This document shows positions 1 through 64,000 of a stretch of DNA of 64,000 nt, in pieces. The number at the start of each line of letters is the position of its first letter. Within the stretch, counting starts at the first letter, position 1. Both the position numbers and the translations under genes were made by a program. This stretch comes from Balneola sp. EhC07 (GTDB lineage: Bacteria > Bacteroidota > Rhodothermia > Balneolales > Balneolaceae). The stretch is taken from the NCBI RefSeq assembly GCF_001650905.1, contig NZ_LXYG01000017.1, positions 186,001-250,000 of the forward strand. Reading direction: 5' to 3'. Under the pieces are notes generated by a model, which did not search any database, was not told the origin of the DNA, and was given only the letters and a program-made list of their open reading frames with translations.

Positions 1-1221
1 GAAGGAGAGCAATATTACTGGGGAGACTCTCTATGGGTGGCCCAAGGTTTATACAAGACTTTTCAAAACCCAAATGATGAAACCGTTGTGGACAGCATTA
101 TAAATTACAGTGTTTATCCTGACAGTTTAGATGAAAACAATGGACCGGTAATTGATGAAGCAATCATTCGTACTGAATTTGTATATGATATCAATGGGAA
201 TCAAACAGAAGTTAGAACATATAGTCTTATTGAAGGAGTGTTAACCTTGACGAGCAGAACGGTTAGAACCTGGGAGTTAATAGGTGAATATTACGTAGTT
301 GTCCGACAGGATACATATTCCAGAGACTTTACTACCGGTGAGCTTTATAAATCTGGATTTTTTGAGCGTTTTTATGATGAAGGAGGTTCAAATACCGGCG
401 ATCGAACTTTTAACCTGAATGCTGCCGGTGACACGACTTATGGCAGAGGAAATCAATCGCTCACTCTTGAAGATGGAACCAGAGTTTACTTAACTCTGCA
501 ATGGGATTTTAATTTAAATGAACTAGTTCCTCTGTATTACAGAGCGTATCCAAGATCAGTTTTTGGGGAAGGCGGGTACCTGAATCAAAGCACTTATTTT
601 GATCTGATCACAAACAGCGGAACCAGGAGCATAAACGTAGGGGGAAATTATCCGGGTGTATTTAACGATGGACCCATACCAATTATGGCAGGTGATACAT
701 TGTCCTTTTTTGTAAGTGCGCTGAATATGGATTTTTCAAAACCGGATGTAGAAATTACAAATATGCCGGCAACTGCGACTTTTGATCCTGAAACCAGAAA
801 ATTCTGGTGGGTAGTAGATGAGGAAAACCCCGGACCGATGACATATACTGCAACCAATAAAAACGGAAGCTCGGAGGTCGTGGTTTACTTCGCAAATGTT
901 GAAGCTGCAAATGATGACAGCAACCCGGTTTCAAACGAAGAAGATAATTTCAACCCGAAAGAATTCACGCTGAAGCAAAATTACCCTAACCCATTCAATC
1001 CAAGTACTAATATCAGTTTCAATTTACCTCAAGCTTCTGATGTGAGTTTGAAAGTGTATAATATGCTTGGGCAGGAAGTAGCAACTTTGGTAAGCGAAAG
1101 GCTTGGAGCAGGAACGCAAACGGTGAACTTCGATGCAAGTGATCTTTCTAGTGGAATGTACATCTACAGATTACAATCGGGCACTTTCAGCCAAACTAAA
1201 AAAATGATGCTGATCAAATAA
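1..1221 (+). CDS. Secreted protein with type IX sorting domain (5' end missing)
   Basis: The frame is open to the left edge of the window, so the gene begins outside; the GTG at 37 is an internal codon rather than a convincing start. The last ~80 residues form a type IX secretion system type A sorting domain: a [16 protein letters not shown] stretch, a short beta-sandwich with YNMLGQEV, and a basic KKMMLIK end. Such domains are known to send cargo across the outer membrane and are then cleaved. The upstream ~300 residues are rich in aromatic, Asn and Thr residues and contain a possible Ig/cadherin-like segment near residues 220-290; no enzyme motif is visible. Function of the mature part is unknown. 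A hairpin terminator follows the stop codon. Confidence 0.8.
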
Positions 1222-1248
1222 CAGTTTATAATTGAGGGATCAATGGCT

Positions 1249-1282
1249 AAAAAGGATCGGGTAGAAATATCTGATCCTTTTT
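1249..1282. terminator. Bidirectional intrinsic terminator
   Basis: The 10-base arms AAAAAGGATC (1249-1258) and GATCCTTTTT (1273-1282) form a hairpin ended by a T run on both strands. It separates the convergent T9SS cargo gene and the VOC gene, and overlaps the VOC stop codon. Confidence 0.85.
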
Positions 1283-2346
1283 TATTTCATACGATTGAAC
1301 GTTAAGCCTGAAATAACCCAGTTTGGAAGGTTTTTTTCAGGATCGCGTTTAGTCATATCTATGAACCAGCCTAATTTTTTCATGATGGGGACTTTATGCG
1401 TTTCCACAAACTCAATAAGGGTTCCGTCCGGATCTTCAATGTAAGTAAAACGACCGGCAGCCTCTCCCATATCAAAACTTTCGGCGCTGTCTACAGTAAA
1501 CGGGAATCCCTTGGCTACACATTCTCTTTTTAAAGCATCCATGCCTTGCACATCAAAACAAAGATGGATAAATCCAATATCTCCCCAATATCTGTCTTCA
1601 AATATTTTTTTAGGATTTCGGCGCCCATCTTCACTTTGGACAAGCTCGATCTCAGTTGGACCAAGCATTTGGCTGAAGCCACCTTTTCTGGGTTGGGAGT
1701 GTCTGAGCAATACCCTTCGAAATTTAGTCTGACCTGAAGGGAGTCCATTCATATCTTCGAAAATATCCGTTTCGTCATAAACAACTTCATCATAGCCAAG
1801 AATATCAGAATATAATGTTCTTGCTTTATCTATATCAGAAGAACCAATGATCGCTCCGGAAACACCACCGGTAAGTCGACGCTCCTTCGTTTTAAACCAT
1901 CCCAATCCTTTCACAACGTTAAAGATGTTTCCGTTTAGATCTTCAACAAAAAAATTAAGATCTCCGGAAGGGTTTTCTTTTAAAGGTGTAAGAACTTTCA
2001 GTCCGGCAGCAGTAAATTGTTCGTACGATTTAGCAACATCGTATGACTTGATCTTGCAGCAGTTTATACCAAGATCCCCAATTTGTAATTCAGAATCAGC
2101 GGCAACAGGTTCGCGACTTGTGTATTGCCAGATCTCAAATCCACCACCACCACGCATATTTAAGGTAAGGATCGCGGTTCTGTCATGAGGCTCTCCGCCG
2201 GTGTAAGGTAACATAAGGTCCGCGGTTCCAGAATCTTCAAATACTTTGATGTCCATACCAAAATAATTCTTATACCACTCGGTGGCTTCATTTACATCAG
2301 AGTTTCCAATTCCTATTTGCTGAATTCCGGCAATTACTTTTTTCAT
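1282..2346 (-). CDS. Two-domain VOC (glyoxalase/dioxygenase fold) protein
   Basis: The 354-residue protein has two vicinal-oxygen-chelate modules, at about residues 5-150 and 160-320. Each opens with the usual 'VSGAIIGSSDIDKA..YSDILG' type start and closes with 'F.EDPDGTLIEFVE'-like text; the second retains the Asp-Pro-Asp-Gly turn and a Glu typical of the metal site. The layout resembles 4-hydroxyphenylpyruvate dioxygenase and extradiol dioxygenases, but the substrate cannot be read from sequence. There is no signal peptide, so it is cytoplasmic. It lies 27 bp downstream of the TlpA-like gene on the same strand and is probably co-transcribed with it. Confidence 0.85.
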   Translation of the reverse strand: MKKVIAGIQQIGIGNSDVNEATEWYKNYFGMDIKVFEDSGTADLMLPYTGGEPHDRTAILTLNMRGGGGFEIWQYTSREPVAADSELQIGDLGINCCKIKSYDVAKSYEQFTAAGLKVLTPLKENPSGDLNFFVEDLNGNIFNVVKGLGWFKTKERRLTGGVSGAIIGSSDIDKARTLYSDILGYDEVVYDETDIFEDMNGLPSGQTKFRRVLLRHSQPRKGGFSQMLGPTEIELVQSEDGRRNPKKIFEDRYWGDIGFIHLCFDVQGMDALKRECVAKGFPFTVDSAESFDMGEAAGRFTYIEDPDGTLIEFVETHKVPIMKKLGWFIDMTKRDPEKNLPNWVISGLTFNRMK

Positions 2347-2373
2347 AATGTTTTTAAAGGAGCTTTTATTTGA

Positions 2374-2973
2374 TTAGAAACTACGAAGAAATTCTTTGAA
2401 CCTCGAAGTGTTATAGTCGGCCATGCCTCTTCTTTCAGTAACAATTTTACCATCCGGTGAAATAACGTATGTAGTTGGGACCACGGTGGAATTATAGGTG
2501 CCTGGTTTTCTGCCATTCAGGAAGTAAACCGGAAAAGTATATTCTTTTCTTTCAAGGTAGTTTCGGGCTTTTTGATGATCTTCATCCAGTGATACCATCA
2601 CAAACTGAATACTATCACTTTCTATGGATTCATAAAGGGCCTGAATATTGGGCATTTCAGCTATGCAAGGCGGGCACCAGGTGGCCCAAAAATTCAGAAA
2701 GATCGTTTTGCCTTCAAACTCTTCTAATGTTGAATCGTCTCCATCCAAAGAAAGGAGAGGAAGGTTATAATTTGCAGCCCGATACTGGTTTTCAGGAAGC
2801 TCTGTATCCGGAGTCATCAAGCCGGTCCATAGCAATACGCGTTGCAGATTTCCAATAACAGGAACGTGTAATCCGGAAAAGTACAATATACCGATAACGC
2901 CCAGTATGCAGCCCCATTCAATAAGCTCTCGCTTAAAAGATCGGCGCTTTTTTGATGAAGTTTTGTTTTGCAT
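2374..2973 (-). CDS. TlpA/ResA-type membrane-anchored thioredoxin
   Basis: The 199-residue protein has a basic N-terminus, one membrane segment at about residues 18-42, and a periplasmic thioredoxin-fold domain with the active site WCPPC (Cys100 and Cys103), preceded by NFWAT as in TlpA/ResA/CcmG. A VPTTYVI stretch near residue 165 supplies the cis-proline loop. Family knowledge indicates reduction of periplasmic disulfides, often in apo-cytochrome c maturation, but no cytochrome genes are nearby, so the partner is unknown. A terminator separates it from the upstream OmpA gene. Confidence 0.92.
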   Translation of the reverse strand: MQNKTSSKKRRSFKRELIEWGCILGVIGILYFSGLHVPVIGNLQRVLLWTGLMTPDTELPENQYRAANYNLPLLSLDGDDSTLEEFEGKTIFLNFWATWCPPCIAEMPNIQALYESIESDSIQFVMVSLDEDHQKARNYLERKEYTFPVYFLNGRKPGTYNSTVVPTTYVISPDGKIVTERRGMADYNTSRFKEFLRSF

Positions 2974-2989
2974 GGTGTATAAAATAAAA

Positions 2990-3019
2990 AAGCCCTGAAC
3001 AAAAGATTGATCAGGGCTT
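2990..3019 (-). terminator. Intrinsic terminator after the OmpA gene
   Basis: On the minus strand AAGCCCTGA and TCAGGGCTT pair with a 12-base loop, followed by a T run (2983-2990 read in reverse). It sits just past the OmpA stop codon and upstream of the TlpA-like start. Confidence 0.88.
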
Positions 3020-3037
3020 AAAGGTAGAAATTAAATT

Positions 3038-4504
3038 CTACTTATAAGAAATGTTTAGTTCCACTCTTCGATTTTTTAAACGACCATTGGCGGTATCATT
3101 TGTAGTGAGTGGTCTTGTTTCGCCATAACCAACAGCTTTGATTCTGGAAGCGCTTATGCCTCCGTTAACAAGATGTTGTTTTACGGCTTCTGCACGTAAT
3201 CTGGAAAGCTCTAAATTATAGTCATTATTTCCACGGTTGTCGGTATGACCTTCAATACTCAATCTCAGATCGTCATCTTCACTCATTATTTTAACAAGTT
3301 CATCAAGATCATCCAAAGAAGTAGGGTCAATATTTGCGGAATTTGTAGCAAACAATAGGTTTTGGAAGATAACATCAAGCTTTCGTTTTACCTCAGCGTT
3401 TACTTCCGGGCAGCCTTTATTTGGCTTAATTCCTTTTAAAGCAGGGCAGTCATCTTGCTTATCAATAATGCCGTCGCCATCGCTGTCAGGGCATCCGCCA
3501 AATTCAGCAGTTCCGGCAAAAGCAGGGCAAAGGTCTACTGAGTTTTTAATGCCATCGCCGTCATCGTCTGGGCAGCCATCAGTAGCTGATGTCCCTCTTA
3601 CTTCTGGACAAAGGTCTTCTCCATCAGGGATCTTATCGCCATCTTTATCTGCACATCCTTGAAACTCGAGAGAACCTGCAATATTTGGGCAAGCATCTTC
3701 GAAGTCTACAATCGAATCTCCATCTGAATCTGCACAACCACGGTTTTCAGCTGTACCAGCTACATCAGGACAAAGATCTTGAGAATTAATAATGCCGTCA
3801 CCATCATTGTCAGGGCAGCCGTTGCTCGCAGCGCTTCCCGGAATTTCGGGGCAAGCATCAACTTTATCTTTTACACCATCTTTGTCGCTGTCTTTAGGAC
3901 CGGAAAGACGAAATTTTAAACCAATAGAATGGATAACAAAATCGTCATGATCTTTGCGATCTACATTGGATTCACCATCAAGGCCATCCGTTAAAGTTCG
4001 GTTATAAGTTGATTTAATTTCTAAAACGGCTCCTTCTGAAACCGGGAACTCAAAACCTGCTTGAATAGGTATTTCCTGATATAGTTCATCGCTTATGGAA
4101 TTATTCTTTCCAAAAAAATACGAAACACCATAACCGGCACCTATAAATGGCCGAACAAAGGCATCCTTTTTGAAAATTATATCGTTGGCAAGATTGAAAT
4201 CTATCATGAGATTATTGCTCAAAAATAATTTTCGAAATCCCGGGTCCATATTGTCTGTATCCAAAGAGCCGTAATTGAACTCGTAATTTAGATCAAAGGT
4301 GTTATTCAAATAGCGATGTACTCCTAATCCTACAGATACATCTGTGTAGACTTCGGGTTTAAAAATTTCATTGGTAAAATCTCCGTCATATTGATGAGTT
4401 CCAATATTTAAGGAAATCCAGGTTTTGCTGTCGCTGTTTTGACCATATACCCCAAATGAAGTGATTCCAATCATTAAGAGGAATAAAAGTATCGTTCGTT
4501 TCAT
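3038..4504 (-). CDS. OmpA-family porin with thrombospondin type 3 repeats
   Basis: The 488-residue protein has a signal peptide (residues 1-21), an N-terminal eight-stranded barrel region to about residue 205, and six tandem calcium-binding thrombospondin type 3 units of the form DxDGDGxxDxxDxCP (about 205-365). A C-terminal OmpA domain (about 370-488) contains IEGHTDNRGNNDYNLELS, with the Asp and downstream Arg that grip diaminopimelate in peptidoglycan. The expected role is anchoring the outer membrane to the cell wall. It has its own terminator and an unusual hairpin next to the start codon, so it appears monocistronic. The Cys pairs in each repeat suggest disulfides or a rigid spacer. Confidence 0.95.
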   Translation of the reverse strand: MKRTILLFLLMIGITSFGVYGQNSDSKTWISLNIGTHQYDGDFTNEIFKPEVYTDVSVGLGVHRYLNNTFDLNYEFNYGSLDTDNMDPGFRKLFLSNNLMIDFNLANDIIFKKDAFVRPFIGAGYGVSYFFGKNNSISDELYQEIPIQAGFEFPVSEGAVLEIKSTYNRTLTDGLDGESNVDRKDHDDFVIHSIGLKFRLSGPKDSDKDGVKDKVDACPEIPGSAASNGCPDNDGDGIINSQDLCPDVAGTAENRGCADSDGDSIVDFEDACPNIAGSLEFQGCADKDGDKIPDGEDLCPEVRGTSATDGCPDDDGDGIKNSVDLCPAFAGTAEFGGCPDSDGDGIIDKQDDCPALKGIKPNKGCPEVNAEVKRKLDVIFQNLLFATNSANIDPTSLDDLDELVKIMSEDDDLRLSIEGHTDNRGNNDYNLELSRLRAEAVKQHLVNGGISASRIKAVGYGETRPLTTNDTANGRLKNRRVELNISYK

Positions 4505-4506
4505 AT

Positions 4507-4537
4507 TGTAATCCGCTTGTTAATTTTTTGGATTACA
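4507..4537 (-). promoter_or_regulatory. Leader hairpin next to the OmpA start codon
   Basis: In the minus-strand mRNA, TGTAATCC (4530-4537) and GGATTACA (4507-4514) are perfectly complementary with a 15-base A/T-rich loop. The hairpin ends two bases before the ATG at 4504, so it would cover the region where a ribosome binds. Confidence 0.5.
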
Positions 4538-4600
4538 CTAAAGGTAGGTGTTAAAGTTCCGAATTTACCGTTTAAATATTTTAATTAAAGACTTCTAAAG

Positions 4601-5269
4601 TTATATAAATGAGGATATTTCATTCAGAGCTTTTTTCTTGATATCAGGAACTTTAACATCGTCAGCGGGATAGCCAACTACTAATAACAAAAATGGTTTT
4701 TCATTTTCAGGCCTGTTCATTACTTCATTCAGAAAGCCCATAGGACTTGGAGTATGAGTTAATGTGGCGAGACCGGCATTATGCAGTGCAGTGATCAACA
4801 TCCCGGTTGCGATACCAACAGACTCTTTCACATAATAATTTTTCTCTTTGTTTCCTTCTTCATCTAAAGCATAACTTTCTGAGAAAATTCCTATCAAATA
4901 GGGAGCTTCTTCCAAAAAGGGCTTGTGTTCATCAGTGTCAAATTGCTCAAGATCATCCAGCCAGTCTTGAGGAGCACGCCGGTGGTAAAACTCATGCTCT
5001 TCATCTTCAGCGGCATCACGGAGTTGCTTCTTTATATCTGCCGATTCAACAACGGCAAAATGCCAAGGTTGTTTGTTTGCGCCGTTGGGAGCTGTTCCGG
5101 CGGCTAAAATGCAATTTTCGATAATTTCTCTTGGAACACTTCGTGAAGAAAAATCCCGAACCGTTCTTCTTCTCTTTAGATCTTCATAAAAACTTATAGC
5201 CCTCTCCTTCATTTCTTCAACTGAATACTCTTTATAATCTTTATGAGGCAAAAACTGGTACTTATTCAT
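4601..5269 (-). CDS. Nitroreductase-family flavoprotein
   Basis: The 222-residue protein has the nitroreductase FMN-binding start [14 protein letters not shown] (about 34-47), the [17 protein letters not shown] stretch (about 57-73) and a C-terminal [10 protein letters not shown] loop. The family uses FMN and NAD(P)H to reduce nitro groups, quinones or related substrates; some members with an 'AP.GANKQPW' motif are close to iodotyrosine deiodinase-like enzymes. It is probably cytoplasmic. It sits 83 bp behind the YciI gene on the same strand. The actual substrate is not inferable. Confidence 0.9.
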
Positions 5270-5352
5270 TGTGTCTTATCGGAATTTTAAGATTTATTGA
5301 TGGTACGAAATATAGGTGACAGAGAAAGTAAAGTTTTAATAACAGAAGTTAT

Positions 5353-5775
5353 TCACTTCACGACACTTCCTTTGGCCAGCCACCAAGGTAAAGCCTCAAT
5401 AATCAAACGGCCGGCTTTTACAGCGGGGTCTTTGCTTGCAAGAGCAACAGCTTCTTCTTTCGTGGCAACGGCATAAAGTGAAAATCCTTTGATGGTTTCG
5501 TCTCCCTGACTCGGCCCGTTCAAAACGATGATCTCTTTTTTATAGAGACCGGCCAAATATGCAAGATGTTCCTGTTGAATTTTGGAAGCTTCCTCTTCCG
5601 ATTGGCTTCTGTTCGGACCTTCTTTCAGAAACACGATGAAGTATTTTTGCATCGTAAAATCCTGACCTTCCCAATTATATTCGAACGTTTCCGGGACGGC
5701 CGTTTTTGTAGAGTCTTGTGCAAATAAAGACGGTGAGCAGAAAGCAATGAGGCTAAAGAGAAGTAAATTTTTCAT
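5353..5775 (-). CDS. Exported YciI-like protein
   Basis: The 140-residue protein starts with a cleavable signal peptide (about 1-19, ending SLFAQ). A YCII-type alpha-beta barrel follows: a YFIVFLKEGPNRSQ segment, HLAYLAGLYKKE with the family's conserved His, and a late FSLYAVATKEEAVALASKDPAVKAG. YciI proteins are small ferredoxin-like dimers with an Asp-His pair and mostly unknown substrates. Export to the periplasm is uncommon for the family. It lies 10 bp after the membrane gluzincin gene. Confidence 0.85.
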   Translation of the reverse strand: MKNLLLFSLIAFCSPSLFAQDSTKTAVPETFEYNWEGQDFTMQKYFIVFLKEGPNRSQSEEEASKIQQEHLAYLAGLYKKEIIVLNGPSQGDETIKGFSLYAVATKEEAVALASKDPAVKAGRLIIEALPWWLAKGSVVK

Positions 5776-5785
5776 GATCTGAAGT

Positions 5786-7924
5786 TTAATTAGCGGTAAT
5801 TCTTGAATAAACGAAATTTCTCCATTCTTTCAATTCGGTTAGTCGTTCGGAATATCTTGCTCTGAGAGGGAGCTTGTCGATTGAGCTTATCATTAGATCA
5901 GCATCACCAATAGATTCATTTAGTACAAGCCGCAGAATCATTTCTTCGTAAATATCAAACCAGTCGGCATTTAACGGCTCTTTAGATATAAAAGAGGTAG
6001 CAGTCGGCAGATAGTAATTTGTAATTCCAAGCTCTATTGCTTTAGCCGTTGTCATCATTTTGACGGGGGTGTTTAACCTGACCATATCGTTAGCCAAAGG
6101 TATCTTATTTTTATACCGAGCTGTTAAAAAAGCATCCCAATTCAGGGAGTCAGATCTGAGTTCGTAAGAGTATTTAAAATTGCGGGCATCGGAAGAGTCT
6201 ATTTGTGGTTTTAATTCTAGAAGTAATTTCTGAGCCGAGGAAATATCACCATGAAGAAATAGCGCATCTGCATTTAAGATCCGCAAACTCAGAAGAGTGT
6301 CAGAAGCATCAAATGCATACAAAGCGGTGGCATAATTTCTGTGCAAAAGTTGTTCTCTGAGCCAGTCTCTTTTTATAAGCTTATTACCGGGATTGAGTTC
6401 GTAAAGTTGTTCAATAGTTTCTAAAGCTTTGGCGGTATCCTGATTTGAAACATGAAAATTATATTCATCCCATAACTGCTGTTCTTCAGTAAATGCGTGA
6501 GGACAATGTTTTTGAAATAAAGATCTTCTACTGAAAATGAATTCTGAAATCTGTTTATCAACTGAGTCAATTTCTACGGTATTTAAATGCTGATGCCAGC
6601 CATCAACCAGTTCTTCAAAGGATACAGGATAAGAGCTTTCAAAATTATTGGCGGGATACGCCTTTTTAAAATACTCAACAGGATAATTGTTCAGTAGAAA
6701 TTGCACAAAAGAACCCGCGGTGGTATAGCTGATGGAAGAAGCAGAACTATAGAAACCTGAATTGGAAAGAGCGTTTTTCATTTGTTGCGGAGAAGGATAG
6801 GAAGATTCAGCAGAAATGATCTGGTCTAAAGTTGACTCAGGTGATGCGTCTTTTGCTATGGCTTCAGCAATTCCTTCTATCATGCCGATGCTCCAGCTTC
6901 CATTAAAAAGGGAATTCCCAAACTGTTTAGATATAACATGAACCAGTTCGTGTTTCAGAACTCCATCAAGATGTTGTTTGGCAATGTGAAGCTGATCCTG
7001 AGCTAACCAAATTGGTACATAACTGGTGAACTTTGCTCCAACCAGTTTTTTCTTCTGCCAGGAATTTGCATAAATATAACTCTCTATTTTTCTACCTTCT
7101 GGCCAATCTATTTCCAGAATGTCTATGATCTGTTGAAAATGAAATTCATGACGAAGAGCCCAATATTCCATTTCCTGATCAGTGAAGTTGTTTTCCTCAA
7201 AGTAAAGATCAAAGTTTGTCGTTTGATAATGAGCGGAAAGTTCTTCTTTGAGGGTTTCGCGCGGAGTAATAATTCCCATCTCGTCCAGATTCAGATAGCT
7301 GAATAACAGACACCCCAGAGCTAAAAAAGTGACGATCTTATTTTGAGTGGTTTCTGACCAGTTAGGAAGGATCCAAAGCAGGATGATCCAGAGAATTGTG
7401 ATCCATCGAAAGAAAAGCAGACTTTCACTAACCTGAAGAGCTTCATCATAAATTGGACCCGGCCAGGCACCCCACACATGATTGAAAAAATAGACTTGAG
7501 GAAGAGTGAAAAACTCGATCATCCAAACACCCAGACTGCAAACTAAAAGTATCAGAAAAGAAAGAACCGCCGGTATCGGAGCGTTCAACATTCTGCATAA
7601 CCGACCTATGGAAGCTCCAAAGAATACGCTAGGTGCCGGAAGTAGAATCCAAAATGCAAAACCGTCAAAAGTTAAACAACCGGTGATGAGCGAAGAAATA
7701 AATAAAGGAACGGCAATGATGTAAATATAGCCCATTATGCCGATCGCTAAACGAAATGAACGTCCTTCATCTTTAGTTTTTGCCAAAGCTATTGCTGAAA
7801 GGAAACAACCAATAATGGAGGAAAGAAAAGCAGATTCAAAATGGAGATCTCTTAACAGTGGAAATAAAAGTAAAAGCGCACCGAGAGCAAGTGGAAGAAG
7901 TATTTTGAGATAACGCCGTTTCAC
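5786..7924 (-). CDS. Polytopic membrane protein with gluzincin (HExxH) peptidase domain
   Basis: The 712-residue protein begins at a GTG. About seven or eight membrane segments fill residues 5-215. A soluble region follows with HELVH at 325-329 and a downstream Glu-rich MIEGIAEAIA at 348-357, which fits the third zinc ligand of gluzincin/MA-clan peptidases. The C-terminal ~250 residues look like tetratricopeptide-like helices (ALETIEQLYELNPGN and similar), possibly for substrate binding. Membrane fusion of this kind is not a standard named family to me. It starts 3 bp after the DoxX stop and precedes YciI by 10 bp, so the three form an operon. Confidence 0.75.
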   Translation of the reverse strand: MKRRYLKILLPLALGALLLLFPLLRDLHFESAFLSSIIGCFLSAIALAKTKDEGRSFRLAIGIMGYIYIIAVPLFISSLITGCLTFDGFAFWILLPAPSVFFGASIGRLCRMLNAPIPAVLSFLILLVCSLGVWMIEFFTLPQVYFFNHVWGAWPGPIYDEALQVSESLLFFRWITILWIILLWILPNWSETTQNKIVTFLALGCLLFSYLNLDEMGIITPRETLKEELSAHYQTTNFDLYFEENNFTDQEMEYWALRHEFHFQQIIDILEIDWPEGRKIESYIYANSWQKKKLVGAKFTSYVPIWLAQDQLHIAKQHLDGVLKHELVHVISKQFGNSLFNGSWSIGMIEGIAEAIAKDASPESTLDQIISAESSYPSPQQMKNALSNSGFYSSASSISYTTAGSFVQFLLNNYPVEYFKKAYPANNFESSYPVSFEELVDGWHQHLNTVEIDSVDKQISEFIFSRRSLFQKHCPHAFTEEQQLWDEYNFHVSNQDTAKALETIEQLYELNPGNKLIKRDWLREQLLHRNYATALYAFDASDTLLSLRILNADALFLHGDISSAQKLLLELKPQIDSSDARNFKYSYELRSDSLNWDAFLTARYKNKIPLANDMVRLNTPVKMMTTAKAIELGITNYYLPTATSFISKEPLNADWFDIYEEMILRLVLNESIGDADLMISSIDKLPLRARYSERLTELKEWRNFVYSRITAN

Positions 7925-7927
7925 AAC

Positions 7928-8236
7928 CTAACCAATTTTGAGTTCAGCTGACCAATACACCCAATAAATGAGTACGAATTGAAGTGGGAGACGAAGCAAA
8001 GTGAGACAAGTATATAAAGTCCAGCCCTGCTTTTGATAAGCTTTTAAGAACATATCAATATTTGCCGGAAAAACGGCAATAAGCAAAAGGATCAATCCCC
8101 AAGCCGCATATGTTCTTGTATAAGGAATCAAAATTCCAATTCCTCCCATTACTTCTGCAACCCCACTCCAAAAAACCATTGCTTTGTGGTTTGGTATGTA
8201 ATCAGGCATAATTCTTAAAAAGAATCCCGGATTCAC
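7928..8236 (-). CDS. DoxX-like membrane protein; true start unclear
   Basis: The reading frame encodes a DoxX/MauE-fold protein with a VNPGFFLRIMPDYIPNH loop, MGGIGILIPYTR and two further membrane segments. The first canonical start is the GTG at 8236, but it cuts off the family's first membrane helix. The same frame stays open upstream to a stop at 8336-8338 and encodes IIIGILFIAIGIYHF directly before the GTG, which is the expected first helix with its conserved His-Phe. No ATG, GTG or TTG lies in that upstream stretch, so a rare ATT/ATA start is likely. It is the first gene of a tight three-gene minus-strand operon. Confidence 0.75.
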   Translation of the reverse strand: MNPGFFLRIMPDYIPNHKAMVFWSGVAEVMGGIGILIPYTRTYAAWGLILLLIAVFPANIDMFLKAYQKQGWTLYTCLTLLRLPLQFVLIYWVYWSAELKIG

Positions 8237-8453
8237 AAAATGGTAAATACCAATAGCTATAAATAGAATTCCAATTATTATGTTGTGGGTAGATGGAGAA
8301 ATAATATCCGGGTTTGTTAATATTATGGATGATACTCATTCAAAAGCATCATCGCTGTAACTTTTTTCAAAATCACGAGTCTAACATCTGCGGTATTGAA
8401 ACATCAATGAATGATAACCGTACGGAGTTCAGAACAAAAATCGGAGTTTGAAA

Positions 8454-9404
8454 ATGGACAGAGCAAAAAGATTTAAATTACAAGTTGCAGTATCGATGGT
8501 GTTCACATTTGTGATCATGCTTACTGCTGTTAAGATGGGTTGGGCACAATCATCAGATGATGCATACAAAATTGAACGCTTTGCTGTAAATGATGGCGTT
8601 AAGATCAATGTAGAAACTTCCGGCGGGAGTATTGATGTGATCGGAAAAGACACAGACGAAGTAACCGTTGAAATGTATGTTCGAAAAAGAAACAAATATG
8701 TGCAGGCTAATGACGAAGATCTGAAAGGATGGGAGATTGAGATTTCAGAACGAAATAATACAGTAACAGCACATGCCAAAAGAGAGAATTCAAGAAACTG
8801 GAACTGGAACAGAAACACTCCTTCAATTTCATTTGTGGTTTATGCACCGGTTAGATCTACGAGTGATGTAAGAACCTCGGGCGGAAGCATTGAGTTAATA
8901 AATTTAGAAGGAAGTCAAACAGGAAGGACCAGCGGCGGCTCCATTGTTGCAGAGGATATTCGCGGAGAAGTGAACATCAGAACATCCGGAGGCTCTATAA
9001 CTCTTAGTGAGATCGTAGGAACAACAGAAGCCAGAACCAGCGGCGGAAGAATACGAGCTGAAAATGTTGATGGTAACCTTGACGTAAAAACATCAGGTGG
9101 AAGTATTTCATTAGAAGGAATCTCAGGAAGTGTTGATGCAAGCACAAGCGGTGGATCAATAAATGCGGAAGTAACAAATCCGAATGATTTTATTAATCTG
9201 AGAACCAGTGGCGGAAGTATTACCGTAACCGTTCCTGAAGAAAAAGGTTATGATCTGGACTTGGATGGGAACAGAGTGCGCGCTGAGTTGAAGAATTTTA
9301 CAGGAGAATATGAAAGAGACGAAGTAAAAGGATCTGTAAACGGAGGAGGAATTAGAATTAAGGCTAAAACTTCCGGCGGTTCTATTCGTCTTAATTACAA
9401 GTAG
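8454..9404 (+). CDS. Exported DUF4097-like beta-helix protein with TSGGSI repeats
   Basis: I chose the ATG at 8454 because GGAG at 8443-8446 lies seven bases upstream; a TTG at 8448 is also in frame. The protein has a signal peptide ending near MGWAQ. It then carries nine spaced copies of a TSGG(S/R)I motif, each starting a ~20-residue rung such as RTSGGSITLSEIVG. This is the repeated pattern of DUF4097/putative adhesin beta-helices. The chain ends in SGGSIRLNYK. The role is unknown; family members are often next to sigma/anti-sigma systems, but not here. It is divergent from the DoxX operon and ends at a strong terminator. Confidence 0.85.
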   Translation: MDRAKRFKLQVAVSMVFTFVIMLTAVKMGWAQSSDDAYKIERFAVNDGVKINVETSGGSIDVIGKDTDEVTVEMYVRKRNKYVQANDEDLKGWEIEISERNNTVTAHAKRENSRNWNWNRNTPSISFVVYAPVRSTSDVRTSGGSIELINLEGSQTGRTSGGSIVAEDIRGEVNIRTSGGSITLSEIVGTTEARTSGGRIRAENVDGNLDVKTSGGSISLEGISGSVDASTSGGSINAEVTNPNDFINLRTSGGSITVTVPEEKGYDLDLDGNRVRAELKNFTGEYERDEVKGSVNGGGIRIKAKTSGGSIRLNYK

Positions 9405-9436
9405 AGCTTTTTTATATCATACTATTGTTAGTTATA

Positions 9437-9469
9437 AAAGGTGAGGGTGGATAGTCCTCACCTTTTTTT
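9437..9469. terminator. Bidirectional intrinsic terminator
   Basis: AAAGGTGAGG (9437-9446) and CCTCACCTTT (9456-9465) pair, with T runs on both strands. It serves the convergent TSGGSI-protein and amidohydrolase genes. Confidence 0.9.
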
Positions 9470-9471
9470 AT

Positions 9472-10779
9472 TTACTTCAATTTATAGATAACGCCACTTT
9501 TCATTACAAAAGTAATATTCTTTAGTTCGCTGATGTCTTCCAGTGGGCTTTTATCCACAGCAATAATATCAGCTGATTTTCCCTCTTCAATGGATCCTAT
9601 CTGATCTCGCATCCCTAAAAGTTCAGCAGCATTTAAAGTTGCTGTTTTGATAGCTTGACTTTCGCTCATTCCGTAATCAACCATGATCTCAAATTCGCGG
9701 GCATTTTCGCCATGTTTGCTTACGCCGGAATCTGTGCCGAAAGCAATATTAACACCACCTTTTAACGCGCGCTTGAAAGAAGCTTCTACAACAGGAACCA
9801 CTGTATTTATTTTATCGACTATTGCCGGAGGGATTTGATCGTTTACAACCAATTCATCCCGAACAGAAATTCCTGCTAACAGCGTTGGAACTAACCAGGC
9901 ATCGTTTTCTAAAAATAATTTTACAGATTCGTCATCTAAATAAGAACCGTGATCGATTGAGCTCACGCCTGCGCGCAGAGCTGCATTTATTCCATCTGCA
10001 GCGTGTGCATGAGCGGCTACTTTTCTGCCTAAGCTATTTGCAGCTTCCACTATGGATTTCATTTCTTCATCGGTAAGTTGCTGATTCAGACCTGCAGCGG
10101 TATTACTTAAAACACCACCGGTTGCCGTAATTTTAATGACTCCGGCGCCTTGTTTTACTCTGGCACGAACAGCTCTTCTGCAATCATCTGCGCCATCACA
10201 AATGCCGACATTTTCATCCAGTTCAAGTATTTCTGTTCTGTAACCATGTGAATCTCCATGGCCTCCGGTTGCAGAAATTGCGCCTCCCGAATATATAATT
10301 CTTGGACCGGCAATAAGGCCCTTGGCTGTAGCTCTTTGTAAAGCACCGATCAGTTCAGCATCAGCGCCAAGATTTCGGACAGTAGTGAATCCGGCGTTTA
10401 ATGTTCTCTCTAAATAGGGCAAAGATTTGAAAGCCAGATCCTGCTCATTCATTGTTGTCCATTCGTGCGGATTCGCATCCGGATCGCGCTCCCCGGTAAG
10501 ATGTGTGTGCATATCAATAAAGCCGGGCATCACAAATTTGTCTTTCAAATCGGTTACTTCAGCATCATCAAAACCTAATTCTGATGAAGACTTAAAACCT
10601 GAATGAACGCTTTCGATCACTCCGTTTTTAATAACGACCGTTTGATTTGATAAAGGTTTTTCACCGGGAATAGCCAGAAGAGAGCCGGCATGAATGATCT
10701 TGATGTTGTCTTGAGCTGAAATTGAAGCTGAGAAGGTTAGCACCAAAAGAAAGAGGAAAAGAGATTTTATATATGACAT
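9472..10779 (-). CDS. Exported amidohydrolase (imidazolonepropionase/prolidase-like)
   Basis: The 435-residue protein has a signal peptide ending SASISAQ. It then shows the amidohydrolase metal set: MPGFIDMHTHLTGE (His-x-His), a central VIKITATGGV with the bridging Lys position, VAAHAHAADGINAAL, SIDHGSYL, and the late Asp in FGTDSGVSKHG. The order and C-terminal GSIEEGKSADIIAVD match the periplasmic 'Xaa-Pro dipeptidase/imidazolonepropionase-related' group, which hydrolyses dipeptides or related amides. It is a single gene, divergent from uvrA. Confidence 0.92.
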   Translation of the reverse strand: MSYIKSLFLFLLVLTFSASISAQDNIKIIHAGSLLAIPGEKPLSNQTVVIKNGVIESVHSGFKSSSELGFDDAEVTDLKDKFVMPGFIDMHTHLTGERDPDANPHEWTTMNEQDLAFKSLPYLERTLNAGFTTVRNLGADAELIGALQRATAKGLIAGPRIIYSGGAISATGGHGDSHGYRTEILELDENVGICDGADDCRRAVRARVKQGAGVIKITATGGVLSNTAAGLNQQLTDEEMKSIVEAANSLGRKVAAHAHAADGINAALRAGVSSIDHGSYLDDESVKLFLENDAWLVPTLLAGISVRDELVVNDQIPPAIVDKINTVVPVVEASFKRALKGGVNIAFGTDSGVSKHGENAREFEIMVDYGMSESQAIKTATLNAAELLGMRDQIGSIEEGKSADIIAVDKSPLEDISELKNITFVMKSGVIYKLK

Positions 10780-10946
10780 AATTGGGGGTTAGATTTTCTG
10801 AATTAAAGAATGTATTGAAAGTGAGGGAGATCAAGAAATAAAAAGCCGGAGATTGAAATCTAATGTCAAAAATTTTTGTTGAGAACGATGCCCAAATAAA
10901 TGAATCAAAACATTATATTGAAGGTTCGATTTTAATAACGGAGAAT

Positions 10947-13754
10947 ATGTCCACAAAAGAAACGGCTACTGTTGAAGCAAAAGAGGAAGCGCTGGAACGA
11001 CCAATTATAATAAAAGGCGCGAGGACTCATAATCTCAAGAATATAGATGTAGAAATTCCGAGGAATAAGCTCACGGTGATAACAGGGGTATCGGGTTCAG
11101 GGAAATCGAGCCTGGCCTTTGATACAATTTATGCGGAAGGTCAGCGACGTTACGTGGAAAGTCTTTCCAGCTACGCCAGACAGTTTCTGGAAAGAATGGA
11201 TAAGCCGGATGTCGATTTTATGCAGGGTATTTCTCCGGCAATGGCCATTCAGCAAAAAACCACTTCGAGCAATCCGCGTTCAACTGTTGGAACAACAACC
11301 GAGATCTATGATTATTTAAGACTGCTGTTTGCCCGAATTGGAAAAACAATTTCTCCGGTATCCGGTAATCAGGTCAAAAAAGACACTCCGAAAACCGTTA
11401 TTGAAGAGGTCCTTAAGCTGATGGAAGAAGGAGACCGGTTTTACGTTCTTTATCCGATTCCTCAGCACGAAAAAAAGAAACTGGACGAAGAGCTGAAGGT
11501 TTTAAAGGAAAAAGGTTTTAGCAGGCTTCTGAATATCAATGACGAAAGCATAATAGACCTGACCGATGGCGACATAGACACAAAAAAGATCAAAAGAAAA
11601 GAGTTCAGGGTTCTTGTGGATCGCTTGATCCTTAAAGATGATGAAGCAACCATCACAAGGATAGCCGGATCGCTGGAAACAGCTTTTCAAAACGGAAGCG
11701 GAAGGTTATCCATCAAAAAAAGAAATGGAGATGAATTTCCATTCAGCGAACGATTTGAGTTGGATGGAATTGAGTTTACAGAGCCAACTCCGCAAATGTT
11801 CTCGTTCAACAACCCGTTTGGAGCTTGCCCTAAATGTGAAGGTTTCGGAAAAGTATCAGGCATAGATGAAGATCTTGTGATCCCGGATCATGAAAAGACG
11901 ATCCGAAACGGAGCCATCGCACCGTTTACAACTCAGAAGTTTAGTACCCATCTCAGAGATCTGATAAAGGTAGCGTCGGAAGAAAAGTTTTCAATTGATA
12001 CTCCTTATTCAGAGTTGCCGAAAGAGGTGAAGAGTATAATTTGGAAAGGAAAAGGAAACTATATCGGAATCTGGAACTTTTTCGATACAGTGAAAGATCA
12101 GGCGTATAAAGTCCATATGCGTGTGTTGTATTCCCGTTATCGTGGATATAGTCGATGTCCGGAATGTGAGGGGTATCGGGTAAGAAAAGATGCACAGTAC
12201 GTGAAAGTTGGTGGGATGCATTCCGGAGAAGTGTCTGAGTTAACCATTGGTTATGCCAAAGACTATTTTGAAGGACTTGAACTAACAGAATTTGAGCAAG
12301 GAGTAGCAGGACAGATCCTATACGAGATCAGAAAAAGATTGAAATACCTGGATGAAGTTGGGTTGGATTATCTCACACTGGATCGACTTGCAAATACTTT
12401 GAGTGGCGGTGAGTCGCAAAGAATAAGTTTGGCGAATGCTTTGGGCAGTTCGTTGATCGGCAGTATGTACGTCTTGGATGAACCAACAATAGGTTTGCAC
12501 CCCAGAGATAACGACCGGTTGATCAAAATTCTGGAATCCCTGAGAGATATTGGAAACACAGTTCTGGTTGTGGAACATGATCCGGAAATGATGAAGGCAG
12601 CTGATAATGTAATCGATATCGGACCTTTTGCAGGAGTTCATGGTGGAGAAGTAGTATTTGAAGGCAACTTTGAAAATCTTCTTAAATCGGATACGCTTAC
12701 CGGAAAATTTCTGAGCGGTAGAAAGCAGATCGAAGTTCCGAAAAAGCGCAGAAAAGGAAATGGGAGATCTATAAAGGTTGAAGGAGCCAGCGAGCATAAT
12801 CTCAAAAATGTAGACGTAGAATTTCCTTTAGGAAAGATGGTAGTAGTAACCGGCGTTTCAGGATCAGGGAAGTCTACATTAGTGCACGATACGGTTTATG
12901 CCGGCATCCAAAAACATATTGGTTCTTATAACCAGAAAGTGGGTCGGTTTAAAGATCTTTCGGGAATGGCAAGCGTTCACAATTTAGAAATGGTGGACCA
13001 AAGTCCGATCGGTCGTTCTTCCAGATCAAATCCGGCAACCTATACCAAAGCGTTTGATGGAATTCGGGATGTGTTTTCGAATACTCGTCAGGCAAAAATA
13101 ATGGGCTACACTCCGGGGCATTTCTCATTTAACGTGCCGGGCGGGAGATGCGAAAACTGTCAGGGCGAAGGGATTCAGAAAATAGAGATGCAGTTTATGG
13201 CTGATATCGAACTAGTTTGCGAAGTTTGTAACGGCGCTCGTTTCCGAAAGGATGTATTAGCTGTAAAATACCGGGGTAAGAGTATTCATGACGTACTTGA
13301 AATGCCGATCTCTGAAGCTATCGAATTTTTTGTGGATGAAACCACGATCATAAATAAATTACAGCCGTTAGAAGATGTTGGATTAGGGTATTTAAACCTG
13401 GGACAAAGCGCGACAACTCTTTCGGGTGGAGAAGCTCAGCGTGTGAAATTGGCCAGATTCCTAACCAAACAAAGTTCCGAACACACCATTTACTTTTTTG
13501 ATGAACCTACGACAGGATTGCACTTTGAAGATGTAGCAAAACTTTTGGAAGCATTTAACGAATTGGTTAATTCAGGTCATTCTGTAATAATCATTGAGCA
13601 CAATCTGGATATAATAAAATGTGCTGACTGGATCATTGACGTTGGCCCGGAAGGCGGTTTTGCAGGCGGTCAAATTGTAGCAGAAGGTACACCTGAAGAC
13701 ATTACAAAAGTGAAAGAGAGCTATACAGGGCAATATTTGAAGGAATATTTGTAG
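10947..13754 (+). CDS. uvrA: Excinuclease ABC subunit A
   Basis: UvrA scans DNA for lesions with UvrB in nucleotide-excision repair. The ATG at 10947 gives 935 residues, close to the usual 940; an in-frame ATG at 10863 would add 28 non-conserved residues. Two ABC modules are clear. Walker A GVSGSGKS occurs near residues 47 and 635, and signature LSGGESQRI / LSGGEAQRV near 485 and 824. The second zinc module (CENC near 734, CEVC near 757) is complete. In the first, only one CxxC (CPKC near 293) remains before FNNPFG-type text; the earlier pair is replaced by [13 protein letters not shown] recall this as typical of Bacteroidota UvrA. No partner gene adjoins it. Confidence 0.97.
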
Positions 13755-13783
13755 AAAGTTGGTTTTCCGATATAGCTGTACTT

Positions 13784-14974
13784 TTATTGATCATATGGGA
13801 TATACCTTTCCCACTTCCAGGGAGTGTACACATCGCCAATAGTTATCTCTAAAAGCTCTTTAAAGATTCCTTCTGCGTTATCGCTGTTGCTCATAATAAT
13901 AATGCCGGTTTTTTGTTCGGGAAACATAATTGAATAGTGCTCCCATCCGCGATCACTTCCTTCTTTAAAGGCGCCGTAACCATAAGGAGATTTGAGAAGT
14001 CCCCAGCCCATTCCGTAACTTAATTCGATATCATCATTTTCGTCCGTATCCTGCCAGACCTCTACTCCAAATTGTGCTTTTGAGTTAATTCTTACTGATG
14101 GATCGAACATCAATTGAGCGAGTTCGGAGTCACTTGAAGCTTCTCGCAATATATGTCCAAAGAATTTTGCGTAGTCATCAGGAGTGGTTTCCATAGAGCC
14201 TGCTGCTCCGGCTTCATCTTCGGTATCTTTGGGAATAACTTCGTGTTCAGAGCTATGTCCATTAACAAAAACTCCTTCAAAACGCTCTTGCCAAACATAA
14301 CTGGTCATTGTCATCCCGAGAGGACCAAAGATTCTTTCTTGGGCAAGTTCCTCCAAGCCTTTTCCCGTTACCTTTTCTATAGCGTATTGTAAAAGCATCA
14401 TGCCTTCTCCCGAGTAGCTGAATCGAGCACCCGGATCAAAGAAAAAGTGAATTTTCCCATCTCTGTCAAAATCGAAAGACTTATCTAACCAGCGCCAATT
14501 CGGAAATCCCGTGGAATGGTTCAGACACATTCTCGCTGTGATATCTTTATAACGGTCATCTCCGGAAAGGTTAGCAAATCCGCGCCATTCCTTTTCAAAT
14601 TCCAGCTCAGGAATAGGAACATCAAAGTATTCCTGAAGCGGAGTGTCAAGATCAATGGTGCCGTCAAGAACGAGATCAGCTACTAAATAACCAAAAACAG
14701 CTTTGCTGAAAGATGCTCCGTAAAAGACCTGGTCTGTGGTTAGCGTATCTTTAGTTTCATAGTTAGCATAACCAAACCCTTTTTGATAAGCTATTTCATT
14801 ATCGTTGAAAATAGTAACTGCTAAGCCTGTGATCTCTGCCTCATCTATCAGAGTTTGAATACGTTGGGTAAGATCTTTTTCTGTAATAGTGTTTCCGTCA
14901 ATATGCTCGATATTGTCTTGAGAGCAACTGCTGAATAAGATCAGAATAGAAAGAAAGAGTAGAGAATATGTCAT
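13784..14974 (-). CDS. Serine hydrolase lipoprotein, beta-lactamase class C fold
   Basis: The 396-residue protein has a lipoprotein signal with lipobox LFSSC (Cys17). The class C beta-lactamase/esterase fold shows the nucleophile motif SFSK (in GASFSKAVFG) and a YSG triad in place of YxN (RFSYSGEGMML). A late EGSDRGWEHYS substitutes for the KTG/HxG box. These fit the EstB/AmpH-like hydrolases that act on esters or muropeptides, rather than resistance enzymes. It is likely attached to an envelope membrane facing the periplasm. It is a single gene, divergent from the small porin at 15129. Confidence 0.9.
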   Translation of the reverse strand: MTYSLLFLSILILFSSCSQDNIEHIDGNTITEKDLTQRIQTLIDEAEITGLAVTIFNDNEIAYQKGFGYANYETKDTLTTDQVFYGASFSKAVFGYLVADLVLDGTIDLDTPLQEYFDVPIPELEFEKEWRGFANLSGDDRYKDITARMCLNHSTGFPNWRWLDKSFDFDRDGKIHFFFDPGARFSYSGEGMMLLQYAIEKVTGKGLEELAQERIFGPLGMTMTSYVWQERFEGVFVNGHSSEHEVIPKDTEDEAGAAGSMETTPDDYAKFFGHILREASSDSELAQLMFDPSVRINSKAQFGVEVWQDTDENDDIELSYGMGWGLLKSPYGYGAFKEGSDRGWEHYSIMFPEQKTGIIIMSNSDNAEGIFKELLEITIGDVYTPWKWERYIPYDQ

Positions 14975-15128
14975 TATAGAATCTGTGAAAGTTATCGTCC
15001 CTTTCGTTTAAAAGATCATGATGTTTCAAAAAGAGAAAATACTCTCCATCAGGCCTTAAAATAGAATATGGAACCATCTTAGCTGTATGGAGTTGAAATG
15101 ATGGTAACAAATAATCAAAAAACCTGAT

Positions 15129-15719
15129 ATGAAAACTATTCAAAGATTTTGTTCTCTATTTATGATCTTAATTCTAACGGTGGGATTGTCATCACAATCT
15201 AAAGCGCAATCTTTACCTGAGTTTGGTGTAAAAGGAGGATTAAACTATTCGACCTTTAATGATACAGAAAACGTAGAATATAAAACCGGATTCCTGATCG
15301 GTGGGTATGCAAATTTTAAAATTCCAATGAGTCCTGTCTCAGTACAGCCGGAGGTTTTATATGCCCAATATGGAGCGGATGTTGAAGACTCAGATGCAAG
15401 CTTTGTAGTTAATTATGTGCAAGTACCGGTATTATTAAAATTTGGATTTGAAACACCTGCAGCTAAACCAAATGTATATTTTGGTCCATACATGAGTTTT
15501 AATACAAAGGCAGAAATAGAAAATGATGACGGATCTCTAAACTTAGAAGATAATGCTAAAGACACTGAATTCGGTGTAGTTGTTGGAGCAGGAGTGGATG
15601 TAAGTAAAATAAGACTTGGTTTGAGATATACAGCAGGTTTAAGTAATGTAGCTGATGATGATTTTAATGACTCAGCTAAAAATGGAGCATTAGCTCTTAC
15701 GATAGGTCTCGCATTCTAA
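15129..15719 (+). CDS. Small outer-membrane beta-barrel (PorT-like)
   Basis: The 196-residue protein has a signal peptide ending SQSKAQ. The start LPEFGVKGGLNYSTF and the pattern of alternating hydrophobic strands (VSVQPEVLYAQYG, VNYVQVPVLLKF, NVYFGPYMSF, IRLGLRYTAGLSNV) are those of the PorT/outer-membrane-protein-beta-barrel family; the chain ends in LTIGLAF with the terminal aromatic needed by BAM. About eight strands fit the length. Substrate or partner is unknown. A terminator follows, then another barrel gene. Confidence 0.88.
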   Translation: MKTIQRFCSLFMILILTVGLSSQSKAQSLPEFGVKGGLNYSTFNDTENVEYKTGFLIGGYANFKIPMSPVSVQPEVLYAQYGADVEDSDASFVVNYVQVPVLLKFGFETPAAKPNVYFGPYMSFNTKAEIENDDGSLNLEDNAKDTEFGVVVGAGVDVSKIRLGLRYTAGLSNVADDDFNDSAKNGALALTIGLAF

Positions 15720-15739
15720 AAGATAAATTCCCTATTATA

Positions 15740-15771
15740 AAGCAGTTTCAAATTATGGAACTGCTTTTTTT
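15740..15771 (+). terminator. Intrinsic terminator
   Basis: AAGCAGTT (15740-15747) and AACTGCTT (15759-15766) form a hairpin followed by a T run to 15771. Confidence 0.88.
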
Positions 15772-15785
15772 ATGTGATTTATTTT

Positions 15786-16514
15786 ATGCAGAAATTTCTA
15801 ATCGTTTTCTTATTAATAGGTATATCATCTGAGTTTTCATACGCCCAACAAAACCGCTTTGGGATGAAGTCCGGAGTTGCGCTTTCAAGCATGTCACATC
15901 AGCAAACAGAAATTGGAGCAGCAAATATCGAGTGGGGAGGCAGGTCTTCATATCAAACGGGAGTGTTTTACAACAGGAGGCTTAAAAATTCATTGCTATC
16001 CTTTCAGATAGAGGTTGATTATAAAAATCTCGGCACTGTATTCAGAATAAATGATGTTGACCCAAGAGTGGCCCCTTCTGCAAAAGCGAATTACGAATTC
16101 GAGCATATTGGGTTTTCTATATCACCACGAATCGATCTTTTCCCGGATAATAAAATTAATCCCAATTTCATGATCGGCGGCATCATGGAAGTTAAAACGA
16201 ATTCAGAGGTTATATTTACATCAAATGTACCCGACCCGGACAGATCGCTGGACAATTTCTTTTTTGGTGGAGATATAAATGAACACACCGAAGATTTTCT
16301 ATACGGCTTTGTTATGGCAGGAGGAATAGAATTTGCAACAAATCCTGTGATCATAACTCTTGAAAGCAGATACACTTCTTTATTTACACCGGCTTTTAAT
16401 GAAAGTGTAGAACAAATGCCGCTAAATCAACAAACATCTATTCTAAAAATAATGGAAGACAGCAGACACAATTATTTTAGTTTTCTAATTGGCTTCAACT
16501 TTTATTTTGATTAG
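15786..16514 (+). CDS. Outer-membrane beta-barrel protein, second copy type
   Basis: The ATG at 15786 gives a clean signal peptide (LIGISSEFSYAQ); a GTG at 15774 lies on the terminator tail and is less likely. About 242 residues follow the PorT-like pattern, opening with NRFGMKSGVALSSM and ending YFSFLIGFNFYFD, a classic C-terminal aromatic strand. It shares the fold but little sequence with the preceding barrel. Loops contain acidic segments such as VPDPDRSLDNFF. The function is unknown. Confidence 0.83.
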   Translation: MQKFLIVFLLIGISSEFSYAQQNRFGMKSGVALSSMSHQQTEIGAANIEWGGRSSYQTGVFYNRRLKNSLLSFQIEVDYKNLGTVFRINDVDPRVAPSAKANYEFEHIGFSISPRIDLFPDNKINPNFMIGGIMEVKTNSEVIFTSNVPDPDRSLDNFFFGGDINEHTEDFLYGFVMAGGIEFATNPVIITLESRYTSLFTPAFNESVEQMPLNQQTSILKIMEDSRHNYFSFLIGFNFYFD

Positions 16515-16559
16515 TTATTACTGAAGACGTAAACTCTATCTAATTCATCAAAAGACGTC

Positions 16560-18107
16560 ATGTTTGGCCGGCTACTTGCTTTAAATTGGAAAATTTTTGT
16601 TTCAAACCTCAACAGGTTCCAGTTGTTGCTGTTGATAGGTTATATCATGTTTTTGGGGATCATGACGGTTAATCTGGTGGGGACAGCGATCGTTGTAATT
16701 CTTCTGGACACCGACCCATGGATGAAAACGCAGATTCCCTGGCTCACCCCCGAGATCTATACTTTTCTGCTCTTAGTTTTTGCAAACTCCTATTGGGTTA
16801 TGCACTTCTCCTTCACAAATCTGAGACTATTAAATATTTCAGAAAACAGAAAACTGCTTGGTTTTGGATTTCCTCTGAAAAGACTTTCGCGATATTTGAT
16901 GATTATTGGATTTTGTCATCCCGTGAATATCATTTACAATTTTACCTGGCTTGTATTTTTGATGATTCAGGTTTCTCACTTTTATCAAGTGTTGATCGGA
17001 GTGGCTGCAATTATCTTTAATTATGTACTGATTTATTCTATCAAACACCGATTCATTAAGATCGTAGAGAGAAGGTTTATCGGAGTTGTAGTAGGCTTTT
17101 TGTTTCTGATATTCGGTCTGTTTCAGGCTGTGTCACTTTTTGCAGAAAACTCACAAGAGATATTCATTCAAATTGTTCCAAGAGTAGAAACACTAAATAC
17201 CTTTTTATCCTGGAGTCCCGGTGGATTACTTTTACAAACTGTAAATGTTGAATATGGATGGATAACAGCGGGAATAATTTTCGGATTTCTGATTCTATTG
17301 ATAGGACTGATTCTAGTTGATCACTTTCGGAAAACATGTGAAGGCTTAATAAATCCAACGATCAGAAAAGCAGAGCAACAGACAAGCAAGTTGTGGACTT
17401 TCCTGAGACGTGTGATGGGGGTAAATGCGGGAAAGTATTATTATTACGTGATGATTCACCCCTATAATAAATTACAATTGCTTACGCTGGCAGTTGTCCC
17501 GGTTGTTTATGTTCCAATCCTGCTTCAGGTAAAATACAGTGCCGCTCAAACTATATTAATTCCGACTATACTTGCAGGAATTCCCGTAGCGCTGCTCGCA
17601 ATGGGGATGGCAAACATGTATGGGTATGAAAACAGGGAATTACTTATGCACTTACAGTTTCCTATTAAACTGGAAAAACAATTGAAAGAAAGATTTTTAG
17701 GCGTGATCATATTTCCGTTGATGGTCTTTTATATAATCACAATTTTTGAATTATTATTAATTCCTCAAATAGTGGGTGTGTATAAGATATTTGTTGCAAA
17801 CACCTTCTTTTTTCTCTGTTTTATGGTGCTTTTTATTTGGAGTTCTTACTACCAATATCAAAAAGCGACATACTCCTCAATGAGTTATAAACATCCCATT
17901 ATACCTCAAAAAGTAACTTTTGTAATCACATTTGTAATTTTTTCGATGGGCTATCTCATTTTTGTGCCATTAGAAAATCTGGAATGGTACAGAATTACAA
18001 TTATGAGCGTGGTTATTGTTGTAATAGGAGTTTACCTTTGGAGACATATGAGTTTTCTTGTAAATCTGTTCAAAAAGCAGATATTGAAAAGACTTTGGAC
18101 TGAATAA
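16560..18107 (+). CDS. ABC-2-like membrane permease
   Basis: The 515-residue protein has roughly 12 predicted membrane helices, beginning with the amphipathic start MFGRLLALNWKIF typical of ABC-2/DUF5687-type permeases. There is a cytoplasmic break of about 40 residues near 255-300 and a late YGYENRELLMHLQFPI motif, similar to export permeases whose coupling helix contacts an ATPase. The matching ATPase is two genes downstream at 19004, with lgt between. Cargo is unknown. The exact DUF assignment is uncertain. Confidence 0.75.
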   Translation: MFGRLLALNWKIFVSNLNRFQLLLLIGYIMFLGIMTVNLVGTAIVVILLDTDPWMKTQIPWLTPEIYTFLLLVFANSYWVMHFSFTNLRLLNISENRKLLGFGFPLKRLSRYLMIIGFCHPVNIIYNFTWLVFLMIQVSHFYQVLIGVAAIIFNYVLIYSIKHRFIKIVERRFIGVVVGFLFLIFGLFQAVSLFAENSQEIFIQIVPRVETLNTFLSWSPGGLLLQTVNVEYGWITAGIIFGFLILLIGLILVDHFRKTCEGLINPTIRKAEQQTSKLWTFLRRVMGVNAGKYYYYVMIHPYNKLQLLTLAVVPVVYVPILLQVKYSAAQTILIPTILAGIPVALLAMGMANMYGYENRELLMHLQFPIKLEKQLKERFLGVIIFPLMVFYIITIFELLLIPQIVGVYKIFVANTFFFLCFMVLFIWSSYYQYQKATYSSMSYKHPIIPQKVTFVITFVIFSMGYLIFVPLENLEWYRITIMSVVIVVIGVYLWRHMSFLVNLFKKQILKRLWTE

Positions 18108-18136
18108 CATATATCTAAAAGCACACTACTTTACTT

Positions 18137-19003
18137 ATGCTTCCTATACATCTTGATCTTGGCTTTACTCAGATCTATTTCTACGAAGGAATTTACTTCC
18201 TGATCTCCATTGTACTTGGTATATGGTGGGCAAAAGTACGCGTTGAAAAATACGGCGGGAAAGTAGAAAAATTTGAAGGTCTGGTAGTCTGGTCTATTGT
18301 TGGGGCGTTAATAGGAGCCAGACTTTCTCATTATGTGTTTTGGCAGTCAGATGTGTTCTTCGAAAATCCGGGAATAATTTTTAGTCCGACCGGAGCAGGA
18401 AACAGTATTACGGGTGGATTAGTAGGTGGAATGCTCGGCGGTTATTTCTATGTGAAACGCAACAACATGAATTATTGGGAATACTTTTCTCTGCTTTCGC
18501 CGGGGGTATTATTAGGACAGGCTGTTGGTAGAATAGGATGTTTTCTAAACGGAGATGCTTACGGAACAGCGACAAATTCGTTTCTTGGAGTTCAATTCCC
18601 CCGCTATGCAACCACCATTCCTAGCTTTGAAACGGAATACAGGCTTTCAAGCCCATCGTGGGAATCAACTACAGGTTTACCCGGGCAGACAGAAACGTTA
18701 AGCGCGCCTGTACACCCCACACAGCTGTATGAAATGTTTGGTGATGTAGTATTGATATTGATCGTTCTTTGGGTTTTTAAAAAGATCTGGGATACGGATA
18801 AAAAATCTCCGCTTATTTTCTTTATTCATACAGGTGGATATTCTTTACTGAGATTTGGGCTGGAATATATCCGTGCGGACAAAGAAGGAGTTACTATGTT
18901 CGGAATGAGTAATCTGCAAATGGCATTATTACTTTACGGCTTATTTACTATCGGTTACGCCACAAAATATTTTCTCAATAAAAGACCTAAAAAAGGGACA
19001 TAG
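18137..19003 (+). CDS. lgt: Prolipoprotein diacylglyceryl transferase
   Basis: Lgt moves diacylglyceryl from phosphatidylglycerol to the lipobox cysteine of prelipoproteins in the inner membrane, and is needed for the many lipoproteins encoded in this window. The 288-residue protein has seven likely membrane helices, the signature VGRIGCFLNGDAYG (about residues 131-144) and HPTQLYE (about 194-200). It starts 29 bp after the ABC permease and its TAG stop is directly followed by the ATG of the ABC ATPase, so the three are co-transcribed. The sandwich position between two halves of a transporter is unusual. Confidence 0.96.
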   Translation: MLPIHLDLGFTQIYFYEGIYFLISIVLGIWWAKVRVEKYGGKVEKFEGLVVWSIVGALIGARLSHYVFWQSDVFFENPGIIFSPTGAGNSITGGLVGGMLGGYFYVKRNNMNYWEYFSLLSPGVLLGQAVGRIGCFLNGDAYGTATNSFLGVQFPRYATTIPSFETEYRLSSPSWESTTGLPGQTETLSAPVHPTQLYEMFGDVVLILIVLWVFKKIWDTDKKSPLIFFIHTGGYSLLRFGLEYIRADKEGVTMFGMSNLQMALLLYGLFTIGYATKYFLNKRPKKGT

Positions 19004-19762
19004 ATGAGTGAAGCCATTTCAATAAGAGGCCTGATAAAAAGCTATGATGATAACATTGTTCTGAAGGAACTGGATCTTAGTATTCCAAAAGGTTCTATTT
19101 TTGGATTGATCGGACCCAACGGCGCAGGAAAAAGCACGCTGATAGGAGTTCTTACAGGATTGTTGTCTTTTGATGAAGGCTACATCACCATAGATGAAAT
19201 GCGTTTTATAGATGAGAACGAAGAAGCAATAAAGAAGGAAATAGCGTCCGTTCTTCAGCCACCATTATTGTTCGAACAGTTTACAAGCATCGAATTCATT
19301 GAGTATGTATGTGAAATTTATGAAATCGAGAAAAAGGGCTTGATCGAAAAAGCTTATTCTTTAATGGATTTTTTTGAGATCAAAGATTTTGCAAAGACAA
19401 AGATCCATAAACTTTCCTCCGGTAGTCGTAAAAAACTCGCTTTTGTCACGGCCGTTTTAACAGAGCCTGTAGTTTTGTTGCTGGATGAGCCTTTTGAGGC
19501 TGTGGATGTAATTTCTATTGAAAGAATGAAAACGGTCCTGCGCAAGCTGAAAGACAAAGGCGTGACCGTTATCATAACGAGCCACATTCTGGAAGTTGTT
19601 GAAAACCTTTGTGATGATATTGCAATACTACATCAGGGAAGAATTATAGCCTATCTGGATTCCATCAGTAGAAAAAGCCTGAAAGAACACTCAACACTTC
19701 AGGAGATCTTTTCGGAGTATGTGAAAGTGGAAGGCAAAGACGATATTGTGGATTGGTTGTAG
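19004..19762 (+). CDS. ABC transporter ATP-binding protein
   Basis: The 252-residue ATPase shows Walker A GPNGAGKST (about 38-46), signature LSSGSRKKLA (about 138-147; SSGS replaces SGGQ), Walker B VVLLLDEPFEAVD and the switch His in VIITSH. This is the single-domain class that pairs with ABC-2 exporters. Its partner is most likely the permease at 16560. The ATG follows the lgt stop without a gap. Confidence 0.93.
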   Translation: MSEAISIRGLIKSYDDNIVLKELDLSIPKGSIFGLIGPNGAGKSTLIGVLTGLLSFDEGYITIDEMRFIDENEEAIKKEIASVLQPPLLFEQFTSIEFIEYVCEIYEIEKKGLIEKAYSLMDFFEIKDFAKTKIHKLSSGSRKKLAFVTAVLTEPVVLLLDEPFEAVDVISIERMKTVLRKLKDKGVTVIITSHILEVVENLCDDIAILHQGRIIAYLDSISRKSLKEHSTLQEIFSEYVKVEGKDDIVDWL

Positions 19763-19770
19763 AGTAGTAG

Positions 19771-19819
19771 TAAGACATAAGACCTAAGATGTATGATTTG
19801 AGACATAAGATTTAAGAAT
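19771..19819 (+). repeat. Seven-unit heptad array, consensus TAAGANN
   Basis: Seven consecutive 7-bp units fit TAAGANN with few changes (TAAGACA, TAAGACC, TAAGATG, TATGATT, TGAGACA, TAAGATT, TAAGAAT). The array ends exactly at the base before the ATG at 19820. Two more units appear after that gene at 20289, and a relative lies at 37099-37154. Confidence 0.85.
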
Positions 19820-20284
19820 ATGAATCGAGACCGAATTTTAGCGATGATGTTGTTTTCTATTTCTGCTTCTATAGTGTGGATTGTATTTTTAATTATAGCA
19901 GAAGGAACACTCAGATTTAACTTATACACTATTGGAGGTTTTGGTGCAGCAGTCGCAGCAGCATGTATAAATTCATTTTGGTTCGCGACAAAGATTATTG
20001 AGAAGAAGGTACTTTACGCAGCGTTTTGGGGTTTCATTATAACTTTACTAAGCTTTTTATTAGGATCAGTTTTATTTGGTATCGGATTTGCAATATATGA
20101 TCACTTTTTCGGGCCTCACGAAATATTCACAATTGAAACGATTGCGGACATCTTTCGATATATGCTGGGTGCATTTATGATATCGGTAACATTAATGAGT
20201 CCAGGGTTTTTAATGGGAGCGGGAACTGGTGTAATATATCTTAAATTGATTCAAAGGAAAGAGATTGGTTTTCTTAATACTTAA
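19820..20284 (+). CDS. Small polytopic membrane protein of unknown function
   Basis: The 154-residue protein has four predicted membrane helices: about residues 8-28, 36-54, 66-90 and 115-140. No motif I recognise is present. It lies between the ABC/lgt operon and mscS. Heptad units of the same TAAGANN family directly abut its start codon and follow its stop codon within five bases, so the gene may have moved as a cassette. The initiation region consists entirely of repeat, with no visible Shine-Dalgarno site. Confidence 0.7.
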   Translation: MNRDRILAMMLFSISASIVWIVFLIIAEGTLRFNLYTIGGFGAAVAAACINSFWFATKIIEKKVLYAAFWGFIITLLSFLLGSVLFGIGFAIYDHFFGPHEIFTIETIADIFRYMLGAFMISVTLMSPGFLMGAGTGVIYLKLIQRKEIGFLNT

Positions 20285-20288
20285 ATCA

Positions 20289-20333
20289 TAAGACGTAGGA
20301 ATTGGCCTGGTTCCGCACGCTCTGCGTCGGAAC
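20289..20333. repeat. Two heptad units plus TTCCG/CGGAA hairpin
   Basis: TAAGACG and TAGGAAT (20289-20302) are followed by a hairpin with arms GTTCCGCACGC (20310-20320) and GCGTCGGAAC (20324-20333) around TCT. The same combination, heptads plus a TTCCG..GCTCTGC..CGGAA hairpin, is seen in reverse orientation at 37073-37154. Confidence 0.75.
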
Positions 20334-20359
20334 TAAGACCACAACAGATTTAAACAACT

Positions 20360-21202
20360 ATGCAGACATTTCAGGACAGTTTTTCTCAATTTTTTGAGCG
20401 GGCGCTAAACTCAGCTCCGACCATTATCAGTGGAATAATTGTGCTGATAATTTTTATAGGATTTGGTTTGCTCGCCAGTCGCGGATTAAAAAGACTTTTA
20501 GGTGCCAGGGCTACATCCACCAAAAAACTTCGTCTTGTTATGAGGCTTACCCGGTGGGGATTTTACCTGATCGGAGCAGTTATTGCATTGCACATTATGG
20601 GATTAACCAAGGCGGCATCAGGAGTGTTAGCAGCCGGTGGGGTTCTGACAGTTGTGCTTGGTTTTGCTTTCCGGGAGATCGGAGAAAACCTGCTTGCCGG
20701 GCTATTCATGTCTTTCAGCCGTTCTTTTGATGTTGGAGACCTGATAGAAAGCAATGGGATTCAAGGAATTGTAAAACAGATCAATATCAGAGATGTGCAT
20801 GTGCGTACCGGCGATGGAATTGATATTTTTATTCCTAGCGCGATCATTTTTAAAAACCCATTGAATAATTATACGAGAGATGGGCTTCGCCGATCCAGCT
20901 TCAACATTGGAATTGATTATGGAAATGAACCTAAAAAGGCACTCGAATATTTGTTGGAAGCAGTTAAATCAACCGAAGGTGTGCTTGAAGATCCGGCTCC
21001 GGCTGTAATCTTATCTAATTTCTCTGATAATTACATTCAAATACAAGTTCAGTTCTGGATCAATACCTTTTTAAAGAACAGTGATCTGCAGCAGATTAAA
21101 ACCAAAGTAATGAACGCCAGTCATGCCACACTCAGAAAAAACGGTTTTACATTCAGTTCTGAGGTTAGCACAGCCATAGAAATGTTGAACAAGGAAAGCT
21201 AA
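20360..21202 (+). CDS. Small-conductance mechanosensitive channel, MscS family
   Basis: The 280-residue protein has three membrane helices (about 17-38, 62-82, 88-115). The pore-lining TM3 carries the Gly/Ala pattern VLAAGGVLTVVLGFAFREIGENLLAG, followed by the family's SRSFDVGDLIE and the beta-domain text IPSAIIFKNPLNNYTRDG. MscS channels open under membrane tension to release osmolytes after osmotic downshock. Length matches E. coli MscS (286). It is probably transcribed alone; the 558-bp stretch that follows has no gene. Confidence 0.95.
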   Translation: MQTFQDSFSQFFERALNSAPTIISGIIVLIIFIGFGLLASRGLKRLLGARATSTKKLRLVMRLTRWGFYLIGAVIALHIMGLTKAASGVLAAGGVLTVVLGFAFREIGENLLAGLFMSFSRSFDVGDLIESNGIQGIVKQINIRDVHVRTGDGIDIFIPSAIIFKNPLNNYTRDGLRRSSFNIGIDYGNEPKKALEYLLEAVKSTEGVLEDPAPAVILSNFSDNYIQIQVQFWINTFLKNSDLQQIKTKVMNASHATLRKNGFTFSSEVSTAIEMLNKES

Positions 21203-21760
21203 ATTAGCATAGCAATACATTTCCAAAGGATGGTTCATCATTGTAGATGCCATTTAATTTGTTGACAGTTTTTACTATTACTTGCTGAAATAAACCATGC
21301 CCTTAGTATTTAAGACGGAAAAGAGAACATGATACGGATGCGTCTGCGAAGCAGGAATAATCCTTTCTGGTGAAGAGTGTACTAATTACCTCAGAATGAA
21401 CGAAGACCTTTAGGATTATTCAGCGCAGGATCAGTGAACCCGTCTTAAATACTTCGGCTTGATCTTTTGCTACTTTTGTATCAAGACAAAAGTAGGTGCC
21501 CTTGTGTTAAGTTAAACCTGTGAACAGAATTCCGTTTCTTTGTTAATGTACTTTTGTATCGCTACTGATTTTCATCACCACAGGCGCCATTACAATAACC
21601 CCCGCCAATAATTCTTGTCGGGAGTTTTTGGTACTTTTGTCGGTACAAAAGTACATAGAGCCGAGCAACTAAATATTAAGGGCGAATTTTCTAAAACCAT
21701 CACTACTAACTGAACAAAGAATCTTATTCAAAAAAATCTTTTATTGAAGGAAACCAAATC
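21203..21760. other. Gene-free 558-bp region with nested inverted repeats
   Basis: No protein-coding frame is convincing. The region holds a perfect 14-bp inverted repeat (AGTATTTAAGACGG at 21305-21318, complement at 21440-21453). Nested within it is a perfect 10-bp one (GAATAATCCT at 21355-21364, AGGATTATTC at 21412-21421). Two perfect 10-bp hairpins follow, at 21470-21495 and 21631-21654, both built on TACTTTTGT, and a lone copy lies at 21551-21559. It may be a structured RNA or an accretion of palindromic repeats. Confidence 0.6.
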
Positions 21761-21772
21761 ATGGAGACCACT

Positions 21773-22453
21773 ATGAAAAAAGTAACAGGATTTATTTTAG
21801 CGGTATTTTTAACAACATCATTTACTCTTGCTCAAAATGCAGCAGACGGGAGCAAACCTCAGGGAGAAAACCTGAAAGTACCGAATGGTTGGGAATGGAG
21901 ATTCGATAAAGCTGGCGCCGATGTGAATGTTGGTTCCGATTCAGAATCCGCAGATGTGTTTTTTGTAAATATGACTCCGGGTTGGCATATAACCACCGGA
22001 CCCGCAGGAATCTATTATCACGCTGAAAACAAGGCAGAGGGAGACTTCACGCTGGATTCCAAGATCTATCTTTTTGACACAAAAGGCAGAAACAGAGAAG
22101 CTTTCGGATTATTTATTGGTGGTCAGGATCTCAAATCAGATGATCAAAGCTACATCTATTTTCTTTTGAGGAACACAGGAGAATTTCTGATCAAGAAAAG
22201 AACAGGTTCTGAGACTTCAACCATAAAAGGTTGGACAAAAACCGATGCAATGACCATGTTTACAGAAGAAACGGAATCCACAGCCGAGAATAATTTTCAG
22301 GTAAAAGTGGCCGGGAATGAGATTATCTTTTCATTAAACGGAGAAGTTTTAAGCAGTATGGAAAAAGGAGAACTGAATACGGATGGACATTATGGGTTCA
22401 GGGTAAATCACAGTATAAATCTGCATATTTCCAGTTTAATACTGTCGGAGTAG
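21773..22453 (+). CDS. Exported concanavalin-like (DUF1080-type) protein, function unknown
   Basis: GGAG at 21763-21766 favours the ATG at 21773; the ATG at 21761 is also in frame. The ~226-residue protein has a signal peptide ending TLAQ. The mature part resembles the jelly-roll 'family 16/DUF1080' fold: PNGWEWRFDKAG, FFVNMTPGWHI, HAENKAEGDFTLDSKIYLFD, FGLFIGGQDL and a late GHYGFRVNHSINLHISSL. Such domains often bind sugars, but no catalytic Glu pair can be assigned. The ligand is unknown. Confidence 0.7.
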   Translation: MKKVTGFILAVFLTTSFTLAQNAADGSKPQGENLKVPNGWEWRFDKAGADVNVGSDSESADVFFVNMTPGWHITTGPAGIYYHAENKAEGDFTLDSKIYLFDTKGRNREAFGLFIGGQDLKSDDQSYIYFLLRNTGEFLIKKRTGSETSTIKGWTKTDAMTMFTEETESTAENNFQVKVAGNEIIFSLNGEVLSSMEKGELNTDGHYGFRVNHSINLHISSLILSE

Positions 22454-22510
22454 CAACAATTTTTTAGAGTGGGATACGTAGATCATAAAGATCTAATCAA
22501 AAAAATATCA

Positions 22511-22990
22511 ATGAAAAAAAGTATCCTTTTAGTCTTCCTGCTTCCTCTGATCTCGTGTTCATTATTTACTAATGAAAATGATGGATATGAAGTGGCTCTG
22601 GCTAAGTGGGAAGAATCAAAGTTAGTCGACTACGAATACAGATATGATCTGGGATGCTTTTGTCCGCAACTCACGCCCGCGGTATTAGTAATAAATGCAG
22701 ATACGGTTTATCAGATTCTGGATCCTTTCGAAAGAGATTCTGTGATGGTTCAAACAGGCGAAAACACATATGAATATGCAGGAGAGGTTTACAAAGACTT
22801 TTTTAAAACCATTGATGAACTTTTTGAAGTCATAAAAGACGCCAGAGGTGCTGATAAATTGAAGGTGGAGTATAATGAGGAAAATGGATTCCCCACCAGA
22901 ATCGAGATAGATTATGATAAAAACACTTCAGACGATGAGGTGCTCTATACAGTTTCTAATTTTATCCCATACAGGATTATTGCCCACTAA
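22511..22990 (+). CDS. DUF6174-like lipoprotein
   Basis: The ATG at 22511 gives a lipoprotein signal with lipobox LISC; an upstream start (22469) would add a non-signal-like leader. The ~160-residue mature protein opens with a heptad-like 'ALAKWEESKLVDYEYRYDL' followed by a CFCP pair, which matches my memory of DUF6174 proteins. The function is unknown. Its stop overlaps the convergent TerB-like gene by four bases. Confidence 0.72.
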   Translation: MKKSILLVFLLPLISCSLFTNENDGYEVALAKWEESKLVDYEYRYDLGCFCPQLTPAVLVINADTVYQILDPFERDSVMVQTGENTYEYAGEVYKDFFKTIDELFEVIKDARGADKLKVEYNEENGFPTRIEIDYDKNTSDDEVLYTVSNFIPYRIIAH

Positions 22991-23340
22991 ACGCCCAACT
23001 CGCTTTTGATAGCATCCAATTTTTCTTGTTCGGCTTTAGAAATAGTGCCATCGCAAGCAGCTATTGCTTCCAATAAACTATAAGTAAGCTTCTTTCCATC
23101 ATCAGAAAAACTTCTGTTAATATGGTCAACAGCTTCATTAGCCATTTGTTTAACCTCATCTGTTCCCATTGCAGAAATCTGAGACATGGTTTTTTGGAAT
23201 GTCTCCATATCATATTTCATATTGGAAAGAATTCTTTTCACGGCTTCTTGTTCTTCATAAGAAATGCTTCCGTCGGAACTTTCGATCCAGAAAATAAGGG
23301 TATCAATTGATGTTTCGTCAGTAAGGGCGTAAGTACTCAT
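22987..23340 (-). CDS. TerB-like small helical protein
   Basis: I prefer the ATG at 23340; the frame extends to 23376 but would overlap the upstream gene. The ~117-residue protein is all-helical with two acidic Ca/metal-loop-like segments, ESSDGSISYEEQE and ACDGTISKAEQEK, arranged as in TerB/DjlA tellurite-resistance domains. These bind metal or act as adaptors in stress responses. It lies 8 bp behind the GAF gene on the same strand. Confidence 0.7.
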   Translation of the reverse strand: MSTYALTDETSIDTLIFWIESSDGSISYEEQEAVKRILSNMKYDMETFQKTMSQISAMGTDEVKQMANEAVDHINRSFSDDGKKLTYSLLEAIAACDGTISKAEQEKLDAIKSELGV

Positions 23341-23348
23341 AGTATTAT

Positions 23349-23825
23349 TTAGAATTCGTTTGACAGTAACGTACAAATTTTTTCAAGAAGTTCCTTTTTC
23401 TCTTTTGAAATGGAATTCTTTGTGTTGGAATCAATATCTATTTGTGCAACAAAACGGTCGTCCTTCATGATTGGAACAACAATTTCAGACTGAACATGAT
23501 TGCTGCAAGAGATATAGTTTTCTTCTTCACTAACATCCTGAGACACAAAAGTTTGGTGACTGACGGCTACTTGTCCACAAATTCCTTTTCCATAAGGGAT
23601 GGTGGTATGATCTGTTGGCTCGCCCACAAAAGGCCCCAGCTTTAGCTGATCTTCAACATCAGGATCTGCTTTGTAAAAACCAACCCAGTCAAAATGTTCA
23701 ACATTATCCTGAAGAAGTTCACAAATGCTGAAAAGCTTTTCATCCAGTGAAATTTCTTTTGAGAGCACATTCTCAACTAAGGGAAGTACCATTTCTTCGA
23801 GTGATATTGATTCTGTTGTTGTCAT
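23349..23825 (-). CDS. GAF-domain protein related to free-methionine-(R)-sulfoxide reductase
   Basis: The 158-residue GAF domain has WVGFYKADP, LKLGPFVGEPT, the IPYGKGICG loop and YISCSNHVQSEIVVPI, as in fRMsr (MsrC), which reduces free methionine-R-sulfoxide. Two of the three family cysteines are present: GICG and ISCSN. The position of the resolving cysteine ten residues before GICG is His instead. From memory, many Bacteroidota versions share this, so reduction chemistry may differ or use another reductant. It probably forms a two-gene operon with the TerB-like gene. Confidence 0.8.
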   Translation of the reverse strand: MTTTESISLEEMVLPLVENVLSKEISLDEKLFSICELLQDNVEHFDWVGFYKADPDVEDQLKLGPFVGEPTDHTTIPYGKGICGQVAVSHQTFVSQDVSEEENYISCSNHVQSEIVVPIMKDDRFVAQIDIDSNTKNSISKEKKELLEKICTLLSNEF

Positions 23826-23926
23826 TTAATTTCTGTTGCAATGAAGATATAAGATTGTGTGTGATAATAAAGTTAAGCTTTGATAAAAGCATTCCCGAAA
23901 TACTAAAAATTTGATAAAAAGGTGCG

Positions 23927-23934
23927 TATCTTTG
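23927..23934 (+). promoter_or_regulatory. Bacteroidota -7 promoter box (TATCTTTG)
   Basis: The box matches TAnnTTTG and lies seven bases before the marC ATG at 23942, implying a very short leader. No TTG sits at the expected -33 spacing, so the call is moderate. Confidence 0.45.
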
Positions 23935-23941
23935 GAGCCTT

Positions 23942-24616
23942 ATGGAAGAATTTTTTAAGGATATTATCCCTTTTTCAACCCAAATGATGGGAGCCGGAGC
24001 GTTGCTGGTAGCAAGCTTTACCTCATTATTTTCAGTAGTTAACCCGCTTACTGCGATGCCAATATTTCTTTCTTTAACAGAAGGAAACACCGAAAAGGAA
24101 ACGGCCCGAACGGCGCGCAAGGCAAGCATTTACATGTTCTTTGTACTGATTACCTTCCTTTTGATCGGGACATATATCCTTAGCTTTTTTGGAATATCGT
24201 TGCCCGGAATTAGAATTGCGGGTGGTATAATCATTATGAGAGCAGGTTTTTCAATGATGAACCCTGAAAAAACAGGACGCAAACTTTCCAAAGAAGATCA
24301 AGAGGCCGCGATGGATAAAGACGATGTGAGTTTTAGTCCATTGGCTATGCCCTTGCTTTCAGGGCCGGGTAGTATTGCAGTTGTAATCGGTTTTGGTTCG
24401 CAAGCCACGGGTGTTTTTGATTATATAGTAACAGGAGTGGCGGTTTTGTTAACAGCATTTCTTGCGTGGGCTATTTTAAGAGTAGCACCTTGGTTAAACA
24501 AGTTGATCGGTAAAACAGGAATGACTGTAATAACACGCTTGATGGGTTTTATAGCTCTTTCAATTGGAGTTCAGTTCATTATTAACGGAATTGCAAAATT
24601 CTTTGGGATCGGATAG
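23942..24616 (+). CDS. MarC-family membrane protein
   Basis: The 224-residue protein has six membrane helices and the family start FSVVNPLTAMPIFLSL. A central FSPLAMPLLSGPGSIAVVIG carries the conserved P-x-x-x-GPG motif. MarC/UPF0056 proteins are inner-membrane proteins of unclear function; the old link to multiple antibiotic resistance has been withdrawn in E. coli. Its TAG stop shares its last base with the GTG of the DinB-like gene, so the two are translationally coupled. Confidence 0.93.
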   Translation: MEEFFKDIIPFSTQMMGAGALLVASFTSLFSVVNPLTAMPIFLSLTEGNTEKETARTARKASIYMFFVLITFLLIGTYILSFFGISLPGIRIAGGIIIMRAGFSMMNPEKTGRKLSKEDQEAAMDKDDVSFSPLAMPLLSGPGSIAVVIGFGSQATGVFDYIVTGVAVLLTAFLAWAILRVAPWLNKLIGKTGMTVITRLMGFIALSIGVQFIINGIAKFFGIG

Positions 24617-25059
24617 TGAATTTCGAACAACAAATAGCATATAACTCATGGGCAAATCAGTTGATTGTAGAAGCCATTGGTGGATCGACTGAAACCAGAA
24701 CGGATGCTAGTTTGTTGAGGCAATTCGGGCACCTTCTTCATGTTGAAAAGGAATGGTACAACCGGGTAATGAAAGTGAATGAAGACACAGAAATTTGGCC
24801 GACTCTCAGTTATGAGGAATGTGTAGATTTAATGTCAAAAGGCTCAGCTGTTGATCTCTCGGAGTTTCTTTCAATATTGGATGAAATTTGTTCATATAAG
24901 AATTCAAAAGGAGTCGAGCACAAAACTAAAGTATCAGAAATTCTACAACATGTGATCATTCATGGTCAGCATCATCGTGCACAAATTGCATTATTGTTAA
25001 GACAAAAAGGAGTAACCCCTCCGGGAACAGATTTTATATATTTCACTCGTCAGACTTAA
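24616..25059 (+). CDS. DinB/YfiT-family putative metal-dependent protein
   Basis: The 147-residue four-helix protein starts at GTG overlapping the marC stop. It shows the DinB layout MNFEQQIAYNSWAN, a metal-ligand His in FGHLLHVEKEWY and a second pair in HVIIHGQHHRAQIALLLRQKG. DinB-fold proteins bind a divalent metal; many are thiol S-transferases for bacillithiol or similar thiols. Here the thiol is unknown. It overlaps the lipid kinase gene by 17 bp tail to tail. Confidence 0.87.
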   Translation: MNFEQQIAYNSWANQLIVEAIGGSTETRTDASLLRQFGHLLHVEKEWYNRVMKVNEDTEIWPTLSYEECVDLMSKGSAVDLSEFLSILDEICSYKNSKGVEHKTKVSEILQHVIIHGQHHRAQIALLLRQKGVTPPGTDFIYFTRQT

Positions 25060-25936
25060 TTCCGAGTACATTTAGGTACTCACTTTTTAATTTTATCCCA
25101 TAGTCAGAACTTGATTCCCCTATCTCTCCGTCTAAATGAATGAAATGTGAATCTGCAATCTTTAAAGAAGCTTCTTTAAAAGTAATTACCTCACTAAAAG
25201 TATCTGGTATCGCTCTACCTAAACTCAGAAGTATAAAAGCCAGACCGAGTTTTAGTCGATTATAAGCAGGTACAATCACCAGTTCTAAAAGTCTGTCAGA
25301 ATTTATCGAATTAGGAGAGATCAGATATTTGCCTCCCTCAACTGCTCCGTTCGCAACTGCGATCAACCAAACTTTGCGATTAAAACTCGATCCATCGATT
25401 GTTCCTGAAACAACAAAAGGTTTGGCGTTCAGAAAAGCCTTTAATCCTGCAAAAGTATATTTCATGGTTCCTTTCAGCGATTTGAAACCGGAAGCATAAT
25501 AATTGGTCAATCCATCAAAACCTATACCCGCCGTATTAATAAAGATCTGATCATTAATCACAGGCACATCAACCGAAATCACTTGCTGTTTAAGAATTAC
25601 ATCCAGATAATATTCTATTGATTTTTTTGTCTTTAGTCCGATTGATTTTGCAAAATCATTTCCACTTCCTACAGGAATCAATCCCATTAATGCATTCGAT
25701 CCATGAACTCCTCTGGCAATACTTTGAGCAGTTCCATCACCACCACAGGCAATTACAGCAGAAGAGTTTTGAGCTGATAGTGAAGCCTCTTTTAAAAGTT
25801 GGTCGGGCGAAGAAATGTATTTGATCTCGCAACCGGGTAGCTTTTTGCGAATAATATCCTCGGAAAGCCGAATAAAATTCTCAGCTCTGGAGGAATTTGA
25901 TTTACAATTAACAAGTAGTGTGTATGTCACTGACAA
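25043..25936 (-). CDS. Diacylglycerol kinase-like lipid kinase (YegS/BmrU)
   Basis: The 297-residue protein carries the catalytic-domain motif ACGGDGTAQSIARGV (about 63-77), then PVGSGNDFAKSIGL and a C-terminal beta-sandwich with HLDGEIGE. These are the NAD-kinase/DAGK fold signatures; members phosphorylate diacylglycerol or other lipids at the inner membrane using ATP. There is no signal peptide. It is a single gene, convergent with DinB. Confidence 0.93.
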   Translation of the reverse strand: MSVTYTLLVNCKSNSSRAENFIRLSEDIIRKKLPGCEIKYISSPDQLLKEASLSAQNSSAVIACGGDGTAQSIARGVHGSNALMGLIPVGSGNDFAKSIGLKTKKSIEYYLDVILKQQVISVDVPVINDQIFINTAGIGFDGLTNYYASGFKSLKGTMKYTFAGLKAFLNAKPFVVSGTIDGSSFNRKVWLIAVANGAVEGGKYLISPNSINSDRLLELVIVPAYNRLKLGLAFILLSLGRAIPDTFSEVITFKEASLKIADSHFIHLDGEIGESSSDYGIKLKSEYLNVLGIKSDE

Positions 25937-26084
25937 ATGCTGATCTTTTGAATACTGATTTGGTGAATATAATCTTTAATAACATTATTGCGATTTCTAA
26001 GTTAACTTCACATCCTCAATATTTAAACAAACACACAGCACTCTGGAAACTTTAGATTATATTTTAAAAACATTTTCTGACTTT

Positions 26085-27503
26085 ATGTGGGGAACTCCGC
26101 TTGTAATTCTTTTAGTGGGCGGCGGACTTTTCTTCCTTATTTATTCACGTTTTATCCCATACCGGTATTTTTTCCATTCCATAAATATTCTTCGTGGAAA
26201 ATACGACGATCCGAACGATCCGGGCGATATCAGTCACTTTGAAGCACTTGCGAGCGCACTTGCAGCAACCGTTGGACTTGGGAATATATCCGGAGTTGCA
26301 GTAGCAATAGCGATTGGTGGGCCGGGAGCTGTTTTCTGGATGTGGATCAGTGCCATTGTGGGCATGGCAACGAAATTCTTTACTTGCACACTTTCCATTA
26401 TGTATCGAGGAAAAGATACCGAAGGAAATATTCAGGGCGGAACAATGTATATGATCATGGAGGGGCTTGGCAAAAAATGGAAACCGCTTGCGGTTCTTTT
26501 TGCAGTGGCAGGATTGTTTGGTCCTCTTCCGATTTTTCAGGCAAATCAGGTAACACAAATTGTGAGAGACTTTGTGCTAATTCCAAAGGGGTTGTTAGAA
26601 TCGACGCCAGGTTTTGTTGCTTGGATAGCAAGTATTACTCCAAGTTGGATGATACAAAATATAGATGGGATGACTGCACAAGAGTCTTCAATAATTTTTG
26701 CAAGTAATTTAGCAAGTGGATTAGTGATTTTAGCAATTGTTTCTTTGGTGATTTTTGGTGGAATCAAACGAATCGGAAAAGTGGCTTCCAAAATGGTTCC
26801 GGCGATGGTGGTTATATATGTAGCGTGTGTGTTGGTGATCATTGGAATTAACATCGATATGCTTGGAAGTACGTTCGCTTTAATTTTTACAGATGCTTTT
26901 ACTGCTAATTCGGCAATGGGCGGCGCGCTTGGAGCGCTGATCGTAACCGGAGTTAGAAGAGCGGCTTTCTCAAACGAAGCCGGAATTGGTACGGCAACAC
27001 TTGCTCACGGAGCTGCAAAAACCAAAGAGCCTATTCGTGAAGGATTGGTTGCCATGATGGGACCATTCATTGACACGCTGGTTGTTTGTACAATGACGGC
27101 TTTAGCGATCCTGGTTACCGGAGTGTGGACTTCCGGCGATGACAACGGAATTACACTTACCGCTTCTGCTTTTGAGGCTGCGCTTGGACCATATGGCGTT
27201 TATCTGTTGATCTTCTGTGTATTGATATTCGGATTCAGTTCTCTGTTTACCTATTCGTACTACAGTACAAAATGTCTTGGTTTCCTGATCGGTGCAGACA
27301 AGCAGAAATACTTCAATTTCTTTTATGCAGCGGCGATCATCTTCGGCTCTGTTGCAACCATACAGGCTGTATTGAACTTTACGGATGGAATGTTTGCATT
27401 AATGGCTATTCCTACGATGACAGTAGCATTGTTGCTTTCACCAAAAGTAATGGCAGCCGCAAAAGATTACTTCGGAAGAATGGAGAAGAAAGAGATTTTG
27501 TAG
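26085..27503 (+). CDS. Sodium:alanine symporter, AGCS family; start probably further upstream
   Basis: The 472-residue protein (11 likely helices) carries AGCS hallmarks: ALAATVGLGNISGVAVAIAIGGPGAVFWMW (split here across 26259-26345), GGTMYM, and FSNEAGIGTATLAHGAAKT. It takes up alanine or glycine with Na+. The ATG at 26085 is the first canonical start, yet the frame upstream to a stop at 25998 contains family-like N-terminal text ETLDYILKTFSDF with no ATG/GTG/TTG. A CTG at 26043 would give a matching 486-residue protein. Confidence 0.93.
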   Translation: MWGTPLVILLVGGGLFFLIYSRFIPYRYFFHSINILRGKYDDPNDPGDISHFEALASALAATVGLGNISGVAVAIAIGGPGAVFWMWISAIVGMATKFFTCTLSIMYRGKDTEGNIQGGTMYMIMEGLGKKWKPLAVLFAVAGLFGPLPIFQANQVTQIVRDFVLIPKGLLESTPGFVAWIASITPSWMIQNIDGMTAQESSIIFASNLASGLVILAIVSLVIFGGIKRIGKVASKMVPAMVVIYVACVLVIIGINIDMLGSTFALIFTDAFTANSAMGGALGALIVTGVRRAAFSNEAGIGTATLAHGAAKTKEPIREGLVAMMGPFIDTLVVCTMTALAILVTGVWTSGDDNGITLTASAFEAALGPYGVYLLIFCVLIFGFSSLFTYSYYSTKCLGFLIGADKQKYFNFFYAAAIIFGSVATIQAVLNFTDGMFALMAIPTMTVALLLSPKVMAAAKDYFGRMEKKEIL

Positions 27504-27530
27504 GTTTACAGAGGGTAAAAATAGCTAATT

Positions 27531-27911
27531 GTGAAAGATAAAAATTTCAAATATGTAATTGATTTTCTTAACAAACATGAAATTTTTTTCGAAGGTATTT
27601 ATGATTGTTCTACCTTTAATAAAGAAGAATTTCATAAGTATACTAGAGCTGTTTATGAGTTAAGTCTGTTAGATTTGACTTGTGAAGAGAGATACAAAAT
27701 AGCTATAACTATCTGGGAAGTAAGTTTTTTAATCGAAGGTTTTTTAGGCTCACATTATAACCCTAAAGATGGTTTTTTCTTGTCTAATTTAGAGGAGGGA
27801 GACCCTTGGAAAATCAATCAAATACTTCATTACACATCAAATTGGTTTTCTTATAAAAAGCCAATGGAAGAAGATCATCTTACAATAGGCTCTTGGAAAG
27901 GAAGAAAATAG
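27531..27911 (+). CDS. Small soluble protein of unknown function
   Basis: The 126-residue protein from a GTG start is A/T-rich in codons and rich in Phe, Tyr and Trp. It has no signal or membrane segment. The acidic body and a C-terminal TIGSWKGRK, with an upstream 'LGSHYNPKDGFFLSN', faintly recall contact-dependent-toxin immunity proteins, but I cannot confirm this and no toxin is adjacent. It sits at the edge of an accessory patch whose next feature is a palindromic repeat. Confidence 0.6.
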   Translation: MKDKNFKYVIDFLNKHEIFFEGIYDCSTFNKEEFHKYTRAVYELSLLDLTCEERYKIAITIWEVSFLIEGFLGSHYNPKDGFFLSNLEEGDPWKINQILHYTSNWFSYKKPMEEDHLTIGSWKGRK

Positions 27912-27928
27912 TTCTTTGGCTTTTACCC

Positions 27929-28045
27929 GAGCCTGAAGGCTCTCCTAGCTTAAAATCCTTGTATATAAAAGAAAATAACTAAACTCTGACAGGATTTAAC
28001 TTCAGAAAGGTTTTAGGCCTATGCTCAAATAATCCTGTAAGAGTT
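27929..28045. repeat. Composite palindromic element, copy 1
   Basis: A GAGCC-TGAA-GGCTC hairpin (27929-27942) precedes an inverted pair: AACTCTGACAGGAT (27982-27995) and its complement with one change (28032-28045). The copy at 29433-29526 has the same order and shares further text after it (CCATAAA, AACAA, CTTCAG). Confidence 0.85.
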
Positions 28046-28100
28046 GCCACAGCCATAAATAAGCAACGACTTCAGTGAAGCTAGAATCAATTTAAAGAAA

Positions 28101-28490
28101 CTAAAGCAAGATCAAGTCCAGCTCAGAGGCAATCATTTCAAAATCACGATCATTTTGCAATAACGGGATGTTATTTTCGATGCAATAGGTTGGTAAAATC
28201 ATATCAGCGGTTTTACGAATAGTAATTCCTTTTTTTCTTAGGGATCTGAAATTTTCCGCTGACTTTAATGCAATTTCTTTTCCTAAAACTGAGTGACAAG
28301 GTATTGAGTTAAAGATATCTACAGCGGTCAAAAAGTCACTATCTTTTCGAAAACCTTGTAGAACCTCAGTAACTACTAAATCTGCACTTATTACTCTTTC
28401 TCGAGATAAGTATTCGACCAGAGCATCAACTTTTTCATTGTTAGTGTCCTTAAAAAAGTCAATCCAGATCGAGCTGTCTGCAAGAATCAT
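28101..28490 (-). CDS. vapC: PIN-domain toxin of a VapBC pair
   Basis: The 129-residue PIN ribonuclease has acidic residues in the usual places: Asp4 in LADSSIWIDFF, Glu in VTEVLQGF, Asp in KTADMILPTY and Asp in QNDRDFEMIA. VapC toxins cut specific tRNAs or rRNA. It overlaps the antitoxin stop by four bases, which is the standard arrangement. It is bracketed at both sides by copies of the AACTCTGACAGGAT palindrome. Confidence 0.92.
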   Translation of the reverse strand: MILADSSIWIDFFKDTNNEKVDALVEYLSRERVISADLVVTEVLQGFRKDSDFLTAVDIFNSIPCHSVLGKEIALKSAENFRSLRKKGITIRKTADMILPTYCIENNIPLLQNDRDFEMIASELDLILL

Positions 28491-28690
28491 GAGACGTGTT
28501 TGCTGGTTCTCATGTCATCTAAATCACCTTCCCATTTTAATTTTCCGCGAAATTTAATAATGTCTTTTTGAGACTCGATTCTTACAAAAAGCTTCAAAGC
28601 TTCATTAACCACATCTTTTTTCGTTTTCAGGTCACTCATCTTAAGTGCTTTTTCCATCAAGTCATCGTCAATATCAATATTTGTTCTCAT
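28487..28690 (-). CDS. vapB: VapB-type antitoxin
   Basis: The ATG at 28690 gives 67 residues, MRTNIDIDDDLMEKAL..., a ribbon-helix-helix N-terminus of the VapB/DUF2191 type, followed by a toxin-binding tail ending RTSKHVS. The frame is open further upstream but that stretch overlaps the operator. It should repress its own promoter through the palindrome at 28703-28732 and neutralise the PIN toxin. Confidence 0.9.
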   Translation of the reverse strand: MRTNIDIDDDLMEKALKMSDLKTKKDVVNEALKLFVRIESQKDIIKFRGKLKWEGDLDDMRTSKHVS

Positions 28691-28702
28691 AGTAAAACCT
28701 CG

Positions 28703-28732
28703 ATGTGTATAGATTTCGAATATTATACACAT
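28703..28732 (-). promoter_or_regulatory. VapBC promoter/operator palindrome
   Basis: Perfect 9-bp arms ATGTGTATA (28703-28711) and TATACACAT (28724-28732) surround a 12-bp core containing TTCGAA. Read on the minus strand a TATAAT falls in the left part, 12 bases or more before the antitoxin ATG, so bound antitoxin would block the promoter. Confidence 0.75.
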
Positions 28733-28764
28733 TTTAAACTTTTCAAAGAATTAAAAATTGCTTC

Positions 28765-28833
28765 CAACTCTGACAGGATTTATAAATTCGTTTATGTATA
28801 GAAGTCTATATCCTAATAATCCTGTCAGAGTTG
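28765..28833. repeat. Palindromic element, copy 2
   Basis: Perfect 16-bp inverted arms CAACTCTGACAGGATT (28765-28780) and complement (28818-28833) enclose 37 A/T-rich bases. This copy has no GAGCC hairpin beside it. It lies just upstream of the VapBC operator. Confidence 0.88.
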
Positions 28834-28900
28834 TTCTTTTCTAGAGTGTACCAAAGATTTATATTCTGCTTGAATTCTAAAAGGCAAACGATCCAACAAA

Positions 28901-29398
28901 GTGATAGATCTTGAAAAACTAACAGTTAGTAAAACCTATGAAGGGGACAACTGGCTTTATTTTCCTCCCAAAAAATACGAAGCTCTTCCGCGAGAGCATA
29001 AAGACCAGCTATTCTATCTGGATAAAGGATCAAAGGAACACGTCTATAATGTAGCTAATGAACTTGATATACTTTGTGGGGATGACGGTTGGGGGAACAA
29101 GCCATTCAGCGGTGGTTGCTATGAAAATGTCATTAAAACAGAAAGCTGGGCAACGGAAGAAGAGTTAAAGAAATGGATGTATAATTGCGGGGTACCGTTC
29201 AAATCTGAAGTTTTACTACTTCCGGTATTTGCGCCTGAAGATCAGCCAATGTTGCAAACAACCTGGAAAATGGCAGTAAAATATGCGGAGACATTTTTCA
29301 GTTATGATAATTTGATCATTCTGGACCCGAAACTAAAATGGTGCCTCTATTATCATCATGATGATATCATTTACTTTGCAGAAGGAAGGCGCTTTTGA
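28901..29398 (+). CDS. Soluble protein of unknown function
   Basis: The 165-residue protein from a GTG start has no signal or membrane segment and is rich in Trp and Tyr (WLYFPPKKYEAL, CGDDGWGNKPFSGGC, WCLYYHHDD). No family is recognised. The gene is enclosed by copies 2 and 3 of the AACTCTGACAGGAT palindrome, so it belongs to the same accessory patch as VapBC. Confidence 0.62.
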   Translation: MIDLEKLTVSKTYEGDNWLYFPPKKYEALPREHKDQLFYLDKGSKEHVYNVANELDILCGDDGWGNKPFSGGCYENVIKTESWATEEELKKWMYNCGVPFKSEVLLLPVFAPEDQPMLQTTWKMAVKYAETFFSYDNLIILDPKLKWCLYYHHDDIIYFAEGRRF

Positions 29399-29432
29399 GG
29401 AAACTAGATTTCTAAAATCCGGATTATTTTCC

Positions 29433-29526
29433 GAGCCTGAAGGCTCTCCCGTTTACTTTTAAACTCTGACAGGATTTAGCTTTAGAAAATTTTTTAAACC
29501 TATGCTCTAACATTCCTGTCAGAGTT
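29433..29526. repeat. Composite palindromic element, copy 3
   Basis: A GAGCC-TGAA-GGCTC hairpin (29433-29446) is followed by AACTCTGACAGGAT (29462-29475) and a nearly perfect complement (29512-29526). The remainder of the 248-bp gap to 29646 shows no gene. Confidence 0.87.
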
Positions 29527-29646
29527 GCCCCAACCATAAACAACAATGGCTTCAGCTATTTAAACTGTAAAAAGCTTTAACCCGAATTTTAAATCCCATC
29601 AAAAAGCGGTTACTTTAAGTTTAGATGTTAACCTAACTACAAAGTA

Positions 29647-32073
29647 ATGAAGCGACTTTTTCTCTTATTCCTAATTCCCGTATTCGTAATTTCACTATTT
29701 AGCGAAGCAACTGCTCAAACACCATCCATCAAAGAAAAAACCAAAGACCTTAAAGTCACAGAAGGTTATTTCGATTATTACTTCGATGAGGACAACGACA
29801 AGATGTGGCTCAAAGTTGATAAGCTGAACGAAGAGTTTTTGCATGCTAATTATCTGTCTGCCGGTGTTGGGTCAAATGATATTGGGCTGGACAGAAGTCA
29901 ACAAGGCGGACAGCGAGTGGTTTACTTCGAAAAGCGCGGACCAAAGCTAATGTTGATCCAACCAAATCTGGATTATGTGGCAAAGTCAGATAATGAATTG
30001 GAAAAGAAATCAGTAAAAGAAGCGTTTGCATCATCGGTAATTCATGGCTTTAAAATTGAAGCTGAAGAAAATGGTTCCTACCTGATCGACCTGACTCCTT
30101 TTTTAATGGACGATTCACATAACGTTTCAGGAAGACTGAGAAGCATGGGAGAAGGCTCTTACAATCTGGATAAAAACAGATCGGCTCTGTATGCTGAAGG
30201 AACGTTCAACTTTCCGATGAATACCGAATTCGAAGTAATGCTCACTTTTGCAGGAAATCCGACAGGAAGATATTTACGGTCAGTAGCTCCTGATGCGAAC
30301 TCCATTACCGTAAGAACACACCATTCCTTTGTTCAGCTTCCGGATGATAATTACGAACCAAGAGAATTTGATCCTCGTGGAGGATTCTATGCAACTTCTT
30401 ATCAGGATTATGCAACACCGATCGGCGAACCAATGGTGAAAAGATTTATCAATCGACACCGATTACAAAAGAAAAATCCGGGTGCAGCAGTAAGTGAAGC
30501 CGTTGAGCCGATCGTTTATTATTTAGATAACGGAACACCGGAACCGGTTCGCGGGGCGCTGCTAGATGGCGCCAGATGGTGGAACCAAGCTTTTGAAGCG
30601 GCAGGATACAAAGATGCTTTTCAGGTTAAAGTGTTACCAGATGATGCGCATCCATTAGACATTCGATACAATGTGATAAACTGGGTTCATCGCTCAACTC
30701 GTGGTTGGTCGTATGGTGGTTCTGTTACTGATCCAAGAACGGGCGAGATCATTAAAGGAAATGTATTGCTGGGTTCGCTTCGTGTTCGTCAGGATTATAT
30801 GATCGCCCAGGGATTATTAGCTCCATTTGAAGAAGGAAATGAAGACGACCCGAGAATGTTAGAAATGGCATTGGCAAGAATTCGTCAACTTTCAGCACAT
30901 GAAATTGGTCATACGCTGGGAATTTATCACAATTTTGCGGCCAGTGTAAATGGTCGTGAATCTGTAATGGATTACCCGCATCCAAAGGTAGACATCAAAA
31001 ACGGAGAATTGGATCTGAGTGATGCGTATGATGTTGGTATCGGAGACTGGGACATTGTAACGATCAAGTTTGGCTATCAGGATTTTGCAAATGGAATCAA
31101 TGAAAAAGAAGCGCTGAACAAGATCCTGGAAGCAGCTCATTTGGACGGTCTAAAATATATTTCTGACAGTGATGCCCGTCCACAAGGCGGCGCTCATCCT
31201 TACGCGCATTTATGGGAATATGGAAACGACCCTGCAACACAGCTCTCCCACATTTTAGAAGTAAGAAAAATTGCTTTGGATAATTTCGGTGAAGCTAACA
31301 TCCGAAAAGGAACTTCGATGTCTGAATTGGAAGATGTATTGGTTCCGATCTATTTATTCCACAGATATCAACTGGAAGGAACAGTTAAGTTGATCGGAGG
31401 TCTGGACTATTACTACAAGCTTCGTGGAGATAATCAACCAAATCCGGAAATCGTGGATGCAGCAACTCAACGAAAGGCTTTGAAAGAAATGTTGAAAGCT
31501 ATTGATCCAAAAGTACTGGCTGTTCCTGAGAATTTGTTAGATCTGATTCCTACGAGACCCGCGGGAATTTCGTCATCCAGAGAATTATTCAGTGGGAATA
31601 CAGGGCCAAGCTTAGACGCTCTGGGAATAGCTGAAACAGCCGCAGAATTATCTGTCAGTTTGATCTTAAATCCTCAAAGAGCAAACCGCTTGGTAGAATA
31701 CGGCGCAAGAGACAACAATCTTACTCTTAAAGAAACCATTGACGAATTAATGGAAAGTAGCTGGAATAAGAAAAAAGAAAGAGGATATTTAGGCTCTATT
31801 CAGGATGTGGTAAATTCAGTAGTAACGAAAAATCTGATAGAACTCCATGCTTCCAGACAGTCGAACCCGCTAACCAAGGCGATAGTAGCTTCAGAGTTGA
31901 TAAAGCTTTCCCAAATGCTTTCTGAGCGATCAAACGATCCAATGGCTTTACATGCTTCTATGATGGTAGATAGTTATTTGGATGATCCGAGCGAATTTGA
32001 AGCACCAAGAACGCTTTCGGCGCCTCCAGGCTCCCCAATTGGTTCCGGCCCGATGTTTTATTGTGAGTTTTGA
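29647..32073 (+). CDS. Exported zinc metalloprotease, DUF5117/DUF4953 type
   Basis: The 808-residue protein has a signal peptide ending SEATAQ. An N-terminal beta-rich DUF5117-like region includes ADEDND-type acids and SALYAEGTFNFPMNTEFEV. A metzincin-type zinc site, SAHEIGHTLGIYHNF (about residues 417-431), carries three His ligands, and VMDYPHP follows as the Met-turn. The long C-terminal domain is helical. The family is common in Bacteroidota and is presumed periplasmic or surface; substrates are unknown. A pair of inverted heptad arrays links its stop to aat. Confidence 0.93.
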   Translation: MKRLFLLFLIPVFVISLFSEATAQTPSIKEKTKDLKVTEGYFDYYFDEDNDKMWLKVDKLNEEFLHANYLSAGVGSNDIGLDRSQQGGQRVVYFEKRGPKLMLIQPNLDYVAKSDNELEKKSVKEAFASSVIHGFKIEAEENGSYLIDLTPFLMDDSHNVSGRLRSMGEGSYNLDKNRSALYAEGTFNFPMNTEFEVMLTFAGNPTGRYLRSVAPDANSITVRTHHSFVQLPDDNYEPREFDPRGGFYATSYQDYATPIGEPMVKRFINRHRLQKKNPGAAVSEAVEPIVYYLDNGTPEPVRGALLDGARWWNQAFEAAGYKDAFQVKVLPDDAHPLDIRYNVINWVHRSTRGWSYGGSVTDPRTGEIIKGNVLLGSLRVRQDYMIAQGLLAPFEEGNEDDPRMLEMALARIRQLSAHEIGHTLGIYHNFAASVNGRESVMDYPHPKVDIKNGELDLSDAYDVGIGDWDIVTIKFGYQDFANGINEKEALNKILEAAHLDGLKYISDSDARPQGGAHPYAHLWEYGNDPATQLSHILEVRKIALDNFGEANIRKGTSMSELEDVLVPIYLFHRYQLEGTVKLIGGLDYYYKLRGDNQPNPEIVDAATQRKALKEMLKAIDPKVLAVPENLLDLIPTRPAGISSSRELFSGNTGPSLDALGIAETAAELSVSLILNPQRANRLVEYGARDNNLTLKETIDELMESSWNKKKERGYLGSIQDVVNSVVTKNLIELHASRQSNPLTKAIVASELIKLSQMLSERSNDPMALHASMMVDSYLDDPSEFEAPRTLSAPPGSPIGSGPMFYCEF

Positions 32074-32143
32074 TAGATGTGAGTATTTAGTAGTTAGTAT
32101 TGTACGCGGAAGCTCAATACTAACTACTAAAATCTGTGTACTA
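32074..32143. repeat. Inverted pair of four-unit heptad arrays
   Basis: Four 7-bp units of consensus TAGTANT (32074-32101) begin at the base after the metalloprotease stop. Four units of the complementary consensus ANTACTA (32116-32143) end four bases before the aat ATG. The 14-base spacer GTACGCGGAAGCTC is GC-richer. The inner 17 bp of each arm (32086-32102, 32115-32131) are perfectly complementary. Confidence 0.88.
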
Positions 32144-32147
32144 AAAA

Positions 32148-32732
32148 ATGAAAATTATCCCTCCTGAAATATTACTCGAAGCTTATGCTCAGGGCATTTT
32201 TCCGATGGCGGACTCCGGAGAAGATGAAGAAGTAGATTGGTATTCTGCTCGAAAACGAGGCGTCATTCCTTTAAATGAATTTCACATGACAAAGAATGTT
32301 ATGCGGATCATTCGCCAAGGTAGATTCGAAGTGAGAGTTGATGAAAACTTCAGAGAAGTGGTAAAAGCATGTGCTGATCGGGAAACTACATGGATCAATG
32401 ACCTGATCTTAAACTCCTATGACATCTTAAACCAATCAGGGAATGCCCATTCAGTAGAAGTTTACAAAGAAGGAAACTTGGCCGGAGGATTATACGGGGT
32501 GACTTTGGGCGGTGCCTTCTTTGGTGAAAGCATGTTCAGAGAAGAAAAAGAAGCAGACAAAGTAGCTCTGTATTATTGCCATCAGATCTTAAAAGAGAAT
32601 GGATTTACACTTTGGGACACACAATTCTATACAGAGCACTTAGGCAGATTTGGCTGTAAAGAAATCGAAGCAAAAGAATACGAGAAGTTGCTCGAAGAAG
32701 CACTTAAGATTGAAGCAGAATTCACTCTGTAA
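32148..32732 (+). CDS. aat: Leucyl/phenylalanyl-tRNA-protein transferase
   Basis: Aat attaches Leu or Phe from tRNA to the N-terminus of proteins with Arg or Lys first, feeding the ClpS/ClpAP N-end rule pathway. The 194-residue protein shows the family's GIFPMAD, W-Y-S-R-K-R-G-V-I-P, SVEVY...LAGGLYGVTLGGAFFGESMF and D-T-Q motifs. It is shorter than E. coli Aat (234) mainly in the N-terminal part, like other Bacteroidota forms. Its start lies just after the right heptad array. Confidence 0.95.
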   Translation: MKIIPPEILLEAYAQGIFPMADSGEDEEVDWYSARKRGVIPLNEFHMTKNVMRIIRQGRFEVRVDENFREVVKACADRETTWINDLILNSYDILNQSGNAHSVEVYKEGNLAGGLYGVTLGGAFFGESMFREEKEADKVALYYCHQILKENGFTLWDTQFYTEHLGRFGCKEIEAKEYEKLLEEALKIEAEFTL

Positions 32733-32755
32733 ATCAATCAGCAAAATCAGTGATC

Positions 32756-32790
32756 AAAAAAAAACCGCATTTGAATTCAATCAAATACGG
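32756..32790 (-). terminator. Intrinsic terminator for the sigma operon
   Basis: On the minus strand CCGTATTTGA and TCAAATGCGG pair (32765-32790, one G-T type pair) and are followed by nine T residues. It closes the sigma/anti-sigma/effector operon and is convergent with aat. Confidence 0.9.
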
Positions 32791-32814
32791 CTCTGATATG
32801 ATTTCGGTCTATGT

Positions 32815-33993
32815 TTAGTATTCGGTAACTACAACTTGTTCAAGTGCTTTCTCACGAGAGATCTGCCCCCGATCTAACTGATCCAGCACGGACTTCTTAA
32901 GCTGGAAGTCGATACGTTCAGGAGTATCTTTGTACCGACCTCTTATGTTGACAGTAGTAAGAATATACTGATCAGGCTTTACTGAGCTTACAGTTCTTCC
33001 GTAGTCAACGAGATATTCTTTAATGTTGGTTTTCAGATTATTGTAAGCACTGGCTACTTTTCTGAGATACTCAATCTCTTCTTTTTCAAGATCTTCCTTG
33101 GCATCAGGCGCGTCTCTTGAAGAAGATCGGATATAGGCACCTGTTACAGTAATTCCGGTGACGTTTCCAAATAAACGATTATTAGTTCTGTAACTGGCAT
33201 CCAGATTAAAGATAGCTCCGAAATTATCAAGCATCAGATAATTCACGTTACCACTTAAGCGGAATGATTCATCCCCTTGTTCTTTCAATGCTGTTTCAAA
33301 AATATTGCTCATTACTTTAAGATCAAGATACTCTTTATCAGTAGTTGAGGCAGTTTGCACTTTATTTGCAAAAGCTGATTCATTGATCTTTCCTGATCGA
33401 TAATCGTCCAGATCTTTCTTGGTCACAGAACCGGAGATCACAGGTAGTTTTTCTCTTTCTCTACGATCTATTTTTCCATTTGAAGAAGTATAAACCAATG
33501 CCGGAAAAGAGTGACGTGAGTTTGAACCATATATCACCATCACATTTTCTGTTGGTTTTAACTGACCTATAGTTGAAGCATAGTCCTTCAGAAACTCAGT
33601 TATTCGATCCTTAACGCTTTCTTCGTCTACTTTAACATCGTCATCAGATGAGCTCCCTGTACTGTAACTGTAATAGAAAGAGTTTGAACTACTCTCATTG
33701 TCTGAAGAAGAGCTGGTATAGACAAAAGAGGAGCTCGTTTGTACATTAAAAATGATTCCATAGCCGGGAAGATGTGTTCCCCGGACATTGCGAGAACCGT
33801 CTGAAAGGCCGCTAATAAAGACGCGTTCTGATGAGGTATTTCCGGAGTAGGTTTTAAACATCTCTCCAAGAATATTCTCCATGATCTTTATATCACGGTT
33901 CATTCGGTTGGCATCAAAATTTTGTGCCCATCCTAACGATGAAGTCAAAAGTATAATTAATAGTGCGGGTAATATTTGTTGTATTCGTTTCAT
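32815..33993 (-). CDS. Exported protein with duplicated domain, last gene of the sigma operon
   Basis: The ATG at 33993 gives a signal peptide ending SSLGWAQ; a start at 34017 would overlap the upstream gene. The ~392-residue protein seems to be an internal duplication. The first half, with RDIKIMENILGEMFK and a later LKDYASTIGQLKPTENV, matches the second half, with LDLKVMSNIFETALK and LVDYGRTVSSVKPDQYI. A Ser-rich stretch (about residues 85-130) interrupts the first half. I recognise no family. As the third gene after a sigma factor and anti-sigma factor it may be their output or sensor. Confidence 0.75.
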   Translation of the reverse strand: MKRIQQILPALLIILLTSSLGWAQNFDANRMNRDIKIMENILGEMFKTYSGNTSSERVFISGLSDGSRNVRGTHLPGYGIIFNVQTSSSFVYTSSSSDNESSSNSFYYSYSTGSSSDDDVKVDEESVKDRITEFLKDYASTIGQLKPTENVMVIYGSNSRHSFPALVYTSSNGKIDRREREKLPVISGSVTKKDLDDYRSGKINESAFANKVQTASTTDKEYLDLKVMSNIFETALKEQGDESFRLSGNVNYLMLDNFGAIFNLDASYRTNNRLFGNVTGITVTGAYIRSSSRDAPDAKEDLEKEEIEYLRKVASAYNNLKTNIKEYLVDYGRTVSSVKPDQYILTTVNIRGRYKDTPERIDFQLKKSVLDQLDRGQISREKALEQVVVTEY

Positions 33994-34006
33994 GGTTTTT
34001 CCTTGT

Positions 34007-34684
34007 TTAATTTCCATAACTAACAGTTTGTATTATTTCGCCTAATACCTGTTCGTTTTCTCGAAAACGTGTAAAAGTGTTTTCTTTAAGATCTTCTAAG
34101 CCGGAGCTGATAAGTTGTAAATCGTTTGTTCTTTGGCTTTCCAGATAGGAAGCAAAACTTGCAAAAGTTTCTTCCAATTGAATGTTCTGTTGTTCCTGAG
34201 CATCTGCTACTACTTGCTGAACCAAAGTCACATTATCACGCTGAATTTGCTGAACAATTTGTTCAACCTGAGCAGCGGAGAAAGTTTTTTCAGCAGAGGG
34301 AGTTTCTCCAAAACCCAACTGAATTCCGGAATCAGAGTAACTCATATTCAAACCTGTTAAAGCCCCAGTTACGATGAAAACAAAAGCTAAAACGGCTACA
34401 CCAAAACCAGCCTGAGCAAAAGCATTTCTAGGGGTTAAAGCGGAAAGTATACTTTGCCAAAATCCTTCAGAAGAAGCCTTTGTCGGCTCCATAATAACCA
34501 GCTGTTCAGCGGGGTCCTGCACCGGAAGATGGTGGAGAAAAGACTGAGTTTCAGTGAGTTCTTCAAATTCTTGTTTCAGATCGTCATGTTGGTTGATGAA
34601 ATCCAGAAGCTCAGACTTCTTTGCCTCATCCAATTCGCCATACATGTAATCCATTAAGAGTAATCGTGCTTGTTCTTTATTCAT
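34007..34684 (-). CDS. Anti-sigma factor-like membrane protein
   Basis: The 225-residue protein has an N-terminal helical domain of the anti-sigma type (YMYGELDEAKKSELLDFINQ) lacking the HxxxCxxC zinc motif. One membrane helix lies at about residues 92-115 (FGVAVLAFVFIVTGALTGL), followed by a periplasmic coiled-coil-like tail rich in Gln and Glu. Its start overlaps the sigma-factor stop by eight bases. It should hold the ECF sigma factor at the membrane. Confidence 0.85.
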   Translation of the reverse strand: MNKEQARLLLMDYMYGELDEAKKSELLDFINQHDDLKQEFEELTETQSFLHHLPVQDPAEQLVIMEPTKASSEGFWQSILSALTPRNAFAQAGFGVAVLAFVFIVTGALTGLNMSYSDSGIQLGFGETPSAEKTFSAAQVEQIVQQIQRDNVTLVQQVVADAQEQQNIQLEETFASFASYLESQRTNDLQLISSGLEDLKENTFTRFRENEQVLGEIIQTVSYGN

Positions 34685-35246
34685 AATTGAACACCTCTTT
34701 ATTGATATTCCAGGAATCGAACGTTTTTTTCAGCGCCCGTAATCCATAATACATTCTTGACTTTACTGTGTTGATCGGTTCATCTAAAATTTCTGCAATC
34801 TCCGGGAAAGTTAATCCTTCATATTCTTTCATTATTACCACTACGCGCTGGTCGTTAGGTAACTGAAGGAGTGCTTTATGAAGGAGAACCAGCCCTTCAT
34901 TTCGCAATACTTTTGAATCTGCTGATGAAGCAGTTTCCGTTTGAGGAGCCACTTTTAGTGTTTCATAAGAAGTAGCTCTTTTTCTGCCAACTCTCTTTAA
35001 TTCATCTAGGCAAAGGTTGTTTGCTATTCGATATAACCAGGAACTGAATTTATTTACGTCATCTAAAGTGTCCAGCTTTTGGTACGCTTTGATGAACGTT
35101 TTCTGAGTGATCTCAGCGGCGTCGTCACTGCTGGCGAAGTAGCGATAAGCAAAGTGATGAATCTTACCTTGCCACCGACTAACCAGCGTATTGAACGCCT
35201 GATGATTTCCTCCCAGAAAATCCTGAACTAATCGTGCATCTTCCAT
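34677..35246 (-). CDS. ECF-type RNA polymerase sigma factor
   Basis: The 189-residue protein has sigma region 2 (HHFAYRYFASSDDAAEITQKTF, SSWLYRIANNLCLDELKR) and region 4 (LPNDQRVVVIMKEYEGLTFPEIAEILDEPINTVKSRMYYG) and no region 3, as in extracytoplasmic-function sigma factors. It directs RNA polymerase to a stress regulon, usually including its own operon. It is followed by its anti-sigma factor and an exported effector. A CCCGAA/TTCGGG hairpin lies 25 bases upstream (35272-35289). Confidence 0.94.
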   Translation of the reverse strand: MEDARLVQDFLGGNHQAFNTLVSRWQGKIHHFAYRYFASSDDAAEITQKTFIKAYQKLDTLDDVNKFSSWLYRIANNLCLDELKRVGRKRATSYETLKVAPQTETASSADSKVLRNEGLVLLHKALLQLPNDQRVVVIMKEYEGLTFPEIAEILDEPINTVKSRMYYGLRALKKTFDSWNINKEVFNYE

Positions 35247-35345
35247 TTTATCGTGTTGTAATTTCCTTTTTCCCGAAGTTGTTTTCGGGTATAAGACGAT
35301 TGAGGTTTCAATATAGTTTTATGGAGGGATAGATTTTTATTTTTT

Positions 35346-35373
35346 GTGAAAGGTGAAAGGTGAAAGGTGAAAA
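35346..35373 (+). repeat. Four-unit heptad array, GTGAAAG
   Basis: Three perfect GTGAAAG units and one GTGAAAA stand side by side upstream of the four-helix-bundle gene. The complementary array lies at 35830-35857. Confidence 0.9.
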
Positions 35374-35423
35374 AGAAATTTTGTAAGGAATAGAGGTCGA
35401 AATGGTCTTACCTATTAAAAATT

Positions 35424-35825
35424 ATGGATTACAAGAGTTGGATTCGTCAGATTGACGAAAACTTTACTAAAGACCCAAGCTGGAAAATGGAGGTTTATAG
35501 AATAAGCCTTTATTTATCTGATCTATGCTGGGTTGACACATCATTAATTCTTGAAAAGAGGATTTTCTCACTAGCAGATCAATTATATAGATCTGTTGGG
35601 TCTATTAGTGCAAATATAATTGAAGGCTATTCCAGATTTTCTAACAAAGAAAAAGCCAGGTTTTATGAAATTGCTCTTGGTTCAGCACGAGAAGCTAAGG
35701 ATTGGTATTTCAAAAGTAGGCACATTTTAGGTGAAGAAGTTTATCAGAATCGCATCAGAATTTTGACATCAATTATAAAATTACTGAACGTAATGATAGT
35801 AGATCGAAGAAAAGTAGCAAAATGA
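35424..35825 (+). CDS. Four-helix-bundle protein (S23/bAvd-like)
   Basis: The 133-residue protein shows the conserved core of the four-helix-bundle/23S rRNA intervening-sequence family: LADQLYRSVGSISANIIEGYSRFSNKEKARFYEIALGSAREA. Relatives include the accessory Avd proteins of diversity-generating retroelements, which form pentamers and bind nucleic acid, but there is no reverse transcriptase here. The gene lies between GTGAAAG heptad arrays in opposite orientations and its stop codon touches the right one, so it may be a small mobile cassette. Confidence 0.9.
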   Translation: MDYKSWIRQIDENFTKDPSWKMEVYRISLYLSDLCWVDTSLILEKRIFSLADQLYRSVGSISANIIEGYSRFSNKEKARFYEIALGSAREAKDWYFKSRHILGEEVYQNRIRILTSIIKLLNVMIVDRRKVAK

Positions 35826-35829
35826 TTTC

Positions 35830-35857
35830 CTTTCTCCTTTCAGTTATCTCCTATCAC
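35830..35857 (-). repeat. Four-unit heptad array, inverted partner
   Basis: The + strand units CTTTCTC, CTTTCAG, TTATCTC and CTATCAC are degenerate complements of GTGAAAG. The array begins five bases after the four-helix-bundle stop and supplies the dinB stop codon (35840-35842) and its last six codons. Confidence 0.8.
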
Positions 35858-36952
35858 CAAGCCCCTCCTAAACTCTAACTCCAATTGTTCATAATAATGA
35901 TCTTCAGAAAGATTCAGGTTTGATAGAGAAATTCCGAGTAGGCGAACCTGGCGATTTCCGACATCCGTATCTTCCAGAAGTTGACGTGCAACGGTAGATA
36001 TTTGATAATGGTCGTTAGTGTAATTAGGTACAGATTGGCTTCGGGTGATGGTATCGAAATTTTTGTAACGAACTTTTAGTGTGATGGTTTTCCCCTTTGC
36101 GTTGATCTTCTGCATTCCTTCAGAAATAGACTCCGATAACTCATCCAGAAAAGTGGTGATCCAGTTCAGGTCTCCTTTGTCGTCGGAGAAAGTGCGCTCC
36201 TTCCCATAAGACTTTCGAATTCGATGTGGTTTTACTTCTCTGTTATCGATGCCTCGGCAAATTCGATAATAGTACCTACCTGATTTTCCGAATGCTTTAA
36301 CCAGATCGATCTCGCTCCATTCTTTGAGATCAGCTCCGGTTTTGATGCCAAGCGAATGCATTTTCTTTTGAGTGGCTTTTCCAACTCCAAAGAACTTCTT
36401 GATGTCTAAACCTTCCAGAAATTCCTCTGCTTCTTCGGGAGGGATAAGAGTAAGTCCGTTTGGCTTGTTGTAATCAGAAGCAACTTTAGCAATGAACTTG
36501 CAATATGAAACACCTGCCGATGCAGTAAGCTGAGTTTTCTCTTGGATCTTTTCCAGAATTTCTTTGGCAATAAGCGTGGCTGACCTCATTCCCTTATGAT
36601 TTTCAGTAACATCCAGGAAAGCCTCATCCAGAGAAAGTGGTTCAACCAGATCTGTGTATTCAAAAAAGATCTCACGAATTTGTTGAGAGGCTAATTTGTA
36701 AGCATCGAATCTTCCTTTAACAAAAATCCCATGGGGACAAAGTCGTGCAGCCTGTGAACAAGGCATAGCTGAATGTACCCCAAACTTTCGGGCTTCATAA
36801 CTGGCTGTTGAAACTACACCGCGACCATTAGGAGAACCTCCAACAATAACCGCCTTGCCACGAAGAGCTGGATTATCCCTTTGCTCCACAGCAGCAAAAA
36901 AAGCATCCATGTCTATATGGATAATCTTGCGAATATGTTCCCGATGTATCAT
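35840..36952 (-). CDS. dinB: DNA polymerase IV
   Basis: The 370-residue Y-family polymerase has the catalytic acids in HIDMDAFFAAVE (about 11-22) and SLDEAFLDVTE (about 103-113), a helix-hairpin-helix in the thumb (FFGVGKATQKKMHSLGI) and a little-finger domain. It copies damaged DNA or extends mispaired ends. The C-terminus is short and lacks the usual QL(S/D)LF clamp motif; it ends in LVIGDN, all from the heptad repeat, with LELEF just before as a possible clamp motif. A palindrome over the promoter suggests damage control. It is convergent with the four-helix-bundle gene. Confidence 0.96.
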   Translation of the reverse strand: MIHREHIRKIIHIDMDAFFAAVEQRDNPALRGKAVIVGGSPNGRGVVSTASYEARKFGVHSAMPCSQAARLCPHGIFVKGRFDAYKLASQQIREIFFEYTDLVEPLSLDEAFLDVTENHKGMRSATLIAKEILEKIQEKTQLTASAGVSYCKFIAKVASDYNKPNGLTLIPPEEAEEFLEGLDIKKFFGVGKATQKKMHSLGIKTGADLKEWSEIDLVKAFGKSGRYYYRICRGIDNREVKPHRIRKSYGKERTFSDDKGDLNWITTFLDELSESISEGMQKINAKGKTITLKVRYKNFDTITRSQSVPNYTNDHYQISTVARQLLEDTDVGNRQVRLLGISLSNLNLSEDHYYEQLELEFRRGLVIGDN

Positions 36953-36955
36953 TAC

Positions 36956-36968
36956 ATGTATTATACAT
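36956..36968 (-). promoter_or_regulatory. dinB promoter palindrome with TATAAT
   Basis: The minus strand reads ATGTAT-A-ATACAT, a perfect palindrome containing TATAAT and ending three bases before the ATG at 36952. A repressor such as a LexA-like protein bound here would block the promoter. The transcript would have almost no leader. Confidence 0.55.
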
Positions 36969-37017
36969 ATAAATTGATTCAGAAGGAACTCTACAATGAT
37001 GCCGTTTTATAAAAAAA

Positions 37018-37059
37018 CCAACCCGTAGGGACAATTCATGAATTGTCCCTACGGGTTGG
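37018..37059 (-). terminator. 42-bp perfect palindrome used as terminator
   Basis: Two 21-bp arms (37018-37038 and 37039-37059) are perfectly complementary without a loop, with CCAACCCGTAGGGAC at the base and AATTCATGAATT at the tip. On the minus strand a T run follows (37011-37017). It lies downstream of the M19 peptidase. The internal part resembles a palindrome I recall from many bacterial genomes, so it may have come in as a repeat element. Confidence 0.8.
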
Positions 37060-37072
37060 TGAAATAAAAAAG

Positions 37073-37095
37073 GTTCCGATGCAGAGCAACGGAAT
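37073..37095. repeat. TTCCG/CGGAA hairpin with GCAGAGC centre
   Basis: TTCCGATGC (37074-37082) pairs with GCAACGGAA (37086-37094), with one mismatch, around AGA. It is the reverse-complement relative of the hairpin at 20310-20333 and adjoins a heptad array in the same way. Confidence 0.75.
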
Positions 37096-37098
37096 CAA

Positions 37099-37154
37099 AG
37101 TCTTTAATCTTAAGTCTTACGTCCTAAATCTTATATCCTAAATCTAAAATCTAA
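37099..37154 (-). repeat. Eight-unit heptad array (AATCTTA on + strand)
   Basis: Eight successive 7-bp units (AGTCTTT, AATCTTA, AGTCTTA, CGTCCTA, AATCTTA, TATCCTA, AATCTAA, AATCTAA) fill 37099-37154. On the minus strand they read TAAGANT, the same family as 19771-19819. The last unit contains the stop codon of the M19 peptidase (37151-37153). Confidence 0.85.
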
Positions 37155-38452
37155 CCTTCCGCCTGAATTTCAGCTGCAATTTCCTGAACTTCATCCAGAA
37201 CTCTTAAAAGGTTTCCGCTCCATACCATCTCGATTTGTTCTTGTGTGTAGCCTCTTTTCACAAGCTCAATAGTTACGTTCAATGTTTCAGATGCATCCAT
37301 CCAGCCGTTAACGCCACCGCCACCATCGAAGTCAGAACTGATTCCAACATGTTCAATTCCGATCAGATCAACCATATAATCAATGTGGTCTACAAAATCC
37401 GATACATCAACTGAAGGAGCGTTGTCAGCTGTTTCCTGTTCAATTCTTGGTTGGGCTTTTTTCTGCATCTCCTGATAAAGTGCAAAGTATTCACCTCTGG
37501 TTTCTGTACTCATCTGTCGGATGGAATCTCTTGAAACCATTTCGAAGCCCATTTCTTCGGCTACTTCTTCTTCGATTTTAGCAGCGGCTTCACGATATGC
37601 TTCATGCTTTTCAGAATTAACATAGCTACGGAAAGCAACGGTTTGAACTACTCCACCATTTTCTTTCAGCATCATAAGCTCTTCATCATCTAAGTTTCTG
37701 CTAACAGAAGGATCCAACGCTCTTGCAGAGGAATGCGAAGCAATAACCGGCGCTTTTGATAATTCCATTGTTTGCATATTAGCTTTCTTTGAAGGATGAG
37801 AAAGATCAATCATAATTCCCCATTTATTCATTTCAGCGACCACTTCCTTTCCGAAATCACTCAAACCATTATGTAACCAAACGTCATCTCGTTCACCTGT
37901 ATTGGAATCACTTAATTGACTGTGACCATTATGCGAAAGCGACATATATCGCGCACCACGATCATAAAATTCTTTAACTCTGTCCAGTTCCATTCCTAAT
38001 GGGTAAGCATTTTCAACACCGATCATAGCAACTTTTTTTCCTGCAGCATGAATTCTGCGAACATCATCGGAAGTCAACGCCAATTCAATTTGATCCGGAG
38101 CTAATTCTTCGGATAATCGGTGAATGGCATCAAATTTTGAAACTGCATTTTCATAGGCAGCATCAAACCCTTCCTGATCTAATTCTCCCTGTCCGGTATA
38201 AACGATAAGGAAAGCTACATCCAGTCCACCGGCTTCCATTTTAGGAAGATCAACCTGAGTGTCCAGGTTCATGGTATAGTTCTTTTCCTGAGTGAAGTTA
38301 TTGGTGTTAATATCCACATGAGTGTCTAGCGTAATTACACTGTTGTGAATTTTTTCAGCTTTGGCTACAAGTTCAGGATCTACGGAAGAATCGGGAGCGC
38401 ACGCCCAAATCAGCATAAATAAAAATAGAGGAAGAGTTTTTAAAATATTCAT
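37151..38452 (-). CDS. Membrane dipeptidase lipoprotein, M19 family
   Basis: The 433-residue protein has a lipoprotein signal with Cys18 (LIWAC). The renal-dipeptidase fold shows HVDIN near the start (His-x-Asp zinc site), MIGVENAYPLG with the bridging Glu, SLSHNGHSQLSDS, IDLSHPSKK and VIASHSSARAL with the remaining His ligands, and GISSDFDGGGG. M19 enzymes split dipeptides, including those with a D-residue at the end. As a lipoprotein it acts in the periplasm. The stop codon lies in a heptad repeat. Confidence 0.94.
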   Translation of the reverse strand: MNILKTLPLFLFMLIWACAPDSSVDPELVAKAEKIHNSVITLDTHVDINTNNFTQEKNYTMNLDTQVDLPKMEAGGLDVAFLIVYTGQGELDQEGFDAAYENAVSKFDAIHRLSEELAPDQIELALTSDDVRRIHAAGKKVAMIGVENAYPLGMELDRVKEFYDRGARYMSLSHNGHSQLSDSNTGERDDVWLHNGLSDFGKEVVAEMNKWGIMIDLSHPSKKANMQTMELSKAPVIASHSSARALDPSVSRNLDDEELMMLKENGGVVQTVAFRSYVNSEKHEAYREAAAKIEEEVAEEMGFEMVSRDSIRQMSTETRGEYFALYQEMQKKAQPRIEQETADNAPSVDVSDFVDHIDYMVDLIGIEHVGISSDFDGGGGVNGWMDASETLNVTIELVKRGYTQEQIEMVWSGNLLRVLDEVQEIAAEIQAEG

Positions 38453-38562
38453 TTTAATGAAGTTAGTTTAATTTATTGAGATAGAAATTATACAATTCGG
38501 AACTACAATGAGTTATAATTCCTTTAAGTGTATAGGAATTTATTCAACAAAACATTGATGAC

Positions 38563-38832
38563 ATGGAATTTTTTGGATTTTTAACACTAGGAACATTTAT
38601 CGGTTGGCTTAGCCATACATTTTCAGGAGCGCATGGAATTAAAATGGTCCCAAGTATTTTAACCGGAGCAATCGCTGCTTTAATAGGAGGAGCTATAGTA
38701 CTTTTTTTTGGCTTACAAGGTTCCGGGTTTTATGCTGCTATCACATCAACAGGGACGTTATTCACAGTAAATGCCTTCAGAAAAAAGAAGCCGATCTTTG
38801 CTGATGAAGAAAATAGGGAACAAAATCACTGA
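38563..38832 (+). CDS. Small membrane protein, GlsB/YeaQ-like
   Basis: The 89-residue protein has three short membrane helices and Gly-rich turns (LTLGTFIGWLSH, ILTGAIAALIGGAIVLF), similar to the GlsB/YeaQ/YmgE transglycosylase-associated family, but the family's usual GxIGAxxGG pattern is only partly present. The tail is hydrophilic. Function unknown. It probably shares a transcript with the next two small membrane genes. Confidence 0.7.
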   Translation: MEFFGFLTLGTFIGWLSHTFSGAHGIKMVPSILTGAIAALIGGAIVLFFGLQGSGFYAAITSTGTLFTVNAFRKKKPIFADEENREQNH

Positions 38833-38884
38833 TCCCGGTATAAGCATTCACACCACTGTACCATGAACTGAATGTTTTATATGA

Positions 38885-39277
38885 ATGAATCGTAAAGACC
38901 GTAACATCAATCTTTTTCTATTTCTCTTTTTTATCGGCGTAGGACTTTATATGTCCGTTTCGGGAAGCTGGAGCCTTATTACTACCGAGCAGGAAAATCT
39001 GTTTGATTTTCAGAATCAAGACATTCCAATCTTTACTAATATTACTCAACTGCTTACCGGCCTTATATGCTTATTTTCAGGATTTGTAATGTGGATGAGA
39101 GTACACTGGGCCTTTAGTTTTTCCCTGTTCAGTTCAGGTTTACTCATTGCTTTTAATTTGAACAATATGGGAAGAGCGATTTACGAAAACCCAACCGAAG
39201 CCATAATTATGGCAGCTATCTTAGTGATCGTATTGCAGAGTCTTCCTTTTCTTATCAGACAGAATCAGAGAATCTGA
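38885..39277 (+). CDS. Four-helix membrane protein of unknown function
   Basis: The 130-residue protein has four predicted helices (about 9-30, 46-68, 76-95, 103-124) separated by short loops. No motif is recognised. It lies 52 bp after the GlsB-like gene and 27 bp before the M15-like gene. Confidence 0.7.
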   Translation: MNRKDRNINLFLFLFFIGVGLYMSVSGSWSLITTEQENLFDFQNQDIPIFTNITQLLTGLICLFSGFVMWMRVHWAFSFSLFSSGLLIAFNLNNMGRAIYENPTEAIIMAAILVIVLQSLPFLIRQNQRI

Positions 39278-39304
39278 TTTACGAAACATGAAAGGAGTAA
39301 ATTC

Positions 39305-40057
39305 GTGTACCGCTTTATGGAACGGATTTCAGATAAAGACATAGAATGGCTTCTAAAGCCGAATCAGGATTTCAACTACAAGACAGAAGAACGTCTCGAA
39401 AAGGTTCAAAAGCTTTCATTTAAGAGAAAAGTGATACGATTCGGTCTGTGGGCTTTATTAATTCTTACTCTCACCATACTTCCCTTTTTTCTGCTGATAA
39501 AAACATCCATTTATTTAAATATTGATCAGGGTTTAAACGGATGGGTTTCTCTTTTTGGCGGAATTGGGGCAACTGTAGCTATTTTATTGGTGTATGTTGT
39601 GATGCTGTTTCGCAAAGTAAAAAATAAGAAACTTATCTTTCGATATGGTCTGGGAGGGGTTGGAGCATTGGTAGGCGGTTTCTGTCTGTACGGATTATTG
39701 TACGTATCAAGTGTAAATGCTAAATCAGATTCTGTAAAAGAAGTTTATCGTTCTTTACACCCAATTCTAAGAGTAGCAGTGGCTACAACTACTCTGGCAG
39801 AAGGAGATCTGGTGATCACAGATATAAAAAGATCGACCGAAGACTATACAAAAATGGGATTGCCGATAAATCAAAGTTCTCTTCATTTTCCCCAGCCGGA
39901 TGGATATGTTCATGCCATTGACCTGAGAACCAAAGGACATTCAGAGTTTAGAAACTTCATGTTAAGCAACTCATTACGCCTGATGGGATTCAAAACTTTG
40001 AGACATGTGGGAACGGCGGACCATCTCCATATTTCATTGCCATATTCTGAGCATTAA
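39305..40057 (+). CDS. Membrane-anchored protein with M15-peptidase-like domain
   Basis: The GTG at 39305 follows GGAG at 39293-39296 with a seven-base gap; an ATG at 39317 is also in frame. The 250-residue protein has a basic N-terminus, three membrane helices (about 38-60, 72-96, 104-128), then an extracytoplasmic domain. NQSSLHFPQPDGYVHAIDLR and HVGTADHLHISLP resemble the SxHxxGxAxDL and terminal His motifs of M15 D-Ala-D-Ala-type peptidases, with an insertion between the first His and Asp. Activity is therefore a guess. It may trim cell wall peptides. Confidence 0.65.
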   Translation: MYRFMERISDKDIEWLLKPNQDFNYKTEERLEKVQKLSFKRKVIRFGLWALLILTLTILPFFLLIKTSIYLNIDQGLNGWVSLFGGIGATVAILLVYVVMLFRKVKNKKLIFRYGLGGVGALVGGFCLYGLLYVSSVNAKSDSVKEVYRSLHPILRVAVATTTLAEGDLVITDIKRSTEDYTKMGLPINQSSLHFPQPDGYVHAIDLRTKGHSEFRNFMLSNSLRLMGFKTLRHVGTADHLHISLPYSEH

Positions 40058-40134
40058 AAAAGGGCTTTTCCTTGTTTATGAGCTAGAATATTGCGACCAT
40101 TATCCTGCACTTAAAGCAAAACCAAATTTTTGAT

Positions 40135-41541
40135 ATGTCGCACTATAAGTTCTACGAGCAGGTAAATAAAAATTTTGATAAAGCGGCGAGATATACCCGC
40201 TTCGATAAAGGCCTTCTAAACCAGATTAAAGTTTGTAATACAGTTTACCACGTTACTTTTCCGGTTCGGAGAGATAACGGAGATATTGAAGTAATAGAAG
40301 GATGGCGAGTGGAGCACAGCCATCATAAAACACCTACTAAAGGTGGTATCAGATACAGCCATAAAGTGGATGAAGACGAAACAATGGCACTTGCAGCACT
40401 AATGAGCTACAAGTGTGCGATCGTTGATGTGCCTTTTGGTGGTGCAAAAGGTGGTGTTAAGATCAGTACCAGAGAATACTCTGTTAGTGAGCTCGAAAGA
40501 ATCACTCGTCGTTATACATACGAGTTGATCAAAAAAGGATTTATTGGCGCAGGTGTTGATGTTCCTGCACCGGATTACGGAACAGGCGCTCGTGAAATGG
40601 GCTGGATTCTCGATACCTACCGCCAAATGAATGAAGATCTGAATGCTGAAGGTTGTGTAACCGGAAAGCCAATTCAGCAAGGTGGTATCAGAGGAAGAAC
40701 GGAAGCTACAGGACGTGGAGTTTTCTTTGGAATCCGTGAAGCGTGCAAAGTGAAAAAAGACATGGACAAACTTGGATTAAGCGTTGGTGTAGATGGAAAG
40801 ACGTTTGTGGTTCAGGGATTAGGTAATGTAGGTTACCACGCTTCTTTGTATATGACCGGAGCCGGCGCAAAAATGATCGGAGTCGCTGAAATGGAGGGAG
40901 CCATTTATGATCCTAATGGAATGGATCTGAAAAAATTGATGGAATTCCGAAAAGAGACGGGAAGTATTATCGGGTTTCCGGGCAGTAAAGAATTGAAATC
41001 AAATAAAGATGCTCTTGAGTTGGATTGTGATGTGTTGATCCCCGCAGCTCTTGAAAGTCAGATAACCGGTGATAATGCTGCGAATGTAAAAGCTAAGATC
41101 ATTGCTGAGGCAGCCAACGGACCTACTACTGCTGATGCACATGAAATGCTGAAAGATCGAGGAGCTTTAATTCTGCCGGATGCTTATTTGAATGCAGGTG
41201 GTGTAGTTGTTTCATATTTCGAGTGGTTGAAAAATATTCAGCACGTTCGTTACGGTAGAATGAACAAACGTTTTGACGAAGAAAGTCTGACCAGAATTGT
41301 TCAGGAGATCGAGAAAATTTCAGGCAAGAAATTCTCTGCCAATGAAATGGAGAAACTGGCTCACGGTGCATCCGAGTATGATCTTGTGGATTCCGGATTG
41401 GAAGAAACTATGATTACTGCCTACGCAGAGCTTACCGCACTTAGAGAAGAGCACGATCTTACTGATCTGAGAACAGCTTCGTTTATAAGCGCGATCAATA
41501 AGATCGGAATCATGTACGAACAAATGGGAATCTTCCCGTGA
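40135..41541 (+). CDS. gdhA: Glutamate dehydrogenase
   Basis: The 468-residue protein has the Glu/Leu/Phe/Val dehydrogenase signature VDVPFGGAKGGVKI (about 98-111) with catalytic Lys, and an early R-x-D-x-G-x-x-K-G-G-I-R text. The Rossmann fold contains VVQGLGNVGYHA. It interconverts glutamate and 2-oxoglutarate plus ammonia with NAD(P). In this frame the enzyme is a hexamer-type (~50 kDa). Its stop codon is directly followed by a heptad array that runs to the putP start. Confidence 0.95.
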   Translation: MSHYKFYEQVNKNFDKAARYTRFDKGLLNQIKVCNTVYHVTFPVRRDNGDIEVIEGWRVEHSHHKTPTKGGIRYSHKVDEDETMALAALMSYKCAIVDVPFGGAKGGVKISTREYSVSELERITRRYTYELIKKGFIGAGVDVPAPDYGTGAREMGWILDTYRQMNEDLNAEGCVTGKPIQQGGIRGRTEATGRGVFFGIREACKVKKDMDKLGLSVGVDGKTFVVQGLGNVGYHASLYMTGAGAKMIGVAEMEGAIYDPNGMDLKKLMEFRKETGSIIGFPGSKELKSNKDALELDCDVLIPAALESQITGDNAANVKAKIIAEAANGPTTADAHEMLKDRGALILPDAYLNAGGVVVSYFEWLKNIQHVRYGRMNKRFDEESLTRIVQEIEKISGKKFSANEMEKLAHGASEYDLVDSGLEETMITAYAELTALREEHDLTDLRTASFISAINKIGIMYEQMGIFP

Positions 41542-41608
41542 TTGGTTATTAGTTAATGGTTAACTGTTATGCGCCTCTTTCAACAAATAACAAATAACCA
41601 TTAACCTT
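41542..41608. repeat. Inverted pair of four-unit heptad arrays between gdhA and putP
   Basis: Four 7-bp units NNNGTTA (TTGGTTA, TTAGTTA, ATGGTTA, ACTGTTA; 41542-41569) start at the base after the gdhA stop. Four units of the complement TAACNNN type (CAACAAA, TAACAAA, TAACCAT, TAACCTT; 41581-41608) end at the base before the putP ATG. An 11-base spacer TGCGCCTCTTT parts them. The whole intergenic gap is therefore repeat and spacer. Confidence 0.92.
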
Positions 41609-43060
41609 ATGACAGAGTCTCAGGTTTTTGAATTAGCTGTTGACAGGTACGCTGTTTATGCTTTTATCGGATATCTTGCTCTATTAATCGGCATCGGACT
41701 TTATTCAGCTCGCTTTTCCTCTTCGGGGATCAGCGAGTTTTTTATTGGTGGAAGAAAAATGAATAAAGTGGTGATCGCTCTTTCCGCAGTTGTTTCCGGA
41801 AGAAGTGCCTGGCTGTTGTTGGGAGTAACCGGTCTGGTTTATGTTCAGGGCGCTTCAGCAATTTGGGCAGTAGTTGGTTATATCGTTGTGGAGCTCATTC
41901 TATTTCTTACTTATGCCAAAAAATTAAGGGAGTTTTCGGAAGAACATGATTGTATCACAGTTCCTGATTTCTTTGCAGAACGCTTTGGTGATAAGACCGG
42001 AACATTAAGATCTATTCTTATAATTACTTTTCTGATCTTTATGGTGAGCTATGTTTCCGCGCAGTTTGTAGCCGGAGGAAAAGCTTTTTCATCCAGTTTT
42101 GGGATCGAACAAAATACCGGAGTTTTACTTTCTGCAATTATCATACTGGCTTACACAGTTCTGGGAGGATTTCTGGCGGTTAGTTTAACGGATGCTTTTC
42201 AGGCGTTTTTTATGATCTTTGCATTGGTATTTCTTCCTTTTATAGCCATTCAGGATTTAGGCGGATGGTCTGTTATGATCGAGCAACTCGAATTTCAGGA
42301 CGCTGCGCTGATCGATCCGTTGGCACTGAGTGCTGGAGCTTTTATCGGTTTTATGGGGATTGGTTTAGGTTCGCCGGGTAATCCTCACATTCTATCCAGA
42401 TACATGGCCATTGATGATGCTAAGAATTTACGATTTGCTGCGGGGATTGGAACCTTCTGGAATATTGTGATGGCAGCAGGAGCGGTATTAATAGGCTTGG
42501 TAGGAAGAGCATATTTCTCAAGCATTGAAATGCTTCCCGGCGCTGATTCTGAAAACTTATATCCGTATTTAGCACAACTTCATTTACATCCTGTTCTATT
42601 TGGGATTGTGATTGCGTCCATTTTTGCAGCGATCATGTCAACAGCAGATTCGCAGTTGTTAGTTGCCGCGTCCAGTGTGGTTCGGGATTGGTATCAAAAG
42701 ATCTTAAAGAGAGACGAAGAAATTTCCCAAAAGAAATTGGTGCTGTACAGTAGGTTAGTTGTCGTTGCACTTGTGGTAGTAGCACTTCTTTTTGGGTTAG
42801 TTGCTCAGGAATTGGTGTACTGGCTGGTACTTTTTGCCTGGGCAGGATTGGGAGCTGCTCTCGGACCAACTTCAATTCTGGCACTTTACTGGAAGGGAAC
42901 CACCAAAGAAGGAGTAATTTCAGGAATTATTACCGGAACACTGGTAACCATTGTCTGGTACTTTATCCCTGTTCTGAAAAGCAGTATGTATGAACTGGTT
43001 CCGGCCTTTATTGCAAGTGGATTGGTAACAGTTTTGGTGAGTAAGTGGACTAAAGAATAA
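41609..43060 (+). CDS. putP: Sodium/proline symporter (SSS family)
   Basis: The 483-residue protein has 13 likely helices and SSS features: GGRKMNKVVIALSAVVSGRSAWLLLG, IVVELILFLTYAKKLREFSE, FGSPGNP-type GIGLGSPGNPHILSRYMA, and SIFAAIMSTADSQLLVAAS. The pattern matches PutP rather than glucose or acetate carriers. It imports proline with Na+, feeding glutamate metabolism beside gdhA. It lacks a visible Shine-Dalgarno site because the heptad array runs up to its ATG. Confidence 0.93.
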   Translation: MTESQVFELAVDRYAVYAFIGYLALLIGIGLYSARFSSSGISEFFIGGRKMNKVVIALSAVVSGRSAWLLLGVTGLVYVQGASAIWAVVGYIVVELILFLTYAKKLREFSEEHDCITVPDFFAERFGDKTGTLRSILIITFLIFMVSYVSAQFVAGGKAFSSSFGIEQNTGVLLSAIIILAYTVLGGFLAVSLTDAFQAFFMIFALVFLPFIAIQDLGGWSVMIEQLEFQDAALIDPLALSAGAFIGFMGIGLGSPGNPHILSRYMAIDDAKNLRFAAGIGTFWNIVMAAGAVLIGLVGRAYFSSIEMLPGADSENLYPYLAQLHLHPVLFGIVIASIFAAIMSTADSQLLVAASSVVRDWYQKILKRDEEISQKKLVLYSRLVVVALVVVALLFGLVAQELVYWLVLFAWAGLGAALGPTSILALYWKGTTKEGVISGIITGTLVTIVWYFIPVLKSSMYELVPAFIASGLVTVLVSKWTKE

Positions 43061-43080
43061 AATCAAGGTTTTGACATTTC

Positions 43081-43610
43081 TGTAGATGTTAGATAATTCT
43101 TTGACAAAATTTCTTTATACCAACCTCAATATTGCAAGCAGGTCATCCCGTCCGCCAGCTGGCGGATCGGGATCTTACGTAAAGACTTTTAGTATGTTCT
43201 TGTTTACCATCCTCTTAAGGTATCATACCAATCTTCTAACTTTGGATTGTTTTGCTTTACCAGATTCCATTTCCACTGTTTATGCCAATTCTTTAGTTGC
43301 TTCTCCCTTGCTATAGCATCACTTATATTATCGTATTCTTCGGCATATATAAGAACGGTTAGTTTATACTTTGAAGTAAATAAAGAGCCTTCTCCCAATT
43401 TATGTTTCCACACTCTTGAATGAATGTTATTGGTAACTCCGATATAAATCGTAGTTCTTCGATAGTTAGTAAGAAAGTACACATAGCCTTTGTTCATAGT
43501 AAGTAAGACTGTTTCAAGAGCCATTCCTTACAAAGATCCCGAAACAAGTTCGGGATGACCCTTTATATTTTACTGTTCAAAAACTGTCATCGAATTACCT
43601 GACATCTACA
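43081..43610. mobile_element. Nested inverted-repeat cassette carrying a GIY-YIG nuclease
   Basis: Outer inverted repeats of 26 bp (43081-43106 against 43585-43610, 22 matches) surround inner ones. The left inner end (43141-43176) is GGTCATCCCG, a hairpin, then CGGGATCTT. The right end (43534-43560) is its reverse complement with a different hairpin loop. The only gene inside is the GIY-YIG nuclease. It lies between putP and a DoxX-like gene. Confidence 0.75.
43204..43497 (-). CDS. Single-domain GIY-YIG endonuclease
   Basis: The ATG at 43497 gives 97 residues; the frame extends to 43524. The fold's motifs are present: YVYFLTN (GIY strand) and IYIGVTNN (YIG strand) around residues 5-22. Arg28 in HSRVWKHK and Glu65 in AIAREKQLK follow as catalytic residues. 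These tiny nucleases are like the UvrC N-terminal domain and homing enzymes. The location within inverted repeats suggests that it acts on, or spreads with, the repeat. Confidence 0.9.
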   Translation of the reverse strand: MNKGYVYFLTNYRRTTIYIGVTNNIHSRVWKHKLGEGSLFTSKYKLTVLIYAEEYDNISDAIAREKQLKNWHKQWKWNLVKQNNPKLEDWYDTLRGW

Positions 43611-43629
43611 ATTTCGAGCAAAGCGTGAC

Positions 43630-43724
43630 GGAGGATGGTGTGTAGTTTAAAAGCTCATAAACTTCACAACATCCCTCGGATTCAATCGAGAACTGTCGAT
43701 TGAATCATCTCCCTTCAAAGGGAG
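43630..43724. repeat. Long composite palindrome, copy 1
   Basis: GGAGGATGGTGTG (43630-43642) pairs imperfectly with CACAACATCCCTC (43665-43677). A perfect 11-bp stem GATTCAATCGA (43679-43689, 43696-43706) follows, then CTCCCTT-CA-AAGGGAG (43709-43724). A copy of the whole arrangement lies at 46837-46964. Confidence 0.8.
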
Positions 43725-43732
43725 AATGGTAA

Positions 43733-44209
43733 TCAACGAGACTCTGTAAGTTCAGAGTATTCAGTGATCAACCTACCACCACGAACTGTTGCTCCTAATA
43801 CCAAACCGGCACTTACCAAAACCAGATTTTTAAAGATGTACTGGCCTTCCAGAGTTAAGCCAAAAGGAAAACTTGTCCACACAACATCAGGTAAAAGAAA
43901 AACAGGAAGCACAGTTCCGGGCATTTGCAGAAACAGAAGTAGTAAGGTTGTTCTCATAAATTTTCCGGCAATCAGTCCAATTCCGATCAAGACTTCCCAT
44001 GTTGCCAATATCGGAATGAACAAGTCAGGATCAACAAAATAAACGGTATTTCGAACCAGCTCTTCGGCAGGACTTAATCCCGGGAAGAACTTCAGAGCAC
44101 CAAACCAGAAGAAGATAATTCCCAGCCCAATTCTAAGCGAGCTCAATCCGTACTTAGCCATCCATTCAGTAATTAGGATATCTGCTTTATCGAAATATTT
44201 CTCAAACAT
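43733..44209 (-). CDS. DoxX-family membrane protein
   Basis: The 158-residue protein has four membrane helices and the pattern [28 protein letters not shown], typical of DoxX/YkgB proteins, followed by [17 protein letters not shown]. Some DoxX relatives handle thiosulfate or act in redox stress; this one's role is open. The 3' end adjoins a palindromic repeat, and the gene is monocistronic. Confidence 0.88.
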
Positions 44210-44319
44210 GATAGGTAGGATTTGTTTGAGAGAAATTTATAAATAGAATATGAAGAACTGATGAAGTAAATAATTCAGACTTTGAATAACTTCATTTAAC
44301 CAGTATAAAAGAAATAAAT

Positions 44320-44619
44320 ATGCCTTGCGAAATATTAGTAGGATTGAATGTAACTGATGATGAACTATATCAGAAGTACAGGGATGAAATGACGCCGATT
44401 CTAAAAGAATATGGAGGAGGTTTTAGATATGATTTCTTGATAGAAAAAGTATTAAAAACAGATTCTGAATCTAAAATAAACAGGGTTTTTGCTATTTATT
44501 TTGAGAGCGAAGAAGCAAAGAATGAATTTTTTCTGAACGATAAATACATTCAAATAAAGGAGAAATATTTTACGCCGTCAGTTTCAGCTACTACAACTAT
44601 TGCTAAATATAACAGATAA
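44320..44619 (+). CDS. DUF1330-like small protein
   Basis: The 99-residue protein resembles the dimeric ferredoxin-like DUF1330/YciI type: VTDDELYQKYRDEMTPILKEYGGGFRYDF, then FAIYFESEEAKNEFFLNDKYIQIKEKYF. There is no signal peptide. The function is unknown. It ends 16 bases before a REP doublet. Confidence 0.78.
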   Translation: MPCEILVGLNVTDDELYQKYRDEMTPILKEYGGGFRYDFLIEKVLKTDSESKINRVFAIYFESEEAKNEFFLNDKYIQIKEKYFTPSVSATTTIAKYNR

Positions 44620-44635
44620 GATCAAACCTTCATCG

Positions 44636-44738
44636 TAGCTCAGTATTCCATCTGACGGATTTCCCGTCTGATGGAATACTGAGCTATCTAGTTAAATCAG
44701 ATTTTCGGTCAGAAAGTTAATCTGTCAAACCGAAAATC
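44636..44738. repeat. REP doublet, copy 1
   Basis: Hairpin A (44636-44686) is a 25-bp-arm palindrome with the core TTCCATCTGACGG..CCGTCTGATGGAA and one central mismatch. Hairpin B (44700-44738) pairs GATTTTCGGT with ACCGAAAATC. The same A-linker-B order recurs at 45329-45420 and 46113-46202. Confidence 0.88.
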
Positions 44739-44760
44739 GGCAGGAAAAACTTAGAAGAGA

Positions 44761-45285
44761 TTATAACCAAGCCCAGTATACAATCAGTTTTTGATCTATG
44801 AGTATTACTTTGATTCTGCTTATTTCTTCTCCTTCGGAGTATATAAAATCATTATCCTCTGCAATTTTTATTATTTCCATTGTTTGGCTATCAAATGTAT
44901 CAGTATGACTCTTTGCTGGTTTTTCTTTATCAAGCAATAAAGTTTTGAAGACAGGAAATGAATAATAGTAATTCTCTAAGTATTCGGTTCTAGAATGAAC
45001 AAGCACAACTGAATCAGCAGGAAAGTTTATATAATCTAGGTGCCAGTTTGCATGATCAACAGTAACCATCTCTCTTTTCCAAGTGAAGTCTTTAAAGTTA
45101 TCATGGGTGATTTGAAGATTGCTCTCGTTATCTATAGCTTCGAAAGCATACCGTGAATTTTCGGGTAAGTTTGTTTCATATTCAAAATAACTACCCCAAA
45201 AGAAATCACAGTAATAAATATATGTGGGTATAATTATTGCAAAAACTAATATAGAAATGGCAAGTTTTTCTGTGAACTTTCTCAT
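44761..45285 (-). CDS. Membrane-anchored protein of unknown function
   Basis: I chose the ATG at 45285 (MRKFTEKLAISI); the frame extends to 45330 into the REP element. The ~174-residue protein has one N-terminal membrane helix, acidic and Tyr-rich extracytoplasmic text, and no known motif. It lies between REP copies 1 and 2 and has A/T-rich codon use, so it may be part of the accessory patch. Confidence 0.65.
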   Translation of the reverse strand: MRKFTEKLAISILVFAIIIPTYIYYCDFFWGSYFEYETNLPENSRYAFEAIDNESNLQITHDNFKDFTWKREMVTVDHANWHLDYINFPADSVVLVHSRTEYLENYYYSFPVFKTLLLDKEKPAKSHTDTFDSQTMEIIKIAEDNDFIYSEGEEISRIKVILIDQKLIVYWAWL

Positions 45286-45328
45286 CTCTAACAATATTAA
45301 AGAATAGGAATAATTCAAAGTTATGGCC

Positions 45329-45420
45329 ATTCCATCTTACGGATTTCCCGTCTGATGGAATATTGAGTTAGCTAATTAAGCTAGTTCTTTCGGTCAGACA
45401 GGTAATCTGTCAGACCGAAA
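45329..45420. repeat. REP doublet, copy 2, abutting the transposase stop
   Basis: Hairpin A is at 45329-45361 (two mismatched positions) and hairpin B at 45388-45420 (CGGTCAGACAG..CTGTCAGACCG, one mismatch). B ends at the base next to the transposase stop codon. The linker GTTAGCTAATTAAGCTAG is nearly identical in copy 3. Confidence 0.9.
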
Positions 45421-46023
45421 TTAAAAATCTACTAAAAATTCATCAGAAATTGTCTGCTTGCAGAAGGCTCTAAACTCTTTATGGTCAATAGGAAGTTTAA
45501 ATAAATCTCTGGCTAATTCCTGATTACATAGCTTTCCTTTTCGAAACCCTGCATAATCCTGATACGAAGAAAACTCCCAGTCTTCTAGTTTAGTAACCAG
45601 TTTGGCTCTAATAGGATTTTGATGGATGTACAAGAAACAATTGACTCCATAATCATTATGAGTTTTTGATTCTTGAGCCAGTGATTTTGCCTTAGCTCTA
45701 GCACGGAATAAAGATCCCGATCGATTCAATTTTTTGTTGACCGCTTGCGTATAAGAACTTTGAAGAATCCCGATACTCCTGTTTAGGGTGCCAACTTTAT
45801 TCGATTCTTGAATGTTATCTGAAGAATCGTATTCGGATTTTACTTGAAATAAAAAATGATAATGATTCGGCATTAAACACCATGCCAATATGTCAACGTG
45901 TGGAACAAGGTGTTTTTCAACTTTCTTTAAAAGATACAGATAATTTTCTCGTTCAAAGAAAAGAGGTTCTCTGTTATTTCCTTGATTATAAACATGATAG
46001 GTATGCTCTGGAAGAAATTGCAT
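45421..46023 (-). CDS. REP-associated tyrosine transposase (RAYT, Y1/HUH type)
   Basis: The 200-residue protein has the HUH motif in MPNHYHFLFQ (His54, His56) and a YIHQNP stretch (Tyr132). By comparison with E. coli TnpA-REP this should hold the catalytic tyrosine. There is also SYTQAVNKKLNRSGSLFRARAKAK and WEFSSYQDY. RAYTs cut single-stranded REP hairpins and are believed to spread REP sequences. The protein looks intact. It is flanked by direct copies 2 and 3 of an A-linker-B REP doublet, with a third 0.7 kb away. This gives the expected 'REPtron' arrangement. Confidence 0.92.
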   Translation of the reverse strand: MQFLPEHTYHVYNQGNNREPLFFERENYLYLLKKVEKHLVPHVDILAWCLMPNHYHFLFQVKSEYDSSDNIQESNKVGTLNRSIGILQSSYTQAVNKKLNRSGSLFRARAKAKSLAQESKTHNDYGVNCFLYIHQNPIRAKLVTKLEDWEFSSYQDYAGFRKGKLCNQELARDLFKLPIDHKEFRAFCKQTISDEFLVDF

Positions 46024-46074
46024 CTGTCATTATAATAAAAATGGGATTTAAACTATAAACATATACCGTATTAC

Positions 46075-46202
46075 GGTCAGACGGACTTAAGCCGTCAGAC
46101 CTCCAAGCTTCCATTCCATCTGACGGATCACCCGTCTGATGGAATACTGAGTTAGCGAATCAAGCTAGTTCTTTCGGTCAGACAGGTAATCTGTCCGACC
46201 GA
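46075..46202. repeat. REP hairpin plus doublet, copy 3
   Basis: An extra hairpin (GGTCAGACGG at 46075-46084, CCGTCAGACC at 46092-46101) is followed by hairpin A at 46113-46145 and hairpin B at 46174-46202. B ends four bases before the TRIC stop codon. Confidence 0.9.
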
Positions 46203-46205
46203 TTC

Positions 46206-46811
46206 TCAAACCTTCATCTTAGGCAACGAAAGGTCGAGCTTAATGGCAGCAACGCGGATTCCAATAACTACTCCGGTAGTAATGACATAGTTCAAATTGG
46301 TTGCTATCTCAAAATAGATGCCGAGATAGAAAACCAAAGCTCCCATCAAGCAAGCTGTGGCGTAGATCTCTTTTCTAAAAATAAGCGGAACTTCACGGCA
46401 TAAAATATCCCGTATAATTCCTCCCACTACAGCGGAAGTCATTCCCATGATTCCTGCCATAAACGGATTTAATCCGAAAGCCAATGCCTTTTCCATACCA
46501 CTGATCGTAAACAACGCTATTCCAATGGTATCAAATAAAAAGAGTGGCTTGTTGATGTCATCCAATCGGTTTCTGATCAGATAAGTAAATGGAATTGCAG
46601 ACAAGATCACAATGGGATAAGTCATATCGCCGATCCAGGTTATGGACTCGCTTCCAATCAGGATATCACGAACGGTTCCGCCGCCAATAGCCGTCGCAAA
46701 ACCGATCACCGCCGCTCCGAAAATATCCAGATCTTTCTTAGCCGCCATCCTGATACCGCTTATAGCAAATACAAAAGTCCCGATAAGATCAAGGATGGAG
46801 ATAATGGTCAT
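46206..46811 (-). CDS. TRIC/YadS (UPF0126) cation channel family
   Basis: The 201-residue protein has seven helices formed of two homologous halves: FAISGIRMAAKKDLDIFGAAVIGFATAIGGGTVRDIL and FTISGMEKALAFGLNPFMAGIMGMTSAVVGGIIRDIL. Both carry the GGG/GG-x-x-R-D-I-L pattern. Prokaryotic TRIC proteins are trimeric K+ or cation channels. There is no operon partner; REP copy 3 lies at its 3' end and a composite palindrome at its 5' side. Confidence 0.92.
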   Translation of the reverse strand: MTIISILDLIGTFVFAISGIRMAAKKDLDIFGAAVIGFATAIGGGTVRDILIGSESITWIGDMTYPIVILSAIPFTYLIRNRLDDINKPLFLFDTIGIALFTISGMEKALAFGLNPFMAGIMGMTSAVVGGIIRDILCREVPLIFRKEIYATACLMGALVFYLGIYFEIATNLNYVITTGVVIGIRVAAIKLDLSLPKMKV

Positions 46812-46836
46812 AGTTTTACTTTTCCGAAGTTTTAAT

Positions 46837-46964
46837 CCTCCTTTGAAGGAGGTGGGTTCCGATCGAATAGATCGGAAGTCGGAGGATGTTGTAAAGCTTT
46901 ATAACTTTAGAGCTACACAATATCCTCCGGGTTTGCCGACTGAATCATCTCCCTTCAAAGGGAG
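46837..46964. repeat. Long composite palindrome, copy 2
   Basis: In order: CCTCCTT-TG-AAGGAGG (46837-46852), TTCCGATC..GATCGGAA (46857-46877), GGAGGATGTTGT..ACAATATCCTCC (46881-46892, 46917-46928) and CTCCCTT-CA-AAGGGAG (46949-46964). The last two units recur at 43630-43724. Confidence 0.85.
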
Positions 46965-47011
46965 ATGGTCTGTTATTTGAAATTTGAACATTGCTATTTT
47001 CGCGCAGCGAC

Positions 47012-48136
47012 TCACGGTCTAAATTTAATATCCACTTTCTTAGTCGTTTCACCCGATTTCGAGCGCAGTTCCAGCTGTTGCTTCATGTTTTCCGTTGCTC
47101 CGACAAAAGCTCTTGCAGAGAAAGAAGAATCATCCGCTAAAACAATAGGTAAACCATTATCTCCCGCTTCACGAACGGTTTGCTCGATGGGAATCTCGCC
47201 CAACACCGGTACACCCATTTCTTTAGCTAAATGCTTGGCACCGCCATCTCCGAAGATGTAATACTTCTTTTCCGGCATATCCGGAGGTGTGAAATACGCC
47301 ATGTTCTCGACAACGCCCAAAACAGGAACATTCACTTTCTTAAACATCGCCACTCCTTTGCGAACATCATCCAAAGCAACAACTTGCGGAGTAGATACGA
47401 TCACAGCTCCGCTTAAGGGCACCGTTTGTACAATGGTAAGTTGGATGTCACCTGTTCCCGGAGGAAGATCCATGATCAGATAATCCAGTTCGCCCCATTC
47501 CACTTCGGTCATAAATTGTTTGATGGCGCTGGTAGCCATTGGTCCACGCCAAACCATCGCCTGATCCACATCCACTAAAAATCCCATAGAAACCATTTTG
47601 ATTCCGTGTCGCTCAATAGGAACTAATTTCTTTTGTGTGGTGATGTTCGGCTTTTCAAACACATTGAACATGGTTGGAATACTCGGCCCGTAAATATCAG
47701 TATCCATTAAGCCAACTTTGTATCCGTCTTTTGCTAAAGCAGAAGCAATGTTTACAGCTACAGTAGATTTACCCACTCCGCCTTTTCCGGAAGCAACGGC
47801 AATGATATTCTTAACACCCGAAAGAACTTCTTCCTGTTTCTGCTGAGGTTGTTGCGGAGCCTGTTCCGGTTTGTCCTTTCTCTTGGAAACATTGATTCCC
47901 ACCTGTATATCAACTACGGCTTCTCGGTCAATGAACTTGTGAATGGCTTCTTCGCATTGTCGTTGAATTTGCTGAGCCAGGGCATCATTTTTCTCAGGCA
48001 TTTCCAGCGTAAAGGAAATGTATTTATCCTGAATGATAATATCATGGATCATATCCAGTGAGATCAGGTCCTGTTTTTCGGTTGGATGGAGAACGTGAGC
48101 AAGTGCTGTTTTGATCTGCTCTTTGTTGATGGACAT
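47012..48136 (-). CDS. mrp: Mrp/NBP35-family iron-sulfur carrier ATPase
   Basis: The 374-residue protein has an N-terminal MIP18/DUF59-like domain (about 1-90), a linker rich in Gln and Pro, then a P-loop ATPase with ASGKGGVGKSTVA (about 116-128), DTDIYGPSIP and MDLPPGTGD. These proteins carry and insert [4Fe-4S] clusters. The usual C-terminal CxxC that holds the bridging cluster is missing; that place reads YFTPPDMPEKKYYIFG. From memory the Bacteroidota branch often lacks it. It is a single gene. Confidence 0.93.
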   Translation of the reverse strand: MSINKEQIKTALAHVLHPTEKQDLISLDMIHDIIIQDKYISFTLEMPEKNDALAQQIQRQCEEAIHKFIDREAVVDIQVGINVSKRKDKPEQAPQQPQQKQEEVLSGVKNIIAVASGKGGVGKSTVAVNIASALAKDGYKVGLMDTDIYGPSIPTMFNVFEKPNITTQKKLVPIERHGIKMVSMGFLVDVDQAMVWRGPMATSAIKQFMTEVEWGELDYLIMDLPPGTGDIQLTIVQTVPLSGAVIVSTPQVVALDDVRKGVAMFKKVNVPVLGVVENMAYFTPPDMPEKKYYIFGDGGAKHLAKEMGVPVLGEIPIEQTVREAGDNGLPIVLADDSSFSARAFVGATENMKQQLELRSKSGETTKKVDIKFRP

Positions 48137-48220
48137 ATACTTTTTAAAGGATTTTTTTCTGTATTCTTATATCAGCAATAAAGATACAAAGAATTAGATT
48201 GAGTATTGGAAGGGAAAGTG

Positions 48221-48754
48221 GTGAAAACAAGTATAGGACTAAAAGAGAAGTTTAGACAACGGGCACTATTGTTAATAGCACTAGTGACGATCCTAGGATG
48301 TCATTCATATACAGACTTTGAAAAAACCCCACCGTTAGAAGAAGAATTCGATTTTACTACTTATTGGCAAGATGAAGCAAGAGACTTTTTAACAGTTAGT
48401 GGTATAGAGGTAGAACAAGGGCTTAATAAACCAAATTATTATGAAATAAGAGATGCAGAAACTCAAAAAAGAATTACATATCCATACCTATTTTTAATTA
48501 CAGATATAACAGACTCTACATTTATAACCATATCTGGTAATGTGACATTTGAATCCGGGTTGAAATATTTGCTACTTCCTAATTATTCCCGATTAATGTT
48601 AATTGAGAAAGAAACATTAGAAATATTACTCGACTTAAAAATAGATGAACATATATCTAATGCTAAAGTTATAGATGATCATATTTACTTTTGGTATAGG
48701 ACTGATCAAGGATATAAGGTTGCGTATAGTTTGGGAAGAGTTAAGATTAACTGA
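48221..48754 (+). CDS. Lipoprotein-like exported protein of unknown function
   Basis: GGAAGGG at 48208-48214 favours the GTG at 48221; TTG 48206 and GTG 48218 are in frame. The ~177-residue protein has a late hydrophobic segment ending in lipobox VTILGC, then an acidic, Tyr- and Phe-rich body with no recognised motif. Codon use is A/T-rich like the accessory genes around it. It lies between mrp and RelBE. Confidence 0.6.
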   Translation: MKTSIGLKEKFRQRALLLIALVTILGCHSYTDFEKTPPLEEEFDFTTYWQDEARDFLTVSGIEVEQGLNKPNYYEIRDAETQKRITYPYLFLITDITDSTFITISGNVTFESGLKYLLLPNYSRLMLIEKETLEILLDLKIDEHISNAKVIDDHIYFWYRTDQGYKVAYSLGRVKIN

Positions 48755-48783
48755 CTCAAAAACATCTAAAGTCTTTAACCTCG

Positions 48784-48826
48784 TTCCGTACCTCCGGTGC
48801 GGAAAGCTATTGGGAGCTCAGCTCCC
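48784..48826. repeat. Paired hairpins of the TTCCG/CGGAA type
   Basis: TTCCGTACC (48784-48792) pairs with GGTGCGGAA (48796-48804) with one mismatch; GGGAGC-TCA-GCTCCC follows (48812-48826). AAAGTCTTTAA just before it also adjoins the hairpin at 37073-37095. Confidence 0.65.
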
Positions 48827-48913
48827 TGTTCTTTTATCATAAACCCAGCGCAACCGCCTCGCTTGTGCGACCTTTCCAAGCCAAAACCCTGATATTAATT
48901 CTAATTCGTTCTT

Positions 48914-48956
48914 ATATACCAAAAAAGTATATTTGTCGTACTTGTATTACATGTAA
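48914..48956 (+). promoter_or_regulatory. relBE promoter with palindromes
   Basis: TATATTTG (48928-48935) fits the Bacteroidota -7 box TAnnTTTG, 37 bases before the relB ATG. Palindromes ATATAC..GTATAT (48914-48932) and TTACATGTAA (48947-48956) overlap or follow it, as expected for antitoxin autorepression. Confidence 0.6.
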
Positions 48957-48972
48957 ACAAATTCATTGAATT

Positions 48973-49188
48973 ATGCCTATTACAGTTCGTTTAGGAGAGT
49001 CGGTTGAAAAGAGACTGGATGAGTTGGCAAAACTTACCGGTCGCACCAAAACTTATTACATTCGTCAGGCTTTGGAAGAAAAGCTGGACGAAATGGAAGA
49101 TTTGTATATGGCTGAACAGCGTATTGAAGAGCCTCAGAAGCGTTGGAGTCTGGACGAGATCGAGCGCGGCGATGATTTGGAAAGTTGA
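48973..49188 (+). CDS. relB: Ribbon-helix-helix antitoxin of a RelBE pair
   Basis: The 71-residue protein begins MPITVRLGESVEKRLDELAKLTGRTKTYYIRQALEEKL, a ribbon-helix-helix DNA-binding domain. An acidic tail WSLDEIERGDDLES should wrap the toxin. The gene overlaps the toxin start by 17 bases. Confidence 0.9.
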   Translation: MPITVRLGESVEKRLDELAKLTGRTKTYYIRQALEEKLDEMEDLYMAEQRIEEPQKRWSLDEIERGDDLES

Positions 49189-49444
49189 ATTTGACGATCG
49201 TGCCCGTAAAGAACTCAGAAAGCTAGATAAGCAAACTCAGGATCGGATTCTGAAATGGCTGCGTACTAATCTGGCGACAGAAGATGATCCAAGAAGAACT
49301 GGTAAATCTCTCAAAGGTCGCATGAAAGGTCTTTGGCGATACAGGGTTGGAGATTATCGAATTATCAGCCAGATTCAGGATGAGCATATTTTGATCCTAG
49401 TTATTCGGATCGGACATCGGCGGGATATTTATGATAAGAAGTGA
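49172..49444 (+). CDS. relE: RelE-family toxin
   Basis: The ATG at 49172 gives 90 residues: WKVEFDDRARKELRKLDK, SLKGRMKGLWRYRVGDYRIISQI and ILVIRIGHRRDIYDKK. These are the hallmarks of RelE/ParE-superfamily proteins. The basic and Tyr/His residues at the C-terminus (IGHRRDIYD) favour a ribosome-dependent mRNA interferase over a gyrase inhibitor. A longer frame from 49004 is mostly out-of-phase relB. It overlaps the antitoxin gene by 17 bases. Confidence 0.92.
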   Translation: MIWKVEFDDRARKELRKLDKQTQDRILKWLRTNLATEDDPRRTGKSLKGRMKGLWRYRVGDYRIISQIQDEHILILVIRIGHRRDIYDKK

Positions 49445-49497
49445 ATCAGTTAAGTATGCTTAAAATTATATATCGAGTTTCTAATCTTGTTTCAATA

Positions 49498-50133
49498 ATG
49501 AAAGTATCAACAGTTAGCTTTTTTCTGTGTTTTTGTATCCTGTTAAGCACCAAGCCAATTTTGGGTCAGGAATCTGAAGAGTATTCTATCATTTTAAAAC
49601 CTATGAAAAATCAGGGATTAGATACTGATTGGGACGGAAAGAGAATTAGGATAAGTAATAACGGACTTTCAATTGGAATTACGGTTAGCGCAAATGCATA
49701 TGAAACGAATTATTATCCCAACGGAAGAGAAAGCAACAGTAATGCCACAGAGAATAAGTCGAGTGGTTTAGAGAAAGAACTCATTTTATACAATATAACA
49801 TCCAGAATATCACTGAATACAAGTTCAGAAAATATTTCAGTATTTACAGATGGTGTAGGGGTATCATTTTCAAGTGAAATTCATAACCCTGAAAAAACAT
49901 CGATTCTATATTACTCTTTGCCAAGTGATACCACAAAGATTTTTATGAGAGACAATCCTTACAGCGCGGACTTTCCATATCAAGTAGCGTTATTTTATCC
50001 AAGGTTTCAAAAGAAACTATCTAGCGATACTTTGAATATCGATCTTCATTTACCCATTATTCAAACACCAGAGGGAAACCGAATTATGGAAAGTCGTGTG
50101 ATTAAGTTAGAGGGTACAATTAAACGAAATTAA
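49498..50133 (+). CDS. Exported protein of unknown function
   Basis: The ATG at 49498 gives a clear signal peptide ending TKPILGQ; earlier starts (GTG 49441) overlap relE and lack it. The ~212-residue mature protein is Ser/Asn-rich and probably beta-stranded (LILYNITSRISLNTSSENISVFTDG), without motifs I know. It follows RelBE by 54 bases and closes the accessory region before the envelope run. Confidence 0.65.
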   Translation: MKVSTVSFFLCFCILLSTKPILGQESEEYSIILKPMKNQGLDTDWDGKRIRISNNGLSIGITVSANAYETNYYPNGRESNSNATENKSSGLEKELILYNITSRISLNTSSENISVFTDGVGVSFSSEIHNPEKTSILYYSLPSDTTKIFMRDNPYSADFPYQVALFYPRFQKKLSSDTLNIDLHLPIIQTPEGNRIMESRVIKLEGTIKRN

Positions 50134-50228
50134 AAGAAGAAATTTCCAATTCTTAATTCTATCCCTTTCTTCAAAAATCATTAACTTATTGAGGATTAAG
50201 AACAAAACGACACAAACTAACTACACGA

Positions 50229-51329
50229 ATGGCTAAAAAAACACCGTTTCATGCTATCCATCAAAAAGAAGGCGGGAAACTTGTAGAATTTGCCGGATTT
50301 GAAATGCCGGTTCAATACAAAGGAATTAAGGTAGAACATGCAGCCGTTCGTAATGATGTGGGCGTTTTCGATGTATCACACATGGGCGAGTTTTACATTC
50401 ACGGACCGGAAGCACTTGATCTGGTTCAGCATATTTCAGTAAATGATGCTTCGAAGCTGGTAGCCGGAAAAGCGCAGTATACGTGCATGTGCTATGAAGA
50501 CGGTGGTATTGTGGACGACATGATCGTGTATAAACTGTTTGAAGAAGATCAGTACATACTGGTAGTAAACGGCGCGAACGTAGATAAAGATCTGGCTTGG
50601 GTAAACAGCCAAAATACATTTGATACCACAGTAGTTGATATGTCTGATGATACGTGCCTGCTTGCAGTTCAAGGACCGAAATCAGTAGACACGCTGCAAA
50701 AGCTTACCGATTTGGATCTTTCAGAGATCGGATTCTACAGTTTCAAAATGGGAACACTAGCCGGATTTGAAAACATCGTGTTTTCAGCAACAGGATACAC
50801 CGGCGAGAAAGGATTTGAGATCTACTTCGATAAAAACAATGTAGATCCGGAAGCTGTTTGGAAGGCTATCTTTGAAGCCGGAGAAGAATTCGGGATCGAG
50901 CCGTGTGGTTTAGGAGCTCGAGACACGCTGAGATTGGAAATGGGTTTTGCTCTTTATGGCAACGACATCACCAAAGACACTCATCCGCTGGAAGCACGAT
51001 TGGGTTGGATCACCAAGTTTGATAAAGGTGACTTTGTAGGAAAAGAAGCCCTTCTCAAGAAAAAAGAAGAAGGGAATTCCCGACAATTAGTTGGCTTTGT
51101 AATGAATGATGAGCGCAACATTCCGCGTCATGGATACGAAATAGTGGACGAATCAGGAAATACCATTGGCGAAGTTGCCAGCGGAACAATGTCGATCACT
51201 TTGGGTAAAGGAATAGGGATGGGTTATGTGAAAAAAGAATTTGCTGCTGAAGGCAACACTATCCATATTGCAATCCGTAAAAAAACAGCGGAAGCTACAG
51301 TAACACGCCCTCCATTTATAAAAAAGTGA
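50229..51329 (+). CDS. gcvT: Glycine cleavage system T protein (aminomethyltransferase)
   Basis: The 366-residue protein matches GcvT: PVQYKGIKVEHAAVRNDVGVFDVSHMGEF at the start, the tetrahydrofolate-binding YTGEKGFEIYFD, GARDTLRLEMGFALYGNDI with the catalytic Asp region, and LGKGIGMGYV near the end. It transfers the methylene group from the H protein to tetrahydrofolate. No gcvH or gcvP is nearby, and it leads the long plus-strand run of cell-envelope genes. Confidence 0.96.
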   Translation: MAKKTPFHAIHQKEGGKLVEFAGFEMPVQYKGIKVEHAAVRNDVGVFDVSHMGEFYIHGPEALDLVQHISVNDASKLVAGKAQYTCMCYEDGGIVDDMIVYKLFEEDQYILVVNGANVDKDLAWVNSQNTFDTTVVDMSDDTCLLAVQGPKSVDTLQKLTDLDLSEIGFYSFKMGTLAGFENIVFSATGYTGEKGFEIYFDKNNVDPEAVWKAIFEAGEEFGIEPCGLGARDTLRLEMGFALYGNDITKDTHPLEARLGWITKFDKGDFVGKEALLKKKEEGNSRQLVGFVMNDERNIPRHGYEIVDESGNTIGEVASGTMSITLGKGIGMGYVKKEFAAEGNTIHIAIRKKTAEATVTRPPFIKK

Positions 51330-51353
51330 GAGAACATATTTTAAAGAACTACG

Positions 51354-52091
51354 ATGGCTAGACTAGATTACATGGACGTATATTTTTCGGTGCAATCCTT
51401 TCAGGAAGAGGATCTGCGTGGAAAGTCTGCAGTTATTATTGATGTGCTGAGAGCTGCTTCGTCGATGGTGACAGCGCTGAGTAACGGTGCGAAAAAGATC
51501 ATTCCGGTTGGTGCAATGGAAGACGCTGTCCGAATTGCCCAAACCATGGACAACAAAGATTATCTGCTTTGTGGAGAACAAAACGGACATAAGATCGAAG
51601 GGTTTCATTTAGGAAACTCACCGTTGGAGTATACAGAAGATGTAGTAGCGGATAAGACGTTGATCATCAACACTACAAACGGAACCAAGGCGATCAAAAA
51701 AGCAGCGCTTGCAAATCGTATGTATGTGGGCTGTTTTCTAAATCAGAAAAGCATTTTGAAAGCATTGGAAGATCACGACGATGATGTAGTTTTGATTTGC
51801 TCAGGTTGGCAGGGGAAAATGTCATTAGAAGACACTTTGTTCGCCGGATCTATTATTTATAAAATGTGCAAAGGAAAGCTTCCCAAGAATACCAAAGATG
51901 GAGTAAAGGTCGCTTTCAGTTTATATCAGGGCTATAAAGATGAGCTGGAAAAAGCCATTGAAACCAGTGACCATGCAATTCGACTTAAAGAACTTGTTCC
52001 TGACGGGGATATTCCTTTTGTTTGTGAAGTAGATAAATTTGACGTCCTTCCGGGAATGAAGGATGGAATTTTAATCAATTTGAATGGCTAA
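51354..52091 (+). CDS. comB: 2-phosphosulfolactate phosphatase
   Basis: The 245-residue protein contains the ComB signatures VIIDVLRAASSM, LLCGEQNGHKIEGFHLGNSPLEY and TTNGTKAI. In archaea the enzyme dephosphorylates 2-phosphosulfolactate in coenzyme M synthesis; in bacteria the sulfolactate is probably used for other sulfonates. There is no other coenzyme M gene here. It overlaps ftsK by eight bases, so the two are coupled. Confidence 0.93.
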   Translation: MARLDYMDVYFSVQSFQEEDLRGKSAVIIDVLRAASSMVTALSNGAKKIIPVGAMEDAVRIAQTMDNKDYLLCGEQNGHKIEGFHLGNSPLEYTEDVVADKTLIINTTNGTKAIKKAALANRMYVGCFLNQKSILKALEDHDDDVVLICSGWQGKMSLEDTLFAGSIIYKMCKGKLPKNTKDGVKVAFSLYQGYKDELEKAIETSDHAIRLKELVPDGDIPFVCEVDKFDVLPGMKDGILINLNG

Positions 52092-54627
52092 AAAGAAGTT
52101 AAATACAGCCGGAAATTCTAAGGCAGGTATTGACGATAACCGAAAAGTAGAGATCATCGGAGTGATAATTATTGCTCTGGCGATTTTGCTTGGGTTAAGT
52201 ATCGTTTCCTACACTCCGGAAGATTACCAATATGCGACCAAGTTGTCGTTTATGGATCTTTTCAATAAAGATGCATCCTCCAGGTTAGTACAAAATTGGC
52301 TTGGGCCCGTGGGAGCTTATCTTTCCCATTTCGTAGTTCATCAATTGTTTGGGTACACCAGTTTTATCTTAGCAGTTCTGGTCTTTTTTCAGGGTTGGCA
52401 CATTTTCAGAAGGCGAAATTATAAAGATCTGAGCTGGATCACCATTTTGGGTGTTTGGAGCATGATCCTTTTCTCAACTGTTTTGGGATGGATGAATTTC
52501 AATCTTGATTTTCCTGCTGATTCAGTATGGAGCGGAGCGGCCGGAGTAGCGATCTCAAAAGTGCTTCAGAACTTTACAAGTAGTATCGGATCGGGAATAA
52601 TCTTGTCACTCTTGGCGATCGTAACTTTACTATTACTTTGGGACAGAGATCTTCAAAAATCCATCGACAACCTGAAATTATGGATCGAAAACGTTCAGCA
52701 GAAATTGGAAGATGCCCGGATCGCCCGTGCAGAAAAGAAAGAAATTAAGGCTCAGGAAAGAGAAGAGCGCTTAGCCGAAAGAAGAGCAGAACGTGAAGCG
52801 GCTAAAGAAGAAAAAGCAGTCAAGAAAGAAGAGAAAAAAAGCGCCAAAGCAAAGCCGGAAAAAGAAGTTAAAGAACCCGAAGCTCCGGCGCCAACGATCG
52901 ATGATATTGTAGCTAAATCTCACGAACAAGATCTGGAGCGCATCGAAAAGGAAAAACGAGCTTCCGACGATATCGATAACAGACAAAAAGCGGCTATAAA
53001 CAAGAGTTCCAATCTGGAAGAAAAAGAAGTGCTGGATGAGGACAGCGAAGAGCTGGAAGTTTCGGTATACAAAGGCGAAGGTGATGAGGAAGCCGGAGAA
53101 AGAGATCTGGATAAGATAAATCGGGATAAAGCAAAGGAAGTTCCTGTTATCAGATATAAGTTCCCGACCATTGATCTTTTAGACGCACCTGCAGAAGACA
53201 GAACAGAAGTTGATCTGGAAGAGATCCGGGAAAACAAGCGCATCATCCTGGATAAGCTGAAAAGACACCGAATTGAGATCGTTGGAATTAATGCCATTGT
53301 GGGCCCAACGGTAACGCTTTATGAACTTGAGCCGGCTCCGGATGTGAAGATCAGTAAGATCGAAAGCTATTCCAATGACTTAAAAATGGCGATGGCTTCC
53401 AAAGGATTGCGCATGCTTTCTCCGATCCCCGGGAAATCTGCAGTTGGGATTGAAGTTCCGAACAGCACCCGAGAGATGGTGTACATCAAGCAGGTCATCA
53501 ACACCAAAAAGTTTGTTGAAACGGACATGACTTTGCCGGTAGCATTCGGTAAAACGATCGAAAATGAAGTGTTCATGATCGATCTTACAAAAATGCCTCA
53601 CTTGTTAATGGCAGGAGCAACCGGTTCCGGTAAATCGGTTGGAGTGAATACCATTATTACCTGTCTGCTTTATAAGTGCGATCCGGAAAATCTGAAATTT
53701 GTGATGATCGATCCGAAGAAGATCGAATTGGCATTGTACCGAAATATCCAGAATCACTTTCTGGCGATGCTACCAAACGCGGACGAACCGATCGTAACTG
53801 ATACTTCAAAAGCTCTGGATACGCTGAACAGTGTGTGTAAGGAAATGGATGATCGCTATGACCTGCTGAAAATGGCGCTGGTTCGGGATATCAAAGCGTA
53901 CAACAAGAAATTCAAAGAAGGCGAACTAGATGAAGAATTAGGTCATCGCCATCTGCCTTATATCGTAGTTATCATCGACGAGCTTGCTGACTTAATGATG
54001 ACAGCAGGAAAACAAATTGAAGAGCCTATCGCCCGACTAGCTCAGCTTGCACGAGCTATTGGAATCCATTTGGTGGTTGCAACTCAGCGACCGTCTGTAA
54101 ATGTAATCACAGGTACCATCAAGGCTAACTTCCCGGCACGAATTGCTTATCAAGTTGCTTCGAAAGTAGATTCCAGAACTATTCTGGATATGGGCGGAGC
54201 TGATCAATTGGTTGGAGCAGGAGATATGCTGTTTACCAATGGCGCCGGAATGACCAGACTTCAAAATGCATTTGTATCCACAGAAGAAGTAGAAAGAATA
54301 AACTCATTTATTGGCCAACAAGCCGGGTATAAGGAACCATTTCATCTGCCGATAATACAAGAGGACAATGTAGGAATACCTGACCCGTTAGATGATATAG
54401 ATGAAATGTTTCAGGCTGCAGCTAAAGTTGTAGTGTTGCATCAGCAGGGATCCGTTTCATTATTACAAAGAAAATTAAAGATCGGCTATAACAGAGCCGG
54501 CAGAATCATAGATCAATTATTTAATGCAGGAATCGTTGGACCATATCAAGGAAGTACAGCACGCGATGTTCTCGTTCAGGAAGAAGAAGAATTACAAGAG
54601 ATCTTTGATGGCCTTGAAAACCTCTAG
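52084..54627 (+). CDS. ftsK: DNA translocase FtsK
   Basis: The 847-residue protein has four N-terminal membrane helices (residues ~25-185), a long highly charged linker (~200-360, Glu/Lys/Arg-rich), and the RecA-like motor with Walker A GATGSGKS (about 511-518) and Walker B VVIIDELADLMM. The C-terminal gamma winged helix is GSVSLLQRKLKIGYNRAGRI. It pumps chromosome termini through the closing septum and activates XerCD at dif. It overlaps comB by eight bases and lolA by twenty. Confidence 0.97.
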   Translation: MAKKKLNTAGNSKAGIDDNRKVEIIGVIIIALAILLGLSIVSYTPEDYQYATKLSFMDLFNKDASSRLVQNWLGPVGAYLSHFVVHQLFGYTSFILAVLVFFQGWHIFRRRNYKDLSWITILGVWSMILFSTVLGWMNFNLDFPADSVWSGAAGVAISKVLQNFTSSIGSGIILSLLAIVTLLLLWDRDLQKSIDNLKLWIENVQQKLEDARIARAEKKEIKAQEREERLAERRAEREAAKEEKAVKKEEKKSAKAKPEKEVKEPEAPAPTIDDIVAKSHEQDLERIEKEKRASDDIDNRQKAAINKSSNLEEKEVLDEDSEELEVSVYKGEGDEEAGERDLDKINRDKAKEVPVIRYKFPTIDLLDAPAEDRTEVDLEEIRENKRIILDKLKRHRIEIVGINAIVGPTVTLYELEPAPDVKISKIESYSNDLKMAMASKGLRMLSPIPGKSAVGIEVPNSTREMVYIKQVINTKKFVETDMTLPVAFGKTIENEVFMIDLTKMPHLLMAGATGSGKSVGVNTIITCLLYKCDPENLKFVMIDPKKIELALYRNIQNHFLAMLPNADEPIVTDTSKALDTLNSVCKEMDDRYDLLKMALVRDIKAYNKKFKEGELDEELGHRHLPYIVVIIDELADLMMTAGKQIEEPIARLAQLARAIGIHLVVATQRPSVNVITGTIKANFPARIAYQVASKVDSRTILDMGGADQLVGAGDMLFTNGAGMTRLQNAFVSTEEVERINSFIGQQAGYKEPFHLPIIQEDNVGIPDPLDDIDEMFQAAAKVVVLHQQGSVSLLQRKLKIGYNRAGRIIDQLFNAGIVGPYQGSTARDVLVQEEEELQEIFDGLENL

Positions 54628-55222
54628 TCTTATTTTATTGCTGATGATCGTTTTTGCGATCTCGGTACAGGCTCAAAGCAAAGTTTTTCCAAAGCTGAAA
54701 GCCAATTTCGAAAACGAAAAGGTTTTTGTAGCTGATTTCGAACACGTTTATTACGACTCTTACACAAAAGAATCATTAACCAGCCAGGGAAAGATCTGGG
54801 TTTCATCAGATAAATACCGGTTGGACAGCGAAAATCAATTGCTGATCGTGGACGGGGAAACATCCAGAGTTTATGATGAAGTTCGGAACAGGGTTATTGT
54901 AAGTGATTATTCTGAAGAAGACGATGATTTTGCTCCATCAAGGATGTTGAACGGAGTAGATTCCACTTATACCATTACGGAAGAAAAAATGGATAACGGC
55001 AGAACAAAGATCATCATGAAAACAGACGATGATTTTGCCTTATATCTGACGGTTGAGATCATAGTGAATTCTGAAGCAATCCCGATAAGTATTACAGCCT
55101 ATGATTTTTCAGAAAATGAGATCGTAACCACATTTAAAAACGGATCTTTCTTGCTTAAAAATGAAGAGTTATTCGTGCTACGCTATCCTCAGGATGCAGA
55201 AATAGTTGATACCAGGTACTGA
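54608..55222 (+). CDS. lolA: Outer-membrane lipoprotein carrier LolA-like protein
   Basis: The ATG at 54608, inside the last 20 bases of ftsK, gives the signal peptide MALKTSSLILLLMIVFAISVQA. The LolA half-barrel follows: KANFENEKVFVADFEHVYYDSYTKESLTSQGKIWVSSDKYRLD and IVDGETSRVYDEVRN. LolA ferries lipoproteins across the periplasm to the outer membrane. This supports the window's many lipoproteins. It is followed after two bases by the flippase-like gene. Confidence 0.87.
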   Translation: MALKTSSLILLLMIVFAISVQAQSKVFPKLKANFENEKVFVADFEHVYYDSYTKESLTSQGKIWVSSDKYRLDSENQLLIVDGETSRVYDEVRNRVIVSDYSEEDDDFAPSRMLNGVDSTYTITEEKMDNGRTKIIMKTDDDFALYLTVEIIVNSEAIPISITAYDFSENEIVTTFKNGSFLLKNEELFVLRYPQDAEIVDTRY

Positions 55223-55224
55223 TC

Positions 55225-56259
55225 TTGAAAACAGCACTAAAAGTAATTGCAGGAATTCTGGTCGCCGGTTTTTTTCTCTGGCTTGCATTCAAAGAAGTAG
55301 AATTTGAGCAAATTGTAGAAGCATCAAAGTCCATGAACTATGGCTGGATCATTCCGTTTGTTCTGGCTACGCTGACGGCACATTTTATTCGGGCGGAAAG
55401 GTGGAGATTATTATTCAACGATAAAGCTAAAACGCCGCACAGAATTACTCTTTTTACAGGTGTGATGGTAGGATATCTGTCAAACATTCCATTCGCAAGA
55501 TTGGGAGAAGTTACACGACCTGTGTATGTAGCTCGTCAGGTTGACGAAAGCAACAGCAAGCTGATCGGAACCATCGTTCTTGAGCGAATTATAGACATGG
55601 TGAGTTTGCTTTTGCTGATGACTTTTGTGGTCATATTCATGGTCTCAGATCCGGAAATACTCAGTAATTTATTTGGGATAGATATCACCGACTCTGAAGT
55701 TCTTCTTTCTTTTGCATTTTCTATAGGTAAATATTTAGGAATCGCAGTTCTGGGTTTTGGAGCAGTCTATTTAGTTCTGAGATCATTAAGCACAAAAGTT
55801 GAATTTATCGCCAAGGGATTCGAAAAATTTAAAGAGATATCAAAAACATTTGTTGATGGGGTTCTTGCGGTTAAAGAACTCAAAAACTGGCCGCTTTTTG
55901 TTTTATACACCGCGCTGATCTGGGTGTGCTATATAGGGATGACTTACATTCCATTTTGGATGTTCGACATGCACACCATTTATGATCTTTCTTATGCAGA
56001 TGCTTTAGTGCTTACGATGGTTTCTGCAGTAGGAATTATAATCCCGACACCCGGTGGAGTAGGCACTTATCACTTATTTGTAACCAAGAGCTTATTTCTT
56101 CTTTATGCAGTTCCTGAAGCAATCGGTTTGGCTTATGGAACCATTACCCATGCCTCAACACTCGCAGTGATCATTATAAGTACACCGTTGTTGTTGGTTT
56201 TGGATAAGTATATTGCATTAAAGCATGCGGCTAAAACTGAGGGAACAAGCTCAGAATAA
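55225..56259 (+). CDS. Lysylphosphatidylglycerol-synthetase-TM/UPF0104-type membrane protein
   Basis: The 344-residue protein begins at TTG and has about eight membrane helices. The family text is HFIRAERWRLLFND near residue 55, LSNIPFARLGEVTRPVYVARQ, VLERIIDMVSLLLLMT, and a late IPTPGGVGTYHLFVTKSL. UPF0104 proteins are thought to be lipid flippases or isoprenoid-glycolipid carriers. There is no aminoacyl-transferase domain. It is two bases behind lolA. Confidence 0.9.
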   Translation: MKTALKVIAGILVAGFFLWLAFKEVEFEQIVEASKSMNYGWIIPFVLATLTAHFIRAERWRLLFNDKAKTPHRITLFTGVMVGYLSNIPFARLGEVTRPVYVARQVDESNSKLIGTIVLERIIDMVSLLLLMTFVVIFMVSDPEILSNLFGIDITDSEVLLSFAFSIGKYLGIAVLGFGAVYLVLRSLSTKVEFIAKGFEKFKEISKTFVDGVLAVKELKNWPLFVLYTALIWVCYIGMTYIPFWMFDMHTIYDLSYADALVLTMVSAVGIIIPTPGGVGTYHLFVTKSLFLLYAVPEAIGLAYGTITHASTLAVIIISTPLLLVLDKYIALKHAAKTEGTSSE

Positions 56260-56336
56260 ATCAGTACATCTTTTGACGTACACAGGTTAACCTTGCTCTA
56301 AATTTTTAGTACATTCTTAAAACTTCTTTTTTGACG

Positions 56337-58055
56337 ATGAAACGATCCTATTTTGCAACCATCTTACTTCTATTCATCATAAGTCCGGCGCTTTTCGCTC
56401 AAACCGGGAATACTCAAAATTCATTATTACCTGAAATAGATCCACAGGATATTGAGATCAGAAGTGAGTTCAGAGCCAGATTTCCGGGAATCAGACGGCA
56501 ACCGATTTTAGGTTTCAATCCCAAACCCAGAGTTTTTCGAATCGACCCAAACAGAGTTCCCTTTATGGAATCTGATAAAGAAGCCGTTGCCAGTATCGCT
56601 CTCACACAGTTAGACAGACCCAAACCTCCTGCTAAATCAGTTTTAGAAGACCCATCCAGAACAAATGCTTTTATAAAAGCAGGCTTTGGTAGTTTTACTA
56701 CTCCGGAATTGGAGGCTTATGTTCTAAGAAGATTAAATAGTGAAAGTATAGCTTCTGTAAATGTAGATTTTTCCGGTTCAAGTGGTCATTTAGATAACCA
56801 GGATTCCGGCTTCAGGTTTTTTGATGTGAATGGTGTTTACGGTACAAAGTTAAATGGCGGCGCAAAACTATCTGCTAAAGTTGGTGCATTCAGTGATTTC
56901 AATCATCTTTTCGAATTGTCAAATAATGTGCCTTCAGATAATTCAGGAACTTCTGAAAAAGATTATCAGGGTTTTAACGCAGGATTTATTCTTGAAAACA
57001 ATGCCAATGAACTGGAAGGATGGGAGTTGTATCTGAATGCATCTGCAACAGGAATAGATCTTATGGCACCTAATGCTGCTTTAAGGGGAAGTCAATCAGA
57101 GCAATTTGTTCAAGCAGGCTTTGAAAAAGAATGGGCGGGTTCAAAGCTCTATGATGTGCTTAGTGCAAAAGTTGATATTAAAGGTGGAAATTATTCAGCC
57201 GAAGGAATCGGAGATAATCAATGGATAAGTACTTCAGCGACGTTTGGATACAGCAGTTTATTCAACTATGCCACAGAAATTGAATTGGAAGGAGGAATAG
57301 CGTATCTGTCTGATGGATTCAGAAGCAAGCCTTTGCTAGTCTTAAACTCAGCAATGAATCACACAGTAAAAGAAGGGTTAAACCTGACCGGGCAGATTTA
57401 TGCGCGTCCGGAAATGAAATCTGTTTGGGAGCATCATCAACAAAACAGATTTTTGAATACAAGTGCTCAAACGCAGTTTCAATATATATTCGGAGTTGAC
57501 GGAGGAATAGAATTTAAACCTCTGGAATCCACCAAGCTCTTTGGAAGCATTTCTTACAAAGCAATTGATAATTATAGTTACTACACAAGAGCTTCGAGAA
57601 CATTTGGTGTAAATACAGAACAAACATTCTATACAATTAATTATGCAGACGCGTCCAAATTCAGAATGGAGATAGGTGTAACTCAACAAATAGTTTCCGA
57701 CAAATTCTGGTTTGATGGATTTATATATGCACAAAGACCTGAGCTTAAAAATGGAGGAGATATTCCGTTTGAAGAAAGAGTCGGTGCAGAAGGAGTTTTT
57801 TCAGTAAAGCCGGCTGATCAGTTTACAGTAAGTTCATGGGTGCAGTATATTGGAGAAAGAGAAGACGGAAATACTACTAATACACAAACAATAGATGGTT
57901 ATCTTCTTTTGAATGGTAGCGCTGATTACAAGATCAATGAAAAATTTGGCCTTTATTTGAAAGTGTTGAATATTCTGGGACAAAACTATGAGGTTTGGCA
58001 AGGTTATGAAGAACGACCTTTTCAAATTTTCGGAGGTATTAAAGTAACTTTATAA
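56337..58055 (+). CDS. TonB-dependent receptor-like beta-barrel lacking a plug
   Basis: The ATG at 56337 gives a signal peptide ending SPALFAQ. The ~572-residue protein has about 130 residues of Pro- and Arg-rich N-terminal text with no TonB box or plug. Some 16-18 amphipathic strands resembling the C-terminal half of TonB-dependent receptors follow, ending VLNILGQNYEVWQGYEERPFQIFGGIKVTL. The final sentence-like motif 'kvxNllnqxYexxxGy..pg..f.xGlkv' is the receptor's closing strand. It may be a porin derived from a receptor. It precedes the HU genes. Confidence 0.8.
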   Translation: MKRSYFATILLLFIISPALFAQTGNTQNSLLPEIDPQDIEIRSEFRARFPGIRRQPILGFNPKPRVFRIDPNRVPFMESDKEAVASIALTQLDRPKPPAKSVLEDPSRTNAFIKAGFGSFTTPELEAYVLRRLNSESIASVNVDFSGSSGHLDNQDSGFRFFDVNGVYGTKLNGGAKLSAKVGAFSDFNHLFELSNNVPSDNSGTSEKDYQGFNAGFILENNANELEGWELYLNASATGIDLMAPNAALRGSQSEQFVQAGFEKEWAGSKLYDVLSAKVDIKGGNYSAEGIGDNQWISTSATFGYSSLFNYATEIELEGGIAYLSDGFRSKPLLVLNSAMNHTVKEGLNLTGQIYARPEMKSVWEHHQQNRFLNTSAQTQFQYIFGVDGGIEFKPLESTKLFGSISYKAIDNYSYYTRASRTFGVNTEQTFYTINYADASKFRMEIGVTQQIVSDKFWFDGFIYAQRPELKNGGDIPFEERVGAEGVFSVKPADQFTVSSWVQYIGEREDGNTTNTQTIDGYLLLNGSADYKINEKFGLYLKVLNILGQNYEVWQGYEERPFQIFGGIKVTL

Positions 58056-58058
58056 GCT

Positions 58059-58256
58059 ATGACGAACGATTTTTTAAAAGCATTTGGGTTAACAATTCGT
58101 GATCAGATCATCATGAAAAATTCTGTTGAAATAAAAGGTCTAGGCACTTTTAAAGCAGAGCACACAAGCCAGCAACAGGAAAGAAAGGGAGACGGAAAAC
58201 TCGTAATGCTTCCTCCAAAAGACAGTATTGAATTCAAAGCTGATATGGGGGAATAA
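58059..58256 (+). CDS. Short HU-like DNA-binding protein
   Basis: The 65-residue protein covers only part of an HU/IHF fold: VEIKGLGTFKAEHTSQQQERKGDGKLVMLPPKDSIEFKADM, which corresponds to the beta-arm and the last strand. The N-terminal dimer helix pair is shortened (full HU is ~90). It may need the next gene's HU-like domain as a partner. It ends two bases before that gene. Confidence 0.8.
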   Translation: MTNDFLKAFGLTIRDQIIMKNSVEIKGLGTFKAEHTSQQQERKGDGKLVMLPPKDSIEFKADMGE

Positions 58257-58258
58257 CA

Positions 58259-60028
58259 ATGCTGATAGATAACGAAAAGTTTATTGCCTTACTTGCCGAT
58301 AATTCCGGAATAGAAAAAGAGAAAGTCGAGAAGTACCTGGAAGAACTTATAAGCGAGATGAAATCGTCCTTTGATGAAGGGGAAGGATATGAAGTGGAAG
58401 GGTTTGGGATTTTCAGCAAACTAGGATCAAATATACTGTTTATCCCATCTGATGAGCTGGAAACAGAGATCAACTATAAGTATGTAGGCATGGAGCCTAT
58501 CGAACTTCCGGGAGGAGCGCAACAGCAAGAACCTGAGGAACCGGAAGAGGATGACGAAAACCCTATTCAGGGAATTCTTGACGGTGGAAAAACGGAAGAA
58601 TCGGAAGAGTACGAAGATCCGTTTGCCGAGTTGTTTAATGAAGCAGAGGAGCATGAAAAAGCAGAAAAGGAGCAGGCTGAAAAAGGAGATCTGAGCGAAG
58701 AGGAGATCGAAGCTGTTGTTGAAGAAGAGATAGAAAGCGAAGATACTGAAGAAATAATTACTGAAGAACCCGAGAAAGAAGAAGAGCCGGAAGAGGCTTT
58801 AGAAGATACGCTTAAAGACATATTTGGTTCAGACGAAACTGAAGAAGAAACAGAAACAGAAGAAGAAGAGCCTGAACCGGAAGAGGAGTCTGCGCCGGGG
58901 CCTGAAAACTGGGGCATCGATGCGCATAAAGAAGAAGAACAGGAAGGTGCTTTTTCAGGTTTGCTGGGTGATGCAGAAGAGGAACCCGAATTAATTGATG
59001 AAGATGACATTTTTGCAACTGAAGATGAAATCGCTTCTGAAGAAGATGTTTCTGAACCCGAAGATGAAGTTTCGCAAGAAGAAACTGTATCTGAAGAAGA
59101 AAATGATGAGGAAATAGATTTCTCTGCGTTGGAAGATGATAGTTCTGATGAAGATTTCGACGATCCATTTGATGAGCTTATCGAAGAAGAAGATGATGAT
59201 GAAGATTTTGTACCTGTAGTAACAAATGTGTCTTCAGGCAAAGCTTCTAAAAAGGAAGCTGATGAGGATAAAGAAGAAGATGAAGACGAGAAAACGGAAA
59301 AAAAGAGCAGAACTCCGAAAAGTCCAAGAGACAGAAAACAAAGTTCACCGGTTTTCTTATACATGATTCTTGCTCTGGTATTATTGGGAGGAACCGGATA
59401 TCTATTAGCTTATTTTGGTGTTGTTAATATTGAAGGAATTACACCATCGTCAGTTTCAACACAAGTAGTACAGAGCAATCCGCCGGCAACACAGCCTGAA
59501 AGTACGCCTCCACAAACTGCTGATACAGAAGAGGAACAACCGGTAAAAGAAGTACCGACGATTGAAGCGAACAATGAAAATGCTCCAAATGAAACGGAAG
59601 AAAGTACCGAAAATTCCTCTGATGCTGAATCTGGCATTACTGAAGAAGAAACACCTCAAAATCAAGAAAATGATATAGCTCCACTAGTTGCTGATGAAAA
59701 AGCTCCGGGCGATGGAGGTATTATTTCTCCGGTTAATATTCAGGCAGAAACTGAAGTTTATGGTTTAAATGGAACAGCAACCGAAGCCGGGAACAATGGC
59801 TATACAATCGTGCTATATACATTAAGCCGGAAGTCTGGAGCAGACACACAGTTTGAAAAATTATCGAAAGAAGGCTTTCGGGTCATTATTAAAGAAAAAC
59901 CGTCGCAAGAATTCGGCAGGTTGTACAGGGTAAGCATTGGGCAGTTTGAGTCACTGGCAGATGCGGCTATTGCTGCAGAAAAAGTTGATTCTGAAATACT
60001 TGGAAATTATATCATCACAAAAATTTAA
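58259..60028 (+). CDS. HU-domain/SPOR-domain transmembrane protein
   Basis: The 589-residue protein has four parts. An HU-CCDC81-like domain fills about residues 1-85 (NEKFIALLADNSGIEKEKVEKYLEELI, GFGIFSKLGSNILFIPS). A very acidic linker runs to ~350, with a basic patch near 350-366. One membrane helix (FLYMILALVLLGGTGYLLAYF, ~370-390) leads to a disordered extracytoplasmic linker. A C-terminal SPOR domain (NGYTIVLYTLSRKSG ... RVSIGQFESLADAAIAAEK, ~512-589) binds denuded peptidoglycan at the septum. It could link nucleoid or cytoplasmic factors to the division site, near ftsK. Confidence 0.9.
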   Translation: MLIDNEKFIALLADNSGIEKEKVEKYLEELISEMKSSFDEGEGYEVEGFGIFSKLGSNILFIPSDELETEINYKYVGMEPIELPGGAQQQEPEEPEEDDENPIQGILDGGKTEESEEYEDPFAELFNEAEEHEKAEKEQAEKGDLSEEEIEAVVEEEIESEDTEEIITEEPEKEEEPEEALEDTLKDIFGSDETEEETETEEEEPEPEEESAPGPENWGIDAHKEEEQEGAFSGLLGDAEEEPELIDEDDIFATEDEIASEEDVSEPEDEVSQEETVSEEENDEEIDFSALEDDSSDEDFDDPFDELIEEEDDDEDFVPVVTNVSSGKASKKEADEDKEEDEDEKTEKKSRTPKSPRDRKQSSPVFLYMILALVLLGGTGYLLAYFGVVNIEGITPSSVSTQVVQSNPPATQPESTPPQTADTEEEQPVKEVPTIEANNENAPNETEESTENSSDAESGITEEETPQNQENDIAPLVADEKAPGDGGIISPVNIQAETEVYGLNGTATEAGNNGYTIVLYTLSRKSGADTQFEKLSKEGFRVIIKEKPSQEFGRLYRVSIGQFESLADAAIAAEKVDSEILGNYIITKI

Positions 60029-60041
60029 ACACTTCATTTAC

Positions 60042-60749
60042 ATGGACATCCTTCTTTTACTATTTCAAGATTCAACGGCAGTTGCTGATTCGTTAGCACT
60101 GGCACTTGAAGGAGAAACAATCACATTATTCGATCTTTTAATTGAAGGAGGGGTTTTAATGATCCCGATCTTCGTGCTATTTATGCTTTCTATGTACGTA
60201 ATTGTAGAACGTTGGCGGGCATTGAACCGATCACATACGGATACAGACAGATTTTTAAGTTCTGTTGAAGGTATGTTAAAGTCAGGCAAACAGTCTGATG
60301 CAATGGCTTATTGTGATGATCATGATAAACCGCTGTCAAGAATTATTAAAGCAGGTATCAAGAGATTGGGTCGCCCCATTCGAGACATCGAAGATGCCAT
60401 TGATAATGCTGGGAAAAAGGAAATTTTCTTCCTTGAAAAAAGAATGAATTGGTTAGCAACTATTGCAGGTGTGGCCCCTTTATTGGGTTTTACCGGAACG
60501 GTAACAGGTATGATCGAGGCTTTCATGGATATTCAATCCCTTCAGGGAAATGTTAATCCAAGTGAATTAGCCGGCGGAATCTGGGAAGCTCTTATTACTA
60601 CGGCTGCAGGATTGATCGTTGGTTTGATAGCATTTGGTTTCTATAACTTTTTATTAGGTAAAATAAACAGATCTATTTTTGAGCTTGAAAATGCATCTGC
60701 AGATTTTATGGATCTGCTTCAATCACCGGCACCTAAAAAGCAGGCATAA
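60042..60749 (+). CDS. exbB: MotA/TolQ/ExbB proton channel protein
   Basis: The ATG at 60042 gives 235 residues with an N-terminal membrane helix (LIEGGVLMIPIFVLFMLSMYVIVERW), a cytoplasmic loop, and the paired helices of the family: MNWLATIAGVAPLLGFTGTVTGMIEAF and EALITTAAGLIVGLIAFGFYNFL. It forms the proton channel that drives TonB or TolA. It is two bases from exbD and followed by tonB, a complete energy-transduction set. Confidence 0.95.
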   Translation: MDILLLLFQDSTAVADSLALALEGETITLFDLLIEGGVLMIPIFVLFMLSMYVIVERWRALNRSHTDTDRFLSSVEGMLKSGKQSDAMAYCDDHDKPLSRIIKAGIKRLGRPIRDIEDAIDNAGKKEIFFLEKRMNWLATIAGVAPLLGFTGTVTGMIEAFMDIQSLQGNVNPSELAGGIWEALITTAAGLIVGLIAFGFYNFLLGKINRSIFELENASADFMDLLQSPAPKKQA

Positions 60750-60751
60750 TT

Positions 60752-61168
60752 ATGGCACGCGATTTTAGACGAGGAGATAAAAGGTTAACCCCGTTGTCAC
60801 TATTCTCTCAATCTTCATTGACAGACATAGTATTACTTTTGCTGATCTTCTTTTTGCTGACTTCTTCATTCGTAACAAACTTTGGGATAAAAGTGAATAT
60901 TCCGAAAGCAGAGTCCGGGTCAACTACTCAAAATGAGTTTATCTCGGTAGCAATTACTAAGGAAGGCGAGTTTTATGTGGATGGAGACTTGACTGCAAGA
61001 GCTTCTTTAGCCCTTCAGATCAGAGCTGCACGCAATAATAAGCAGAGTCAAACGATTATACTACGTGCCGATAAGGATGCGAAAGTAGATGATGCGGTGA
61101 GAGTTATGAATATCGGTAAAGCCTTGAATTTAAAACTGGTAATGGCAACAGAGCAAAGTTCCTTATAA
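60752..61168 (+). CDS. exbD: ExbD/TolR biopolymer transport protein
   Basis: The 138-residue protein has one membrane helix with the essential Asp in SLTDIVLLLLIFFLLTSSF, then a periplasmic domain with IPKAESGS and VAITKEGEFYVDG. It pairs with the ExbB channel upstream and the TonB-like protein downstream. Confidence 0.95.
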   Translation: MARDFRRGDKRLTPLSLFSQSSLTDIVLLLLIFFLLTSSFVTNFGIKVNIPKAESGSTTQNEFISVAITKEGEFYVDGDLTARASLALQIRAARNNKQSQTIILRADKDAKVDDAVRVMNIGKALNLKLVMATEQSSL

Positions 61169-61178
61169 TTTAATAAAC

Positions 61179-62000
61179 ATGAAGAAAACTAACTTTACAC
61201 AAGATGATAGTGTTGCGCTTACGGTTACGTTGAGTGTAAGCATCGTTATGGTTCTGTTTTCTTTGTGGTATACTTTGGATATGAACCAAAATTTCCGCCC
61301 GTCTTTCATTGAAGTAGAGTTCGGGGAGTTTAGATCGGGAACATTGGCAGAGTTTTCTGAGGTTAAGGATGAAGAAGTAGCCAAAAGACCAAACCCTTCA
61401 GAAGTTAAAACAGAAAAACCAGTTGAAGAAACTCCAATACCGGAAGAGAAGCCAACAAATCCCACAGAAGAAATTACCAAACCTGTTGACTTACCTGACG
61501 AAGTTGAAGAAGTGAAGGAGGAAAAGGTGGAAACACCTAAGACGGATGTTGTAGATCCCACCAAAGAGACCGCGGAAGAAGTAAAAGAAGAAATTGAAAT
61601 TCCACCGCAAGCAAAAAAAGATCTTGAGGTTAGCGACGGAGCAAAAGAAAGCGGAGATGTTAAAGGTAATACCGGAGAAACAAATGCTGATGCCGGAACA
61701 GGGGTTGATGATGAGAAATCTGCTCCATACGAATTAAAGTGGGAAGGGAATATTGAAAGAGACCCGATGGTTCAGCCTTTGCCCGAAAATACTGCAAACA
61801 CAGAAGGGGTTATCTCAGTACGATTTCAGGTAAAACCTGATGGTTCAGTAGGGTTGATCATTCCATTGAAGAAAATGAATCCCGAGTTAGAAAAGGAAGT
61901 GCAGCGGACATTAAGAAGTTGGAAGTTTTCAAAACTTCCAAGTGGTGTCCCTCAACAAGCACAATGGGGAACAATAACATTCAGATTTGTATTTGGATAA
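61179..62000 (+). CDS. tonB: TonB-like energy transducer
   Basis: The 273-residue protein has an N-terminal membrane helix (VALTVTLSVSIVMVLFSLWYTLDM). A Pro/Glu/Lys-rich periplasmic stalk of about 150 residues follows, then a C-terminal TonB domain: GVISVRFQVKPDGSVGLIIPLKKMNPELEKEVQRTLRSWKF. It should carry the ExbBD energy to outer-membrane transporters, or to the Tol-like system. It is 10 bases behind exbD. Confidence 0.9.
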   Translation: MKKTNFTQDDSVALTVTLSVSIVMVLFSLWYTLDMNQNFRPSFIEVEFGEFRSGTLAEFSEVKDEEVAKRPNPSEVKTEKPVEETPIPEEKPTNPTEEITKPVDLPDEVEEVKEEKVETPKTDVVDPTKETAEEVKEEIEIPPQAKKDLEVSDGAKESGDVKGNTGETNADAGTGVDDEKSAPYELKWEGNIERDPMVQPLPENTANTEGVISVRFQVKPDGSVGLIIPLKKMNPELEKEVQRTLRSWKFSKLPSGVPQQAQWGTITFRFVFG

Positions 62001-62012
62001 TCTAAAGGACAT

Positions 62013-63389
62013 ATGAAAAAGCTTACCGGTAACATTCTCTTTCTTAGTGTGATATTTTTACTCTCGTGCGTAGGGCCAAATGAAGATGAATTTACAGAAG
62101 TAAACTCTTGGATCAGAGAGAACATGGAAGAGAATTACCTCTGGAATGAAAGGGTCCCGGAAAACGTAGACGGATCAATAGTGCCTAATTCTTACTTCGG
62201 GAGCATGTTAGACCCGGACGACTTCGATTCATACATAGTAGATGATGTAAAATTATTGCCTTCCGAAGCAACGAGCGATGCTACAGTTTTTACTACAGGA
62301 TTGTCACCGATTTTTGGAAGGTTTAGTAATTCTTTCGATGCTTTTATTGTTGCAGAATTTATATATCCGAATACACCTGCAGATACTTCGGGGCTAAACC
62401 GGGGAGATATAATAATCGAAATTGATGGCGCACCACTGACAGTGTTTAATGTGGTAGAACTTTTTTATGCTGAGAAATCAACCACTACATATACATTTGG
62501 CAGATATAATGCTGCAGACCAAACAATAACATCTACAGATGATACGATAAGCCTTCCTCAAGTTGAGATCGAGCTTAATCCAATTGTTCATACTGATGTA
62601 ATTGAGCAAAATGGGACAAAGATCGGATACCTGTTTTATAATGAGTTTGTAGATGGAGAAAATGATAAATATATAGACAGTGTGGACGTCGTTTTCCAAG
62701 ACATGATTGCTCAGGGAGTTACTGAGATGATCGTTGATCTGAGGTACAACAATGGAGGAAGTTTTGATGCAGCAAAGAATATTGGTAACAGTCTTGTTTC
62801 TCAGTCCGCAGCTCAGAACGAAGAAGTTTTTGTGAGGTTTAAGTACAATGCACTACAAGAGCAACGAATAATAGATGAAGAAGGAGAGGACTCTGAAAGT
62901 TTGAGAATTAAGTTTGATTCTGACCCCGACAATTTAGGATTACAGAGTGTATATTTTCTGACCAGTTCTGAGACTTCAAATACAAGCGAGTTACTTATCA
63001 ACGGGCTAATTCCACATATGTCAGTGAATATTATAGGTGGACAAACCAGTGGTCAATTTTATGGTTCTACTGTGATCAAGGGAGAAGATGCGACACCTCA
63101 AAATAATTACGCAATGGTACCTGTAAATTTGAGATATGAAAACTCTGAAGGAAACTCTGACCTGTTTATGGGTTTAGAACCCGATGTTTTTGTTTCTGAA
63201 AATCTGTTGGATCCGTTCCAGATAGGAGATCTAAACGAGCCTTTTTTAAAAGCAGCACTTGAGCGCATTTCCGGAGGATCTCAATCGGTGCAAGGCCAGG
63301 CAGATCAAAAACAGCCATTCGAAAAAATACGGGATATCAGAGCGGAGCGTAAAGGTAGTATTTTGTTCAGATCAGCAGAAAAAAACTGA
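62013..63389 (+). CDS. S41-family C-terminal-processing peptidase lipoprotein
   Basis: The 458-residue protein has a lipoprotein signal with lipobox LLSC (Cys19). An N-terminal helical cap contains VNSWIRENMEENYLWNERVP. A PDZ-like region with TPADTSGLNRGDIIIEIDGAPL is followed by the tail-protease core EMIVDLRYNNGGSFDAAKNIGNSLV. The catalytic segment FLTSSETSNTSELLINGL has Ser near residue 325, and the SGQFYG loop follows. S41 proteases trim C-termini of envelope proteins. It ends the tonB run. Confidence 0.93.
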   Translation: MKKLTGNILFLSVIFLLSCVGPNEDEFTEVNSWIRENMEENYLWNERVPENVDGSIVPNSYFGSMLDPDDFDSYIVDDVKLLPSEATSDATVFTTGLSPIFGRFSNSFDAFIVAEFIYPNTPADTSGLNRGDIIIEIDGAPLTVFNVVELFYAEKSTTTYTFGRYNAADQTITSTDDTISLPQVEIELNPIVHTDVIEQNGTKIGYLFYNEFVDGENDKYIDSVDVVFQDMIAQGVTEMIVDLRYNNGGSFDAAKNIGNSLVSQSAAQNEEVFVRFKYNALQEQRIIDEEGEDSESLRIKFDSDPDNLGLQSVYFLTSSETSNTSELLINGLIPHMSVNIIGGQTSGQFYGSTVIKGEDATPQNNYAMVPVNLRYENSEGNSDLFMGLEPDVFVSENLLDPFQIGDLNEPFLKAALERISGGSQSVQGQADQKQPFEKIRDIRAERKGSILFRSAEKN

Positions 63390-63496
63390 TAACCTAACCG
63401 GTAGCTTCACAACTTTTTACCCATTCCTTGCTTCTGTAGCAATACATTCAGTTATTCAATTCTGTAATAACTAACTAAACTAACTTCGGTGCTACT

Positions 63497-64000
63497 ATGA
63501 AGGCAAGAAAGCAACTCTTTTCTGCAATCGTCTGTGTGATTGTATCAATATTTATGGCCGATATTGTGTCAGCTCAGATTTTCGGTCATGGAGAGGAAAC
63601 AGATTCTCCCACTTATAAAAAAGAGCTTTTCAAGGATCTAAACTATAGAAATATTGGACCATACAGAGGAGGACGTTCTGTTGCAGTATCAGGTCATGCT
63701 TCACAGCCATATACTTTTTACACGGGTTTTACCGGAGGTGGAGTTTTTAAAACTACAGATGGTGGAAGCAGCTGGATCAATATTTCAGATGATTACTTTA
63801 AAACCGGCTCTGTTGGAGCTATCACAGTTGCTCCATCCGATCCGAATGTGATCTATGCCGGAATGGGTGAAACGGATATACGAGGGAATATGAGTGCAGG
63901 GGATGGAATGTATAAGTCTACTGATGCCGGAAAAACCTGGAAACATATCGGTTTAGGTGAAAGCCAATTTATTGGTGACATTGAAGTGCATCCGGCAAAT
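63497..64000 (+). CDS. Exported BNR/YVTN-repeat protein (3' end missing)
   Basis: The ATG at 63497 gives a signal peptide ending DIVSAQ, and the frame stays open to the right edge. The visible 168 residues contain sialidase/VPS10-type blades: LNYRNIGPYRGGRSVAVSG, FYTGFTGGGVFKTTDGGSSWINI, VAPSDPNVIYAGMGETDIRGNMSAGDGMYKSTDAGKTWKHIG. These beta-propeller proteins of Bacteroidota are often annotated as glycosyl hydrolase/WD40-BNR. Catalytic type is not visible. Confidence 0.88.
   Translation, partial: MKARKQLFSAIVCVIVSIFMADIVSAQIFGHGEETDSPTYKKELFKDLNYRNIGPYRGGRSVAVSGHASQPYTFYTGFTGGGVFKTTDGGSSWINISDDYFKTGSVGAITVAPSDPNVIYAGMGETDIRGNMSAGDGMYKSTDAGKTWKHIGLGESQFIGDIEVHPAN

Follow-up and report, generated by a model that had tools for sequence, protein, structure and literature searches.

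A hairpin of inverted heptad arrays between gdhA and putP of Balneola sp. EhC07, probably a gene-less relative of S23 hairpin elements

The gap between gdhA and putP

How does a gap between two protein genes come to consist of short repeated units, a spacer and nothing else? The question is raised by the window analyzed here, a stretch of 64,000 nucleotides of Balneola sp. EhC07 DNA, at positions 41542-41608. In agreement with an earlier note on this DNA, the 67-base gap starts right after the stop codon of gdhA (glutamate dehydrogenase family; 40135-41541, plus strand, with the TGA ending at 41541) and ends before the ATG (41609) of a putP-type sodium/proline symporter of the SSS family (41609-43060, plus strand). 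On the plus strand, a left (5′) array of four 7-bp units, TTGGTTA TTAGTTA ATGGTTA ACTGTTA (41542-41569), abuts the gdhA stop codon, and is followed by an 11-base spacer or loop, TGCGCCTCTTT (41570-41580), and by a right (3′) array, CAACAAA TAACAAA TAACCAT TAACCTT (41581-41608), that is inverted relative to the left one and abuts the putP ATG. The note had described four NNNGTTA units, an 11-base spacer and four TAACNNN units with no base left over; the layout holds, except that the first right-hand unit carries CAAC, TAAC being confined to the remaining three. Identity at lag 7 is 0.76 in the left array and 0.81 in the right array, and none of 5000 dinucleotide shuffles of the gap equaled either array or the inverted match, bearing out the view that the arrangement is not due to chance. 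The gap is made of inverted arms around a loop, each arm being a tandem of about four 7-bp units.

Folding of the transcript, a check proposed in the note, gave a predicted hairpin of 11 bp plus 6 bp with a 2x2 internal loop (41552-41605, plus strand), the gap RNA folding at -16.7 kcal/mol (z -4.5). The hairpin is also predicted in five sister species, whose alleles fold at z -4.4 to -7.0. No Rfam match was found anywhere in the window.

Comparison with sister species, likewise proposed, showed that the gaps are homologous and that the arrays are retained between gdhA and putP in five of seven same-genus genomes, one of these (G005) having a degenerate hairpin. The left array has 3 units in G001, G004 and G007, vs. 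4 in G002 and the window, so that species differ by exactly one 7-bp heptad. The two further sisters are without arrays: the gap is 12 bp long in G003 and holds a G+C-rich, terminator-like hairpin in G006. The hairpin is present or absent as one unit between orthologous genes. Its loop differs between species and is more variable than the arms. No compensatory changes were seen in the stem among six species, whose divergence is too small; conservation of the structure by covariation is therefore not demonstrated.

S23 genes and their periodic arms

The genome-wide 7-bp check suggested in the note came out positive. Local segment scoring over 864 kb of the Balneola sp. EhC07 genome detected 25 lag-7 segments vs. 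about 2 expected; in bulk autocorrelation the excess is too diluted and leaves only a weak lag-7 bump. Other lags gave 0-2 segments each, except lag 14 (18 segments, an echo of 7) and lag 15 (5 segments). Hairpins with arms dominated by period 7 number 11, vs. at most 3 for any other lag, and their themes vary (TTAGTAC, AATTAAG, AGTGTTA, GTTATTG, CAATGAT). Hairpins that share the GTTA...TAAC theme of the gdhA-putP gap stand at about six separate places in the genome, and G002 and G004 have more of them. The window contains a second gene-less hairpin, TTTAGTAGTTAGTATTG-12-CAATACTAACTACTAAA (32086-32131, plus strand), with arms identical in four species and a loop replaced in one; its theme is shared with the arms of one of the S23 elements described below (L005). 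Two unpaired, degenerate heptad arrays of theme TAAGAYN are also present, one at 37101-37150 (minus strand), retained in sisters with length changes, and one at 19771-19817 (plus strand), common to sister G007. A dispersed intergenic family of near-perfect palindromes was noted as well, its members having CATG (or TGCA) as the loop and GTAGGG as the core (window 37017-37060; L062 16276; L049 1940; L055 6763).

Twelve genes in the genome belong to the S23 / four-helix-bundle family (TIGR02436, PF05635), one of them inside the window. All 12 have 7- or 8-bp periodic flanks, both periods being found within this one genome. At most of these genes the sequence upstream returns in inverted form downstream, and each locus has its own theme (inverted arm scores of 9-27, median 17.5; mismatched pairs averaged 9.2). 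When 694 sampled ORFs were ranked by their flanks, the three S23 genes among them all fell within the top 7. The gene-bearing relative in the window (35424-35825, plus strand; PF05635 is named 23S_rRNA_IVP) has a 5′ arm of GTGAAAG x3.9 (35346-35372, plus strand), with fewer units in sister G004, and a 3′ arm, TTTCCTTTCTCCTTTCAGTTATCTCCTATCACC (35824-35860, plus strand), which is an imperfect inverse of the 5′ arm with a score of 17.

Several S23 genes are preceded by a TTTTGTAAGGAAT-N15-17-TGTCTTAC-like sequence (window 35378-35411, L006, L010, L011, L014, L128, L129, L131) that resembles an ECF-sigma promoter (GGAA...GTCT); the copy at 35378-35411 adjoins an ECF sigma factor gene (34677-35246). 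Several S23 genes of the genus have an in-frame stop, and apparently one TGA-bearing copy is common to four species. At another element (L013; L152 about 11900-11975, G000 contig C8), the 3′ arm now encodes extra N-terminal residues of the following gene product, which begins METDNQNQETSSELKVQSYIQGKW, vs. MKVTSYIQGKW in G001, where the element is absent.

The association extends well beyond Balneola. Of 148 genomes sampled from the phylum, 114 have S23 genes, as do 47 of the 58 from the taxonomic family. A scan of species genomes with a tighter S23 profile, that of all 12 paralogues being too divergent, returned 80 S23 loci from many phyla. Strong inverted arms (score of at least 16), with period 7 or 8, were found at 45 of 79 loci. 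Non-S23 genes in the same loci had much weaker flank scores, and 4 of the 8 'controls' with the best scores proved to be S23 genes themselves; across sampled S23 loci the inverted arm score was 16.9, vs. 9.1 in the comparison. Among 124 S23 loci from many phyla, the period was 7 in 65, 8 in 45 and unclear in 14, lags other than 7 and 8 being seen at 8 loci at most. The 5′ and 3′ arms had the same period at 73 loci and different periods at 1. The modal number of units is four per arm. When phased on AG, a period-7 unit reads approximately AGTNRTN and a period-8 unit approximately AGTNNCTA, and it is the 5′ arm that carries the A-G side. STRR-like arrays are also found on both sides of S23 genes carried by plasmids, cyanobacterial and other, with a clear or moderate period of 7 or 8 in 13 of 14 cases and a weak one in the last.

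The period follows the protein. When the period (7 or 8) is mapped onto a tree of 110 S23 proteins, 8 changes are required, vs. 34.9 with shuffled labels (0 of 500 shuffles as low), with the proviso that the tree rests on few columns, includes some long branches, and is compared with label shuffles that ignore close copies. Protein pairs that are 55-70% identical share their period in 91% of cases, while more distant pairs are at about chance level; among nearest neighbors from different phyla, 37 of 49 have the same period. We take this tracking of the tree by the period as the strongest sign that the protein may act on its own arms. The PDB crystal entries of the S23 relatives 2gsc and 2rld contain five chains apiece, which makes it plausible that an S23 ring reads several tandem units.

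Origin of the gdhA-putP hairpin

The gdhA-putP element has no S23 ORF, only the 11-base spacer between its arms, and we accordingly call it a gene-less relative rather than a full element. Several observations connect it to S23. In sister G004 (L154 7700-8190), an S23 gene is enclosed by GTTAATAGTTATTGGTTAT ... AACCAATAACAATTAACC, the GTTA theme of the gap, and this element begins at the stop codon of the upstream gene, as the gdhA-putP gap does. The arms of five S23 elements (L004, L005, L012, L014, L015) recur without the gene in repeats or hairpins. One site (L008) is a bare stop-to-start junction in G003 and G005 and holds arm, S23 gene and arm in other species; another (L012) is occupied by different S23 genes in different species. 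Whole arm-to-arm elements are thus gained or lost in one piece in stop-to-start gaps, and this accounts for the exact fit of the gap to both gene borders. The note had emphasized this exact phase; it is indeed not a chance outcome, but no phasing mechanism is needed to produce it. At an intergenic site (L164 11734-12162, compared with L160, L161, L162 and L167), the S23 gene found in G000 and G001 differs from the one in G002, G003, G004 and G007, the outer left arm being common to both occupants.

Other observations count against the tie to S23. On a profile of the S23 unit (AG every 7 nt), the gdhA-putP gap scores 7.8 bits, about 3.4 sd above its shuffles and below their 99.9th percentile (10.6), and ranks 35th of 424 intergenic regions, a moderate score attributable to units that start with GG, AG or TG, rather than AG throughout. 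No single site was found with the same arms around an S23 gene in one species and without the gene in another, so that the derivation of a solo form from a full one is not directly seen. The comparison by S23 content covered the S23-free G102 and G041 (both with a G+C content of 0.63) and G003, which has 11 S23 genes, although 400 kb sampled from it showed no lag-7 arrays.

Taken together, the S23 / four-helix-bundle family is the most likely parent of the hairpin, and the gap is probably an S23 hairpin element in gene-less ('solo') form, a connection that the earlier note had not made. A full element has inverted arms of 7- or 8-bp units on either side of an S23 gene and, as the sister species show, is gained or missing in one piece at a short stop-to-start gap. 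In the scheme that we propose, the solo form would retain the two arms and a short loop without the gene. Some intervening sequences of 23S rRNA likewise have no S23 ORF. The arms would be transcribed along with gdhA and putP and pair into a stem; lying between the coding regions, this stem would be tolerated and, by analogy with intervening sequences, may be cut by RNase III. S23 may recognize the tandem units by contacts of AG type spaced 7 or 8 nt apart, acting on arms both in cis and in trans, while the number of units would drift through 7-bp slippage. Both the movement of the elements and the binding of S23 to the repeats are inferred.

It is unlikely, in our estimation, that the hairpin is instead a host regulatory device that tunes the stability or translation of the gdhA and putP messages, its heptads arising incidentally through slippage and being unconnected with S23. 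Such a role would fit its strong fold, its position directly 5′ of the putP ATG and its retention in five sister species. However, hairpins of the same theme lie at many unrelated sites in the genus, the theme encloses an S23 gene in G004, and the gdhA-putP hairpin is missing from two sisters and shows no compensatory changes.

The arrays could also be a neutral heptanucleotide microsatellite, in which polymerase slippage makes the 7-bp arrays and template switching during replication makes the inverted partner. This explanation, already weakened, has a low probability: it predicts neither S23-flanking arrays across phyla nor a period of 7 or 8 that follows the S23 protein tree, even though species do differ by exactly 7 bp and long near-perfect 7-bp arrays exist elsewhere in the genome. 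Heptamers are also the commonest long simple repeats in most surveyed genomes, according to work by Mrazek as cited in PMC4679880.

We consider very improbable a REP/BIME-type palindrome mobilized by a RAYT (Y1_Tnp) transposase. Like the S23 hairpins, REP/BIME are short intergenic hairpins that outnumber a small-protein gene family of the same genome, and the Balneola genome has Y1_Tnp genes. One of these, a diverged RAYT-like gene in the window (45421-46023, minus strand), lies between REP-like palindromes, TCTGACGGATCACCCGTCTGATGG / TTCGGTCAGACAGGTAATCTGTC (45335-46198). These palindromes, however, are G+C-richer, of another sequence and not 7-periodic, and go with another protein family, whereas heptad arms accompany S23 genes. 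The gdhA-putP gap was not placed among REP/BIME, as the RAYT-side palindromes are not heptad-based. An intrinsic terminator of gdhA is hardly credible either, despite the terminator-like hairpin at the same place in G006, since the gdhA-putP stem is A+T-rich rather than G+C-rich, no T-run follows it, and the terminator scan found none inside the gap, its only match being a weak one at the gdhA end.

Related repeats and wider reading

The solo-element reading places the gap beside several known systems. The intervening sequences of 23S rRNA, as in Coxiella, carry an S23-family ORF inside stem-forming terminal inverted repeats and are described as selfish elements excised by RNase III (PMC4990558). 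The present elements share with them the S23-family ORF within inverted repeats that form a stem, but lie between protein genes and have arms of tandem 7- or 8-bp units, and the gdhA-putP gap has no ORF. It is not a classical intervening sequence, lying between gdhA and putP and not in a 23S rRNA helix.

PF05635 is described as resembling Avd of diversity-generating retroelements (PMC10053308), and the Avd model gave a weak match to S23 proteins. Unlike in those retroelements, no reverse transcriptase (RVT_1, PF00078) was found in the present genome, and copying in cis driven by such an enzyme was discarded as an origin of the gap.

Cyanobacterial heptanucleotide STRRs, to which the note had likened the gap, are intergenic tandem heptamers known from isolated direct arrays. 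The likeness has substance: S23 genes on cyanobacterial plasmids (L338, L339, L343, L345-L347) lie between STRR-like arrays, whose units we take to be those published. The gap itself is not assigned to the cyanobacterial STRRs; it has heptads, but its host is Balneola. TAACTGA heptamers of Beggiatoaceae, Cyanobacteria and Bacteroidetes are intergenic 7-bp direct repeats near start codons (PMC4679880); their reverse complement, in the AGTTATC phase, fits the period-7 S23 unit AGTNRTN, although they are mainly direct repeats of one exact unit, with one inverted case. The GGGAATC heptads of Xanthomonas are also intergenic and occur as convergent (inverted) pairs in 70-75 cases (PMC4692102), but their unit is G-rich and is discussed in terms of quadruplexes. 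With these pairs, and with inverted flanks being the normal layout around S23 genes, the inverted geometry that the note had held to be distinctive loses that status. A text search found no mention of S23 in either PMC4679880 or PMC4692102, nor did we find any report joining S23 genes to heptad arrays in the open-access literature searched.

Intergenic repeats of heptanucleotides are on record for several groups of bacteria and, to our knowledge, have no accepted origin; the S23/IVP protein is a common small protein of Bacteroidota and Cyanobacteria for which we know of no established function beyond its relation to Avd. The tie between S23 genes and arrays, with a period that follows the protein tree, gives each of them a concrete partner, and both can be tested. 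S23 elements may explain the long-puzzling heptamer repeats of many bacteria. We would give about even chances to a broader proposal, in which many intergenic heptamer and octamer arrays (cyanobacterial STRRs, TAACTGA arrays, the gdhA-putP gap and perhaps the GGGAATC pairs of Xanthomonas) would be the arms of S23-encoded hairpin elements that form a single ancient class spread across phyla, a ring-shaped S23 reading a unit length of 7 or 8 set by its lineage.

A '23S rRNA IVP' is listed among CRISPR-associated proteins in a figure legend of PMC10910872, for which S23 elements with arrays that sit inside cas operons offer a simple reason. Such elements occur on cyanobacterial plasmids (L337, L344, L347), in the orders cas6-S23-cas4 and cas10-S23-cmr3. 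Another plasmid-borne cyanobacterial S23 element (L338) sits between nrdB and nrdA.

Follow-up and report, generated by a model that had tools for sequence, protein, structure and literature searches.

Two REP-based systems are among the described ones closest to the locus analyzed here. CGTC REPs are repeats with an unpaired CGTC, TGTC, or CCTC tag, a stem beginning with AT, a short loop (typically 4 to 5 bp), and a CCA-like tail; they form dimers, often heterodimers, are frequent in many bacterial genomes, and make up a superfamily that includes Neisseria dRS3 and Rickettsia RPE-4 and RPE-6 (Di Nocera, De Gregorio, and Rocco 2013, PMC3733652). This superfamily "apparently lacks a dedicated transposase": the 2013 survey associated no transposase gene with it, and GIY-YIG nucleases go unmentioned there (PMC3733652). 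The other system is RAYT or TnpA-REP (REPtron, REPIN), in which one small nuclease gene lies between inverted REPs, single REPs and REP doublets are abundant in the same genome, and particular REP types accompany particular enzyme lineages among relatives. The locus described below resembles it on all of these counts, the last of them suggestively. However, the RAYT enzyme is an HUH tyrosine nuclease and its REPs carry a GTAG tag, whereas here the enzyme is a GIY-YIG nuclease and the tag is GTC; because both enzyme fold and tag differ, the arrangement is REPtron-like without belonging to the RAYT/REPtron family. Among openly licensed PMC papers, we found none in which CGTC REPs, dRS3, or REPtrons are linked to a GIY-YIG nuclease. 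Many bacteria, pathogens included, carry CGTC REPs, and what enzyme mobilizes them has been a standing question (PMC3733652). Its recurrent pairing with them in many phyla makes the nuclease a testable candidate for what spreads these repeats, and the question can now be put directly to a protein of ~100 aa and a 30-nt hairpin. If the candidate is correct, a GIY-YIG enzyme would serve as the mobilizing enzyme of a DNA element and the origin of one class of intergenic repeats would be explained.

Nested layout of the locus

The element occupies positions 43081 to 43610 of the window (the whole stretch of 64,000 nucleotides that was analyzed), in intergenic DNA with a sodium:solute symporter gene on one side and a DoxX-like gene on the other. 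The host genome (G000) is 3.62 Mb, and its close relatives are Balneola MAGs. Outer 26-bp inverted repeats enclose two inverted hairpins, which in turn enclose a minus-strand open reading frame. The outer repeats (43081..43106 on the plus strand, TGTAGATGTTAGATAATTC..TGACA, and 43585..43610 on the minus strand) agree at 22 of 26 positions (85%), exactly as the first-pass annotation had counted. Taken alone, this match is barely above chance, with 40 shuffles of the region peaking at 21 of 26; we accept the terminal inverted repeat (TIR) as real because it belongs to a multicopy family, the pattern TGTAGATGTNANNTAATTC..TGACA having 45 matches in G000 at up to two mismatches and its reversed control none. 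Inside the TIRs, the left REP (GGTCATCCCG-TCCGCCAGCTGGCGGAT-CGGGATCTTACG, 43141..43179, plus strand) and the right REP (GGTCATCCCGAACTTGTTTCGGGATCTT as read on the minus strand, 43533..43560) both have their tags outward, and the left REP is found around other copies too. The inner ends had been described as agreeing at their outer 10 bp and inner 9 bp: the outer 10 bp are indeed identical (GGTCATCCCG at 43141-43150, with its exact inverse at 43551-43560), while the inner foot TCGGGATCTT matches over 10 of 10 positions (43167-43176 versus 43533-43542) and not 9. Between these shared segments the central stem-loops differ, CCGTCCGCCAGCTGGCGGATCGG on the left and CCCGAAACAAGTTCGGG on the right, again as first reported. 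An Rfam search of 42500-44300 returned no RNA family match.

Three relatives (G001, G002, and G007) carry an empty site, TTTTGTCATTTCGAGCAAAGCG, at this locus, reading GTC-ATTTC-GAGCAAAGCG, whereas the filled site in the window reads GACATTTC-[530 bp]-ATTTCGAGC with ATTTC on both flanks (43076..43080 and 43611..43615). The whole 530-bp outer unit therefore inserted with a 5-bp target duplication, and the last move at this locus was that of the outer TIR element and not of the inner REP-GIY-REP unit. Empty sites, which the first-pass annotation had proposed to look for, are thus present for the outer unit; its proposal of a miniature element driven by the nuclease is supported in part, for the nuclease is paired with the inner hairpins, whereas nothing connects it with the insertion of the 530-bp unit. 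The insertion landed in another GTC-type repeat doublet, at its foot, and further copies of the outer TIR also lie immediately 3' of GTCATCC or GTCATTC; the element (ends TGTAGATGT..ACATCTACA) probably prefers REP feet as insertion sites. IS1397-type elements also choose REPs as their targets.

With its TIRs, target duplication, multiple copies, and lack of a transposase, the outer layer has the makeup of a MITE or non-autonomous TIR element. It resembles the MITEs and TIR elements that insert into REPs in its TG..CA ends, 5-bp duplication, and insertion at REP feet, but no autonomous transposase was found for it. Its copies contain REP-GIY-REP units, gene-less units of 145-147 bp with one symmetric hairpin, or non-coding units of ~550 bp; five elements of ~510-780 bp (L070, L071, L073, L075, and L076) share the same outer TIRs around a variable, rearranged, and apparently non-coding interior. 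No transposase lay between the TIRs in any of the copies read, and the outer TIR was accordingly rejected as an autonomous unit. REPs and nuclease gene occur without the outer TIR at L009 and L005, and the REP-GIY-REP unit therefore exists independently of it. Two other features lie close by in the window. A second repeat family adjoins the element at 43633-43730 (a GATTCAATCGA..TCGATTGAATC palindrome with CTCCCTTTGAAGGGAG) and recurs at many other sites in Balneola genomes, and ~2 kb from the GIY-YIG element, at 45421-46023 on the minus strand, a 200-aa protein resembling Y1/REP-associated tyrosine transposases is encoded, with a match to PF01797 and one to NF047646 that falls below the cut-off.

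A single-domain nuclease between CGTC-type REPs

The open reading frame at 43204-43524 on the minus strand (106 aa) contains a GIY-YIG domain (Pfam PF01541; E = 1.4e-13, 51 bits, above the cut-off), in agreement with the original identification of a GIY-YIG nuclease between the repeats. The inner ATG at 43497, which would give a protein of 97 aa (43204..43497), is the more likely translation start, because the first ~9 residues of the longer frame are poorly predicted in the AlphaFold2 model (pLDDT 89). When the predicted structure was compared with solved folds, UPF0213 protein BH0048 (1zg2) was nearest, followed by Slx1 and the UvrC N-domain. The catalytic Tyr-Tyr-Arg-Glu-Asn signature is complete, and across 17 homologs Y16, Y27, G29, R37, and N93 are invariant and E74 nearly so. 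In catalytic domain, signature residues, and predicted fold, the nuclease belongs with the GIY-YIG superfamily (I-TevI, UvrC N-domain, Slx1, UPF0213), but it differs in having no extra DNA-binding domain, in lying outside introns, and in being flanked by REPs; UvrC and Slx1-Slx4 have a partner domain, whereas no domain beyond GIY-YIG was found in this single-domain protein. The intron- or intein-like context of GIY-YIG homing endonucleases is absent, and a homing-intron setting was rejected for a gene that is intergenic and REP-flanked. Between 0 and 16 copies of the gene are present per genome, intact and broken, with many pseudogenes. Close to a second, distantly related GIY-YIG gene (L002, G000 C14:99997-100215) are a symmetric REP palindrome and one copy of the outer TIR.

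By their sequence features, the hairpins flanking the nuclease are CGTC-type REPs, an already described superfamily, and not peculiar to this element. GGTCATCCCG occurs in 41 copies in G000 (its reversed pattern in 0) and full hairpins of the form GTCATCCNGAANTNNTTTCNGGATC in 71 copies; the REP has 71-78 copies in this genome, and high copy number and inverted dimers are both found here, as in other CGTC REPs. The unpaired GTC tag is present, with a variable preceding base that is G in the window, and the stem opens with A-T pairs (GTCAT..ATC) in the window and at most loci, with GTCAC..GTC and GTCGC as variants at some. Tails are CCA or CCAG at alphaproteobacterial, Neisseria, and Patescibacteria loci and CTT or CTG in Balneola, the tail at the locus here being CTT. 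The Balneola REPs resemble the superfamily in tag, AT stem, and formation of dimers and heterodimers, but differ in their mostly CTT tails and in some loops longer than 4-5 bp. Heterodimeric pairs whose loops or stems differ are frequently seen in these genomes and likewise in the published survey (PMC3733652); the swapped loops noted at first are an ordinary property of such repeats. On Sinorhizobium megaplasmids (L257, L328, and L329), related strains differ at orthologous positions in that the tail and tag of CCTC-tagged REPs are swapped (ATCCAG versus ATGAG), which suggests exchange at the foot of the hairpin.

Pairing of the nuclease family with CGTC REPs across phyla

The nuclease family and CGTC REPs are physically paired across many bacterial phyla. 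At 51 GIY-YIG loci from many phyla, picked by protein similarity alone, GTC-tagged hairpins with an 8-bp stem were counted by distance from the gene, with seven permuted tags as control. Hairpin density was 3.07/kb within 150 bp, 1.59/kb at 150-300 bp, and 0.17-0.37/kb beyond 300 bp, an enrichment of ~12-fold in the nearest 150 bp; the permuted tags stayed flat at 0-0.40/kb. REPs of the same sense stood on both sides of 17 of the 51 GIY-YIG genes compared to 0 of 104 other open reading frames at the same loci (Fisher, P = 7.6e-10). An independent, blind inverted-repeat test, in which the best left/right repeat within 300 bp was scored at 58 GIY-YIG loci outside the genus (again chosen only by protein similarity), gave a median of 17.0; in 122 control windows at a distance of 1-2.3 kb, the median was 9.5 and the maximum 14.5; 36 of the 58 loci exceeded that control maximum, and nearly all of the high-scoring repeats were GTCAY..RTC hairpins. 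The first-pass annotation had made its reading depend on repeat and nuclease going together in other genomes, and they do so in many genomes and phyla.

Presence and absence of the two components point the same way. Among 58 relatives, the nuclease was present in all 16 that bear the REP and in 11 of the 42 that lack it (P = 1.6e-7), and the REP pattern was absent from all 31 nuclease-less relatives. In a phylum-wide sample of 148 genomes, 26 of 30 REP-bearing genomes had the nuclease, compared to 46 of 118 others (P = 2.8e-6), the four remaining REP-bearing genomes having no detected nuclease; both P values are optimistic, because the sampled genomes are phylogenetically related. A homologous GIY-YIG gene in N. 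gonorrhoeae sits amid dRS3-type repeats. The pairing is not universal: at 76 of 147 loci no REP was found within reach of the GIY-YIG gene, and around the nuclease genes of L136, L139, L140, and L142 the tags point inward, opposite to the usual arrangement. Two REP-GIY-REP units (L124 and L126, in G030 C5 and C3) lie in near-identical surroundings that resemble integron attC sites (TAACGACCCGGCGTTTAAGCGG..), and these may travel as integron cassettes.

Gene-less derivatives and a proposed element

REP pairs without the gene indicate what becomes of the unit. In 12 genomes, the listed inverted REP pairs within 450 bp comprised 44 with tags outward, the orientation found around the window nuclease gene, and 2 with tags inward; a further 12 pairs were on the same strand. 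In six gene-less doublets (L015, L338, L339, L340, L343, and L348), one end of the nuclease gene or both survive beside the REPs, which makes these doublets internal-deletion derivatives; shorter doublets are reduced to the REPs plus a few subterminal bases. On Sphingobium plasmids TomMM15, TomMM7A, and TomTYG46, the gene stands between two REPs (CGTCACCCCGGGCTTGACCCGGGGTCC-gene-GGACCCCGGGTCAAGCCCGGGGTGACG, the right REP differing by one base in TomTYG46), while at the orthologous intergenic site TomTYG74 and TomTYG64 have a single palindrome, CGTCAC.CCGGGTCAAGCC.GGGGTGACG, with a tag at both ends. Equivalent, doubly tagged symmetric palindromes are present in the Balneola elements that lack the gene (G000 C14:106175 and C18:157499), so the same gene-less form is found in two unrelated lineages. 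This palindrome could be the target prior to insertion, an excision product, or the outcome of deletion between the short direct repeats inherent in paired REPs. Among the loci examined, we found no clean recent insertion of REP-GIY-REP alone with a defined boundary. The L005 locus in G004 was rejected as an empty site, as the right REP foot (AGGATGA) remains there and a deletion scar is more likely from its sequence; S. meliloti pSymB was rejected as a source of empty sites, since in other strains the matches are confined to the repeats, and M103 and C101 carry the gene.

The reading we favor, with somewhat better than even confidence, is that REP-GIY-REP is a compact mobile element whose REPs are its ends, whose nuclease cuts them, and whose derivatives are the REP doublets and single REPs, in the manner of a REPtron and with the outer TIR as a separate layer. 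The two hairpins would be the ends of the inner element and the nuclease its only gene. We speculate that REPs extrude as hairpins or cruciforms, and that the nuclease recognizes and cuts these ends, probably at the foot between tag and stem (GTC/AT), as structure-specific GIY-YIG nucleases do; a one-domain, Slx1/UPF0213-like enzyme would be suited to cutting branched DNA. The family-wide association, the paired ends with outward tags, the variation and decay of gene copies, the deletion derivatives, and the empty sites are observed; that the nuclease cuts and moves the unit, and where it cuts, we infer. Cleavage at the tag/stem junction of both REPs could release the unit, and joining of the outer tags afterwards would leave the symmetric palindrome of the gene-less alleles. 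Supplied in trans, the nuclease might also move gene-less doublets, in which case the single REPs and doublets found at other genomic sites would be non-autonomous, internally deleted derivatives. The inner element would then operate as RAYT/REP (REPtron/REPIN) systems do, except that a GIY-YIG nuclease takes the role of the tyrosine transposase, and the outer TIR element, whose duplication begins directly after GTC, would exploit the same REP feet.

The REPs might instead be targets and not ends, with a homing-like nuclease cutting an existing REP and the gene being copied in from a REP-flanked donor. We regard this as rather unlikely, although the GIY-YIG fold is classically one of homing enzymes (PMC1564403), the genes are far fewer than single REPs, and the gene-less counterparts in Sphingobium and Balneola are single symmetric palindromes, as a prior target could be. 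Gene-less doublets that retain ends of the nuclease gene argue against it, as does the 44:2 excess of tag-outward pairs, which is expected of element ends; REP arms of 25-30 bp are short for recombination-driven homing; and at L131 no REP is seen in the gene-less relatives (G030, G000, and G004), although their divergence prevents exact boundaries from being drawn. It is more doubtful still that the outer TIR element alone is mobile, with an unseen DDE-type transposase moving it and the nuclease and REPs as passengers. The 530-bp insertion with its duplication, and the TIRs that also enclose ~147-bp gene-less and ~550-bp non-coding units, fit such a view, which holds for the last move at this locus; as a complete explanation it is refuted by the REP-only copies, for it covers the Balneola layer alone, these TIRs are missing around the REPs of L009, L005, and almost every copy in other genomes, and the TIR copies read contained no transposase.

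A house-keeping or regulatory role, in which a REP-associated and perhaps domesticated nuclease trims REP cruciforms or limits REP numbers and its proximity to REPs reflects co-inheritance, seems very improbable. Slx1 acts on branched DNA, and the single-domain GIY-YIG/UPF0213 and Slx1-like folds would suit such a task. The RAYT enzyme TnpA-REP has likewise been called a domesticated transposase (PMC8266576). Against this, 0-16 copies per genome with many pseudogenes, presence and absence between close relatives, and multicopy deletion derivatives are traits of a mobile element. Finally, many genomes abound in CGTC REPs (PMC3733652), which might merely fall near nuclease genes in intergenic DNA, but chance proximity is refuted by the decay of hairpin density with distance, the flat permuted-tag controls, the 0 of 104 control open reading frames, and the two-sided inverted arrangement in the inverted-repeat test, leaving it next to no probability.

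Extending the favored reading of a mobile REP-GIY-REP element beyond Balneola, we put at about even the broader proposal that single-domain GIY-YIG nucleases are the dedicated mobilizing enzymes of CGTC REPs in many phyla, Neisseria dRS3 included. They would then constitute a second REP-transposition system, evolved independently of RAYT and GTAG, that cleaves at the hairpin foot and leaves symmetric palindromes. Specificity between enzyme and REP was assessed by sorting REPs by loop (CTTG-like, GCGNAGGC, or other) and placing the labels on a tree of 66 nucleases. Deep covariation was dropped, as the signal vanished in a non-redundant set of 18 proteins below 60% identity (P = 0.34). Across the full tree, the loop label changed 9 times compared to 18.8 times when shuffled, which suggests enzyme-REP specificity among relatives, and in each of four genomes (G007, G012, G028, and G020) distinct nuclease lineages coexist with distinct REPs.
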